DNA of 41,536 nucleotides from Ignavibacteriota bacterium. GTDB taxonomy: Bacteria; Bacteroidota; Ignavibacteria; UBA10030; UBA6906. The position numbers and the translations under genes were made by a program. The notes under the pieces are model-generated. The model had not been told where the DNA came from. It made no database searches and was given only the letters and a program-made list of their open reading frames with translations. Location of the stretch: assembly GCA_016218065.1 (NCBI GenBank), contig JACRFA010000285.1:1-41536 (forward strand). Reading direction: 5' to 3'. Shown piece by piece: positions 1 to 41,536 of this stretch; the stretch's first letter is position 1; every line of letters begins with the position of its first letter.

Positions 1-1
1 C

Positions 2-706
2 ACCTACGACGATTATTCGGGGAAGATCGACAGTGCGGGCCAGAAACTGAGCACGTTCACGTCGTACACGTGCAAGGTCGCTGGCAACAACAATCACTTT
101 GAGAACATCACGTTCGTCAATTCTGCAGGGCAAGTCGGACAAGCGGTGGCGCTGCATGTCGAGGGAGACCGATGCACGTTTCGTAACTGCAAACTCATCG
201 GCAATCAGGATACGCACTTTGCTGCCGGTGAAAACAGCCGACAGTACTATGAGAACTGCTACATCGAAGGAACGACGGATTTTATCTTCGGCGCGGCAAC
301 CGCGTATTTTGAGAATTGCACCATCCTCAGCAAGAAGAATTCGTACATCACGGCAGCATCCACGCCACCGACGCGTGAGTTTGGCTTCATCTTCCGTAAC
401 TGCACGCTGATCGCCGATTCCAACGCCACGAAAGTTTACCTCGGACGTCCATGGCGGCTGTACGCGTACACGGTCTTCCTCTACTGCAAGTTAGGCTCTC
501 ATATTCTGCCGGAAGGATGGCACAACTGGAGCAAACCGGAAGCTGAGAAGTCTGCACGGTACGCGGAGTACAACTGCTTCGGGTCAGGTGCGAATCCGAA
601 AGCAAGAGTTGTATGGTCACGGCAACTGTCGAAAGAAGAAGCCGCAGTTCTCACGCCGCAGAATGTTCTGCGCGGTTTTGATTTCTGGAATCCAACAGCA
701 AAATAG
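2..706 (+). CDS. Pectinesterase (carbohydrate esterase family 8), C-terminal part
   Basis: This is the 3' part of a pectin methylesterase, which removes methyl esters from homogalacturonan so that pectate lyases can cut it. The frame is open from the window edge, so the start is missing; about 234 residues remain of a family catalytic domain of about 300. The family signatures are visible in order: GQAVAL, then NQDTHF with the first catalytic Asp region, then [10 protein letters not shown] with the nucleophilic Asp, and LGRPWR with the substrate-binding Arg. The protein ends at FWNPTAK with no sorting tail, so its export signal should lie in the missing N-terminus. It is followed after 56 bp by a pectate lyase on the same strand, which supports a pectin-degradation pair. 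Family assignment is very secure; the degree of N-terminal loss is unknown. Confidence 0.95.
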
Positions 707-762
707 ACACGCCGATGACTGAATCTACATCAGCAAAAGAAAACGAAGTCAGGACAACATGT

Positions 763-2703
763 ATGAGAAAACAAATTCATCTTCTCGTCTTGCTCGCGTC
801 TCTTCACATCTCTGTGCACGCACAGGAGATCATCATCCAAGAAAACGAAATGGGATTTTGTTCGGTTGATGGTGTGATTGCGACGAGCGTCGCCGGCTAT
901 ACGGGGTCGGGCTACGCAGACTCCGACCCCGGTGTCGGCAAAAGTATTAGCTGGCAGTTCACGGTTCCGGCGCAGGGAACGTATGCACTCATGTGGCGCT
1001 ACGGGCTCGGGGGAAATCCCGGCGACCGCAACGCGCGACTCCTGCTCAACGGCAATCTCACGATCGATACGGTTCGCTTTCCGCATACGGGAGCATGGAC
1101 GAACTGGACACTGAGCATACCGGTCAACGTTACGCTCGCTCCGGGCAGCTACAAGCTTCGCATTGAGGCATACTCTGCGAGCGGTCTCGCCAACGTCGAC
1201 TACGTGAAAGTCATCGGAGCGGCGGCCCCCGATTCATGCACGCCATCATACGTGCTGACGGTCGCGGCAAACAATTCTGCATGGGGAACGGTGACGTATG
1301 CACCAATTCAACCCTACTACGATCGAGGCACGCTCGTCACCGTGCGAGCGCATGCAAATCCGGGCTACTACTTCCAGAGCTGGACGGGCGAAGAACCGAG
1401 CGCTGATTCTGTTTTCACATTTGCCATCAGAAGCAACGTCAGCGCTGTTGCACGCTTCTTGCCAAGCGGTACTGTCATGGATCAGGACATCACAGGTTAC
1501 GCGACTGTTCAATCAGACAACGGAACGCCGTACACATTGATCGGCGGTGCGCTCGGCGATACGGTCGTGGCGACGACTGTCGCGCAGTTGCAGAGCTATC
1601 TCGGCGGCGCAGGACCACGCGTTGTGAGGTTCACAGGCGAGCTTGTCGGAACCGATGTTGTCACGATTACGTCGGATAAGACACTCCTTGGCGCCGGAAC
1701 TGCGCATCTTCGCGGCATTGAGCTTTCGATCAACAATGCTCGCAATGTTATCATCAGGAACATTACTGTCTCTCACGTAACGCCGCAAGATGCCGTCGAG
1801 ATCAACGGACGATCGAAGAACATCCTCATCGATCATTGCGACTTCTCTTCCGACCGCGATCACGGAACAGAGTACTACGACGGCCTGCTCGATGTTAAGA
1901 ACGAATCGTCGTTCATCACGGTTGCGTGGTGCAAATTCCACGACCATTTCAAAACGTCACTGATCAGCTCGGGCGATCAGGCGGTTGCCGACACGGTCAT
2001 TCGCATCACGTATCATCACAATTATTTCTACAACTGCGAGTCGCGGCTTCCCAGCATTCGCTTTGGCAAGGCGCACATCTTCAACAACTACTACAAGAAC
2101 TGCCACACGGCCATCAATTCGCGCATGGGCGCGTGCGTGCGCGTCGAACGGAATTACTTCGACTCCGTCGGGACTGCGGTGATGGCGGAGTTCAGTACAA
2201 TTCCCGGTCGGGGACAACTCATCGACAATCATTTCGGAACCAGCGCCGTCACGATTTCCGAAGTCTGCGCCCCGCAAGTGCCGTACTCGTATCAAGCGTT
2301 CCTCAGCGCGACAGATAGCGTCCCGGCCATCGTTGCGCGTGGCGTGACGGATGTTCGTGAGCCGGGCACTCTTCCCCATCGCTTCGCACTTGGCAATTAT
2401 CCCAACCCGTTCAATCCGACAACGAACATCAAATTCTCCGTAGGGATCCCTTCGGGACAAATCCCAAATATCAAACCCCATTCAAGCACCAGCTCGGGAT
2501 TTGGCAATTGGAATGTGGGCATTGTTACGCTGAAGGTGTACGATGTGTTGGGGAGGGACGTCGCGACTTTGGTGAATGAAGAAATGAAACCGGGAACGTA
2601 TGAGAGAGTGTTTGATGGCAGCGGGCTTGCGAGCGGTGTGTACTATTATCGCCTCACAACCAAAACATTCACAAGCACGAAGAGTATGGTTCTGATGAAA
2701 TAG
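763..2703 (+). CDS. Secreted pectate lyase (PL1-like) with CBM and T9SS sorting domain
   Basis: A multidomain exoenzyme of 646 residues. A signal peptide ([14 protein letters not shown], ending near VHAQ) is followed by a CBM35/CBM6-like beta-sandwich (about residues 22-152), a short Gly/Trp-containing bacterial repeat (about 162-233), and a parallel beta-helix pectate lyase domain (about 243-500). The lyase shows [19 protein letters not shown] and RLPSIRFG; the last contains the expected catalytic Arg region. The tail (about 545-646) has [10 protein letters not shown] and [13 protein letters not shown], the type A T9SS sorting domain, so the protein should cross the outer membrane and be released or surface-anchored. 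The ATG at 763 is chosen because an AGGA lies 8 bp upstream and it begins the signal peptide; an in-frame ATG at 715 has neither. The sorting domain carries an unusual 26-codon insert. Pectate rather than pectin specificity is inferred. Confidence 0.93.
2443..2520 (+). repeat. Repeat-like in-frame insert inside the T9SS domain
   Basis: These 78 nt (26 codons) fall between the conserved strands IKFSV and VTLKVYD of the T9SS tail, where related domains normally have only a few residues. The DNA has a GGGATCCC palindrome and then CCAAAT and ATTTGG as inverted partners, and it reads as low-complexity peptide ([12 protein letters not shown]...). It looks like a small palindromic element that inserted without breaking the frame. 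The boundaries are approximate. Confidence 0.5.
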
Positions 2704-2710
2704 AAGCGCA

Positions 2711-2745
2711 AAAAGGCCGCCCGAGAGTTCGAGCGGCCTTTTTGT
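2711..2745. terminator. Bidirectional intrinsic terminator
   Basis: A perfect 9-bp stem, AAAGGCCGC (2712-2720) with GCGGCCTTT (2733-2741), has a 12-nt loop. T runs follow the stem on the plus strand and, read in reverse, on the minus strand. It sits between the convergent pectate lyase gene and the last gene of the minus-strand envelope operon and can serve both. Confidence 0.88.
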
Positions 2746-2754
2746 TTTGCATCC

Positions 2755-2776
2755 CAACGATCAACGGTCAACGATC
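2755..2776. repeat. Heptamer direct repeat (CAACGRT)3
   Basis: Three consecutive 7-bp units, CAACGAT, CAACGGT, CAACGAT, lie in the short gap between terminator and gene. Related RTCAAYR-type arrays occur near 18766 and 18851. Confidence 0.6.
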
Positions 2777-2784
2777 CACCAATA

Positions 2785-4311
2785 TCACCAGGGAATCTCG
2801 TACGAGACGTCGGCGATAATTGTGTTCACGCTTTCGGTGTTGATGCTCGCCGCGTTCGACCACGTGTCGATGTATTTGAGATTCGAGAACTCATACGCCA
2901 CGTTCAGCTTTGCTCCGGCGAAGTTGACGCCTGCCCCAAACGAAACAACGGCGTAGCGCTGCGGCTCACCGCGCAACGCGTTCGACAGCGGCTCGAACAG
3001 TTCTGCATCCTCGCGCACGCCGGCTCGCAGAGCCAACCAATCGCTCGGACGAAACTCGGCGCCGACACGCCAGCCGGCAAACGAGAGCCAGGGATTTGTC
3101 ACAATGCCGTTCGCATCGGTGTATTCGGCAGACGCGTACGATCGGATTTCATATTCTACTCCGACCACAAGATTGTCGCGAAGATTGATCGCAAGTCCGA
3201 TATTCCCTCGCCACGGAAACTTCGTCTTGTCCTCGCCGCTTACTGAGCCAGTGTAGGTTGCATGCGACGAGTCTGCCCGATGGTTGGCGCGGTACACTCC
3301 CGTTACGGTGTCTGATTGAATGCTCATGGAAAACTTGCGCGTGATTGTCGTCGGAGGCTTCACAGAAAAACCGGCGGTGAAGTTCTTGCCTTTGTACCTT
3401 CCGCTCAGCGTGATCTCAGCGCCGCTGTAGTCGGATGTTCCGGTCTTTGTATAGTTGACCATGCCGTACTTGTCGATTCTGAGATAGTTGTTGTAGAACG
3501 CCAATCTGCCGCGGCCGATGCGCGCCTCATTGTCATCGGTGCTTCCCTTCAAATACAATCCGCTGACGCCAAGCGATAGTCGCTCATTGAAGAGCGCGAC
3601 GGAAACCGCGCCACCGTAGCCATAGATGGCGCCTTCACGTTGTTGATAGTACTGATACCATTGCGTTCTGTAGGGATTTGCGTTGAGGTTGCCTGTCCGG
3701 ATTGTGCTGTCGAGAACCGACAAGACGGAAGGCGAAAGACAGTTATTGTTCTGATAGAAGCGTTCGAGGTTGGCATATTGAACAAAGCCGGCGCCGGCCA
3801 CAATTCGCATTGACTCAAGTGAGAACGGAACAGCAACAAACGCTTGCAACGGCAGTGTTTTGTTCTTCTTTCTTCCCCAATTAGGTCCGATGGAATCGAA
3901 CGGACGCTGCACAGTGTCACTGGCCGTCGGAGGCGGATTGTACACGGTGTCGGGATCACTAACACTGCCCGTCGTGCCTTCCATCAACAAGCTAAAGGCT
4001 GAGTGAGTTTGCAATCCGCCATAGCGCTGCTCTTGCTTATTCTCTTTGAACTGCTGAACGCCGCCAAAAGAAAACTGCAAGCCCTGCAGCGAAGTGAGTT
4101 GCGCAGGATTGGAGAACATGATTGAGACATCATTTCGTATCGCGAGACTAATGCCGCCTGATGCCCGAGACGCTGCCGACTGAAGCGACGCGTGATTGAG
4201 TCCCTGATAGGTAAGTGGAGAATCGTAGCCTTGCGCAAGACTCGTCTGCGTAGTTGTCATGAGCAAGCCCGCCGCCGAGACAAAGGCAGCAATGTGAATT
4301 CGTAGTTTCAT
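2785..4311 (-). CDS. Outer-membrane beta-barrel protein (FadL/PorV-like)
   Basis: A 508-residue outer-membrane protein with a signal peptide ending near TSLAQ. The N-terminal region has the pattern NDVSIMFSNPAQLTSLQG, comparable to the NPA motif of the FadL/PorV barrel superfamily, followed by alternating hydrophobic strands and barrel-type tyrosine/glycine-rich turns to the C-terminal VSYEIPW. The ATG overlaps the stop of the preceding PorV/PorQ-family gene by 1 nt (TAATG), so translation is probably coupled. It is the last gene of the envelope operon and ends at the bidirectional terminator. A substrate cannot be deduced; a small-molecule channel or a T9SS accessory barrel are both possible. 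Confidence 0.8.
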   Translation of the reverse strand: MKLRIHIAAFVSAAGLLMTTTQTSLAQGYDSPLTYQGLNHASLQSAASRASGGISLAIRNDVSIMFSNPAQLTSLQGLQFSFGGVQQFKENKQEQRYGGLQTHSAFSLLMEGTTGSVSDPDTVYNPPPTASDTVQRPFDSIGPNWGRKKNKTLPLQAFVAVPFSLESMRIVAGAGFVQYANLERFYQNNNCLSPSVLSVLDSTIRTGNLNANPYRTQWYQYYQQREGAIYGYGGAVSVALFNERLSLGVSGLYLKGSTDDNEARIGRGRLAFYNNYLRIDKYGMVNYTKTGTSDYSGAEITLSGRYKGKNFTAGFSVKPPTTITRKFSMSIQSDTVTGVYRANHRADSSHATYTGSVSGEDKTKFPWRGNIGLAINLRDNLVVGVEYEIRSYASAEYTDANGIVTNPWLSFAGWRVGAEFRPSDWLALRAGVREDAELFEPLSNALRGEPQRYAVVSFGAGVNFAGAKLNVAYEFSNLKYIDTWSNAASINTESVNTIIADVSYEIPW

Positions 4312-5336
4312 TAGAATCCGGCTCCTATAGTAATGCGATGAACACTGCCGAGATTGTAGTCGAGAGAGCCATAGCTGTAGTCAACGCTCAGTTTCATATC
4401 TGTCAGGCGATGCTTCAATCCTATCCCTGCGACGATACCGTCGGCATCGTAGTTTGCTTTGTAGCCAACGCGCAGCGCAACGAGATTGGAGAACTCATAT
4501 TCCATTCCCATGTGAGCTTGTTGCGCGTAATCGTTGGGCTGAAAGAGATCGAACGCCAGACTCAACCGGCTCTCTTCTGATTCGAAGAAAAGGGCATCAT
4601 GTCCCATCACGTCTGTTGCGATGCCGACCCGGAGTGAAAGAGGCAAGGGGTTGGCTTCGCCTGCGTACTTCACATCAGCGCCGAAGTTTTGCACCGCCGC
4701 ACCGATTCTGATGGACCGGAAGCCTGTATTGTAACCAATGCCAAAATCAAACATCAGTCCGTTCGCCCACGTCTTGACGGTAACAGGGTTCTTCCGCGAG
4801 TCAAATGTTTCGGCCATTGATCCATTGTACAGAGACTCGTGCGCGTATTTCGCAGTCAGGCCAACGGTGAACTTGTCGGTGAGCCGGTTGGCGTAGCTGA
4901 CGCCGACAAGATAGGTGAATGGTCGGAACGTGTTGCCCGTCAGCCCCGGGTACTCCGTGCTTTGATTGTACGGCGCAGTCCATTTCGCTTCTTCAATCTC
5001 GCCGAAGTCAACATATTGCACTTGCACGCCGATGTTGCCGAAGGATTCAAACGATGTCGCAAATGAGAGCGCGCCTTGTTGCGTGTCAAAGATCCAATTC
5101 AAATACGTCATCGACACTTCACTGTTATCGATCAACGCCAGGCCTGCCGGATTCCAGAAAACCGCTTCGGCGCCTGAGGCCAACACGCTGTACGCCTCGC
5201 CCATCGCAGTCGCCCGGGCGCACGGCATGACTTTCAGGAACTGCATTGAAGTGCTGCCTACCTTTTGCGAGAACGCTGTTGTTGCAAGCACGCTCACCGC
5301 AAAGAAGGGCAGAATTGAGAAAAGTAATTTCTTCAT
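4311..5336 (-). CDS. PorV/PorQ family outer-membrane protein
   Basis: A 341-residue barrel protein of the PorV/PorQ family, whose characterised members are T9SS outer-membrane components that escort or hold cargo. The signal peptide is MKKLLFSILPFFAVSV..., then QFLKVMPCARATAMGEAY and EAVFWNPAGLA, the typical family N-terminal signature, and a C-terminal run of beta strands ending ITIGAGF. The start at 5336 is preferred over an upstream in-frame codon at 5357 because it begins the signal peptide and has AGAGGA about 9 bp upstream. It follows the T9SS-tailed exoprotein by 17 bp and overlaps the next barrel gene by 1 nt. The position suggests it serves that exoprotein, which is an inference. Confidence 0.88.
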   Translation of the reverse strand: MKKLLFSILPFFAVSVLATTAFSQKVGSTSMQFLKVMPCARATAMGEAYSVLASGAEAVFWNPAGLALIDNSEVSMTYLNWIFDTQQGALSFATSFESFGNIGVQVQYVDFGEIEEAKWTAPYNQSTEYPGLTGNTFRPFTYLVGVSYANRLTDKFTVGLTAKYAHESLYNGSMAETFDSRKNPVTVKTWANGLMFDFGIGYNTGFRSIRIGAAVQNFGADVKYAGEANPLPLSLRVGIATDVMGHDALFFESEESRLSLAFDLFQPNDYAQQAHMGMEYEFSNLVALRVGYKANYDADGIVAGIGLKHRLTDMKLSVDYSYGSLDYNLGSVHRITIGAGF

Positions 5337-5353
5337 GGCTGTCACATCCTCTG

Positions 5354-7738
5354 TCAATGTATGACGACAAATTTGCCTTTTGCGATTGAGCCATCATTCA
5401 AATCCTCTACAACGTAGAAGTACACTCCGGCTGCAATCCTTTGGCTGTTACGCGAAATCTGGAACCACTCATGCGAATACAAGTCGGCATCGTGCATCAC
5501 TTCGCCAACGAGCTGTCCGCTGTATGAGAACACGCGAATGCGTGCGCGCTGGGGGAGACCGAAAAACTTTATTCTGTCGTTGATGTCGCCTTCGAGCGTT
5601 GATCCACCATAGTTGCTCGTCAGGATGAGCGGGTTCGGTGCAACGTACAGTTTTCCGCCAAGCTTCAGCACGGCGGCTTTGTCCGTAATCTGATACGTGA
5701 TATTTGTGAAGCCGCTCCGGCCGCCGAGTGAATCGACAGAGATGAGGGCGTAGTAGTAGTTTTCTCCAACGAGACTCGCCCCATCACGATACACATACAT
5801 TTGCGGTCCGCCATACGTTGAATCAACATCATAGTATCGTGGATCGCGCAAGCGAATAGTGTCAAGAACAGTCCAGGGACCCAAGCCTTCGGGCGATTTG
5901 AGCACGAGATAATGACTGAGACTTGCGCGGATTCTTCCGGCAAGTCGCGCCGCTTGCACATTGGGCAGCGACGTGAATGCTTCGACTGCGGGCGACCAGA
6001 CCAATCTGTTTTTCGTGTCGCGCCCATTCTTCACAATGAGATGTGGCGAAGGAATGGGAATATAGCTTGTATTATATGCACCGGTGGCCGCAGTGCTCTC
6101 CGGCCTAAACTGAACACCATCATACTTCTTCAACGCTTTTCCGGTGTACATTTGAATGGCGCGATCTGCCACGTCGCGAATCGAGATCACCCTGGCCGGG
6201 TCGACGCTCGAAACGCCATTGCCTCCCGTAACGTACCAGGGGAGCGAATGATTTTGCAGGTACGTACTTCCCATCGTGGTGATTCCCGCGATCCCGGAAA
6301 GGTTTGGATATGTCACCGTGTTATACCAACTCGGAACAGGCGAGAACCAGCTACCATTGTTCACTCCGTGTCCGGCGTTGCGTCCGCCTGCATCGCGCCA
6401 CACACTATCAACAGCAACACCGGGGCCGTATCCGACCACATGGGCGATGGCAAACTTCAGATGCTCGCCGGGTCGAAACACATACGGACCGAATGACATG
6501 TAATGGAAGAAAGCGCCTGTGTATCCGCTTCCAGAAAACGCGCGCGGCTTCATGCGTCCGTGCCAGTAGTCGATGAACGACTGATTGGCGATGGGATCGG
6601 TAAGTCCCGGCGCCCACGGATACGCCGCCTTGTACGGCGAGTGGAACAGCGCCCAGTTGCTTGAGTCTGCCGATGCCGTTGAGCCGGTCTGCTTATTGTT
6701 GAAGCCATTCGGGTTGTGTGTGTTGATGTCCAAGCCAAGCAAAATCGTTCGGCTCATTTCCTGGTTTCGGTTGCCATTCGTTTCCGTCGAGTATGGTTGC
6801 TTGAACTTGCCGTTCTCATCCCACACTCGTGCACTGTCGGAGACGGTGTACGTCGTCTGGCTCCTTGGTTGGAGACGGTCGTAATCGTAGTGCAACGGCA
6901 ACACGCCAACTGCTTGCGGCGAGTTCAATCCGCCGCGGTTTCCCGGGCTTGACCATCGGTCGAAGTACACGGTGTCGGGAAAACCATTGCGGCTGTGCAC
7001 GTATGTCATCAGCCGCGAGAAATTGTATCGGCAATACTCTTCGCGGCTGCGGCTCGTGACGCTCGATTCGTTCCAGATGCCGTACTTACGCTGAAGCCCG
7101 AACGCCGATGGCGAGAACGCATTCTGCGACATCACAAAGCCATTCGTGTACTCAAGCGTGTCGAAGTTGACAATGTCGTATTCCGTGATGATGAAGGAGT
7201 CATAGCCGGGGAAACTCCACGCACGACTCGTTTGCGTGACGCGCAATTTCATCGGGGGAGTCGTTTCATACTGCGTAACAATCTTCTCCTCCGCTTCATC
7301 GGGATTGAAATTTGGATTGAGTGAACCATCAGCCAGCACAGGATAGTTCTCCGTCCGCACGATGCTGCCGGGAATCACGAAGACTCCTGCAACTGCGATC
7401 GCGTTTCCGGATCCGTCGGTAATTCCTCCGCATGCGCGTGCCTCATACGTACCGCGCACGAGTGCACGGAGCACAAGGCCCGATCCCTGTCCGTTCTGTT
7501 GTCCCCAATATGGTATTTGGTCGAGCGTCATGCGTGAGAACGGCGGCCATTCCAGCGATGACGTACCGAGCGGAAGCCCGACTGACGTCGAGTTCGACCC
7601 TTCGAGTGCCCGCCCGAGTTCACCGGTGTTGTACACCGTTTGGCGCAGCATGCTGCGGGTATGATTCCTGTAATCGCGCTGTGCAAACGCCAGCGACGCC
7701 GTCAGCAGCACGAGCAGGAGATAGGTTAGTTTCTTCAT
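5354..7738 (-). CDS. T9SS-sorted large secreted protein of unknown function
   Basis: A 794-residue exported protein. A signal peptide (MKKLTYLLLVLLTASLAFAQ) is followed by a long region with no domain I recognise, rich in Tyr, Trp, Asn and Gly. The C-terminal 90 residues resemble a T9SS sorting domain: LYVAPNPLI, then IRVFSYSGQLVGEV, then AAGVYFYVVEDLNDG and a short strand KGKFVVIH. The APNP motif is a variant of the usual YPNPF. The ATG at 7738 is chosen as the start of the signal peptide; a codon at 7759 adds seven unlikely residues. The gene lies 32 bp after the TonB receptor and 17 bp before the PorV/PorQ gene, in what looks like one transcript. It may be the surface partner of that receptor, but its function is unknown. 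Confidence 0.85.
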   Translation of the reverse strand: MKKLTYLLLVLLTASLAFAQRDYRNHTRSMLRQTVYNTGELGRALEGSNSTSVGLPLGTSSLEWPPFSRMTLDQIPYWGQQNGQGSGLVLRALVRGTYEARACGGITDGSGNAIAVAGVFVIPGSIVRTENYPVLADGSLNPNFNPDEAEEKIVTQYETTPPMKLRVTQTSRAWSFPGYDSFIITEYDIVNFDTLEYTNGFVMSQNAFSPSAFGLQRKYGIWNESSVTSRSREEYCRYNFSRLMTYVHSRNGFPDTVYFDRWSSPGNRGGLNSPQAVGVLPLHYDYDRLQPRSQTTYTVSDSARVWDENGKFKQPYSTETNGNRNQEMSRTILLGLDINTHNPNGFNNKQTGSTASADSSNWALFHSPYKAAYPWAPGLTDPIANQSFIDYWHGRMKPRAFSGSGYTGAFFHYMSFGPYVFRPGEHLKFAIAHVVGYGPGVAVDSVWRDAGGRNAGHGVNNGSWFSPVPSWYNTVTYPNLSGIAGITTMGSTYLQNHSLPWYVTGGNGVSSVDPARVISIRDVADRAIQMYTGKALKKYDGVQFRPESTAATGAYNTSYIPIPSPHLIVKNGRDTKNRLVWSPAVEAFTSLPNVQAARLAGRIRASLSHYLVLKSPEGLGPWTVLDTIRLRDPRYYDVDSTYGGPQMYVYRDGASLVGENYYYALISVDSLGGRSGFTNITYQITDKAAVLKLGGKLYVAPNPLILTSNYGGSTLEGDINDRIKFFGLPQRARIRVFSYSGQLVGEVMHDADLYSHEWFQISRNSQRIAAGVYFYVVEDLNDGSIAKGKFVVIH

Positions 7739-7770
7739 CGTCCGATTCCTCTGATGCATAATATCATTTT

Positions 7771-10764
7771 CTAAAATTCGAGCGTAATGCCAAAGTAGAA
7801 CGCGCGAGGTGAATTTTCATACAGCAAGAATGAGTGATTCACACCGTAGGCGCTACTGAAATTCTGATCGTCCCAATACAGAATGCCGTGCTCAGTGTCG
7901 TCAATCGGATACGTCTCGTAATTTGCCAGGTTCGTATTGAGGTCGACCTTGTTGGCATTATTGAAGATGTAGTTGTAGTTATAAATCTTGTTGTTAAAGA
8001 GATTGAACACCTCCATGTAAAAGGTCGCCGATGTGCCGAAGAACTTTGCGATGCGCTTGGCTACCTTCAAGTTGGTGTTGTACTCTGCCGGCGTCCGCTT
8101 CCCATTTACATCGAGCAAGTTCGTCGTCGAAGTGAACGGACGTCCGCTTCTTGCAAAGGCATTCACCGACACAACAACATTCTCAAACGGAAACGCATCC
8201 ATGATCTCCGGACCGAACTCCTCGGGTGTGCTGTACGCAAGATTGATGATGAGATTATGCGTCCGGTCGAAGTTCAGCAGAACGTCTTTGATAGGAACTT
8301 TCGAAACCGCGTCTGTTGAAACATTGCCGTCGTTATCCCGCTTGACCAACACCGGAGCGTTGCTCGCCGAGGCGCTTTTTCCTGTCGCCACGCCGAACTG
8401 ATAGTTGAGCGAGCCGGAGAATGCGCTTCGCCGTTTCACAAGTGAAATTCGGAATCCTCGCACGTCCGCGTAATCGCGATTAAAGTAGGAGAAGTAGCTG
8501 GTGCCGCTCTTCTCGTCGTCGAACACGGCTTGCTCGATCTGATCTTTGATGTCTTTATAATAACCGCTCACATCGAGCGTGAACCCGTCGCCGAGTCCCT
8601 GCATCACTCCAATATCGTAGCTGTTCGTCACTTGCGGCTGAAGTCGCGGATTCCCCAGGCTGTTCACGGTAACAGGCGAGATGCCGGGAGGAAATTTCTG
8701 GGTCGCGCCAATAACATACTGGAACGACGGCCGCTGCATAAACGAGCCATAGTTGAGATGGAACACCGTTGTCGTCGACACCGGGAACGACACGCCGACA
8801 CGCGGCTGCAGCCGGCCGATCGGTTTTGTCTTCACCTTCGTCGCAAGATTCGGGTCATGTTGCAGCGTCGGATTTCCCGAAGAGTCACGCACAACAAACG
8901 GATCGAATTGATCCTGATAGTATTCATTGTTGGAATCCCACAGATCCCACCGCAGACCAACGTTGGCAATCATCCCCTCGAATTCCATCTTATCCTGAAT
9001 GTAGAGCCCAACCTCATACGGGTTTGCTTTGAAATTCTTCTGCGTAATGCTTCCCTTCGAGGCAATGCTGCCAATCGTGTTCACATCGAGGAAGTAGTAG
9101 TTTCCTTGGATGCCTCCGTTCAGCAAATGCGACTTCGTGACCTGACTTGTGAAGGATGCATCGAGGGACGCTGTTGTCGTTTTCTCGTCCTGGAAATTGC
9201 TGAGGTTGTTGGCAAGATTGAAAAACGTCTTCCCCGTCATCGCCTCATAGGACATGAAGCTCATTGTACGCGTGATAATGGCTGTGCCGGTCTCCATGTT
9301 GCGCACGGCATCGGTGATCTCGTCGTACCAGGGTGAAGTGCCAAGATGATTCGTGGTGCGGAGGGTGTTGAGTTTGAGTTCGTAGAAGGTTTGGGGAGAG
9401 ACAGCTTTGGTGAAGCGGGCGCCGGCTTGCAGGTTGGTGCGTTGACGATACGAGATGCCGAGCACCCGATCCCACACCCACTGATAGAAGCCGGTGCCTG
9501 AGCCGAGCACATTATCGTATTGATACTGGTAGCTCGAACTCAATCGCAGCGCTGCTCCCGAGCCGAAGTCGAACAGCACGTTCCCCATAATCTGATACTG
9601 CTTGTTCGGCTTTTCGGTCGGAACGATGGGGTTCGTTTCTTCCGTGCGTCCGGCGAGAAACATCGTCACGCCGTCGTCGAGCGGGCCGCCGATGGCGCCT
9701 TCGAATGAGTAGTCGATCTGATTGCGCCAGTAGTTTTTGTTGAGATCACGTTCTGTTGCGCTTTTCCAAAGCGCCTGGGCAACCTGAATCATGGCTGTGG
9801 TGTCGCCTCCCAGATCCGTCGTCGTCCAGCCAAAAATCGATTTACCTCCGGTCGTCGAATCACCGTGCAACCAGAAATTCGGATCGGACAGTTTTTGCAG
9901 ATAGGGGTTGGCGTTGAGATCGTAGATGCTCGGACCAAAATACTTCAGCCCCGGTGCACGCACGCGCGATTCCACTTTTGCCCGCCACCTGTCCGTCTTT
10001 CCCTCTTTCATCGTAATGTTAATAACGCCCGACTGCGCGTTACCATATTGGGCGCCGAACCCGCTCGTGATCACTTCGACTTCCTCAACCGCGCTCATGA
10101 TCGGACGAAACGCGGCCGTCGCATCAAGCGGATTGACGATGCCAAGACCCTGAAGCGTGTAGTACTCTTCGTTCTCGCGCCCGCCGCGGAAGTGACCGTC
10201 GGTGACATCCGCCGCCAGCCCGATGACGTCGTTGACGTCTCTCATGCCGGCGAGTAGCTGCGCGTCTTCTCCGCGGATGACCTCGCTCGTCGAAGTTTTC
10301 TCGCGCTGCACATCGGGCCGTGTTGCCTCGACGACGATCGCTTCCTGCTCAATGGTCGTTGCGGTAAGCCCGAAGTCCGCCACCGTTGTTTTGTTCGAGT
10401 TGACGATGACGTCGCGCTGCACAACTTTGCCGTACCCGACGAGTGACGCTTGCAGCTCATATTTGCCGGCGGGAATATTCAGAATGAAGAACGATCCTTC
10501 AAGATCCGTGGTAGCGCCCATACGGGTTCCGAGAATCGTAATATTCACACCGACCAGCGGTTCTCGTGTTTGTTGATCTCTCACGACGCCGGAGATTTTC
10601 CCCGCGATTTGGGCTTCGGAAACGGCTGTCAGGAGAAATGTTGTGAGGAGAAGTTGGAGGGCGAGGGAAATGCGTGTCCGCAGGAAAAGCAGTACGGACA
10701 TCCCCCCTCCTCCGTGATGGACAGAATGTGTTCTGGTTTTGTGAGGAGAGTTGCTCGTGTTCAT
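7771..10764 (-). CDS. TonB-dependent receptor with carboxypeptidase-regulatory N-domain
   Basis: A 997-residue outer-membrane receptor. After a signal region ending near SEAQ comes a carboxypeptidase-regulatory-like beta-sandwich (ISGVVRDQQTREPLVGVNI, TTDLEGSFFI), a candidate TonB box (EAIVVEATRP), a plug domain (VEEVEVITSGFGAQYGNAQ, GVINITMKEG) and a large barrel ending in the terminal aromatic pattern YFGITLEF. The ATG at 10764 has AAGGAG 5 bp upstream; an internal ATG at 10701, preceded by GGAGG and starting a shorter signal peptide, is a real alternative. It is the second gene of the operon, 73 bp after the IPT lipoprotein. The substrate is unknown; the neighbouring T9SS and PorV/PorQ genes suggest a surface-nutrient or exoprotein assembly role rather than a lone siderophore receptor. 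Confidence 0.93.
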   Translation of the reverse strand: MNTSNSPHKTRTHSVHHGGGGMSVLLFLRTRISLALQLLLTTFLLTAVSEAQIAGKISGVVRDQQTREPLVGVNITILGTRMGATTDLEGSFFILNIPAGKYELQASLVGYGKVVQRDVIVNSNKTTVADFGLTATTIEQEAIVVEATRPDVQREKTSTSEVIRGEDAQLLAGMRDVNDVIGLAADVTDGHFRGGRENEEYYTLQGLGIVNPLDATAAFRPIMSAVEEVEVITSGFGAQYGNAQSGVINITMKEGKTDRWRAKVESRVRAPGLKYFGPSIYDLNANPYLQKLSDPNFWLHGDSTTGGKSIFGWTTTDLGGDTTAMIQVAQALWKSATERDLNKNYWRNQIDYSFEGAIGGPLDDGVTMFLAGRTEETNPIVPTEKPNKQYQIMGNVLFDFGSGAALRLSSSYQYQYDNVLGSGTGFYQWVWDRVLGISYRQRTNLQAGARFTKAVSPQTFYELKLNTLRTTNHLGTSPWYDEITDAVRNMETGTAIITRTMSFMSYEAMTGKTFFNLANNLSNFQDEKTTTASLDASFTSQVTKSHLLNGGIQGNYYFLDVNTIGSIASKGSITQKNFKANPYEVGLYIQDKMEFEGMIANVGLRWDLWDSNNEYYQDQFDPFVVRDSSGNPTLQHDPNLATKVKTKPIGRLQPRVGVSFPVSTTTVFHLNYGSFMQRPSFQYVIGATQKFPPGISPVTVNSLGNPRLQPQVTNSYDIGVMQGLGDGFTLDVSGYYKDIKDQIEQAVFDDEKSGTSYFSYFNRDYADVRGFRISLVKRRSAFSGSLNYQFGVATGKSASASNAPVLVKRDNDGNVSTDAVSKVPIKDVLLNFDRTHNLIINLAYSTPEEFGPEIMDAFPFENVVVSVNAFARSGRPFTSTTNLLDVNGKRTPAEYNTNLKVAKRIAKFFGTSATFYMEVFNLFNNKIYNYNYIFNNANKVDLNTNLANYETYPIDDTEHGILYWDDQNFSSAYGVNHSFLLYENSPRAFYFGITLEF

Positions 10765-10837
10765 GTGAGCTCCTTACTTCGTGATAGCACTGTAACAGTT
10801 ATTGTCTTCATACAGTCATTGATTACGGTCATAGGGC

Positions 10838-11593
10838 CTATTGCTGGCGAATGAATTTTTGAACCCATCGCGTACCTTGTCGAACGTTGTTGCGTTTTGT
10901 ACTGCCAAAGCCGCTATCGGGAAGCGCTGCCGTCCAGCCAGTAACCGGCGGCGCCGTTTGTATGACTTCAAGCGAGAGTGTGTCGTTCACGACCCGATAG
11001 ATGCCGCGATAGGTAACGGCAGACGGCGCGGTTTGAAAGAGCGTGTCGCCGAAGATACGCGAGGAATTCGGTCCGGTCTTTTTGTACGTTCCGGCGTATT
11101 GCGTTGTTGTTCCGGCGCTGTCTGTGCTTTGCATCGTGTATGCGCCCTCCGGCGTGAAGTTTGCGAGAACTCGTCTCACCTTGAGCGAGTCCCACAGTCC
11201 GGGAGCTACTTGCAACTGACCTTCGGAGGCCCATGAAGAGACGATGGCGTTGAATGCCCTGAACGGAACGTCGGCAGTTTTGAATCCCTTCATCACAGAA
11301 ATCTTGATGTTGCCTTCCGCAGTGTTCACGGGAACTCGTGCGGTAATTTGCGTCGGCGTGATGGCATCGATCACAGCGCCGCTGCTTGCGTTGCCAAACA
11401 CGACGGCAATCTTTGTTTTGTCCGTTCCGAAATTTTCTCCCGTGATTGTCACGACGGTTCCTTCCCGGCCTAGCATGGGATTGACCGAAGAAACCTTCAC
11501 GTCGTACAGTGACGCGGCTGAGTTGTCTTCACTCTCACAACTCCAGAGAAGCGCGCAGAGCAACAACGCTCCCGCAAAAGCGATCTTTTTCAT
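10838..11593 (-). CDS. IPT/TIG-domain lipoprotein
   Basis: A 251-residue predicted lipoprotein. The N-terminus MKKIAFAGALLLCALLWSC is a lipoprotein signal with the lipobox LWSC. Residues of about 30-110 form an IPT/TIG (Ig-like, plexin/transcription factor) domain: VSSVNPMLGREGTVVTITGENFG, shown here in its key parts VNPMLGREG and ITGENFG, then TPTQITARVP. The second half is a beta-rich region with AYTMQSTDSAGTTTQY and IFGDTL, similar to lipocalin-like or copper-resistance-style barrels, but not assignable. The start at 11593 is chosen because it begins the lipoprotein signal; upstream in-frame codons precede it with no signal sequence. It is the first gene of the envelope operon, so the promoter should lie in 11594-12129. 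It may hold a partner at the outer membrane. Confidence 0.85.
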   Translation of the reverse strand: MKKIAFAGALLLCALLWSCESEDNSAASLYDVKVSSVNPMLGREGTVVTITGENFGTDKTKIAVVFGNASSGAVIDAITPTQITARVPVNTAEGNIKISVMKGFKTADVPFRAFNAIVSSWASEGQLQVAPGLWDSLKVRRVLANFTPEGAYTMQSTDSAGTTTQYAGTYKKTGPNSSRIFGDTLFQTAPSAVTYRGIYRVVNDTLSLEVIQTAPPVTGWTAALPDSGFGSTKRNNVRQGTRWVQKFIRQQ

Positions 11594-12129
11594 ATCGTGT
11601 TCCATGTGAATATTGTTTTCAAAGTAGCAGAACTCGTGCACCTCGCATCCAACGACGGTTACGGAATGTGTTGTCGGATGATCAATCTCTTGTTGCTCTC
11701 CCACGCGTGGTCGTGTGTGAGGGTCCCTTGAACAGATCAAGTGAGCAGGAAGACAGCCAACGTGTGAAGGCGCTCAAGGAATGTGTTTCAGTACCTGCTG
11801 GTGCTTGCGCAGAAGAATGTCTCGGGGGAGGTTGATCGTCGCAGCCTGGCAGATCTGATTGTGTTGCAATGAACGAGGGGCGCAACGCGCGTTCGCGTTG
11901 TTTACTGACCGAAAAACTTGTACGAAGATTAGAAACTCTATGAACAAAGTCAAGCGTCTTTTCGAGGCTTTTAGGTGTAACTTTAACACCAATTAGGTAG
12001 ATAGTTATCTTGCAAGTAATGCGCTCGACGTTGCAGTAACACGCGCGTTGCGGAAGTCCCAAATGCATTCGATTACGGAATTGCATCTCCGTCGCTTTTC
12101 CTCTACATTTTTTCCGCAGCGAGGGGGCA
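11594..12129. other. Divergent intergenic region
   Basis: This 536-bp gap separates the divergent envelope operon (-) and lipoprotein/TonB receptor pair (+), so it must hold promoters for both. I see no convincing gene. It contains a perfect hairpin CAACGCG-CGTT-CGCGTTG at 11883-11900 and a smaller dyad GGTGT-N7-ACACC near 11972-11990. Either could be an operator; neither matches a motif I know. Confidence 0.5.
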
Positions 12130-12675
12130 ATGCCAACGCACCACTTTTCATCAACGAGTATGAATCGTCGACACGTCTTCGCACTTCTTACTTTCGTTCT
12201 CCTCACATGGTTCTCCGGATGCGACACCGGACTCACGCCGTTGAACGAGCCATCGGGATTTCGCGGCGTGATTCGCTTCAGGAACTGGCCTCCCCCCGAC
12301 AGCATTCGCGAAATCAGACTCGTCGCATTTGAAACGTACCCAACCGACAGTGCAGGCATACTTCCGACTCTGCTCGAAGGACGAGCTTCGGTGTTTCCCA
12401 GGCTTGAGACGAAGCTTCAGCTGTTTGTCGATACATTGCACTATGAGTTCACAACCGAAAGCGGTTTGAATCTCCAACTCAGGAATTACGATTACATCAT
12501 ACTCGCGATGCAGTACGGCCCGAATGTACTTTCAGACTGGCGACCGGCGGGCGTCTATTCGACCGCGCCCGGCACGTTCACTCCGGCGCCGCTTCGTGTT
12601 CTTCTTCACCGCATTACTCCGGACATCGATATCGACGTTGACTTTCACAATCTGCCTCCGAAGCCATGGCGATAG
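12130..12675 (+). CDS. Putative lipoprotein, unknown function
   Basis: A 181-residue predicted lipoprotein with a hydrophobic stretch FALLTFVLLTW and lipobox FSGC, so it should be anchored in the inner or outer membrane. The remainder (GVIRFRNWPP, IREIRLVAFETYP, NYDYIILAMQYGP, PAPLRVLLHRI) looks like a small beta-sandwich, but I do not recognise the family. The ATG at 12130 has GAGGGGG just upstream; the ATG at 12160, MNRRHVFALL, gives a more conventional signal peptide and is an alternative. Its stop overlaps the TonB receptor start by 10 nt, so the two are co-translated and may act together, for instance as a surface capture lipoprotein plus receptor. That role is inferred only from position. 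Confidence 0.75.
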   Translation: MPTHHFSSTSMNRRHVFALLTFVLLTWFSGCDTGLTPLNEPSGFRGVIRFRNWPPPDSIREIRLVAFETYPTDSAGILPTLLEGRASVFPRLETKLQLFVDTLHYEFTTESGLNLQLRNYDYIILAMQYGPNVLSDWRPAGVYSTAPGTFTPAPLRVLLHRITPDIDIDVDFHNLPPKPWR

Positions 12676-14861
12676 TATCTCGATACAGCTTTGCACTGCT
12701 TGGTCTCATACTATTGCACGAAATCGCGATGGCAGGCTCGCTCGCAGGAAAAGTGAGCGGCAAAGACGATAACCAGCCGCTCGCCGGAGTGAATGTCGTT
12801 CTTCAGGGTACAGTACGCGGGACGACGACAAATGCACAGGGCGAGTTCTTCATGACGAACATTCCGCCCGGCGTCTATGCCGTCGTCTTTTCGCTCGTGG
12901 GATATCAGCGCGAAATGCTAACGGGCGTTTTGATTGATGATGAGAACGATAAGCTTCTGAGCGTGCTGATGAGAGAATCGCCGCTTCAGACCGAGCAAAT
13001 TGTTGTTACGGCAAACAAGCGCGAGCAATCATTGATCGAAGTGCCCGTGAGTATCTCGGTGGTCGATGCTACAGAGATTCAACGGCGCAACACGCTGACG
13101 ATTGACGAAGCGCTGCGGTATGTTCCGGGCGTGAACATGACCGGCACACAGATCAACATTCGCGGTTCGAGCGGTTACAGTCTCGGCGCGGGAAGTCGTG
13201 TGCTCATGCTCCTCGACGGCATTCCCTTCATTGCCGGCGATACGGGCGAGCTGATCTTCGAGTCGATTCCTGCCGGGCAAGTTGATCGCATTGAAGTGGT
13301 GAAGGGCGCAAGCTCGGCGCTCTACGGATCGAACGCGCTCGGCGGCGTCATCAACATCATCACCAAACCCATCGGCGAAAAGCCGCTGACGCACATCCGA
13401 ACATACGGCGGCCTGTACAGCGAGCCTTCGTTCGATCAGTGGAAGTGGTCGGATAAGCGGCGCTACTTCAACGGGCAGTCGCTGACACTCACGCGAAAGC
13501 TTGGCGATCTCGGCTTCTCTGTTTTCCTCTCGCGTCAGTTCGATGACGGCTTCCGGCAGAACGATTACCGGCGCCGGTACAATCTCTACATCAAAGCACG
13601 CGAAGATTTTTCCGAGTCCAGCTCGCTCACGCTGAACGTCGGCGCACTGCATCAGGAGAGCGGACAATTCTTGTACTGGCGAAGTCTTGATTCAGCGCTC
13701 ATTCCGCCTCTGCGCCACATGACCGACAATCTCAAATCGACGCGCACTTATGTGAATGGCTTGTTCAACACCGTGTTGTCTGAGCGCATGTTGCTCACGC
13801 TCAAGGCGCTCTGGACTCACAGTACGTGGGGCTTTCAGCAGATGGGCGATCTCACGCGCACCGAATCGCTGAACGACGGCTTTCGCGTCGAAGCATCATC
13901 CGTGCTCATGCTCGACGACATGCACACACTCACGTTCGGGGTGGACGGGAATATCGATCTCATTCGCGGCGCGATGTTCGGGCAGCGAACGATCGGCGGG
14001 CTTGCGCTGTTCGCTCAGGACGAGGTTCGGTTCTCCGACCAGTTCACGCTGACACTTGGCGCGCGTAGTGATTTTCAATCCGTCGGACTCACATCGGGAA
14101 ACTCCGATATCAATCCGAAGATTGCGTTGACACATCGGCCATGGGAAGGGACCACGTTCCGCGCATCGTTCGGTACAGGATTCCGCGTTCCCTCGATTCC
14201 CGAAGCGTTCATTGCCGCAGGAGGCGGCTTGGTGAAGGGCGTGCCCAATACGGATCTCAAGCCGGAGATCAGCCTTTCATTCGAACTCGGCGCTTCGCAC
14301 ACACTCGGCACGCTGGGGACACTCGATGTTGCCGCGTTCAGATCCGACTTCAACAATCTGATTGAGCCGGGCTTGCTGATCTCGGGCCAGAATCTTTTTG
14401 TGCAGTGGAGAAACGTGGTCAAGGCACGCGTGCAGGGATACGAGACGTCCGTGAAGCTTGCATTCTTCGATGGTGATCTTCATACGAATGTCGGCTACAC
14501 ATACACTTTTCCGGAAGACAGGATCGCGAAGACGGTGCTCAAGTATCGGCCCCGGCACATTCTCTACACGAACGCGCAAGCACAAGTCGGATGGTTTAGC
14601 CTTGGAGTCGATTTCCGGTATGTGAGCCGCGTCGAGAGAATCGATCAGGAGCTTGTCGATGCGGGCATTGTCCCAGATGGCGATGAGCGCGACGCGATCT
14701 ACGTTGCAGATGCGCGAGTCGGCGGAGAATTCTCGATCAGCGACATAGCGTTCAGCGCCGGTCTGCATGTCAAAAACATCTTTCAGCACAACTACGTTGA
14801 GCTGCTCGGCAACATGATGCCGCCGCGAACGTTCGTGCTGACGCTCGAAGCAAGACTGTAA
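12666..14861 (+). CDS. TonB-dependent receptor
   Basis: A 731-residue outer-membrane receptor of the siderophore/cobalamin/sugar type. A short signal peptide ending near EIAMAG is followed by a carboxypeptidase-regulatory domain (LAGKVSGKDDNQPLAGVNV, GTTTNAQGEFFM), a TonB-box-like segment EQIVVTANKREQ, and a plug with INIRGSSGYSLGAGSRVLML, shown here as the key motifs RGSSGY and GSRVLMLLDG. Then come VDRIEVVKGASSALYGSNA and GGVINIITK, and a 22-strand-type barrel with FRASFGTGFRVPS and terminal FVLTLEARL. It overlaps the preceding lipoprotein gene by 10 nt. The plug sequence resembles that of BtuB/FecA-like receptors, but the substrate is not deducible. A bidirectional terminator follows about 30 bp downstream. 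Confidence 0.94.
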   Translation: MAIVSRYSFALLGLILLHEIAMAGSLAGKVSGKDDNQPLAGVNVVLQGTVRGTTTNAQGEFFMTNIPPGVYAVVFSLVGYQREMLTGVLIDDENDKLLSVLMRESPLQTEQIVVTANKREQSLIEVPVSISVVDATEIQRRNTLTIDEALRYVPGVNMTGTQINIRGSSGYSLGAGSRVLMLLDGIPFIAGDTGELIFESIPAGQVDRIEVVKGASSALYGSNALGGVINIITKPIGEKPLTHIRTYGGLYSEPSFDQWKWSDKRRYFNGQSLTLTRKLGDLGFSVFLSRQFDDGFRQNDYRRRYNLYIKAREDFSESSSLTLNVGALHQESGQFLYWRSLDSALIPPLRHMTDNLKSTRTYVNGLFNTVLSERMLLTLKALWTHSTWGFQQMGDLTRTESLNDGFRVEASSVLMLDDMHTLTFGVDGNIDLIRGAMFGQRTIGGLALFAQDEVRFSDQFTLTLGARSDFQSVGLTSGNSDINPKIALTHRPWEGTTFRASFGTGFRVPSIPEAFIAAGGGLVKGVPNTDLKPEISLSFELGASHTLGTLGTLDVAAFRSDFNNLIEPGLLISGQNLFVQWRNVVKARVQGYETSVKLAFFDGDLHTNVGYTYTFPEDRIAKTVLKYRPRHILYTNAQAQVGWFSLGVDFRYVSRVERIDQELVDAGIVPDGDERDAIYVADARVGGEFSISDIAFSAGLHVKNIFQHNYVELLGNMMPPRTFVLTLEARL

Positions 14862-14890
14862 TATCTTTGCGCGCAGCGTAGTTCGCACCA

Positions 14891-14927
14891 ACAAAAAACC
14901 CCCGCCGATTATCAGCGAGGGTTTTGT
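14891..14927. terminator. Bidirectional intrinsic terminator
   Basis: An imperfect GC-rich stem, ACAAAA...CCCCGC pairing with GCGAGGGTTTTGT, is flanked by A and T runs. It lies between the convergent TonB receptor (+) and FadL-like (-) genes. Confidence 0.8.
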
Positions 14928-14946
14928 CGTCTGTACAACTGTCGAC

Positions 14947-16443
14947 TTACGGCATCCACGACAGTGAGATGTGGTAGATGTTTTCATTGAGCTGGCTTGT
15001 GCTGCCGCTGTACTCCTGAGCAACGAGGTTTGGACTCAACGACGTTTGCCAGTTGTTGAAGGCGTGCTCGAACGCGCCATGAATCGCGAACGTTGGCGAG
15101 AGCTTGTACGTCAACCCTGCTGTGAAATGATTCTCCACGATTGCAGGGAACACAGGAAACACGGTCTCGTTGGGAACAGGATTTGTTCCGAACGCTCCGC
15201 CAACCCGAAGCGTCAGCACGCTCGACGGATCGACTTCAAAGCCAATGCGCGTAGTGTACGCATCTTCCCAGTTCATCGGGAAGTCAACATTCAAGCTTCC
15301 GCTGCTCCCCATCATCCGGTTGATGTTCACGTTGGCGCCGTTCTTCATGGAGATCGACATCTTGTCGAACGCATTCTTCCAGTTGATCCACTCGAAATCA
15401 AATCCCAACCGGAAACCATCGCTCAGATTAAACATCCCTCCGAAACCAACCGACTGGGGAAACTTCATCTTCACCTCAAGATCATAATCCGCAATGACGT
15501 CCTTCGACATGTCGATGCCGAGCGAGGTGAACATGCCTATCACGGCCTGTTGCGCTTGCGCCTGTGTCATGTTCGGATTTTGCGCCATCACGCCCATCAT
15601 CGCAAGGCCGAATGCATTATTGAGTTGATAGGTCATGTCCATGTGCGCTTTGCCATTCTTGTACGTCAACGAAGTCGGCGACGTGTAGCTGATACCAAAC
15701 GTCACGTTCTCATTTGGTTTCCAAGCAAGACCGGCTTTGCCTGAGAATCCCCACGCTTTCAACTCCTTCATCGCTGCTGCGGCAGTGACTTCCGAGTAGC
15801 CGAAGCCGCCCGCCTGTTGCGGCGCGGCAAACATATCGCCGAACGTCATCCCGTTCGTCGGGTTGACGACGCCCTTCATGATGGAGGGTGATAGACTGTA
15901 GGGCATGCTGAACTCGAGCATGCTGTACACAATATGCGCGCTTGCGCCGATGGAGAGATCCGGTCGGAGTTTGTACGCCGCGCTCACTCCGCCCTGCATC
16001 ACCGCCAACTTGGAATGATACTCCTGCTGCACGAACGCGCCGCTCTGATCGCGGAAGAGTTGATGATTTAGTTTGAAGTCTGCGCCCATGCCTCCCTGCG
16101 TGTACGCGCCAATGCCCCAGGCAAAGTTGCCGAACGTGTTGTTCACGTAACCAGCGTCGAAGAGCGGAAAGTAGTTTGTCTTTCCTTGTGATTGATTGAG
16201 ACCGTTTGCAAACTTGATTCCCGGCACCATCAGCGAAAAGGCTGCGTCGAGTTGTGTGCCTTGGATGAATGAGATGCCGGCGGGATTCGAAAACAGCAGC
16301 GATGTATTATCGAAGAAGCCGATAGAGCTTCCGCCGCGCCCGACGGTCTTTGCATCGAAGCCGATCATGCGTGTCCCGTTCGTGGCAAAGGACGACGAAA
16401 GGGCAATCGCGATCAGCGTAAAGACGAAGAGAAACCGTTTCAT
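14947..16443 (-). CDS. OmpP1/FadL family outer-membrane transporter
   Basis: A 498-residue barrel of the FadL/TodX family, which moves hydrophobic compounds such as fatty acids or aromatics across the outer membrane. The signal peptide MKRFLFVFTLIAIALSSS is cut near SFA. The mature N-terminus shows the family pattern (TVGRGGSSIGFFDNTSLLF, then SNPAGISF), equivalent to the hatch region with NPA. Many barrel strands follow, with a Met-rich, probably extracellular helical region (about residues 195-310, MGVMAQNPNMTQAQAQ), and the end YHISLSWMP. The start has AAGGA about 9 bp upstream. It stands alone between convergent and co-oriented neighbours. The family is secure and the substrate unknown. 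Confidence 0.92.
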   Translation of the reverse strand: MKRFLFVFTLIAIALSSSFATNGTRMIGFDAKTVGRGGSSIGFFDNTSLLFSNPAGISFIQGTQLDAAFSLMVPGIKFANGLNQSQGKTNYFPLFDAGYVNNTFGNFAWGIGAYTQGGMGADFKLNHQLFRDQSGAFVQQEYHSKLAVMQGGVSAAYKLRPDLSIGASAHIVYSMLEFSMPYSLSPSIMKGVVNPTNGMTFGDMFAAPQQAGGFGYSEVTAAAAMKELKAWGFSGKAGLAWKPNENVTFGISYTSPTSLTYKNGKAHMDMTYQLNNAFGLAMMGVMAQNPNMTQAQAQQAVIGMFTSLGIDMSKDVIADYDLEVKMKFPQSVGFGGMFNLSDGFRLGFDFEWINWKNAFDKMSISMKNGANVNINRMMGSSGSLNVDFPMNWEDAYTTRIGFEVDPSSVLTLRVGGAFGTNPVPNETVFPVFPAIVENHFTAGLTYKLSPTFAIHGAFEHAFNNWQTSLSPNLVAQEYSGSTSQLNENIYHISLSWMP

Positions 16444-16865
16444 TGTGTAGATCCTTCAACTGTTTTATGATTTGATGAACCGAGCACGGCGAGATCACCT
16501 TCGCTCCAAGTGCTGCATTATCCGATTTCGCCTTGCGAAGACAGCCGTACGCTCGCAGGAAACATTAGCGCAAAATCTGTAGCTAATAAATGTCAACTTT
16601 GGTGCCAGTGAAAGTGACGTAGAATCTGATAATCTTGGAGGGAGCAGCCAGCCGATTTTCGTTTTTGAGAACTTCGGACATGGGAGTTGCAGGAGATGAG
16701 AACCGATGGCTGTCTGGCCTCGCAGGTACATCGTGTCATAGAGGCGCATCCCATAAATCTGATAATCTTTCCGCTTCTCTCTTCGATCAAGCATGTCCAG
16801 CGAAATTCTCGCCTTTTCAGCTTTGGGAAAACCGAGAGCGTTTGATTCTCAGAATTCGGAAACGT
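16444..16865. other. Intergenic region with a repeated 13-mer
   Basis: This 422-bp gap lies between mobA and the FadL-like gene on the minus strand and should carry the promoter of the latter. No convincing gene is seen. The 13-mer ATCTGATAATCTT occurs twice on the plus strand (16624-16636 and 16757-16769). A TTGACA hexamer (minus strand, 16596-16591) is a possible -35 element, but no good -10 follows at a normal distance. Confidence 0.4.
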
Positions 16866-17435
16866 CTAGCGCAAGAGGTCGTAGTCGGTTTTTGTGTTGA
16901 TGTTGCGGAGTTGATCGGCAAATCGGTTGAGGTCGAGCGTCGTGAGCCGGTCGGTGTGCCAATGGAGAAAAGAGTAAACGGATCTGTTTCCGTTGCTGAG
17001 ATGAGAGTCAAGCTCTGCGAGAATGTTTTTGGGATAGACTCCAATCAACGGGTGGGAGTTTGCATCGTCCTTGGCAATAGTGATTTTGTCGGGATGAGCC
17101 TGAGAGAGTATTTCCTGCACCAGCGCAGTCGTGACGAATGGCGTGTCGCATGACAGTACGAAGATCATCGACGTTGTTGCATGCGTGAGAGCCGAATGAA
17201 TTCCTCCGAGCGGCCCCGCGTCGTGAATGATGTCGGCATACATCGGAAGATCGAGAAACGCGTACTCATGCCGATCGGAAATCACGATCACGTGTGAGCA
17301 TGCCGGCTTCAGAGTCTCAGCGATGTGTTGAATAAACGGCTTGCCGCTGTAATGAAGCAGGGCCTTGTTCTCCCCCATGCGACTGCTCTTCCCACCTGCA
17401 AGGATAGCACCAGTGATGTTGGCGATGTTCAGCAT
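16866..17435 (-). CDS. mobA: Molybdenum cofactor guanylyltransferase
   Basis: A 189-residue enzyme that joins GMP from GTP to molybdopterin to make the bis-MGD cofactor used by DMSO-reductase-family enzymes. The nucleotide-binding N-terminus reads GAILAGGKSSRMGENKALL. Later are GPLGGIHSAL, the Mg-binding SCDTPF, HPLIGVY in the acceptor region, and NINTKTDYDLL, the family's NINTPEDL-like end. Length matches family norm. It is 9 bp after the TauE gene and is the last gene of the sulfur island. The island's molybdopterin reductase needs exactly this cofactor, which gives strong context support. Confidence 0.93.
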   Translation of the reverse strand: MLNIANITGAILAGGKSSRMGENKALLHYSGKPFIQHIAETLKPACSHVIVISDRHEYAFLDLPMYADIIHDAGPLGGIHSALTHATTSMIFVLSCDTPFVTTALVQEILSQAHPDKITIAKDDANSHPLIGVYPKNILAELDSHLSNGNRSVYSFLHWHTDRLTTLDLNRFADQLRNINTKTDYDLLR

Positions 17436-17444
17436 TCGTTAGCG

Positions 17445-18203
17445 TCATACGAAAAGTAGCAGAAGTTTTCCTCCAGCAATCAGCAAGACAAGTCCGAGCA
17501 GAGTTTGGAGGAATAATGGGCGAGCACGCCGCGCGCCCAGATACGATCCGAGAAATCCTCCCGCCAAAACACACGCACCCAGGATGATCATCGGACTCGT
17601 AGCGACATTTCCCCGTGACAGATGTCCCGCCAAACCGCTCACAGAGTTTACGACGATGAATGCGCTCGACACGGCCGCAGTGTGCTTTGCATCAGCCCAT
17701 CGAAGAAAGAGAAGAATCGGGCTGAGAAAAATTCCGCCGCCGATTCCTACCATGCCGGAGACGAGTCCGAGCACAAGCCCGATGCAAAGAGGCCAGATCC
17801 AATTCTGCCCAATGGTTTTATCCGGCGAGGTCGCTTTCACTTCGCGAAGAAACAGCATGCGTATCGCTGCGAGCGTAAGCGCTAAGCCGAGAAGGAGACT
17901 GAATGTCTGGGAGGACAGGGGAATGAGTCCGCCGATGAACGCCGCCGGAATAGAACCGATGATGAACGGCTTCAGCAGTCGGAAGGAGAAGTACCCGTTG
18001 CGCTGATAAACCGCGAACCCGACGCTCGCGACAAGAATGTTGAGCATGAGCGCAATCGGAACAACCGCCGAGGTCGCGACGCCCGCCAATGCAAAGAGCG
18101 CAAGGTAACCCGACGCGCCGCCGTGCCCGACACTCGCGTACAGCATCGCCACGAAAAAAAAGAGCGGAAGAATCCACCATGCTACGATGACTTCAGGCAT
18201 CAT
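17445..18203 (-). CDS. TauE/SafE family sulfite exporter-like permease
   Basis: A 252-residue membrane protein of about 8 helices in two homologous halves. The first begins FFFVAMLYASVGHGGASGYLA and the second LVLGLVSGMVGIGGGIFL; both carry the Gly-rich signature of the TauE/SafE (DUF81) family. The family is associated with export of sulfite, sulfoacetate or other organosulfur anions, and some members move other small anions. GGAGG lies immediately upstream of two tandem ATGs, so the second ATG may be used as well. The gene is 51 bp downstream of the carboxymuconolactone-decarboxylase-fold gene and 9 bp before mobA. Given its neighbours, export of a sulfur oxyanion such as sulfite is the best guess. 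Confidence 0.88.
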   Translation of the reverse strand: MMPEVIVAWWILPLFFFVAMLYASVGHGGASGYLALFALAGVATSAVVPIALMLNILVASVGFAVYQRNGYFSFRLLKPFIIGSIPAAFIGGLIPLSSQTFSLLLGLALTLAAIRMLFLREVKATSPDKTIGQNWIWPLCIGLVLGLVSGMVGIGGGIFLSPILLFLRWADAKHTAAVSSAFIVVNSVSGLAGHLSRGNVATSPMIILGACVLAGGFLGSYLGARRARPLFLQTLLGLVLLIAGGKLLLLFV

Positions 18204-18254
18204 CCTCCGACTTTCACGATGCGTGCCCAGGCCAGCATGAGTCAGCGAGGTGGC

Positions 18255-18590
18255 TCACTTCTTCTTTCGCTTCTTGGCGCCTTCGTTAACAATGTCTTCG
18301 ATCCAACTTATGCTCGCCATCATCGATGGAAAGCCGATGGTGGGCAACGCAAGCAGCGCCACATGACGCAGCTCGTCGCGTGTGGCGCCCGCGTCGATCG
18401 CCTTTCGCACATGCGAGTGAACGGCGCCCTCGAGTCGCGCACCAATGGAAATCGCGAGCTTGGCCAACGCCCGTGTTTTTTCATCGAGGGGACCCGCAGC
18501 GTGAACGGCGCTGCCGAGGTCTGCGTATGCGCTGCCGACTGCCGGAAATTCATCGACGAATTTTCTGAACCGTTTGGGTGGTTTTGACAT
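18255..18590 (-). CDS. Carboxymuconolactone decarboxylase-fold (AhpD-like) protein lacking cysteines
   Basis: A 111-residue protein of the CMD/AhpD helical fold, with RALAKLAISIGARLEGAVHS followed by HVRKAIDAGATRDELRHVAL, LALPTIGFPSMMA. AhpD-type members use a CXXC pair before a His; here the equivalent stretch is GAVHSHVRKA and there is no Cys in the whole protein, so peroxiredoxin-reductase activity is unlikely. The C-terminus is strongly basic (KKRKKK). The ATG at 18590 is chosen because AAAGGA lies about 7 bp upstream and conservation begins just after it. It lies in the sulfur island, 280 bp from the rhodanese gene. Role unknown; a small-molecule binding or thiol-independent function is plausible. 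Confidence 0.85.
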   Translation of the reverse strand: MSKPPKRFRKFVDEFPAVGSAYADLGSAVHAAGPLDEKTRALAKLAISIGARLEGAVHSHVRKAIDAGATRDELRHVALLALPTIGFPSMMASISWIEDIVNEGAKKRKKK

Positions 18591-18870
18591 GACGATCCTT
18601 TCAGAGGAATGTGTTTGCGCTGCCGTTTTGCGCGGAGGCAGGCAACGCTGCCGGAGGTGCTTTCGGAGAACAAGATACACTTTTTTGTTTGCAAGGCAAG
18701 GGACAGCCTGAATTCCGAGTTCGCAAGTCTCAAACCGCCTTGCACGAAGCGACCAACGATTAGCAGTCAATAGTCAATAGTCAATTGCCAATGGTCAATC
18801 GTTCCGCGCAAAAGGGGCGGCTGAATCCCGGTTGAAAGCAGCGGGACGCCCACCAACGATCAACGAGAAC
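18591..18870. other. Intergenic gap inside the sulfur island
   Basis: A 280-bp gap with no gene separates the rhodanese and CMD genes. It contains the heptamer array at 18766-18800 and a second CCAACGATCAACGA stretch near 18853. A hairpin-type terminator is not evident, so transcription may continue or restart here. Confidence 0.45.
18766..18800. repeat. Five-unit heptamer array
   Basis: Five consecutive 7-bp units, GTCAATA, GTCAATA, GTCAATT, GCCAATG, GTCAATC. The core RTCAAY is shared with the arrays at 2755 and near 18853. It is non-coding. Confidence 0.7.
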
Positions 18871-19521
18871 TCAACAGCCTTCCTTCTTTTTCTTTTTTGG
18901 CGCGCCGCCTGCTGCGGCTGACGCGGCCGGCATCTCCAGCTTCGGCATCGCGAGTTGCGGGGTGGATTTTGCGTCTGCAGTTCCGGTGCGCGGTGAGCCG
19001 CCGAAGAATGCGCTGACCGATTTCCGCTTTTCGAACGCCAGCTTCTCATCGGCGCTTGCATTCTCTGCTATCGACGGAAATAGAATGCGATTCTTCCACT
19101 CATCCAAACCATCTCTCAGGATGTACGCGCTCTTATATTGCTGCGCTTTGAGAAGAAACCACGCTTGCGCCGCATGAATTCCTCCTTCCGAATAGAGAAT
19201 GATCTTTTCATTTCGCATCAATGCTCCTTCAAACAACGACGCCACGGGAATGTTTTCTGCCGTCGGGATGTGGTACTCTGCGAACTCCTTTTCGCTCCGC
19301 ACATCAACAAGTCTGTAGTCTGCACGTCCTTTGATGATCCAATCGGCGAGATCATCGACCGAAATGTGATCGGTCTCTTTGTCAACGAGAAGTGCAAGCT
19401 CCTTCACATTCAGCGTAGCCGTGTTGCCGCGGTACGGATTACCGGCGAAGACCGCGAGCAAACCAAGCACCATGACAATGACCGCGAGCTTTTGATTGAG
19501 CGATAGTTTGATTGCTTTCAT
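18871..19521 (-). CDS. Membrane-anchored rhodanese-fold protein without catalytic Cys
   Basis: A 216-residue protein with an N-terminal membrane helix (LAVIVMVLGLLAVFAG, about residues 12-27) followed by a rhodanese domain (about 50-150). The domain shows YRLVDVRSEKEFAEYHIP and AENIPVASL, and ends in LRDGLDEWK. The active-site loop, normally CXXGXR, reads YSEGGIHAAQAW here: Ser replaces the sulfur-carrying Cys. The C-terminal region is Pro/Ala-rich and ends in a lysine run plus Cys (KKKKKEGC), giving a possible alternative thiol. It overlaps the YeeE/YedE gene by 4 nt (ATGA). The start at 19521 is chosen by AGGGAG upstream and the overlap. Such genes beside YeeE/YedE pairs suggest delivery or sensing of incoming sulfur at the membrane; classical sulfurtransferase activity is doubtful. 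Confidence 0.88.
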   Translation of the reverse strand: MKAIKLSLNQKLAVIVMVLGLLAVFAGNPYRGNTATLNVKELALLVDKETDHISVDDLADWIIKGRADYRLVDVRSEKEFAEYHIPTAENIPVASLFEGALMRNEKIILYSEGGIHAAQAWFLLKAQQYKSAYILRDGLDEWKNRILFPSIAENASADEKLAFEKRKSVSAFFGGSPRTGTADAKSTPQLAMPKLEMPAASAAAGGAPKKKKKEGC

Positions 19522-20129
19522 TGCTGCACTCCCTTTACCTTTGCTGCAAGTTTCTTCTCGACCCATTCAGCCCCGACAAATCCGCCAACGGCCATGAGAA
19601 CGACAAGGAACACGACGAGTCCGTACGATACGCCAAACAACTCCGGCAGCGTTACTTTCCCCATTGCGCCGGATGAGTAGAAATCTTTGAGCAGCGGATA
19701 CGCTTCGCCGAAGACGAAGACGCCCGCGATGATGCCGAGGATATAGATCATGGCATCGTAGCGACCGGTGGCCGCGGAGACGCAGGATGTTCCTGGACAA
19801 TAGCCGCCGATGACGAACCCGACGCCGAGAATCAATCCGCCGACAATTTGTGGCGCAAGATATGTCTGGCTCACATACACCAGCGAGAGATCGACGACGC
19901 CGAGAACCGACAGCCAAAAGAGTCCGAGCATTGCAGTGACGATGGCGGTGAACATGACTTTGAAGACAGTCATGTCGGTGAAGTAGAATTGTGCCGCGAG
20001 CTTGCGACCGCTGCCGAAGCCGGCACGTTCAAGGAAGAAGCCGAATCCAATGCCGATGATGAATGCGACGATGAGACTTGCTTCATCGCCGAAGAGGCCG
20101 AACTTAAAGAATGGTGCGTTCATGTCCAT
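19518..20129 (-). CDS. YeeE/YedE family sulfur transporter, second half-size protein
   Basis: A 203-residue integral membrane protein of about 5 helices from the YeeE/YedE (sulphur transport) family. The signature GGYCPGTSCVSAATGRYD provides two conserved cysteines in the membrane, comparable to the thiosulfate-path cysteines of YeeE/TsuA. FFLERAGFGSGRKLAA is the other family motif. Single-chain YeeE proteins contain two such halves; here two half-size genes lie in tandem and probably form a heteromer. It overlaps the preceding half by 10 nt and the rhodanese gene by 4 nt, so the three are tightly coupled. AGGAG lies 3 bp before the first ATG and 9 bp before the in-frame ATG at 20123, so the latter may be the true start. 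Confidence 0.92.
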   Translation of the reverse strand: MDMNAPFFKFGLFGDEASLIVAFIIGIGFGFFLERAGFGSGRKLAAQFYFTDMTVFKVMFTAIVTAMLGLFWLSVLGVVDLSLVYVSQTYLAPQIVGGLILGVGFVIGGYCPGTSCVSAATGRYDAMIYILGIIAGVFVFGEAYPLLKDFYSSGAMGKVTLPELFGVSYGLVVFLVVLMAVGGFVGAEWVEKKLAAKVKGVQQ

Positions 20130-20710
20130 TGTCTCCTGAAAAAGTATGCGACGGCATAACCTCCGGCAAACACCGCGAGCATGAATGCCCAGCTGCCGAC
20201 TCCCAACACAGCGCCGCCCGTCAACGCCTGACCGCTTGTGCAGCCACGCGCCAACTTTGCGCCAAAGCCCATGATGCCTCCGCCAAGAAATGCAAAGAGG
20301 AATCGTTTGCCGGTTGAGATGCGCGGACCTTTTTCGACCGAGCCTTTCAGCCGGTGCGCGAAAAGTCCGGAAACGAATCCACCGACAACAACGCCCATCA
20401 CTTCAAACACTAACCAGTCCTTGAGCGGATGATGTACGCCGTCGCCGAGGTTCTCCGAAAAAAATCCGTTGGCTTGCGCGTGTTCGGGCGACACTACGTT
20501 GATACCGACCGACACCAACGAACTGAACGCGCCCGATGCGCCAAGCCCGCGGCCCATGATCACGAATGCCGCAAGTAACACAAGCCCAAGCCCGATGCCC
20601 GCGAGATACGAATTCCAAAACGGCTGCGCCTTGTGAATAACTTCAACAGGCGCCCGCTCTTCAATGTCTTCAGGCGCCGCAACGTCAATTGTATTCATAC
20701 TATTCTCCAT
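20120..20710 (-). CDS. YeeE/YedE family sulfur transporter, first half-size protein
   Basis: A 196-residue membrane protein with a roughly 30-residue charged cytosolic N-terminus (MNTIDVAAPEDIEERAPVEV) and about 5 helices. The family motif GFGAKLARGCTSGQALTGG includes the conserved Cys of the RGCTSG loop, the counterpart of the Cys in the partner subunit. It is 56 bp downstream of the NrfD-type gene and overlaps the second half by 10 nt. Together they likely import thiosulfate, polysulfide or a related sulfur species, or move it out, in support of the reductase complex. Direction and substrate are inferred from family. Confidence 0.92.
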   Translation of the reverse strand: MENSMNTIDVAAPEDIEERAPVEVIHKAQPFWNSYLAGIGLGLVLLAAFVIMGRGLGASGAFSSLVSVGINVVSPEHAQANGFFSENLGDGVHHPLKDWLVFEVMGVVVGGFVSGLFAHRLKGSVEKGPRISTGKRFLFAFLGGGIMGFGAKLARGCTSGQALTGGAVLGVGSWAFMLAVFAGGYAVAYFFRRQWT

Positions 20711-20766
20711 CGTAGTCTGTTGTTTAGTTGCTCATTTTCAAGTCGGGCCAATGCCCGCACATTTTG

Positions 20767-21711
20767 TTACAATCCCGCGCTCGCCCAGTGACTGTACTGG
20801 CCGGCAGAAACAATCACGAAGCGCAAAATTAATCCACCGACAATCACCATGATCGGCGCGATGGGCGTATGCTTCACTTTGTGGTTCACGGCCAGCAACT
20901 GAATGATCAGCGGAATGATGATTCCCATCCCCACCACAAACACCCAGAAGACTGCGGCATACGGTCCGTTGAGCAGCAAGTGCGCAGCATTCTGATGCAT
21001 CTGAGTCGAGCTGAGCAGGCCGATGATGAACTGCGCGAAAACGAACAGCTCGAAGATCAAGAAGCCATTGTCGGCTTTCGCGAGCAGCTCACGCTCGTAC
21101 ACGTCGTCGGTGATCATGTGAACGAATGCTGCCGCGGCGGAAAGACCCGACGTGAGGAAGAGTACCCAGAGCACCGCGCTGCTCCAGAGCGGACGCGCGC
21201 CGAGCGCGCTGAGCAACACGCCTGTGTACATTCCAAGTATCGCCCCAACGATCATGCTCAGCACACCGATGTTCTTGACCGCGGTCGGATGTTGGTTGAT
21301 GAATGTCGAAATCTTATCGAAGACTTTGATGCGATTCTGAAACGCCGGCGGAATGCGCGTGAGTGTTGTCGCGAGCAGCGTGGGATAGACAAGAATCAGA
21401 ATCCATGATCCCCACGACATCGGCGATGAGATTTTGAACGCCGTGTAGAGTCGCCACACATACAGCTTGTGCTCAAGATCCAGGAACAACGCGAACATGC
21501 CAGCGCTCAGAAGCAGCAGGCTGATGTGTGGAAGCCAGAAGCATGAGAAGTAGCTGTGTTTGTAGCGTTCCTTGAAAATGAAGTAGCCGGAAATGATCAT
21601 GATGCCGGCGACCAATCCGCCGAGAAACAGATACACCGGAATCTCCCAGCCCCAGATGTGCAGCGTGGGATCGATCTGCGGATTCATTCGTGTTGTTGTG
21701 AGTTCGTGCAT
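20767..21711 (-). CDS. psrC: NrfD/PsrC-type membrane quinol-binding subunit
   Basis: A 314-residue NrfD/PsrC family protein with about 8 transmembrane helices. This family anchors molybdopterin-FeS complexes to the membrane and exchanges electrons with the quinone pool. Visible features are the N-terminal WGWEIPVYLFLGGLVAGIM motif of helix 1, LDLEHKLYVWRLYT after helix 2, and SPMSWGSWILILVYP, which resemble PsrC of polysulfide reductase. The ATG at 21711 is chosen because AGAAGG lies about 9 bp upstream; a longer reading from 21753 begins in the palindromic element. It is separated from the FeS subunit gene by that 280-bp element, which is unusual for such a complex. The gene symbol assumes a PsrABC-type complex; PhsC or another NrfD-like role is possible. 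Confidence 0.9.
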   Translation of the reverse strand: MHELTTTRMNPQIDPTLHIWGWEIPVYLFLGGLVAGIMIISGYFIFKERYKHSYFSCFWLPHISLLLLSAGMFALFLDLEHKLYVWRLYTAFKISSPMSWGSWILILVYPTLLATTLTRIPPAFQNRIKVFDKISTFINQHPTAVKNIGVLSMIVGAILGMYTGVLLSALGARPLWSSAVLWVLFLTSGLSAAAAFVHMITDDVYERELLAKADNGFLIFELFVFAQFIIGLLSSTQMHQNAAHLLLNGPYAAVFWVFVVGMGIIIPLIIQLLAVNHKVKHTPIAPIMVIVGGLILRFVIVSAGQYSHWASAGL

Positions 21712-21724
21712 AGTCGTTTTCCTT

Positions 21725-22004
21725 CTCAATTCTGAGCGTAGCGAAGAATCCATCCACCTAAGGATTCGATTCTTCGGTCTCCTACGAGACCTGTTGCTGA
21801 CATGTCCATGTCAGTCTGAGCCCCGGCATTTTTGTCCCGCTTGTCGGGACGCCACAAAGCTGCATCGGACGAAGAGTCGAGAATTTGGTATCTACCCGAG
21901 TCAGGTTCTGGATTCTTCCCCAAAGGGGTCCTTCGGACACTTCGTCCTGATTTGTCCGAAGGACTCCTTCGGAGAAAAGCAATCAGGACTTCGTTCAGAA
22001 TGAC
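21725..22004. repeat. Palindrome-rich composite repeat element
   Basis: About 280 bp with near-inverted ends: left CTCAATTCTGAGCG...CGAAGAATCC and right CTTCGTTCAGAATGACA. It is packed with dyads: CGAAGAATC/GATTCTTCG (21742-21776), GGTCTC/GAGACC (21776-21791), TGACATG/CATGTCA (21798-21813), GTCCCG/CGGGAC (21834-21850), a 12-bp pair GTCCTTCGGACA/TGTCCGAAGGAC (21928-21964) and TCCTGATT/AATCAGGA (21945-21988). It has no plausible gene. It resembles the non-autonomous intergenic elements of many bacteria that carry TTCAGAATGACA ends. It sits between the FeS and membrane subunit genes. Confidence 0.8.
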
Positions 22005-22018
22005 AAAACAACAACGTG

Positions 22019-22558
22019 TCAGGTTAAATAAAAAATATTTGGTTGCGTCCCAGCTTCCGGCATCAGCGAGTGATGCTTGCGTGAGCGCAGCAGTTGGCTC
22101 ACGTTGCTGTTCGGATCATCGAGATCGCCGAAGTACATGCAATGCGTCGGGCACACAGAGACGCAAGCCGGATCGAGTCCCTTCTCGACGCGGTGAATGC
22201 AGAACGTACATTTGTCGGCATAGCCGTCGGGATGAATGAACCGCGCATCGTACGGGCACGACGCAACGCACGCCTTACACCCGATGCACTCATCCTTCGT
22301 CACCAACACAACGCCCCCAATCTCGTGAATGTGGCTCGCGCCTGTTGGGCAGCACGACACGCACGGCGGATTGCTGCATTGGTTGCAACGCTCCGATCGA
22401 ATCTCCATCTCCACCGTCGGAAATTTCCCCTGCACATCCTGCACAATCCAGTCGCGGTTGTAGCCTTCAGGAACCTGATTCTCCGTCTTGCATGCGACAA
22501 CGCAATCCATGCAGCCAACACACTTCGTCGTATCGATCACCATTCCAAATCGTGCCAT
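22019..22558 (-). CDS. psrB: Four-cluster [4Fe-4S] ferredoxin subunit (PsrB/PhsB/DmsB type)
   Basis: A 179-residue electron-transfer subunit carrying four cysteine groups for [4Fe-4S] clusters: CVGCMDCVVACK, then CNQCSNPPCVSCCP, CIGCKACVASCP and CTFCIHRV...CVSVCP. It wires the molybdopterin subunit to the NrfD-type membrane subunit. It starts 2 bp after the stop of the molybdopterin subunit gene, so translation is likely coupled. Length and cluster order match PsrB/PhsB. No separate signal is present, as expected for a subunit co-exported with a Tat-tagged partner. The composite repeat begins 14 bp after its stop. Confidence 0.95.
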   Translation of the reverse strand: MARFGMVIDTTKCVGCMDCVVACKTENQVPEGYNRDWIVQDVQGKFPTVEMEIRSERCNQCSNPPCVSCCPTGASHIHEIGGVVLVTKDECIGCKACVASCPYDARFIHPDGYADKCTFCIHRVEKGLDPACVSVCPTHCMYFGDLDDPNSNVSQLLRSRKHHSLMPEAGTQPNIFYLT

Positions 22559-22560
22559 GA

Positions 22561-24753
22561 CTATGCCACCTCGCTTTCTATGGTGACAAAGTTCATGTTC
22601 ATCCCCGTCCCGCCCATCAACGGATCAACTTCGTAGCGAGTCAGCAACTGCGCATCGCTCGCACCTTTCATGTACGCGAACTTTAACATGCGTGAGTTGT
22701 GGCCGAAGCCGTGCACCATGTACACACAATCGGGGCGAATGCGTTCAGTGGCTTTCACCTTCACCTTGTTGCACACAACGCCGTCCTGATTCTTCAGTCG
22801 AACGTAGTCGCCGCTTTTCAGACCAAGCCGGGCCGCGATTTCTGCGTTCACCCAGACTTCGTTTTCGTTCATCATATCCATGAGAATATGGTTGGATTGT
22901 GTTCGGCTGAACGAATGGACCGGTGCGCGTCCGTACAACAGTCTGAACGAGCCGGGCGGTCCGCTCGTCGGACGCTTGTACTTCGGCACGGGGTCGAAGC
23001 CTGCTTCCTGCAACTGAAGCGAGTAGAACTCGATCTTGCCCGATGGCGTCGGAAACTCAGCCGGAACGCCTTCATCGAAATAGATCGGCTGCTTCGCTCC
23101 GCGAATGATGCCATTCTTCTTCAGTTCTTTGTAGCTCAGACCCGCCGCGCTCAGTCGGTGTTCATAATATTCTTCAATGTGCTTCCACGGATAGTAGTGT
23201 CCGAGTCCGAGCTTCTCCGCAAGCTTCTTCGCCATCCACCAGTTTGGTTTCTGATCGTCAGGCGAATCGACGACAGGCTGTCGTAGCCCAACGAACGGCT
23301 CACGGAACCATTCAACGTTCAGATCGTCGAAGCGCTCAAGGTACACAGACTCAGGCAGCACAACATCCGCCCAGCCGGCAATCTCACTCGGAATCACATC
23401 GATCACCACCATCAGATCAAGATTCTGAATCGCTTTGATCGTCTCATTCTCATTCGGAAGCGCATGCATGAGATTTGTCGCGTACACAAACCAGCCTTTG
23501 ATCGGATAGGGCTTGCCGGTAATCGTCGCCTCTCGAATGCCGTTGGTAATCGTCTCATGCGCGAACGGATACTTGTGGTCGGGGTTATCGACTTTTCCTT
23601 TTTCCGATTTTGGATATTCGGGATAGGGATACGCGGGTACATCCATGCTGACCGGCGTGTAGAATCCGCCTTTGCGTCCCCAACTTCCCAGCAGCGCGTT
23701 GAGCAACGCAATCGCCCGACTCCGCTGAGCGTCATCGCCGTACCATGTCACATGACGTCCGGGATGGACGAGCGTAGCCGGCTTGTAGCGCTCCATTTCA
23801 CGCGCAGTCTGTCGAATCACGTCGGGGTCAATTCCGGTTTCAGGGTAGGCCCACTCGGGCGTGTACTGTTGGAGTGTCGCAGCAAATTGCTCAAAGCCGA
23901 ATCCGTAGTTCTGCACATACTCCTTGTCGTACAGACCTTCACTCACAATCACATTCATCCAGGCAAGCAGCAGCGCGAGATCGGTTCCGGGTTTGATCGG
24001 CAAGTAATACTTCGCTTTGCTTGCTGCAACAGAATATCGCGGATCGACCACAATCACGGTCGAGCCATCACCAACCGCGTCGGCAAATTCCTGCACCTGA
24101 CTGTTGTGCATGTTCTCGCCGAGGTGGCTGCCGATGAGCACGAGACATTGCGCGTTCTTGATGTCCGTCCGCTCCGGCGAGCTGACATCTTCGCCGAACG
24201 TCAACCGGAAGCCGACATCACGCGGGCCGCGGCATTGCGCGAACGATGGCGCAGAAATATTCGGCGTGCCGAATGCCTTCATCGTGTGCTTGAAGAAATT
24301 GCCGCCGATGCCGTGACTGAACAACGCAACTCCCTCGGGTCCGTACTGCGACTTGATCTTCTGCATCTTCTCCGCAATGTACGTCATCGCTTCATCCCAC
24401 GTCACCTCCACCCACTGCTCCTCGCCGCGATTTTTCTTGCGAATCAACGGCGCCTTCAGCCGGTCAGGATCGTAATGCGCGCCAACGCCTCCCGTCCCCC
24501 GCGGGCATAACCTTCCGTTGCTCAGCGGGTCGAGCGGGTTCCCCTCCACCTTCCAGAGCTTTCCGTCATTCACGTACGCGATCGCTCCGCACTTCCAGAA
24601 ACAGATGTCGCAGTACGTCGGAATCGTCTGGACTCCTTTCGCAGCTTTGTTGCTGAGCGCCTGCGTCGTCTTCAGCAGCGCTGTTCCTGCGGCGGCAACA
24701 CCAATCGTCGCACCGCTGATCTTCAAAAATTTTCGTCGCGAAACTGAATTCAT
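22561..24753 (-). CDS. psrA: Tat-exported molybdopterin oxidoreductase (polysulfide/thiosulfate reductase type)
   Basis: A 730-residue catalytic subunit of the DMSO-reductase family. The N-terminus has a Tat signal (SRRKFLKISG, then Ala-rich helix to about residue 33), so it works in the periplasm. The [4Fe-4S] motif is Y47-C48-DI-C51-FWK-C55 and C83 (RLCPRG). The likely Mo ligand is C174 in SFAQCRGPRDVGF, as in polysulfide reductase PsrA. Bis-MGD-binding segments (VVDPRYSVAASKAKYYLP, WADVVLPES) and the C-terminal GHNSRMLKFA region are present. The gene leads the complex operon, followed 2 bp later by the FeS subunit. Substrate choice between polysulfide, thiosulfate and tetrathionate cannot be read from sequence; the sulfur neighbours favour polysulfide or thiosulfate. 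Confidence 0.93.
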   Translation of the reverse strand: MNSVSRRKFLKISGATIGVAAAGTALLKTTQALSNKAAKGVQTIPTYCDICFWKCGAIAYVNDGKLWKVEGNPLDPLSNGRLCPRGTGGVGAHYDPDRLKAPLIRKKNRGEEQWVEVTWDEAMTYIAEKMQKIKSQYGPEGVALFSHGIGGNFFKHTMKAFGTPNISAPSFAQCRGPRDVGFRLTFGEDVSSPERTDIKNAQCLVLIGSHLGENMHNSQVQEFADAVGDGSTVIVVDPRYSVAASKAKYYLPIKPGTDLALLLAWMNVIVSEGLYDKEYVQNYGFGFEQFAATLQQYTPEWAYPETGIDPDVIRQTAREMERYKPATLVHPGRHVTWYGDDAQRSRAIALLNALLGSWGRKGGFYTPVSMDVPAYPYPEYPKSEKGKVDNPDHKYPFAHETITNGIREATITGKPYPIKGWFVYATNLMHALPNENETIKAIQNLDLMVVIDVIPSEIAGWADVVLPESVYLERFDDLNVEWFREPFVGLRQPVVDSPDDQKPNWWMAKKLAEKLGLGHYYPWKHIEEYYEHRLSAAGLSYKELKKNGIIRGAKQPIYFDEGVPAEFPTPSGKIEFYSLQLQEAGFDPVPKYKRPTSGPPGSFRLLYGRAPVHSFSRTQSNHILMDMMNENEVWVNAEIAARLGLKSGDYVRLKNQDGVVCNKVKVKATERIRPDCVYMVHGFGHNSRMLKFAYMKGASDAQLLTRYEVDPLMGGTGMNMNFVTIESEVA

Positions 24754-24793
24754 CGTTCTCTCATAGAATGTGATTCACGTTGAATCATGCCGC

Positions 24794-25264
24794 TCAGCGC
24801 GCCGCGCTGCCGAGCTGCTCCACTTCAATCGTATGGGCGGCAATGGTCTGCTTGAGCGTTTCGCAGTTAGCAATCTCTCGATACACTACACACTGACTGC
24901 ACTGCGAGCTGCGGCACATCCACGATTTTCCGCTCAGCATCCAGCAAGGCTTTTCCGTGTTTGAAAACGCCGGACAGCTTTGCCGCACATCCGACGAACA
25001 ACCTTTGATCTTCCAGCACGGGATCAACGACATCATGTGCCGGATGCCTGCGATGCTCACTTTTTTTTCGTTGATCATCTTGCGCATGCAGCGTATCCGC
25101 GTGATGTCCGCTTCGGAAAAGCGCCGATGCTTCGAGTCTCTCCGAAGGGGAATGATGAGGCCCTCTCGTTCATACATGCGCACCGTCGAGATCGATGTAC
25201 CGACCAGATCAGCCGCTTCGCCGATAGTATAGAAGAGTGGATTTGTCGCTGCCGGATCCTTCAT
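24794..25264 (-). CDS. MerR-family regulator with cysteine-rich C-terminal domain
   Basis: A 156-residue transcription factor. The N-terminal winged helix is MerR type: FYTIGEAADLVGTSISTVRM, then YEREGLIIPLRRDSKHRRF and the dimer helix. Residues from about 82 onward contain eight cysteines: C-W-KIKGC, SC-PAF, PC-W-MLSG, WMC, QC, QC and NC. This CW...CPA...CW spacing resembles the two-CW domain, in which cysteines are proposed to bind metal or FeS. The ATG at 25264 is chosen because a GTG at 25288 lies inside a palindrome and has no Shine-Dalgarno. It sits 40 bp upstream of the reductase operon in the same direction and probably controls it. The signal (sulfur species, metal, redox) is unknown. 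Confidence 0.88.
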   Translation of the reverse strand: MKDPAATNPLFYTIGEAADLVGTSISTVRMYEREGLIIPLRRDSKHRRFSEADITRIRCMRKMINEKKVSIAGIRHMMSLIPCWKIKGCSSDVRQSCPAFSNTEKPCWMLSGKSWMCRSSQCSQCVVYREIANCETLKQTIAAHTIEVEQLGSAAR

Positions 25265-25282
25265 TGCCCCATTCTTGGAAAT

Positions 25283-25300
25283 CTGCACTTATAAATGCAG
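25283..25300 (-). promoter_or_regulatory. Candidate MerR operator
   Basis: An 18-bp near-perfect palindrome CTGCACTTATAAATGCAG (one mismatched pair) lies 19-36 bp upstream of the chosen MerR start. MerR regulators bind such dyads in their own promoters, so autoregulation is plausible. On the minus strand it follows TGGCAC-N5-CTGCA, which has a loose sigma-54-like layout. Confidence 0.5.
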
Positions 25301-25384
25301 TATTTGTGCCAGAGCGAGATTCGGTCGAATGATAGGATTTTGCGTTGAATCAGGCGGGAGATTCCCAAAAAGTGGAAAGCGGAA

Positions 25385-25438
25385 TCTTGAATTCAAGAAG
25401 AAACAGAGCGTGGATTGATGGATTGATGGATTGTTGAA
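25385..25438. repeat. Palindrome and octamer repeat after trxB
   Basis: TCTTGAATTCAAGA (25385-25398) is a perfect 14-bp palindrome. It is followed by TGGATTGATGGATTGATGGATTG (25411-25433), an 8-bp unit repeated about three times. This stretch lies just downstream of trxB. Confidence 0.6.
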
Positions 25439-25451
25439 TAAAATCCGTCCT

Positions 25452-26396
25452 CTACGCGACCGCAACAGCCTTGGCTGTGCGAATGTAGTCGATGGCTCCC
25501 AACGCCGCCACTGTCCCATCAGCGACGGCTGTGGTAATCTGGCGATAGCGTTTTCGCACCGCATCGCCGGCGGCAAACACACCGGGCACGTTTGTTTCGA
25601 GATTATCTTTCGTGATGATCTCTTTCCACTCGTTCAGGTCAACGACACCATTGAAGCTTTCGGTATTCGGCTCGTACCCGATCAGAATGAAGACGCCATC
25701 AACTTCACGCTCACTGATTGCGTTTGTCGCCAGATGTTGAATCTGCACGCGCTCCAACGATTCATCGCCGACGAACGCAATGATCTTCGATTCCATAACG
25801 AAATCGATTCTGGGATTCTTCTTTGCCTCTTCAATGGCGTGTTGAAATCCCTGGAAGTGATCGAACTGATGCACGATGGTCACGCGGCTTGCATATTTTG
25901 TCAGCGACACAGCTTCTTCAAGCGCGGAGTTTCCGCCGCCGACCACAATGATCTGCTTGTCCTGAAAGAAATCGCCGTCGCACGTCGCGCAGTAGGAAAT
26001 GCCGCGGCCTTTGAACTTCGATTCGCCCGGAACATTCAGCGACCGCGATTTTCCTCCGGGCGAGAGAATCACCGCGCTCGCCGTATAAAGATCCTTTCCG
26101 TTCACTTCCACCGACTTGATGTCGCCATCCAACGACATGCCGGTAATTCTCACGTTGGATTTGATCGCGCAGCCGAATTTTCGGGCCTGACTCTTCATTG
26201 TGTTCGAAAGTTCGTAGCCGCTCGCACTCTCGACGCCGGGATAATTCGCGATCTCATGCGTGAGAATCATTTGTCCGCCAGGCGTTCCGTCCGTGAGGAT
26301 GAGTGTCTTCATCTTCGCACGCGAGAGGTAGATGCCCGCCGTGAGACCGGCGGGACCGCCGCCCAGTACAATCACATCAAAGTCGTACGTGTTCAT
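25452..26396 (-). CDS. trxB: Thioredoxin reductase-like flavoprotein with atypical pyridine-nucleotide site
   Basis: A 314-residue FAD flavoprotein of the low-Mr thioredoxin reductase family. FAD-binding VIVLGGGPAGLTAGIY is at the N-terminus, the redox pair is in SYCATCDGDF, a second dinucleotide motif is VVGGGNSALEEA, and the C-terminal FAD motif is FAAGDAV. In classical enzymes the HRRXXXR segment after the second motif binds the NADPH 2'-phosphate; here it is VHQFDHFQGFQ, so both arginines are absent. NADH, ferredoxin or another donor may be used instead. The ATG at 26396 is preferred over a TTG at 26438 that would overlap the preceding gene. It follows the thioredoxin-fold gene by 22 bp; the two are likely a pair. 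Confidence 0.92.
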   Translation of the reverse strand: MNTYDFDVIVLGGGPAGLTAGIYLSRAKMKTLILTDGTPGGQMILTHEIANYPGVESASGYELSNTMKSQARKFGCAIKSNVRITGMSLDGDIKSVEVNGKDLYTASAVILSPGGKSRSLNVPGESKFKGRGISYCATCDGDFFQDKQIIVVGGGNSALEEAVSLTKYASRVTIVHQFDHFQGFQHAIEEAKKNPRIDFVMESKIIAFVGDESLERVQIQHLATNAISEREVDGVFILIGYEPNTESFNGVVDLNEWKEIITKDNLETNVPGVFAAGDAVRKRYRQITTAVADGTVAALGAIDYIRTAKAVAVA

Positions 26397-26418
26397 TGGA
26401 GTCAGGTTCGTGATAAGT

Positions 26419-26772
26419 TTATGCCGGCACTTTTTCAAATTCCTTATCGAGAATCGTCGTCACCTGTTCCATGTTCTGAATGCTGCTCGTTGCTTTCGCG
26501 ACCTTGCCGTTCTTGAAATAGACAGTGAACGGAAGTCCGGCAAAGCTTCGGCACTCAGGAAGATTGCGGATGAGGTGGCCGATCGGCCCGTCGAACTCCA
26601 TGTCCCGAAATGCGACGTGTGTGTACTCCGCCTCCAACTCCTCCATCACGCCGTACACCGGAATGCACATCGGCCCCATGCGTCCGCAGCAGACCATGAC
26701 GTTTTCATTTTGATGCAGCGTGTTTTGAAATTCTTCTTCCGTGGTGATGTGTTTCAGATCTGTTTTGAGCAT
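26419..26772 (-). CDS. Thioredoxin-fold protein with CX6C active site
   Basis: A 117-residue thioredoxin-fold protein. The active-site position, normally WCGPC, reads VMVCCGRMGPMCIPVYGVM. C29 and C36 are separated by six residues, with an extra C28, and the Pro two residues after C36 takes the place of the usual helix Pro. The cis-Pro loop is GLPFTVYF and the second half KNGKVAKATSS fits the fold. It directly precedes the thioredoxin reductase-like gene (22 bp), so it is probably its redox partner; a different disulfide chemistry or metal binding is possible. No signal peptide, so it acts in the cytoplasm. The next gene is divergent, leaving a 160-bp shared promoter gap. Confidence 0.85.
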   Translation of the reverse strand: MLKTDLKHITTEEEFQNTLHQNENVMVCCGRMGPMCIPVYGVMEELEAEYTHVAFRDMEFDGPIGHLIRNLPECRSFAGLPFTVYFKNGKVAKATSSIQNMEQVTTILDKEFEKVPA

Positions 26773-26932
26773 GGGAGTACCTTGTTAGGTTATTGAATGT
26801 TGTTTGTTTGATTCGATGCGGCGAATAACGGAAAGGGTCAAGTCATGCCTTCGAAGTCTTCACTTTTTCCATGACCCGAATGTTCAACTCGCTGCATCAC
26901 ATCAGAGACATTCACAGAAGGAATATATACGT

Positions 26933-27409
26933 ATGAAAATTCCCGGACTCATCGTCGCAACATTGTTGATTCTCTTCTCCTACTCAGGCGCGCAACAATT
27001 GGCTCCGGCGCCGAATTTCAAACTCAAGACTCACGAAGGAAAGACTGTCGAGCTGGCAAAGCTCAAAGGCAAACTCGTCGTCGTGAATTTCTGGGCAACC
27101 TGGTGCCCGCCCTGCCGCCGAGAGATTCCCGGCTTTCTCGATGTGTACAAGCAGTACAAGACAAAGGGACTCGAGATAGTCGGAGTAGCGTTGGATCAAG
27201 ATGGCTGGTCGGTTGTCAAGCCGTATGTTGATCAGGCGAAGATGAATTATCCCGTGGTCATCGGCGACTTCAATCTCGCGAACGCGTACGGCGGCGTTGA
27301 GTCAATCCCGACCACGTTTGTGATCGACAAGCGCGGCAACATCATCCAGCGACATATCGGGTACATGAGCAAGTCTGACTTTGAAAATGTGGTGAAGGGA
27401 TTGCTGTAG
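26933..27409 (+). CDS. TlpA/ResA-like periplasmic thiol-disulfide oxidoreductase
   Basis: A 158-residue exported thioredoxin-fold protein. A signal peptide (MKIPGLIVATLLILFSYSGA) is followed by APNFKLKTHEGKTVELAKLK, then VVNFWATWCPPCRREIP with the CPPC active site, GVALDQDGW, and the cis-Pro loop SIPTTFVIDKRGNII. The family reduces or isomerises periplasmic disulfides, for example in cytochrome c maturation. The ATG at 26933 is chosen because AGAAGGA lies upstream and it starts the signal peptide. It is divergent from the thioredoxin/thioredoxin reductase pair, so they may be co-regulated from the shared gap. Confidence 0.93.
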   Translation: MKIPGLIVATLLILFSYSGAQQLAPAPNFKLKTHEGKTVELAKLKGKLVVVNFWATWCPPCRREIPGFLDVYKQYKTKGLEIVGVALDQDGWSVVKPYVDQAKMNYPVVIGDFNLANAYGGVESIPTTFVIDKRGNIIQRHIGYMSKSDFENVVKGLL

Positions 27410-27513
27410 GCTGCCGATGCCGGATCCTGTCGTGTTTACGTCTTCATCTTGACATCGTCAAGAATCATAATCTGTTTTGGGGGCGTCGAAGCATGTCCGG
27501 CACTGGACAGTAT

Positions 27514-27560
27514 TCTCCCGAGAGGGATGCCTTCGGCAGACTTCGCTCAGACTGACGCAT
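27514..27560. repeat. Fragment related to the composite intergenic repeat
   Basis: CTTCGGCAGACTTCGCTCAGACTGACG matches the CTTCG-TTCAGAATGACA end of the element at 21725-22004 in pattern. It is alone in a 236-bp gap with no gene. The same gap has TTGACATCGTCAA, a short palindrome near 27452. Confidence 0.45.
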
Positions 27561-27645
27561 GTTGCCTCGCTTCAGCCCTGTCGCCGTTTTCTCCATGACT
27601 GTGATTTCTTTATATTGAGTCAGCCAAAAGCTGAGACTTCACGTC

Positions 27646-28575
27646 ATGCGAGCCAGACGCCATTTCATGACTCATCTCCCAGACACGACATCTCGTCACC
27701 CTGCTGAATGGGGACTTCGTTCCACGTTCGTCGGGATTGTCGCAAATACACTTCTCGCTGTCACCAAAGGCATCGCCGGCGTGCTCGGCAACTCGTACGC
27801 ACTCGTCGCCGACGCCATCGAATCAACCACGGACATTGCCAGCTCATTCATTGTGTGGGGCGGCCTGAAGATCTCCACCCTCCCGCCGGATGAGGGCCAT
27901 CCCTACGGACACGGCAAGGCAGAGCCGCTCGCTGCCGTTGTTGTAGCACTTATTCTCATCGCCGCCGCTGCGGCCATTGCAATCCAGAGTGTTCGCGAGA
28001 TTGTCACGCCACATCATGCGCCTGAGCCATTCACGCTTATCGTGCTGGTCGTTGTCGTCGTCGTGAAGGAAATCCTCTTTCGTTTTGTGTTCAATGTCGG
28101 CAAAGCAGTCAATAGCGTCGCCGTCAAAAGCGACGCGTGGCATCATCGCAGCGACGCAATCACATCAGCCGCTGTGTTCATCGGTATCTCCGTTGCGCTC
28201 ATTGGCGGAGCAGGCTATGAAAGCGCCGATGACTGGAGCGCCTTGTTTGCCGCATCGGTCATCGTCTTCAACGCGGCTCGCATTCTCAGCTCTGCCATCA
28301 ACGAAGTGATGGATGCTGCGCCATCCACTGAGATTCACGACTCCATTAGAGAAGTCGCACAGCGCGTCGAAGGTGTGCTTGCCCTCGAAAAATTCCTCGT
28401 CCGCAAAATGGGCTTCTCGTACTATGTCGATCTCCACGTGACCGTCGATGGCGGACTCTCGGTGCGACACGGTCACGAGATCGCGCGTGCTGTCAAGCGG
28501 GCAGTTCTTCGCACGCACCCCACCGTTGCCGAGGTCCTCGTGCATGTCGAGCCGTCGGATTTGGTACACGAGTAG
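27646..28575 (+). CDS. Cation diffusion facilitator (CDF) family metal transporter
   Basis: A 309-residue metal/proton antiporter of the CDF family with about six helices and a cytosolic C-terminal ferredoxin-like domain. Metal-site motifs are YALVADAIESTTDIASS in helix 2, HPYGHGKAEPLAA in the loop after helix 3 and SDAWHHRSDAITS in helix 5, supplying the two D/H pairs. The C-terminal domain ends in AEVLVHVEPSD. These motifs fit efflux of Zn, Fe, Co or Mn from the cytosol. The N-terminus begins at ATG 27646; an in-frame ATG at 27667 is possible, and neither has a strong Shine-Dalgarno. It converges with the NO-reductase gene across a terminator. Confidence 0.93.
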   Translation: MRARRHFMTHLPDTTSRHPAEWGLRSTFVGIVANTLLAVTKGIAGVLGNSYALVADAIESTTDIASSFIVWGGLKISTLPPDEGHPYGHGKAEPLAAVVVALILIAAAAAIAIQSVREIVTPHHAPEPFTLIVLVVVVVVKEILFRFVFNVGKAVNSVAVKSDAWHHRSDAITSAAVFIGISVALIGGAGYESADDWSALFAASVIVFNAARILSSAINEVMDAAPSTEIHDSIREVAQRVEGVLALEKFLVRKMGFSYYVDLHVTVDGGLSVRHGHEIARAVKRAVLRTHPTVAEVLVHVEPSDLVHE

Positions 28576-28646
28576 GCTAAAAACACGAACCTCCCGACTG
28601 AGACAGTCGAGAGCGTTCGTGCTTCTCCGGCTGAAGCGTATTTTAG
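28576..28646. terminator. Bidirectional stem-loop between convergent genes
   Basis: Nested arms occur: GCTAAAA with TTTTAGC as the outer pair, CACGAAC with GTTCGTG inside, and CGACT with AGTCG at the tip. The structure spans the gap between the CDF (+) and NO reductase (-) genes and reaches into the last codons of the latter. Confidence 0.6.
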
Positions 28647-30856
28647 CTTCGAGTGGGTTTGCTGCTGATCTTCACGATGAACCACACGAACACGATTGCC
28701 CCAATCGCAAAGATCGTGTCGCCGAAGATGCGCGCCCACCGAAGATAGTTCATGACATTCGTCTGCATGAACTCCGAGCTGCGCGCATACCAGTAGCCGT
28801 ACTCCACCGATGCCCATGTCTGCATCAGTCCCACAGGCAACAGACTCAGCACGACCATCGCCAGGAGTCCGAAGTTGATCGACCAGAACGCGAACCGGAT
28901 CGGTTTCTCGTTCCATGTTGAGGCGGGCTTGAGCGCGCGGAGGCAGAACAACATCAAGCCAAGACCGAGCATGCCATACACTCCGAACAGCGCCGCATGT
29001 CCATGCACAGGCGTCGTATTCAATCCCTGCATGTAGTAAAGCGCAATCGGCGGATTGATCATGAACCCAAACAATCCGGCGCCGAGCAGATTCCAGAACG
29101 CGACAGACACGAAGAAGTAGATGGGCCATTTGTAATTTTGCACCCACTCCTTTGTCCGGGAAAGACGAATGTTCTCCCATGCTTCAAATCCAACAAACAC
29201 CAGGGGCACAACTTCCAATGCGCTGAACACGGAACCCAACGCAAGCACGACGGTCGGCGTACCGGTGAAGTAGAGATGATGCAGCGTGCCGATGATCCCT
29301 CCCGACAAAAAGATCGTGGACGAAAGCAAAGTCGCCTGACCCGCCGTTCGGAGGCTCACCAGTTTCAATCTCGCAAAGAGAAATGCAATTACCACGGTCG
29401 CGAACACTTCAAAGAAGCCTTCGACCCAGAGGTGGACAACCCACCAACGCCAGTACTCGACAATTGCGAGATTCGTGTGCCTGCCGTACATCAGTGCAGC
29501 GCCGTAGAACGCGGCGATGGCAATTGTGGAGATCAAGAAGAGTGTGAGGATGGGTTTCTGCTCGTCTTTCTTTCTCAGTGCAGGCAGCAGGCTTCGTACC
29601 ATCAAAAAGAGCCAGAGCAGCAATCCGATGAAAAGCGCGATTTGCCACAAGCGTCCGAGATCGATGTACTCATAGCCGCTGTGCCCGAGATAGAACCATG
29701 CGTCCCCGGAGAGCAATCCTTTTACGCTCAACCACTGTCCCGCCATCGAGCCAAGCACAACAACAAGCAACGCGCCGAACAGAATGTTCACGCCGAGCCG
29801 CTGTCCTTTCGGCTCGACGCCGCTCACGGCAGGCCCGGTGTACAACCCGCCTGCGAGCCACGCCGTTGCAATCCAGAAAATTCCAAGCTGCGTATGCCAC
29901 GTTCGCGCGATTGAGTATGGGAGTATCTCGGCGATCGGGATGCCGTAGAACGCATCTCCCTCAACACCATAATGCCCGGTGACAACGCCGAGCAAGATCT
30001 GAAGAAGGAACAAGCCGGTCACGGTCCAGAAATATTTCACAACGGCAACTTGTGATGGAGTCGGGTGAGCGCCGAGCAGGGGATCGCTTGCCGGAACATC
30101 GCCCGCCGGATGTTCGTGTTCTTGCGCGCCATAGTACCACGCCATGGCGCCAATGCCCGCAAGCAGCAGAATGATGCTCACGCCCGTCCACACGACCGCC
30201 TCGCCCGTCGGCCCGTTGGCAACAAGTTCTTCATGCGGCCAGTTGCTTGTGTACGTGAGATTGCGTCCCGGCCTGTTGGTCGACGCGGCCCACGAGCTCC
30301 AGAAATAGAACGCGGCAAGTTGTCTCAGTTTGGATGCATCGGTGAGCGTGTTCTCGTGAATCGCGTAATCAGATCGCCCCTTCGTAAATACATCGGCAAA
30401 GTGCGCCGCGTTCGCATTGAACGCCCGTACGCGAATCGGATCGATAGTCACAACACCGCTCGATGCGTTGTACGTATTCGTCCGCATCGTGCGTTGAAGT
30501 CGAGTGCGCAGCGCTGCCTGCTGTTCAGACGTTGCCTCTGCGTACGGACGCGAATGTTCTTGCTGCGACCATGCATCGAGAATGTACACCGCCTCGCGAT
30601 GCAGCCAGTCGGCTGTCCAATCCGGCGCGACGTAGCTTCCGTGTCCCCACACCGAGCCGACTTCCATTCCGCCCATTGCCTGCCAAACATTTTGTCCCTG
30701 CTGAATGTCTTCACGCGTCAGCATGACGGCGCCATCCGTCGTTACCACGCGCACGGGAATAGGCGGCGCTTCCTGATAAATCTCGACGCCGACCCACCCG
30801 AGCACAGCAAACGACAGAATAATGACCGCCGCAAAAGCAAACCAGTACTTCCTCAT
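28643..30856 (-). CDS. norB: Quinol-dependent nitric oxide reductase (qNOR)
   Basis: A 737-residue fusion of the NorC-like and NorB-like parts, typical of qNOR, which reduces two NO to N2O with electrons from quinol. After an N-terminal helix comes a periplasmic domain (GQNVWQAMGGMEVGSVWGHG, shown here as key motifs QQGQNVWQ and VWGHGSY), then about 12 helices. Probable ligands are the His in ARTWHTQLGIFW, the FeB-site His and Glu in VVHLWVEGFFEV, the pair in TLHHLYFTG and the haem His residues in VHGHAALFGVYG. It starts 11 bp after the ric gene and has AGGAG 8 bp upstream of its ATG. With its neighbours it forms an NO-defence operon. Complete denitrification is not implied. Confidence 0.94.
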   Translation of the reverse strand: MRKYWFAFAAVIILSFAVLGWVGVEIYQEAPPIPVRVVTTDGAVMLTREDIQQGQNVWQAMGGMEVGSVWGHGSYVAPDWTADWLHREAVYILDAWSQQEHSRPYAEATSEQQAALRTRLQRTMRTNTYNASSGVVTIDPIRVRAFNANAAHFADVFTKGRSDYAIHENTLTDASKLRQLAAFYFWSSWAASTNRPGRNLTYTSNWPHEELVANGPTGEAVVWTGVSIILLLAGIGAMAWYYGAQEHEHPAGDVPASDPLLGAHPTPSQVAVVKYFWTVTGLFLLQILLGVVTGHYGVEGDAFYGIPIAEILPYSIARTWHTQLGIFWIATAWLAGGLYTGPAVSGVEPKGQRLGVNILFGALLVVVLGSMAGQWLSVKGLLSGDAWFYLGHSGYEYIDLGRLWQIALFIGLLLWLFLMVRSLLPALRKKDEQKPILTLFLISTIAIAAFYGAALMYGRHTNLAIVEYWRWWVVHLWVEGFFEVFATVVIAFLFARLKLVSLRTAGQATLLSSTIFLSGGIIGTLHHLYFTGTPTVVLALGSVFSALEVVPLVFVGFEAWENIRLSRTKEWVQNYKWPIYFFVSVAFWNLLGAGLFGFMINPPIALYYMQGLNTTPVHGHAALFGVYGMLGLGLMLFCLRALKPASTWNEKPIRFAFWSINFGLLAMVVLSLLPVGLMQTWASVEYGYWYARSSEFMQTNVMNYLRWARIFGDTIFAIGAIVFVWFIVKISSKPTRS

Positions 30857-30867
30857 GCTCTCTCTCC

Positions 30868-31602
30868 TCAGTTGTTCATCGATAGAACCTTCGCTTCCAG
30901 CGCGAGTGATTTCGGGAAGAGAATGTTATTCTCAAGATGAATATGCTGATGTAAGTCTTTTTCAAAATCTTCAAGCTCTTTGTAAGATGTTCGGAACGTC
31001 GTACAGGCATCATCGGGCGGTGTGTACGATGCCGAAAGCGCCCTGATGCCGTACATCTCGTCTCCGGCGGATTCGTGCTCGGCTTCCATCATGCGGATTG
31101 GGTTTTGCGCTGACCCGAATGGTGGAGCGGAGATCATGAACTGCCGGTTCGATGCGTCAACCAGGTGTTTGATGTACGGGAAAAGGATGCGCTCCTCTTT
31201 CATCATGTGATGCTGAAGCTCATTCGCGACCACCGCAAACCTGCCGGCGATTGCCACAGCTTCCGGATGATTAGCGCCGTGAACGGATGAAACCTTTGCC
31301 GTGTGGGCCGCGAGAACGGGTATCGCGTTCCGCACATACGTATGATGCTTGAGAACAATGTAGTCGATGAGTTCGTCAAGCGGCAATGCATCGAATGAAA
31401 CTTCCGACTGATCAGCGACCGCCATCGCCTCGCCAAGATCGGCAAGCACTGTTTCGGCGTTGAGAGATTTTTCGCCGCATGCTTCGTCGATCGTCTTACC
31501 TCCTCTGCAGCAGAAATCGAGTGAGTATTTCTCGAACACGGCGGCAGCGCGAAAATTGTCGGTGACGATTTGTTTGAGTGTCAAAGCCCGTACGTCTGTC
31601 AT
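30868..31602 (-). CDS. ric: Iron-sulfur cluster repair di-iron protein (RIC/ScdA/YtfE)
   Basis: A 244-residue di-iron protein that helps repair FeS clusters damaged by NO or oxidants. The N-terminal ScdA domain shows SLDFCCRGGKTIDEAC. The hemerythrin-like four-helix part follows, with LKHHTYVRNAIPVL, HHMMKEERILFPYI, EAEHESAGDEM and HQHIHLENNILFPKSL providing His and Glu ligands. The start at 31602 is chosen because it overlaps the upstream regulator's stop by 4 nt (ATGA), while a longer reading would run across the regulator gene in another frame. It precedes norB by 11 bp. The gene pairing is typical for NO stress; the symbol follows general usage for the family. Confidence 0.94.
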   Translation of the reverse strand: MTDVRALTLKQIVTDNFRAAAVFEKYSLDFCCRGGKTIDEACGEKSLNAETVLADLGEAMAVADQSEVSFDALPLDELIDYIVLKHHTYVRNAIPVLAAHTAKVSSVHGANHPEAVAIAGRFAVVANELQHHMMKEERILFPYIKHLVDASNRQFMISAPPFGSAQNPIRMMEAEHESAGDEMYGIRALSASYTPPDDACTTFRTSYKELEDFEKDLHQHIHLENNILFPKSLALEAKVLSMNN

Positions 31603-32243
31603 GTAGCTCTTCCCTTCTTTTTGTTTTGATTGAAATATGATCTTGGATTTCCCCAGAGGATTTTTCCGTCGGAGGTCAGCCGAAGCTTCTCTCCCTGCTC
31701 CATTGCCTTGATACACCGAATCACCGTTTCCACGCGCAGCCCGGTCATGTCCGCAAGCTGTTGACGGGTAAACGGAACCTGATACACCTCCGCCTTCGCG
31801 TTGGTTTCCTTTCGGAAGTACTCGATGAGCGTTGTGAGTCGATGTTCCGCCTCCTCGATTGCAAGCTCGGTGAGCATGATCGATTTGTACACTAATCTTC
31901 CGCTCAAGACTTGCGTCAGCGCGAGGTGTATGTCGAAATTCTCTTTCAGCAATTTTAGAAATGCGGTGTGCGGACATCTCCACACTTCGCTCGCGACAAC
32001 CGCGATTGCCGAGGCAGGATAGGGCAGGCGGTTAAAGAGTGGCGGTTCGCCGAAACTTTGCCCTTCCGTGAAGTAGCCCTGTACGAATTCTTTCCCATCG
32101 CGGCTGTACGTCGCCATTTTGATTTTCCCCGACTTGACCAGATGAAAATATGTGGCCATATCGCCTTCATGAAAGAGCGCTTCATTCTTTTTCAGATTCG
32201 ACAGCCGGGCGTCGTATTTTCGTAAGATTGATTCAGGTATCAT
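31599..32243 (-). CDS. Crp/Fnr family regulator, probably NO-responsive
   Basis: A 214-residue regulator with an N-terminal cyclic-nucleotide-binding-type domain (FHEGDMATYFHLVKSGKIKM, then GQSFGEPPLF) and a C-terminal winged helix with recognition region FTRQQLADMTGLRVETVIRC. It lacks the N-terminal Cys set that holds the [4Fe-4S] cluster of FNR; the two Cys residues are isolated. That makes it more like the DNR/NnrR branch, whose members respond to NO through haem, but this is inference. It heads the operon with ric (4-nt overlap) and norB, so self-activation in response to NO is plausible. There is no clear Shine-Dalgarno at the ATG. Confidence 0.88.
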   Translation of the reverse strand: MIPESILRKYDARLSNLKKNEALFHEGDMATYFHLVKSGKIKMATYSRDGKEFVQGYFTEGQSFGEPPLFNRLPYPASAIAVVASEVWRCPHTAFLKLLKENFDIHLALTQVLSGRLVYKSIMLTELAIEEAEHRLTTLIEYFRKETNAKAEVYQVPFTRQQLADMTGLRVETVIRCIKAMEQGEKLRLTSDGKILWGNPRSYFNQNKKKGRAT

Positions 32244-32559
32244 GACAGATGAATTGTATTCGATATTGGTGAGAGATGTTTATGAGGTAAGTCATAACGG
32301 GCCATAGCTGCCCATCAAAACTCTCGAAGGGCGTGCTTTGTTCCCGTCCGACCCGCAGAGCGAGAACTCCTCTGTTCAGGGGTTGACCTCCTGAAGCATC
32401 AACAACAGGATGGCTTGAAGCTGATAGTTTTGGCAGGAATCGGAATTGATGTTCATCTGTTGGTCGGGACTCCCGTCCCGACTACGGTGGTTTCTCCGGC
32501 GTCAGGTCGCAGACCCAAACAACAAGTTGCAGAGCGACACAAATCGGCAAGAGCATCGA
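32244..32559. other. Intergenic region upstream of the NO operon
   Basis: This 316-bp gap should contain the promoter of the Crp/Fnr-led operon, reading leftward. No gene is seen. It includes the perfect hairpin at 32463-32482. I searched by eye for a TTGAT-N4-ATCAA box of the DNR/FNR type and found none convincing. Confidence 0.5.
32463..32482. repeat. GTCGGGAC hairpin
   Basis: A perfect palindrome, GTCGGGAC-TCCC-GTCCCGAC, 8-bp arms with a 4-nt loop. It is of the REP-like type found between genes in many bacteria. It may end transcription from the PepSY gene or be a repeat copy. Confidence 0.65.
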
Positions 32560-33120
32560 TCACGACAAATACTGATACCAAATCCAGTAGCCTACTGGAA
32601 TGACAATCCCGATTAACGTGAGCCACCAGCCGCGCCCGGAAATCCCGTTCCTTCCTTTCAACACAAACAGTCCCGTGATTGCAATGATGATCAGCGAGCC
32701 GGCATACAGATCGGCGATGTAGGTCCAGGCGCCTTTGGGTGTATTGAGATGAAGTTGATTCATTTCATACAACACAGGACGATGATGGACTCTCTCGATC
32801 AACACCTTGCCGGTCGGAACGTCGACCGTGTACGTGCGCCTCTCAAAAAACATTTGCAGCGTCTCCGGGTCGGGCCGAAACACGTTGCGCGGCGTTTCGG
32901 TAATCTCCAGCTTCTGCAGTGCTTCGGCGAACATTGCTTCGCGCTCGGTCGCTGCGATGGGCGCGATCTCACGCACTTGTTTCTCCTGACGGTAGCTCGG
33001 ATTCCAGTCGGCTGTATGGTTCACCGCGATTCCTGAAACGCCATAAATCAATGTCAGCCCTACAACCAAATAGCCAATGTCTCTGTGAAGAATGTTGTTC
33101 CACTTACGCCACTTAATCAA
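32560..33120 (-). CDS. PepSY-associated membrane protein
   Basis: A 186-residue membrane protein. An N-terminal helix (IGYLVVGLTLIYGVSGIAVNH) is followed by a periplasmic PepSY-like domain (about residues 50-130, ALQKLEITETPRNVFRPD, YTVDVPTGKVLIERVHHRP) and two further helices near the end, each beginning LYAGSLIIIAITGLFVL and GWWLTLIGIVIPVGYWIWY. HRDIGYLVVGL and HLNTPKGAWTYIADLYAG match PepSY-TM proteins, which are linked to membrane redox or iron reduction. The start is a TTG at 33120, with AAAGGAG 6 bp upstream and no nearby ATG that would keep the first helix. The gene is probably monocistronic. Function uncertain. Confidence 0.85.
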   Translation of the reverse strand: MIKWRKWNNILHRDIGYLVVGLTLIYGVSGIAVNHTADWNPSYRQEKQVREIAPIAATEREAMFAEALQKLEITETPRNVFRPDPETLQMFFERRTYTVDVPTGKVLIERVHHRPVLYEMNQLHLNTPKGAWTYIADLYAGSLIIIAITGLFVLKGRNGISGRGWWLTLIGIVIPVGYWIWYQYLS

Positions 33121-33499
33121 ATGATGCTCCTTTCGTGAGAGTGCTTCTTGCTGGAAAAATCGTAACGCCAGTTGAGTCGATGCGAGGATTGGTTCGCAGA
33201 TGGAATGAGATTCCGACCGTGTTCAATATACGGAGCTTCCTGTTTTTATGAAATCGGAAGGTCAGGTTAGGCTGACGAGTTCCCGACGTAAAAAGGAATA
33301 GGAACGCGGTCTATGACCCGCAGAGATGACGCGAGTTCAGTGGAGGTGCTACGGATGGTTTCTGGGAACATACTTCCTATACGAAGCGTTAGCCCAGTTT
33401 AGAACAGACTAAGGTGGACACTTATCAATGACATGCTGAGAATACAGTAGATGTGCAGGCGCTGAAGTGAGCGGTTGAGTATTGCTTTGGAAAACATTC
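33121..33499. other. Intergenic region, no recognisable feature
   Basis: The gap of about 380 bp lies between divergent genes, so promoters for both are expected. A CTTCC/GGAAG dyad at about 33238-33266 is the only structure noticed. No gene, repeat or terminator is convincing. Confidence 0.4.
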
Positions 33500-33850
33500 A
33501 TGGGGTCCGTCATGATTAGTACAGTATCCGGCATTCTCCTTTATGTGTTCGGCCTTATCCTCGTAAACGAGAGTCTGCATCATCCGGTCAATACGTCCAC
33601 GCTCTACGATGCCTCCATCTTTCAGGTAGGAGGAATACTGATTGCGGGCGGCGTGTACCTTTCGGTGATTCATCGGTCCCGGAAGCGGTTTTTCCGGCGG
33701 GCTTCAGAGAGGAAGCGACTTTCCGCCCCGAACAGCAGTTCGTTGCAGTTGGGATCAGGCCAATCAAGCCAGTTTGGATTTCCTCTCAGCCAGCCCGGAT
33801 TTACCGAAATTGGGGTACTTCAACCCAAAACGGGAAAAGATATTACTTGA
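33500..33850 (+). CDS. Small predicted membrane protein, hypothetical
   Basis: A 116-residue frame whose first half looks like a real two-helix membrane protein (STVSGILLYVFGLILV and FQVGGILIAGGVYLSV, with a basic RKRFFRRASERKR tail). The second half is low-complexity, Ser/Gln-rich (SSLQLGSGQSSQFGFP) and looks non-coding, so the frame may have drifted from a shorter ancestral gene. The ATG at 33500 is one of several possible starts (33482 TTG, 33512 ATG). I do not recognise the family. It lies beside a long non-coding leader region. Confidence 0.45.
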   Translation: MGSVMISTVSGILLYVFGLILVNESLHHPVNTSTLYDASIFQVGGILIAGGVYLSVIHRSRKRFFRRASERKRLSAPNSSSLQLGSGQSSQFGFPLSQPGFTEIGVLQPKTGKDIT

Positions 33851-34234
33851 CATCGTTCCCTCCTTGTCCGTATATTTGCGTCAGCTTTACTAGTATTCTT
33901 TGCGTTCTTACTCAATTGCTTTGGTCTGGGCTGTCACCGATGTGCGAGCATTCTGGTGGTCGGGCTGTCCAGCACTCCTATCAATTCTGACAGCCCCGCC
34001 TCTCTTCACCTCAATGAGTGAATTCTCTCCCTACTCATTTCGTTGATAGTGAGCCAAAACTAGGTCAAGGTCCCGACCAATTCGACCGATAACAAGCGTA
34101 AGCGCTGGTCTTCTCCGGTATGTATGTTCTCGAAGAAAGGCGCGCCAGGTCGAATCTGAAGCGAGACCATGAACGCGGCTTGCCTCACAAGCCCGGCCCG
34201 GTGCTTGGCCTGTGACAAAGACATACTGAATGAA

Positions 34235-34298
34235 TTGTTCGTTCAATTGGAGGCGCTAAACCTCACACGCGTGAGGTTCGAAAGCGCCTCTTTTTTTT
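34235..34298 (+). terminator. Intrinsic terminator element A
   Basis: The sequence TTGTTCGTTCAATTGGAGGCGCT is followed by a perfect nested hairpin. The outer stem is GAGGCGCT (34250-34257) with AGCGCCTC (34283-34290), the inner stem AACCTCAC with GTGAGGTT, and the loop ACGC. Eight T residues follow (34291-34298). It is among the strongest terminators in the window and shares its 5' sequence with element B. Confidence 0.9.
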
Positions 34299-34384
34299 GT
34301 AGTCAGTAGAATTTTTTTTGAGGTGCAATACACAAGCACTGCATGATGTTCGCGTCAGGCTTGTGATGAAGGGATAGCAGTAGA

Positions 34385-34447
34385 ACTGTTCGTTTTGATT
34401 GGAGGGCGCTTGGGATCTCGGCAGAGACCCTGTTGCGCCCTTTTTTT
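34385..34447 (+). terminator. Intrinsic terminator element B
   Basis: ACTGTTCGTTTTGATTGGAGGGCGCT is followed by outer stem AGGGCGC (34403-34409) with GCGCCCT (34435-34441), and inner stem GGGATCTC with GAGACCC (one bulge), loop GGCA. Seven T residues follow. The start codon of the giant gene lies about 60 bp downstream. Its 5' part matches element A (TGTTCGTT-N2-5-ATTGGAGG-GCGCT). Confidence 0.85.
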
Positions 34448-34506
34448 GTGGCGGATGAGTCGCCTATGTGCGCTCATACATTTTCAGTTTCACGAGAGGT
34501 GGTACT

Positions 34507-37500
34507 ATGAAAGGATATCTCACGGTTTCCAGACATCTGATTGCAGTTCTCATCGCTTCTGTAGTCACGCCAGCAACTTCCTTGAGCCAATCACTGATTT
34601 CCAATCCAGGATTCGAAAACGGAACGTCGTCATGGGAGTTCTACACAAATGGCGGTGGAACGTTCACGACTGAGATCCAGAGCGACAACAGGGTTGGCAA
34701 GGTCTCCATTTCAAAAGCAGGCTCAAATACTCAGTTGTACCAAACGGGCATTGTTCTCGAAGCCGGAAAGCGCTACCGACTCACGTTCCGCGCGTACTCG
34801 AATACGGGCCATGACGTTCTGCTGTACATTCATAAACATGGTCCGCCCTACTCGTCATACGGACTTGATGGAGCAACTGCTGATCTCACGACTGCATGGG
34901 CATCGCACTCCTTCGAGTTCACTGCATCAGGATTCACCGGCATCAGAAGCGATGGGCGATTCAGGATCTGGTTGGCCTCCACTGCAGTGAAGAACGACAT
35001 GTTCTACTTCGACGACTTTGTCCTCACGTCAGCAACTGCGACCGCGCCAACAATCACAACCCAACCGACCAGCATTTCTGTCGCGGAAGGACAAACTGCT
35101 AGTTTTACCGTCGCGGCAAGCGGCACCGCACCGCTCTCGTACCAATGGCAGAAGAACGGCGCTAGTATCTCCGGCGCAACGGTTTCAACGCATGCAACTT
35201 CTCCAACAACTCTCGCCGACAGCGGCTCGACTTTTCGATGTGTTGTCTCGAACAGCGCCGGAACGATCACGAGCGCTGCTGCAATATTGAGTGTCACAGG
35301 CCGGGCACCCATCATTCTCGTTCAGCCGACAGATCAAACTACGAACGAAGGGGCGAGCGCGACATTCACGATCAGCGCATCAGGCACGCCCCCGTTGTTG
35401 TTTCAATGGCAAAAAAACGACGCGCCGATCACAGGCGCGGCAGATTCAGTGTATCACACGCCGCCTGCTTCGCTCGCCGATAGCGGCGCGGCATTCGCGT
35501 GCATCCTCTCCAATTCCGCCGGGACAATTACGAGCACGACTGCACGCCTGCATGTCCGTGGCAATCCTCCCACAATCACGACGCAGCCTCTCAGTCAGAT
35601 CATTCACGTGAGCAGCCCGGTACATTTCGCTGTGACGGCGGAAGGTTCAGGCTTGCTGAGCTTTCAGTGGCAGAGAGACGGGATGAACATTCCGGGCGCA
35701 ACGAGTTCATCATTCGACTTGCTTGCTGCGACACTCGCGGACAGCGGCGCTCAATTCCGCTGCATCGCTGCGAACTCGTTTGGCAGCGACACGAGCGAGA
35801 GCGCAATACTGCGAGCACTCGAACCGCTGATCATTCTCCTCCAACCTCATGATACAGTCGCCACGGCTGGGGACAGCGTCACGTTTTCAGTGGGCGTACA
35901 AGGATCAGGTCCACTCGCGTTCAGATGGGAAAAAAACAATCAGCCGATCAGTGGAGCAACATTCGATTCGCTCACACTGCAAGCCATCACACTCGCAGAT
36001 GACAACGCTGCGTTCCGGTGCATCATCACAAACCCGATTGATACCATCGTGAGTCGTTCAGCGTTGCTGAGACTTGCTTCTCCTCCTCACATCGTCGCTC
36101 ATCCAGAAAATATCACGACCGCTGTTGGAAGGTCAGCGACGTTCTCCATAATCGCCGCGGGAAGCCGCCCGTTCTCATATCAATGGGTGAAGAACGATAC
36201 TCTGCTGAGCAGTCAAACTGATTCTATTCTGTTCCTCCAAACTGTATCGAGAGAAGACAGCGGCGCAACATTTCGATGTATTGTGAGAAATTCTGTCGGC
36301 GCAGATACTAGCGACGCCGGCCTACTGCGCGTGCTGACCCCTGCGCTCATCCTTTCTCAACCCGCCGACCAATCAGTACATGAAGGCGACACTGCGGCAT
36401 TCCATGCCGAGGCTAACGGATCGGAACCGGTGCTGTATCAATGGCAGAAAGATGGAGTAACCATCGCGGGCGCGACGGAAGATTCGCTTCTCGTGTACGG
36501 AACCTTGAGTGCAGACGGATCGCGCTATCGGTGTATCGCGAGCAATGCAGTGGGCAGCGACACAAGCCGCAGCGCGCTACTTGCCGTCTTGCCGATTCCA
36601 CCCAGAATTACTCTGCATCCGGCAAACCAGAATGTGTTGGAAGGCGGAACGGCAAGATTCTCTGTTTCCGCATCGGGAACCCCGCCTCTTCAATATCAAT
36701 GGCTGAAGAATGATTCTGTGTTGATCGGCTCACAAGATAGCTTTCTTGTTGTCACCAATGCTGCGCTATCAGATAGCGGCTCGACATACAGATGTGTTGT
36801 TTCAAATGCTTCAAGCTCGGACACAAGCGCGGCTGCAATCTTAAGTGTACGCGGCATTCCCCCAACAATTCTAGTTCACCCGCTGGATCAAACAGTCATC
36901 GAGGATAGCGCCGCTACATTCATGGTCACTGCCACAGGCTCGTTGCCGCTTGCATATCAGTGGCAGCGCAACGGAGTTGATATTGTCGGAGCGATAGATT
37001 CATTGCTGCGGTTGAACGCTGTTTCAAACACTGACAGCGGCTCCGTCTTTCGTTGTCTTGTTCGGAATAGGTTCGGGGCCGACACGAGCGGCGCTGCCCG
37101 GCTTACAGTTCTCAATCCACCGATCATACTCGAACACCCGATCAGCCAAACGTCTGCGCTTGGGGGTGCCGTCACATTCAGAGTCCGCGCGAGCGGCTCT
37201 GAGCCGCTTGGCTATCAATGGCAGCGCAACAATCAAACCATCATGGGAGCCGTCGACTCGGTACTTACTCTTCCGTCTGTTTCTGCCGATGACGACAGTG
37301 CCAGCTTCAGGTGCATCGTCTCCAACGCGATTGGAACTGCAACAAGTTCAAGCGCTTTGCTCCGCGTCAACACTCCTGTTCTCATCATCGCTCAGCCACA
37401 GGACCAGACACTCGCCGTCGGGCAGTCGGTAACATTCACTGTAGCGGCACAAGGAACGCTGCCGTTCGTTTATGTTTGGGAGAGAAATGGTTCGCCGATT

Positions 37501-40500
37501 CCTGGCGCGTCCGACTCTTTTTACAGAATCGCTTCAGTATCGATGACAGATAGTGGAGCAACGTTCCGTTGTCTCGTGCGAAATTCAGTCGGCGCCGACA
37601 CGAGTGAAGAAGCGCACTTAAACGTTCTCGTTCCTCCACAGATCACAAGTCAACCTGCGAGTCATCACGCTCAGGAGGGACAGTCAGCGACTTTCAGCGT
37701 TAGCGCAAGCGGCTCTGCACCATTACTCTATCAGTGGCAGAAGAATGAGGCAAACCTCACGAATGCAGATTCTTCAACGCTCAATATAGCAGTTACAGCG
37801 CTTGCAGACAGTGGATCAAGATATCGATGCATAGTCGCAAACCCGGTCGGTCGCGACACGAGCAACATCGCGATTCTACATGTCACGGGCATTGCGCCTT
37901 CGATTGTCTCGCATCCCGAACATCGCACTGTTCAGGAAGGAGACTCGGCATCGTTCGGCGTCGCGGCGTCGGGAACATTGCCTCTGACATACAGTTGGAT
38001 GAAAAACGGAGTTGCGCTTCCCGGGTTGAATGACAGCGTGATTGTTCTTCAGCAAGCTGCGCTTTCGGACAGCGGATCGAGCATGAGATGTATCGTGTCG
38101 AATCCGTATGGACGAGACACAAGCGACGTCGCTGTGCTCACGGTTCTGCCGGCTCCACCACGAATTTTGGTTCAGCCGACTACGCAAACGGCTGCCGAGG
38201 GCGACACGGCGAGGTTTTCCATACAAGTAATCGGCTCATCGCCGTTCGCGTATCAATGGAAACGAAACGGCGCAAACATCGACGGCGCGATCGCTCCGAC
38301 ATTGCTGCTCTACGTTCAACGCTCCGATAGCGGCAGTGTCTTCAGTTGCACAGTCAGTAATCGGGCTGGGGTCGTTCAGAGCGACCCTGCGTTGCTCCAC
38401 GTCCTTCCTCGAAAGCCGCTCATCACTATGCATCCAATGAATGTGATGGCGCGAGAAGGAGACACGGTGAACTTTTCTGTTCGGGCGACAGGATCCGAAC
38501 CGCTCGAGTATGTGTGGCAGAAGAACGGCGCAAACATCTTGGGAGCAAACGACACGCTGCTGTTCGTTCGCGGCATAGCGCTCTCCGACAACGGCTCGCT
38601 CTTCCGCTGCATTGTTCGAAATAGCGCGGGCGCTGACACGAGCGCGGCGGCGATGCTAACGGTACAGGGAATTGCGCCGCTGATTTCGATCCATCCATCC
38701 GATCAATCGGTTGCAGAAGGAGAGCGCGCCACTTTCACTGTAACGGCAGTGGGCAGTTCACCGCTGGCATATCGATGGCAGAAGGATCAGACCAATATCA
38801 TCGGCGCCACGGATACTGTGTACATGATTCAAGCGTCATCTCTCGCCGATTCCGGCTCAGCGTATCGTTGTCTCGTTACCAATGCGTTCGGAACCGACAC
38901 GAGCAGATCGGCGCGACTTATCGTTCACGGGAATCCTCCGACCATCACCGTACAGCCCACAAGCATAGTTGTTGCCGACGGGGATTCAGCGACATTTTCC
39001 GTCCGCGCAACCGGTTCAGGAGTTGTGCAATTCACCTGGCTAAAAAACGGCGCCCCAATTTCAGGAGCTACCGACTCTGCGTACAGAATCTTGTCAGCCA
39101 CGTGCGGCGATAGCGGTTCAGTCTTTCGATGCGTCGTCGCAAACACATACGGAATTATCGTTAGCGACAGCGCGACACTTAGTGTTATTCCCAGACCTCC
39201 GTCAATAACATCGCAGCCGGCGAGCGTGACAGTCTTCGAAACTCAAACTGCAATATTCACCATCGCTGCAACGGGAACGCTTCCTCTGCACTTTCAGTGG
39301 CGCAAAGACTCGACAGACATCGCGGGCGCAACAAGTCAGTCTTACACAACGCCAACAGTATCGCGCAACGATAGCGGCAAAGTTTTCCGATGTGTTGTTT
39401 CGAACATCGCCGGAAGCGTGACAAGCACGCCGGCAATACTTTCCGTTGTTGCGGCAACACCGGTCATCGTCATTGAGCCGCGAGACACGTCGGTGATTGA
39501 GGAGCAGACCGCGAACTTCTCCGTTGTCGCAGCCGGCTCTGGTCCATTCAGCTATCAGTGGCAACGTGACAGGGCAACTATCACGGGCGCGACAGATAGC
39601 ACGTATGTTCTCAGCGTGACGTCGATGCTCGACAATCAGGTGAAGTTCAGATGCCTTGTCGCAAATGCATCGGGCGCAGACACAAGTCGGGAAGCAACAT
39701 TGACTGTTGTCGGCAGGCCGCCGACGATTGTTTTGCATCCGCAATCGCGAACGGTTAATGATGGCCAACCGGCCGTCTTCACAGTATCTGCTTTCGGAAC
39801 CCGCCCCTTCTCGTACCAGTGGCAACGAAACGAACTCATCATCTCGCAAGCAACCGACTCTCTGTACCTGATAGCCTCGGCAACGATGGCAGACAGCGGC
39901 GCGATGTTCCGCTGTGTTGTCACTAATGTCGCCGGTACCGTGATGAGTGATTCTGCGATCTTGAGCGTGAATGCGAATCCACCTTCCATCGCGCAACAGC
40001 CTACAGATCAAATTGTGAACGAAGGAGGGAGCGCGGCGTTCACCGTGACCGCTACCGGCACAAGGCCGATCTCATACCAATGGGTGAAAAATGGAACGGC
40101 CATTAGCGGGAGAACAGACTCAGCATACCACATGTCCGCAACGTCGCTCGCTGATAGCGGCGCAGCATTCTACTGTATAGCAAGCAACTCCGCCGGGAGC
40201 GATACAAGCCGCGTTGTTCGTTTGCATGTTCGTGGAGTCGCGCCTACTATCACAGTCGAACCAAGGAATCAAGTCGTCCGATTGGGAAGTCCTGCAGCGT
40301 TTCGGATTGAAGCAACTGGTTCAGGCGTGATAACATATCAGTGGAAGCGAAACGGCCTTGATATTACGGGAGCGACAAGCTCCACCTTTACTATCGCATC
40401 GGTGGCCATGGGCGACAGTGGTGTGAGTTTCACTTGCATCGCGAGCAGCCCGTATGGCAGAGATACAAGTTCAGCCGCCGTTCTTAAAGTCCTGCCTCTC

Positions 40501-41536
40501 GTGAAGATCATGCTAGTCGGCGATTCGATAACCGAGTGGGGCTGTTGGCGGCGATTGCTCTGGCTCCGGCTCCGGCAGAATGGCTTCACCAACATCAACT
40601 ACGTTGGCAGTATGACTACAGGAGGCTGCGGATTAGATTTCGATCCCGACCATGAGGGACATGGAGGATGGACAGCCGATGGCACAGTTCGGGAGGGGCA
40701 TTTCAGATCGTGGATGAACGCGCAACATCCGGACGTGATGGTCTATTTGATGGGGACTAACGACGTGGGTTGGGTTGGCGCTAATCCCACCGGACCTATC
40801 TTCTACGCGTACCCTCAGACAATTGCGCAAGCCCGCGAGGTCAATCCGAACATCAAGATCCTCTTTGCATTGCTGACGCCGCGCACTCAGGGTGGATCGA
40901 TTCCAGCGCAAAATGTCGTCACGTTGAATGCCGCAATCCCGGGACTCATTGCCTCGCTTAACACAACGCAGTCGCCCATCACGCTTATCGATCAGTTCAA
41001 CGGATTCAATCCTGCAACCGATACCGACGACGGCTTGCATCCGAACGCTTCGGGAAATCAAAAGATCAGCGATAAGTGGTATCCGGGTCTCGCGGCAGTG
41101 CTTGCGATTTCCGACACCGGAGCGCCCCTCATCGTCTCTCATCCTGTCGAGCAGACAATTCTGGACGGCGATTCAGCGACATTCACTCTGTCTGCCATCG
41201 GATCAATCCCATTGACTTATCAATGGCAAAAGAACGGCATTAATGTTCCTGGGGCAATCATTTCCTCCTATACGACGCCATCGATGTCAGTAAGTGACAG
41301 TGGCAGTTCATTCCGGTGCATCGTGACGAACTCCTGCGGCACAACAATAAGCAACTCAGTAGTGCTGCATGTGAGACGTTTTCCGCCATCGATTACGCAA
41401 CAACCATCAAACAAGACTGTGCAGGTTGGTCAGTTAGCGGTGTTTGCAGTCTCGGCAACTGGCAGCCAGCCGCTTTCTTATCAATGGAAACGAAACGGGT
41501 CGGCCATCACCGGCGCCACGGTTTCTTCATATACGG
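34507..41536 (+). CDS. Giant surface protein: CBM-like domain, Ig-like repeats and SGNH esterase, incomplete at window end
   Basis: An uninterrupted frame of over 2,340 codons that runs off the end. A signal peptide (MKGYLTVSRHLIAVLIAS...) ends near residue 28, followed by a carbohydrate-binding-like beta-sandwich (residues about 29-177, NPGFENGTSSWEFYTNG). From residue 179 to about 1996 come 21 Ig-like domains of about 87 residues, each beginning PP-I--QP and carrying YQWQKNG, then DSG--FRC and N--G. Each has a single Cys in the FRC position. Residues from about 1999-2200 form an SGNH/GDSL hydrolase domain (LVGDSITEW, MGTNDVG, DGLHPNASG: the Ser, Asn and Asp-His blocks), like acetyl-xylan or rhamnogalacturonan acetyl esterases. 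Two more Ig-like domains follow before the edge. The ATG has AGGTGG 6 bp upstream. It probably degrades and grips plant polysaccharide at the cell surface. Confidence 0.93.
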   Translation, partial: MKGYLTVSRHLIAVLIASVVTPATSLSQSLISNPGFENGTSSWEFYTNGGGTFTTEIQSDNRVGKVSISKAGSNTQLYQTGIVLEAGKRYRLTFRAYSNTGHDVLLYIHKHGPPYSSYGLDGATADLTTAWASHSFEFTASGFTGIRSDGRFRIWLASTAVKNDMFYFDDFVLTSATATAPTITTQPTSISVAEGQTASFTVAASGTAPLSYQWQKNGASISGATVSTHATSPTTLADSGSTFRCVVSNSAGTITSAAAILSVTGRAPIILVQPTDQTTNEGASATFTISASGTPPLLFQWQKNDAPITGAADSVYHTPPASLADSGAAFACILSNSAGTITSTTARLHVRGNPPTITTQPLSQIIHVSSPVHFAVTAEGSGLLSFQWQRDGMNIPGATSSSFDLLAATLADSGAQFRCIAANSFGSDTSESAILRALEPLIILLQPHDTVATAGDSVTFSVGVQGSGPLAFRWEKNNQPISGATFDSLTLQAITLADDNAAFRCIITNPIDTIVSRSALLRLASPPHIVAHPENITTAVGRSATFSIIAAGSRPFSYQWVKNDTLLSSQTDSILFLQTVSREDSGATFRCIVRNSVGADTSDAGLLRVLTPALILSQPADQSVHEGDTAAFHAEANGSEPVLYQWQKDGVTIAGATEDSLLVYGTLSADGSRYRCIASNAVGSDTSRSALLAVLPIPPRITLHPANQNVLEGGTARFSVSASGTPPLQYQWLKNDSVLIGSQDSFLVVTNAALSDSGSTYRCVVSNASSSDTSAAAILSVRGIPPTILVHPLDQTVIEDSAATFMVTATGSLPLAYQWQRNGVDIVGAIDSLLRLNAVSNTDSGSVFRCLVRNRFGADTSGAARLTVLNPPIILEHPISQTSALGGAVTFRVRASGSEPLGYQWQRNNQTIMGAVDSVLTLPSVSADDDSASFRCIVSNAIGTATSSSALLRVNTPVLIIAQPQDQTLAVGQSVTFTVAAQGTLPFVYVWERNGSPIPGASDSFYRIASVSMTDSGATFRCLVRNSVGADTSEEAHLNVLVPPQITSQPASHHAQEGQSATFSVSASGSAPLLYQWQKNEANLTNADSSTLNIAVTALADSGSRYRCIVANPVGRDTSNIAILHVTGIAPSIVSHPEHRTVQEGDSASFGVAASGTLPLTYSWMKNGVALPGLNDSVIVLQQAALSDSGSSMRCIVSNPYGRDTSDVAVLTVLPAPPRILVQPTTQTAAEGDTARFSIQVIGSSPFAYQWKRNGANIDGAIAPTLLLYVQRSDSGSVFSCTVSNRAGVVQSDPALLHVLPRKPLITMHPMNVMAREGDTVNFSVRATGSEPLEYVWQKNGANILGANDTLLFVRGIALSDNGSLFRCIVRNSAGADTSAAAMLTVQGIAPLISIHPSDQSVAEGERATFTVTAVGSSPLAYRWQKDQTNIIGATDTVYMIQASSLADSGSAYRCLVTNAFGTDTSRSARLIVHGNPPTITVQPTSIVVADGDSATFSVRATGSGVVQFTWLKNGAPISGATDSAYRILSATCGDSGSVFRCVVANTYGIIVSDSATLSVIPRPPSITSQPASVTVFETQTAIFTIAATGTLPLHFQWRKDSTDIAGATSQSYTTPTVSRNDSGKVFRCVVSNIAGSVTSTPAILSVVAATPVIVIEPRDTSVIEEQTANFSVVAAGSGPFSYQWQRDRATITGATDSTYVLSVTSMLDNQVKFRCLVANASGADTSREATLTVVGRPPTIVLHPQSRTVNDGQPAVFTVSAFGTRPFSYQWQRNELIISQATDSLYLIASATMADSGAMFRCVVTNVAGTVMSDSAILSVNANPPSIAQQPTDQIVNEGGSAAFTVTATGTRPISYQWVKNGTAISGRTDSAYHMSATSLADSGAAFYCIASNSAGSDTSRVVRLHVRGVAPTITVEPRNQVVRLGSPAAFRIEATGSGVITYQWKRNGLDITGATSSTFTIASVAMGDSGVSFTCIASSPYGRDTSSAAVLKVLPLVKIMLVGDSITEWGCWRRLLWLRLRQNGFTNINYVGSMTTGGCGLDFDPDHEGHGGWTADGTVREGHFRSWMNAQHPDVMVYLMGTNDVGWVGANPTGPIFYAYPQTIAQAREVNPNIKILFALLTPRTQGGSIPAQNVVTLNAAIPGLIASLNTTQSPITLIDQFNGFNPATDTDDGLHPNASGNQKISDKWYPGLAAVLAISDTGAPLIVSHPVEQTILDGDSATFTLSAIGSIPLTYQWQKNGINVPGAIISSYTTPSMSVSDSGSSFRCIVTNSCGTTISNSVVLHVRRFPPSITQQPSNKTVQVGQLAVFAVSATGSQPLSYQWKRNGSAITGATVSSYT

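Follow-up and report, generated by a model that had tools for sequence, protein, structure and literature searches.

Why would a giant gene for an exported protein be preceded by two transcription terminators that point towards it? The first-pass annotation of the 41,536-nucleotide stretch of DNA analysed here (the window) had described two related terminator elements in tandem before this gene, 151 bp apart. We found both elements at that place and facing the gene, with the same distance separating the boxes that precede their hairpins; the T tract of the second stops ∼60 nt short of the start codon. In both terminator A and terminator B, a stable GC-rich hairpin stands directly before the T tract; its 9-pair outer stem leads through an internal loop to an inner stem closed by a tetraloop (Table 1). 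The minimum free energies were -27.1 kcal/mol for A and -26.3 kcal/mol for B, and for neither was any of 200 dinucleotide shuffles as stable. By these sequence features A and B are intrinsic (Rho-independent) terminators, and we would expect them to terminate transcription in the cell. By eye, the box of both units may itself lie in a small hairpin with the loop TGTTC (window positions 34231-34246 and 34382-34395), the pairs of which read TGAAT/GTTCA in A and AGAAC/GTTTT in B and include one double change.

Table 1. Features of the predicted leader and giant gene in the window, and hairpins of the same design on other contigs of the genome.
Feature	Position	Strand	Description
Doubtful orphan ORF, 116 aa	33500..33850	+	ends 335 bp before unit A
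Predicted promoter TTGACA-18-TATATTTG	33847..33878	+	11/12 consensus matches; upstream of both terminators
Unit A	34185..34298	+	5' hairpin (CACAAGC...GCCTGTG), linker, box TGTTCGTT, two-tier terminator hairpin, T8
Box TGTTCGTT of unit A	34236..34243	+	hairpin begins 5 nt on
Intrinsic terminator A	34249..34298	+	two-tier hairpin 34249-34291 (outer 9 bp, inner 8 bp, tetraloop), then T tract
Unit B	34330..34450	+	5' hairpin (CACAAGC...GCTTGTG), linker, box TGTTCGTT, two-tier terminator hairpin, T7
Box TGTTCGTT of unit B	34387..34394	+	hairpin begins 6-7 nt on
Intrinsic terminator B	34401..34447	+	two-tier hairpin 34401-34441, then T tract
Giant exported-protein gene	34507..41536	+	signal peptide, CBM_4_9, about 23 Ig domains, GDSL lipase; runs off contig end
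Contig C1 copies			at least 11 hairpins ahead of signal-peptide genes; arrays contain up to three, spaced ∼150 bp
Contig C143 copy			one terminator; before signal-peptide M28 peptidase gene, upstream neighbour divergent
Contig C48 copy			one copy; before TonB-dependent outer-membrane protein gene
Contig C18 copy			one copy; before FG-GAP/CBM/Por_Secre_tail protein gene
Contig C83 copy			one similar box-hairpin; before pheS-like gene (named from its N-terminus by eye), not exported

The likeness between the two elements extends beyond the terminators themselves. Local alignment of 34185-34298 with 34330-34450 gave a score reached by none of 2,000 shuffles, and the flanks on either side of the two units showed no similarity to each other. 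Judged by the extent of this alignment, the shared part starts at CACAAGC, upstream of the positions given in the first-pass annotation, and stops at the T tract; the repeat unit of ∼115-121 nt is longer than had been described. Each unit opens with a 5' hairpin in which CACAAGC pairs with GCYTGTG (with one mismatch in A), followed by a linker that contains GTGANNAAGNNATA and leads to the box. When the part 5' of the terminator hairpin was compared alone, again none of 2,000 shuffles was as good; the similarity of the hairpin part alone was marginal (80 of 2,000 shuffles as good). Units A and B are paralogous copies of one larger unit. A coding function of the shared 5' part was considered and rejected: both A and B contain open frames there, yet the changes between them, read from the sequence, show no preference for third codon positions.

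The stems of the two hairpins had also been said to differ while pairing fully, which was taken to suggest compensatory change. Pairing was confirmed except for one bulged A in the inner stem of B, and the proposed compensation could be upheld only in part. Since the outer stems differ chiefly in a single inserted G-C pair and the inner stems share no sequence relationship, conservation of shape describes the hairpins better than pair-by-pair compensation, for which two sequences provide weak evidence.

We then considered whether A and B belong to the transcript of the giant gene. The promoter predicted at 33847, ∼310 to 340 bp upstream of unit A, was the sole strong candidate in the intergenic region 33120-34507, and its score was equaled in none of 300 shuffles. 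A scan with a sigma-70-like consensus revealed no promoter-like site of quality just before unit A or unit B, and no good promoter was found by consensus scan and shuffles between terminator B and the giant gene, where the best site was poor. The form of the promoter at 33847 agrees with this genome, in which the pattern TTGAC-17/19-TAnnnT before genes is skewed towards the sense orientation (38 sense versus 15 antisense). Because a strong promoter is thus predicted upstream of both terminators and no good one after B, both probably lie in a leader of ∼0.6 kb, between promoter and start codon. Upstream, the first called gene lies more than 1.1 kb away and is oriented divergently. On the minus strand, window positions 28643-33120 encode in a row NorB (nitric-oxide reductase), a hemerythrin/ScdA-type protein and a PepSY membrane protein. 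Near the beginning of the predicted leader (window positions 33928-33996), GGGCTGTC occurs twice, at 33928 and 33962, and both copies can pair with a single TGACAGCCC at 33988-33996, giving two competing hairpins.

Close copies of the pair were found nowhere else. In this genome, a covariance model of the A/B pair matched strongly to the two units alone, and its third match, on contig C143, was weak (E 0.08). The same model recovered no copy in 97 other genomes of the order, and its matches in ∼390 genomes of the class were weak and chance-like on inspection. Exact and gapped motif searches, run on 60 relatives, on viral contigs and across 85,000 species, yielded chance matches only, nearly all of them in coding sequence. 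No covariance model of Rfam 15 matched the leader elements at gathering score, in agreement with the earlier remark that they fit no known riboswitch class. Homologues of the N-domain of the giant gene, in this genome and in the family, mostly stand without leader terminators. Our best reading is a set of tandem leader terminators that is restricted to the species. The weak match on C143 was nevertheless informative, and about a third of the draft genome (1.67 Mb, with crude gene calling) was therefore screened for leader terminators. The covariance search that had been suggested for finding other copies thus produced no close one, but copies of looser similarity and the same design did come to light in the same genome.

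What these copies have in common is a design and not a sequence, namely the box TGTT(C/A)NTT, followed after ∼6 nt by a two-tier hairpin that is ∼40 nt long and runs into a T tract; A and B conform to this design. Box and hairpin are separated by 5 to 7 nt in most copies and by 9 nt in that of C18, and the hairpins measure 38 to 42 nt, whereas the gene-end terminators sampled alongside them have a median length of 28 nt. The pattern of box, spacing and T tract was found 15 times in this genome and not once in the reversed control. Two genomes of the same genus contained it 4 and 5 times, versus 0 and 1 in their reversed controls, with most of these matches unlike the members on inspection and the design not clearly present there; in the rest of the family the pattern was near the control level. 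As to the genes downstream, a signal peptide was recognized by eye in 10 of 11, with the pheS-like gene as the exception, and by a crude rule in 9 of 11 (versus 27% of all genes; p 2e-4), the lower count being due to a frameshift in one C1 gene, and boxes led into such a hairpin in 8 of 392 cases versus 14 of 11,537 for 40 permuted versions of the box; the box and signal-peptide counts include near-duplicates on C1 and represent about five independent lineages (the window, C1, C48, C143 and C18). Since the C1 copies are near-duplicates and the lineages so few, we regard the enrichment of the box-hairpin set before exported-protein genes as real but modest. Four of the proteins encoded downstream of copies on C1 and C18 carry a type IX sorting domain. 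Such domains would place the organism within the wider Bacteroidota group.

Several side observations were made. At L114 18694-18723 on the minus strand, the screen also recovered the leader terminator of a gene that by eye resembles pyrR; it served as a positive control, the pyr leader being a known attenuator setting. At L077 13395-16070 (minus strand), a stop interrupts an M1-peptidase-like gene that encodes a type IX sorting domain, and a gene beginning MKTLLRF near 11332 of L077 is frameshifted; either assembly error or decay may account for the two. A dispersed three-way palindromic repeat, TTGTTGG[TCGAGAC...GTCTCGA][GGCGATTC...GAATCGCC]CAACAA, occurs at L077 and L094 (contig C1) and at C46, C68, C245, C247, C130 and C316 as well as in the relatives G001 and G027; at C68 it is present in tandem (66 bp apart), and in G027 it lies within coding sequence. 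A role of the C1 repeat as a sensor domain was considered and rejected, since the repeat is dispersed at many other sites, even inside genes of relatives.

With slightly more confidence than doubt, we interpret A and B as paralogous leader terminators, that is, attenuators, acting in series, with a design that recurs before genes for exported and outer-membrane proteins. The first-pass annotation had proposed either attenuators or the ends of two small RNAs, and of these the attenuators are better supported, given the strong promoter predicted upstream of both. Two tandem small-RNA genes, each producing a transcript of ∼115-121 nt from its own promoter and acting in trans or as a decoy, would agree with the extent of the duplication, which runs from the 5' hairpin to the T tract between unrelated flanks, as expected for such a gene. 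However, the sigma-70-like consensus identified no separate promoter for A or B, and the other hairpins of the design are located near the start codons of exported-protein genes and not in isolated places, which makes small RNAs quite unlikely. It is conceivable, if on balance improbable, that terminator hairpins have spread and duplicated as insulators that protect the gene from upstream transcription, without any regulation. The copies before the giant gene are indeed paralogues, and the C1 units multiply together with the dispersed palindromic repeats. Yet from lineage to lineage the hairpins vary in sequence but keep their size and their spacing to the box, which copying alone would not give, and insulators located downstream of the best predicted promoter would silence their own gene.

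Two other explanations appear much harder to sustain. The terminators might serve the small ORF at 33500-33850, the sole same-strand ORF directly upstream, by closing its transcript, but this ORF has a weak coding signal (it was not called as coding), no Pfam match and no relative in 20 genomes, and gene-end terminators in this genome usually follow within ∼60 bp, not after a gap as wide as that before unit A; we consider this highly improbable. No more credible is the idea that the box is part of a promoter, as the second half of a -10 element, and the hairpin a stabilizer of the mRNA 5' end. The fixed short distance between box and hairpin would be in line with it, and in one C1 copy the box is overlapped by TATATTTG, but a -35 hexamer at the right distance is absent, the downstream copies in the arrays are preceded by the palindromic repeat and not by an AT-rich stretch, and the T8 and T7 tracts behind the hairpins of the window suit terminators better.

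If A and B are indeed leader terminators in series, transcription would start at the promoter near 33847 and proceed for ∼0.4 kb to terminator A and then to B, and mRNA of the giant gene would be made only by those polymerases that pass both. With such an arrangement, a smaller share of the polymerases would arrive at the gene. Read-through of A and B may well be regulated, and the box would be the likeliest site of action for a factor, due to its near-fixed distance to the hairpin. A competing antiterminator fold was suggested by single foldings and rejected on comparison with shuffles: in A and B, as in six further copies, upstream pairing of the hairpin 5' arm did not exceed that in shuffles, a test for the alternative pairing that is the hallmark of RNA-switch attenuators only, with protein- or ribosome-driven control falling outside it. 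Since no antiterminator fold was supported, control, if there is any, would more likely be exerted through a protein, the ribosome or a modified polymerase. It is also possible that costly exported proteins are damped constantly and not regulated. A dedicated regulon, in which a factor reads the TGTTCNTT box and sets the read-through of serial leader terminators, and in which this lineage uses one signal to adjust its type IX-secreted and outer-membrane proteins in concert, would be a further step that we regard as doubtful.

Premature intrinsic terminators in the 5' untranslated region have been surveyed as transcription attenuators, and a second tandem terminator has been reported for some rimP leaders (PMC2965389). 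Compared to the attenuators of that survey, the present leader is distinguished by two paralogous units, by copies before exported-protein genes and by the lack of an evident antiterminator fold; the reading as spreading hairpins would be comparable to the mobile attenuators described there (PMC2965389). Salmonella mgtCBR (PMC3641672) likewise has two attenuators in series in one leader, but these involve two different leader ORFs and signals, whereas the units described here are copies of each other and have no convincing leader peptide. The terminator-embedded riboswitch of the HMP-PP class (PMC6478431) is similarly very compact and combines a conserved element with a terminator hairpin. Its genes are those of thiamin, in contrast to the exported proteins found here, where there is no Rfam match and the hairpin sequences vary freely. 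Processive antitermination of the LoaP/UpxY type (PMC12691694, PMC7819879) could let polymerase pass a series of terminators on its way into a gene of great length.

Leader terminators and tandem attenuators are thus already known; the present case differs in the origin of its two units as copies of one another and in the repeated use of the design, within one species, ahead of genes for exported proteins. In a limited search of the open literature, we found no description of serial leader terminators on exported-protein genes. The repeated copies within one genome would provide a ready set for testing whether the box controls read-through. If our interpretation is correct, serial leader terminators would restrain, at the level of transcription, the production of costly secreted proteins in a lineage that uses type IX secretion.
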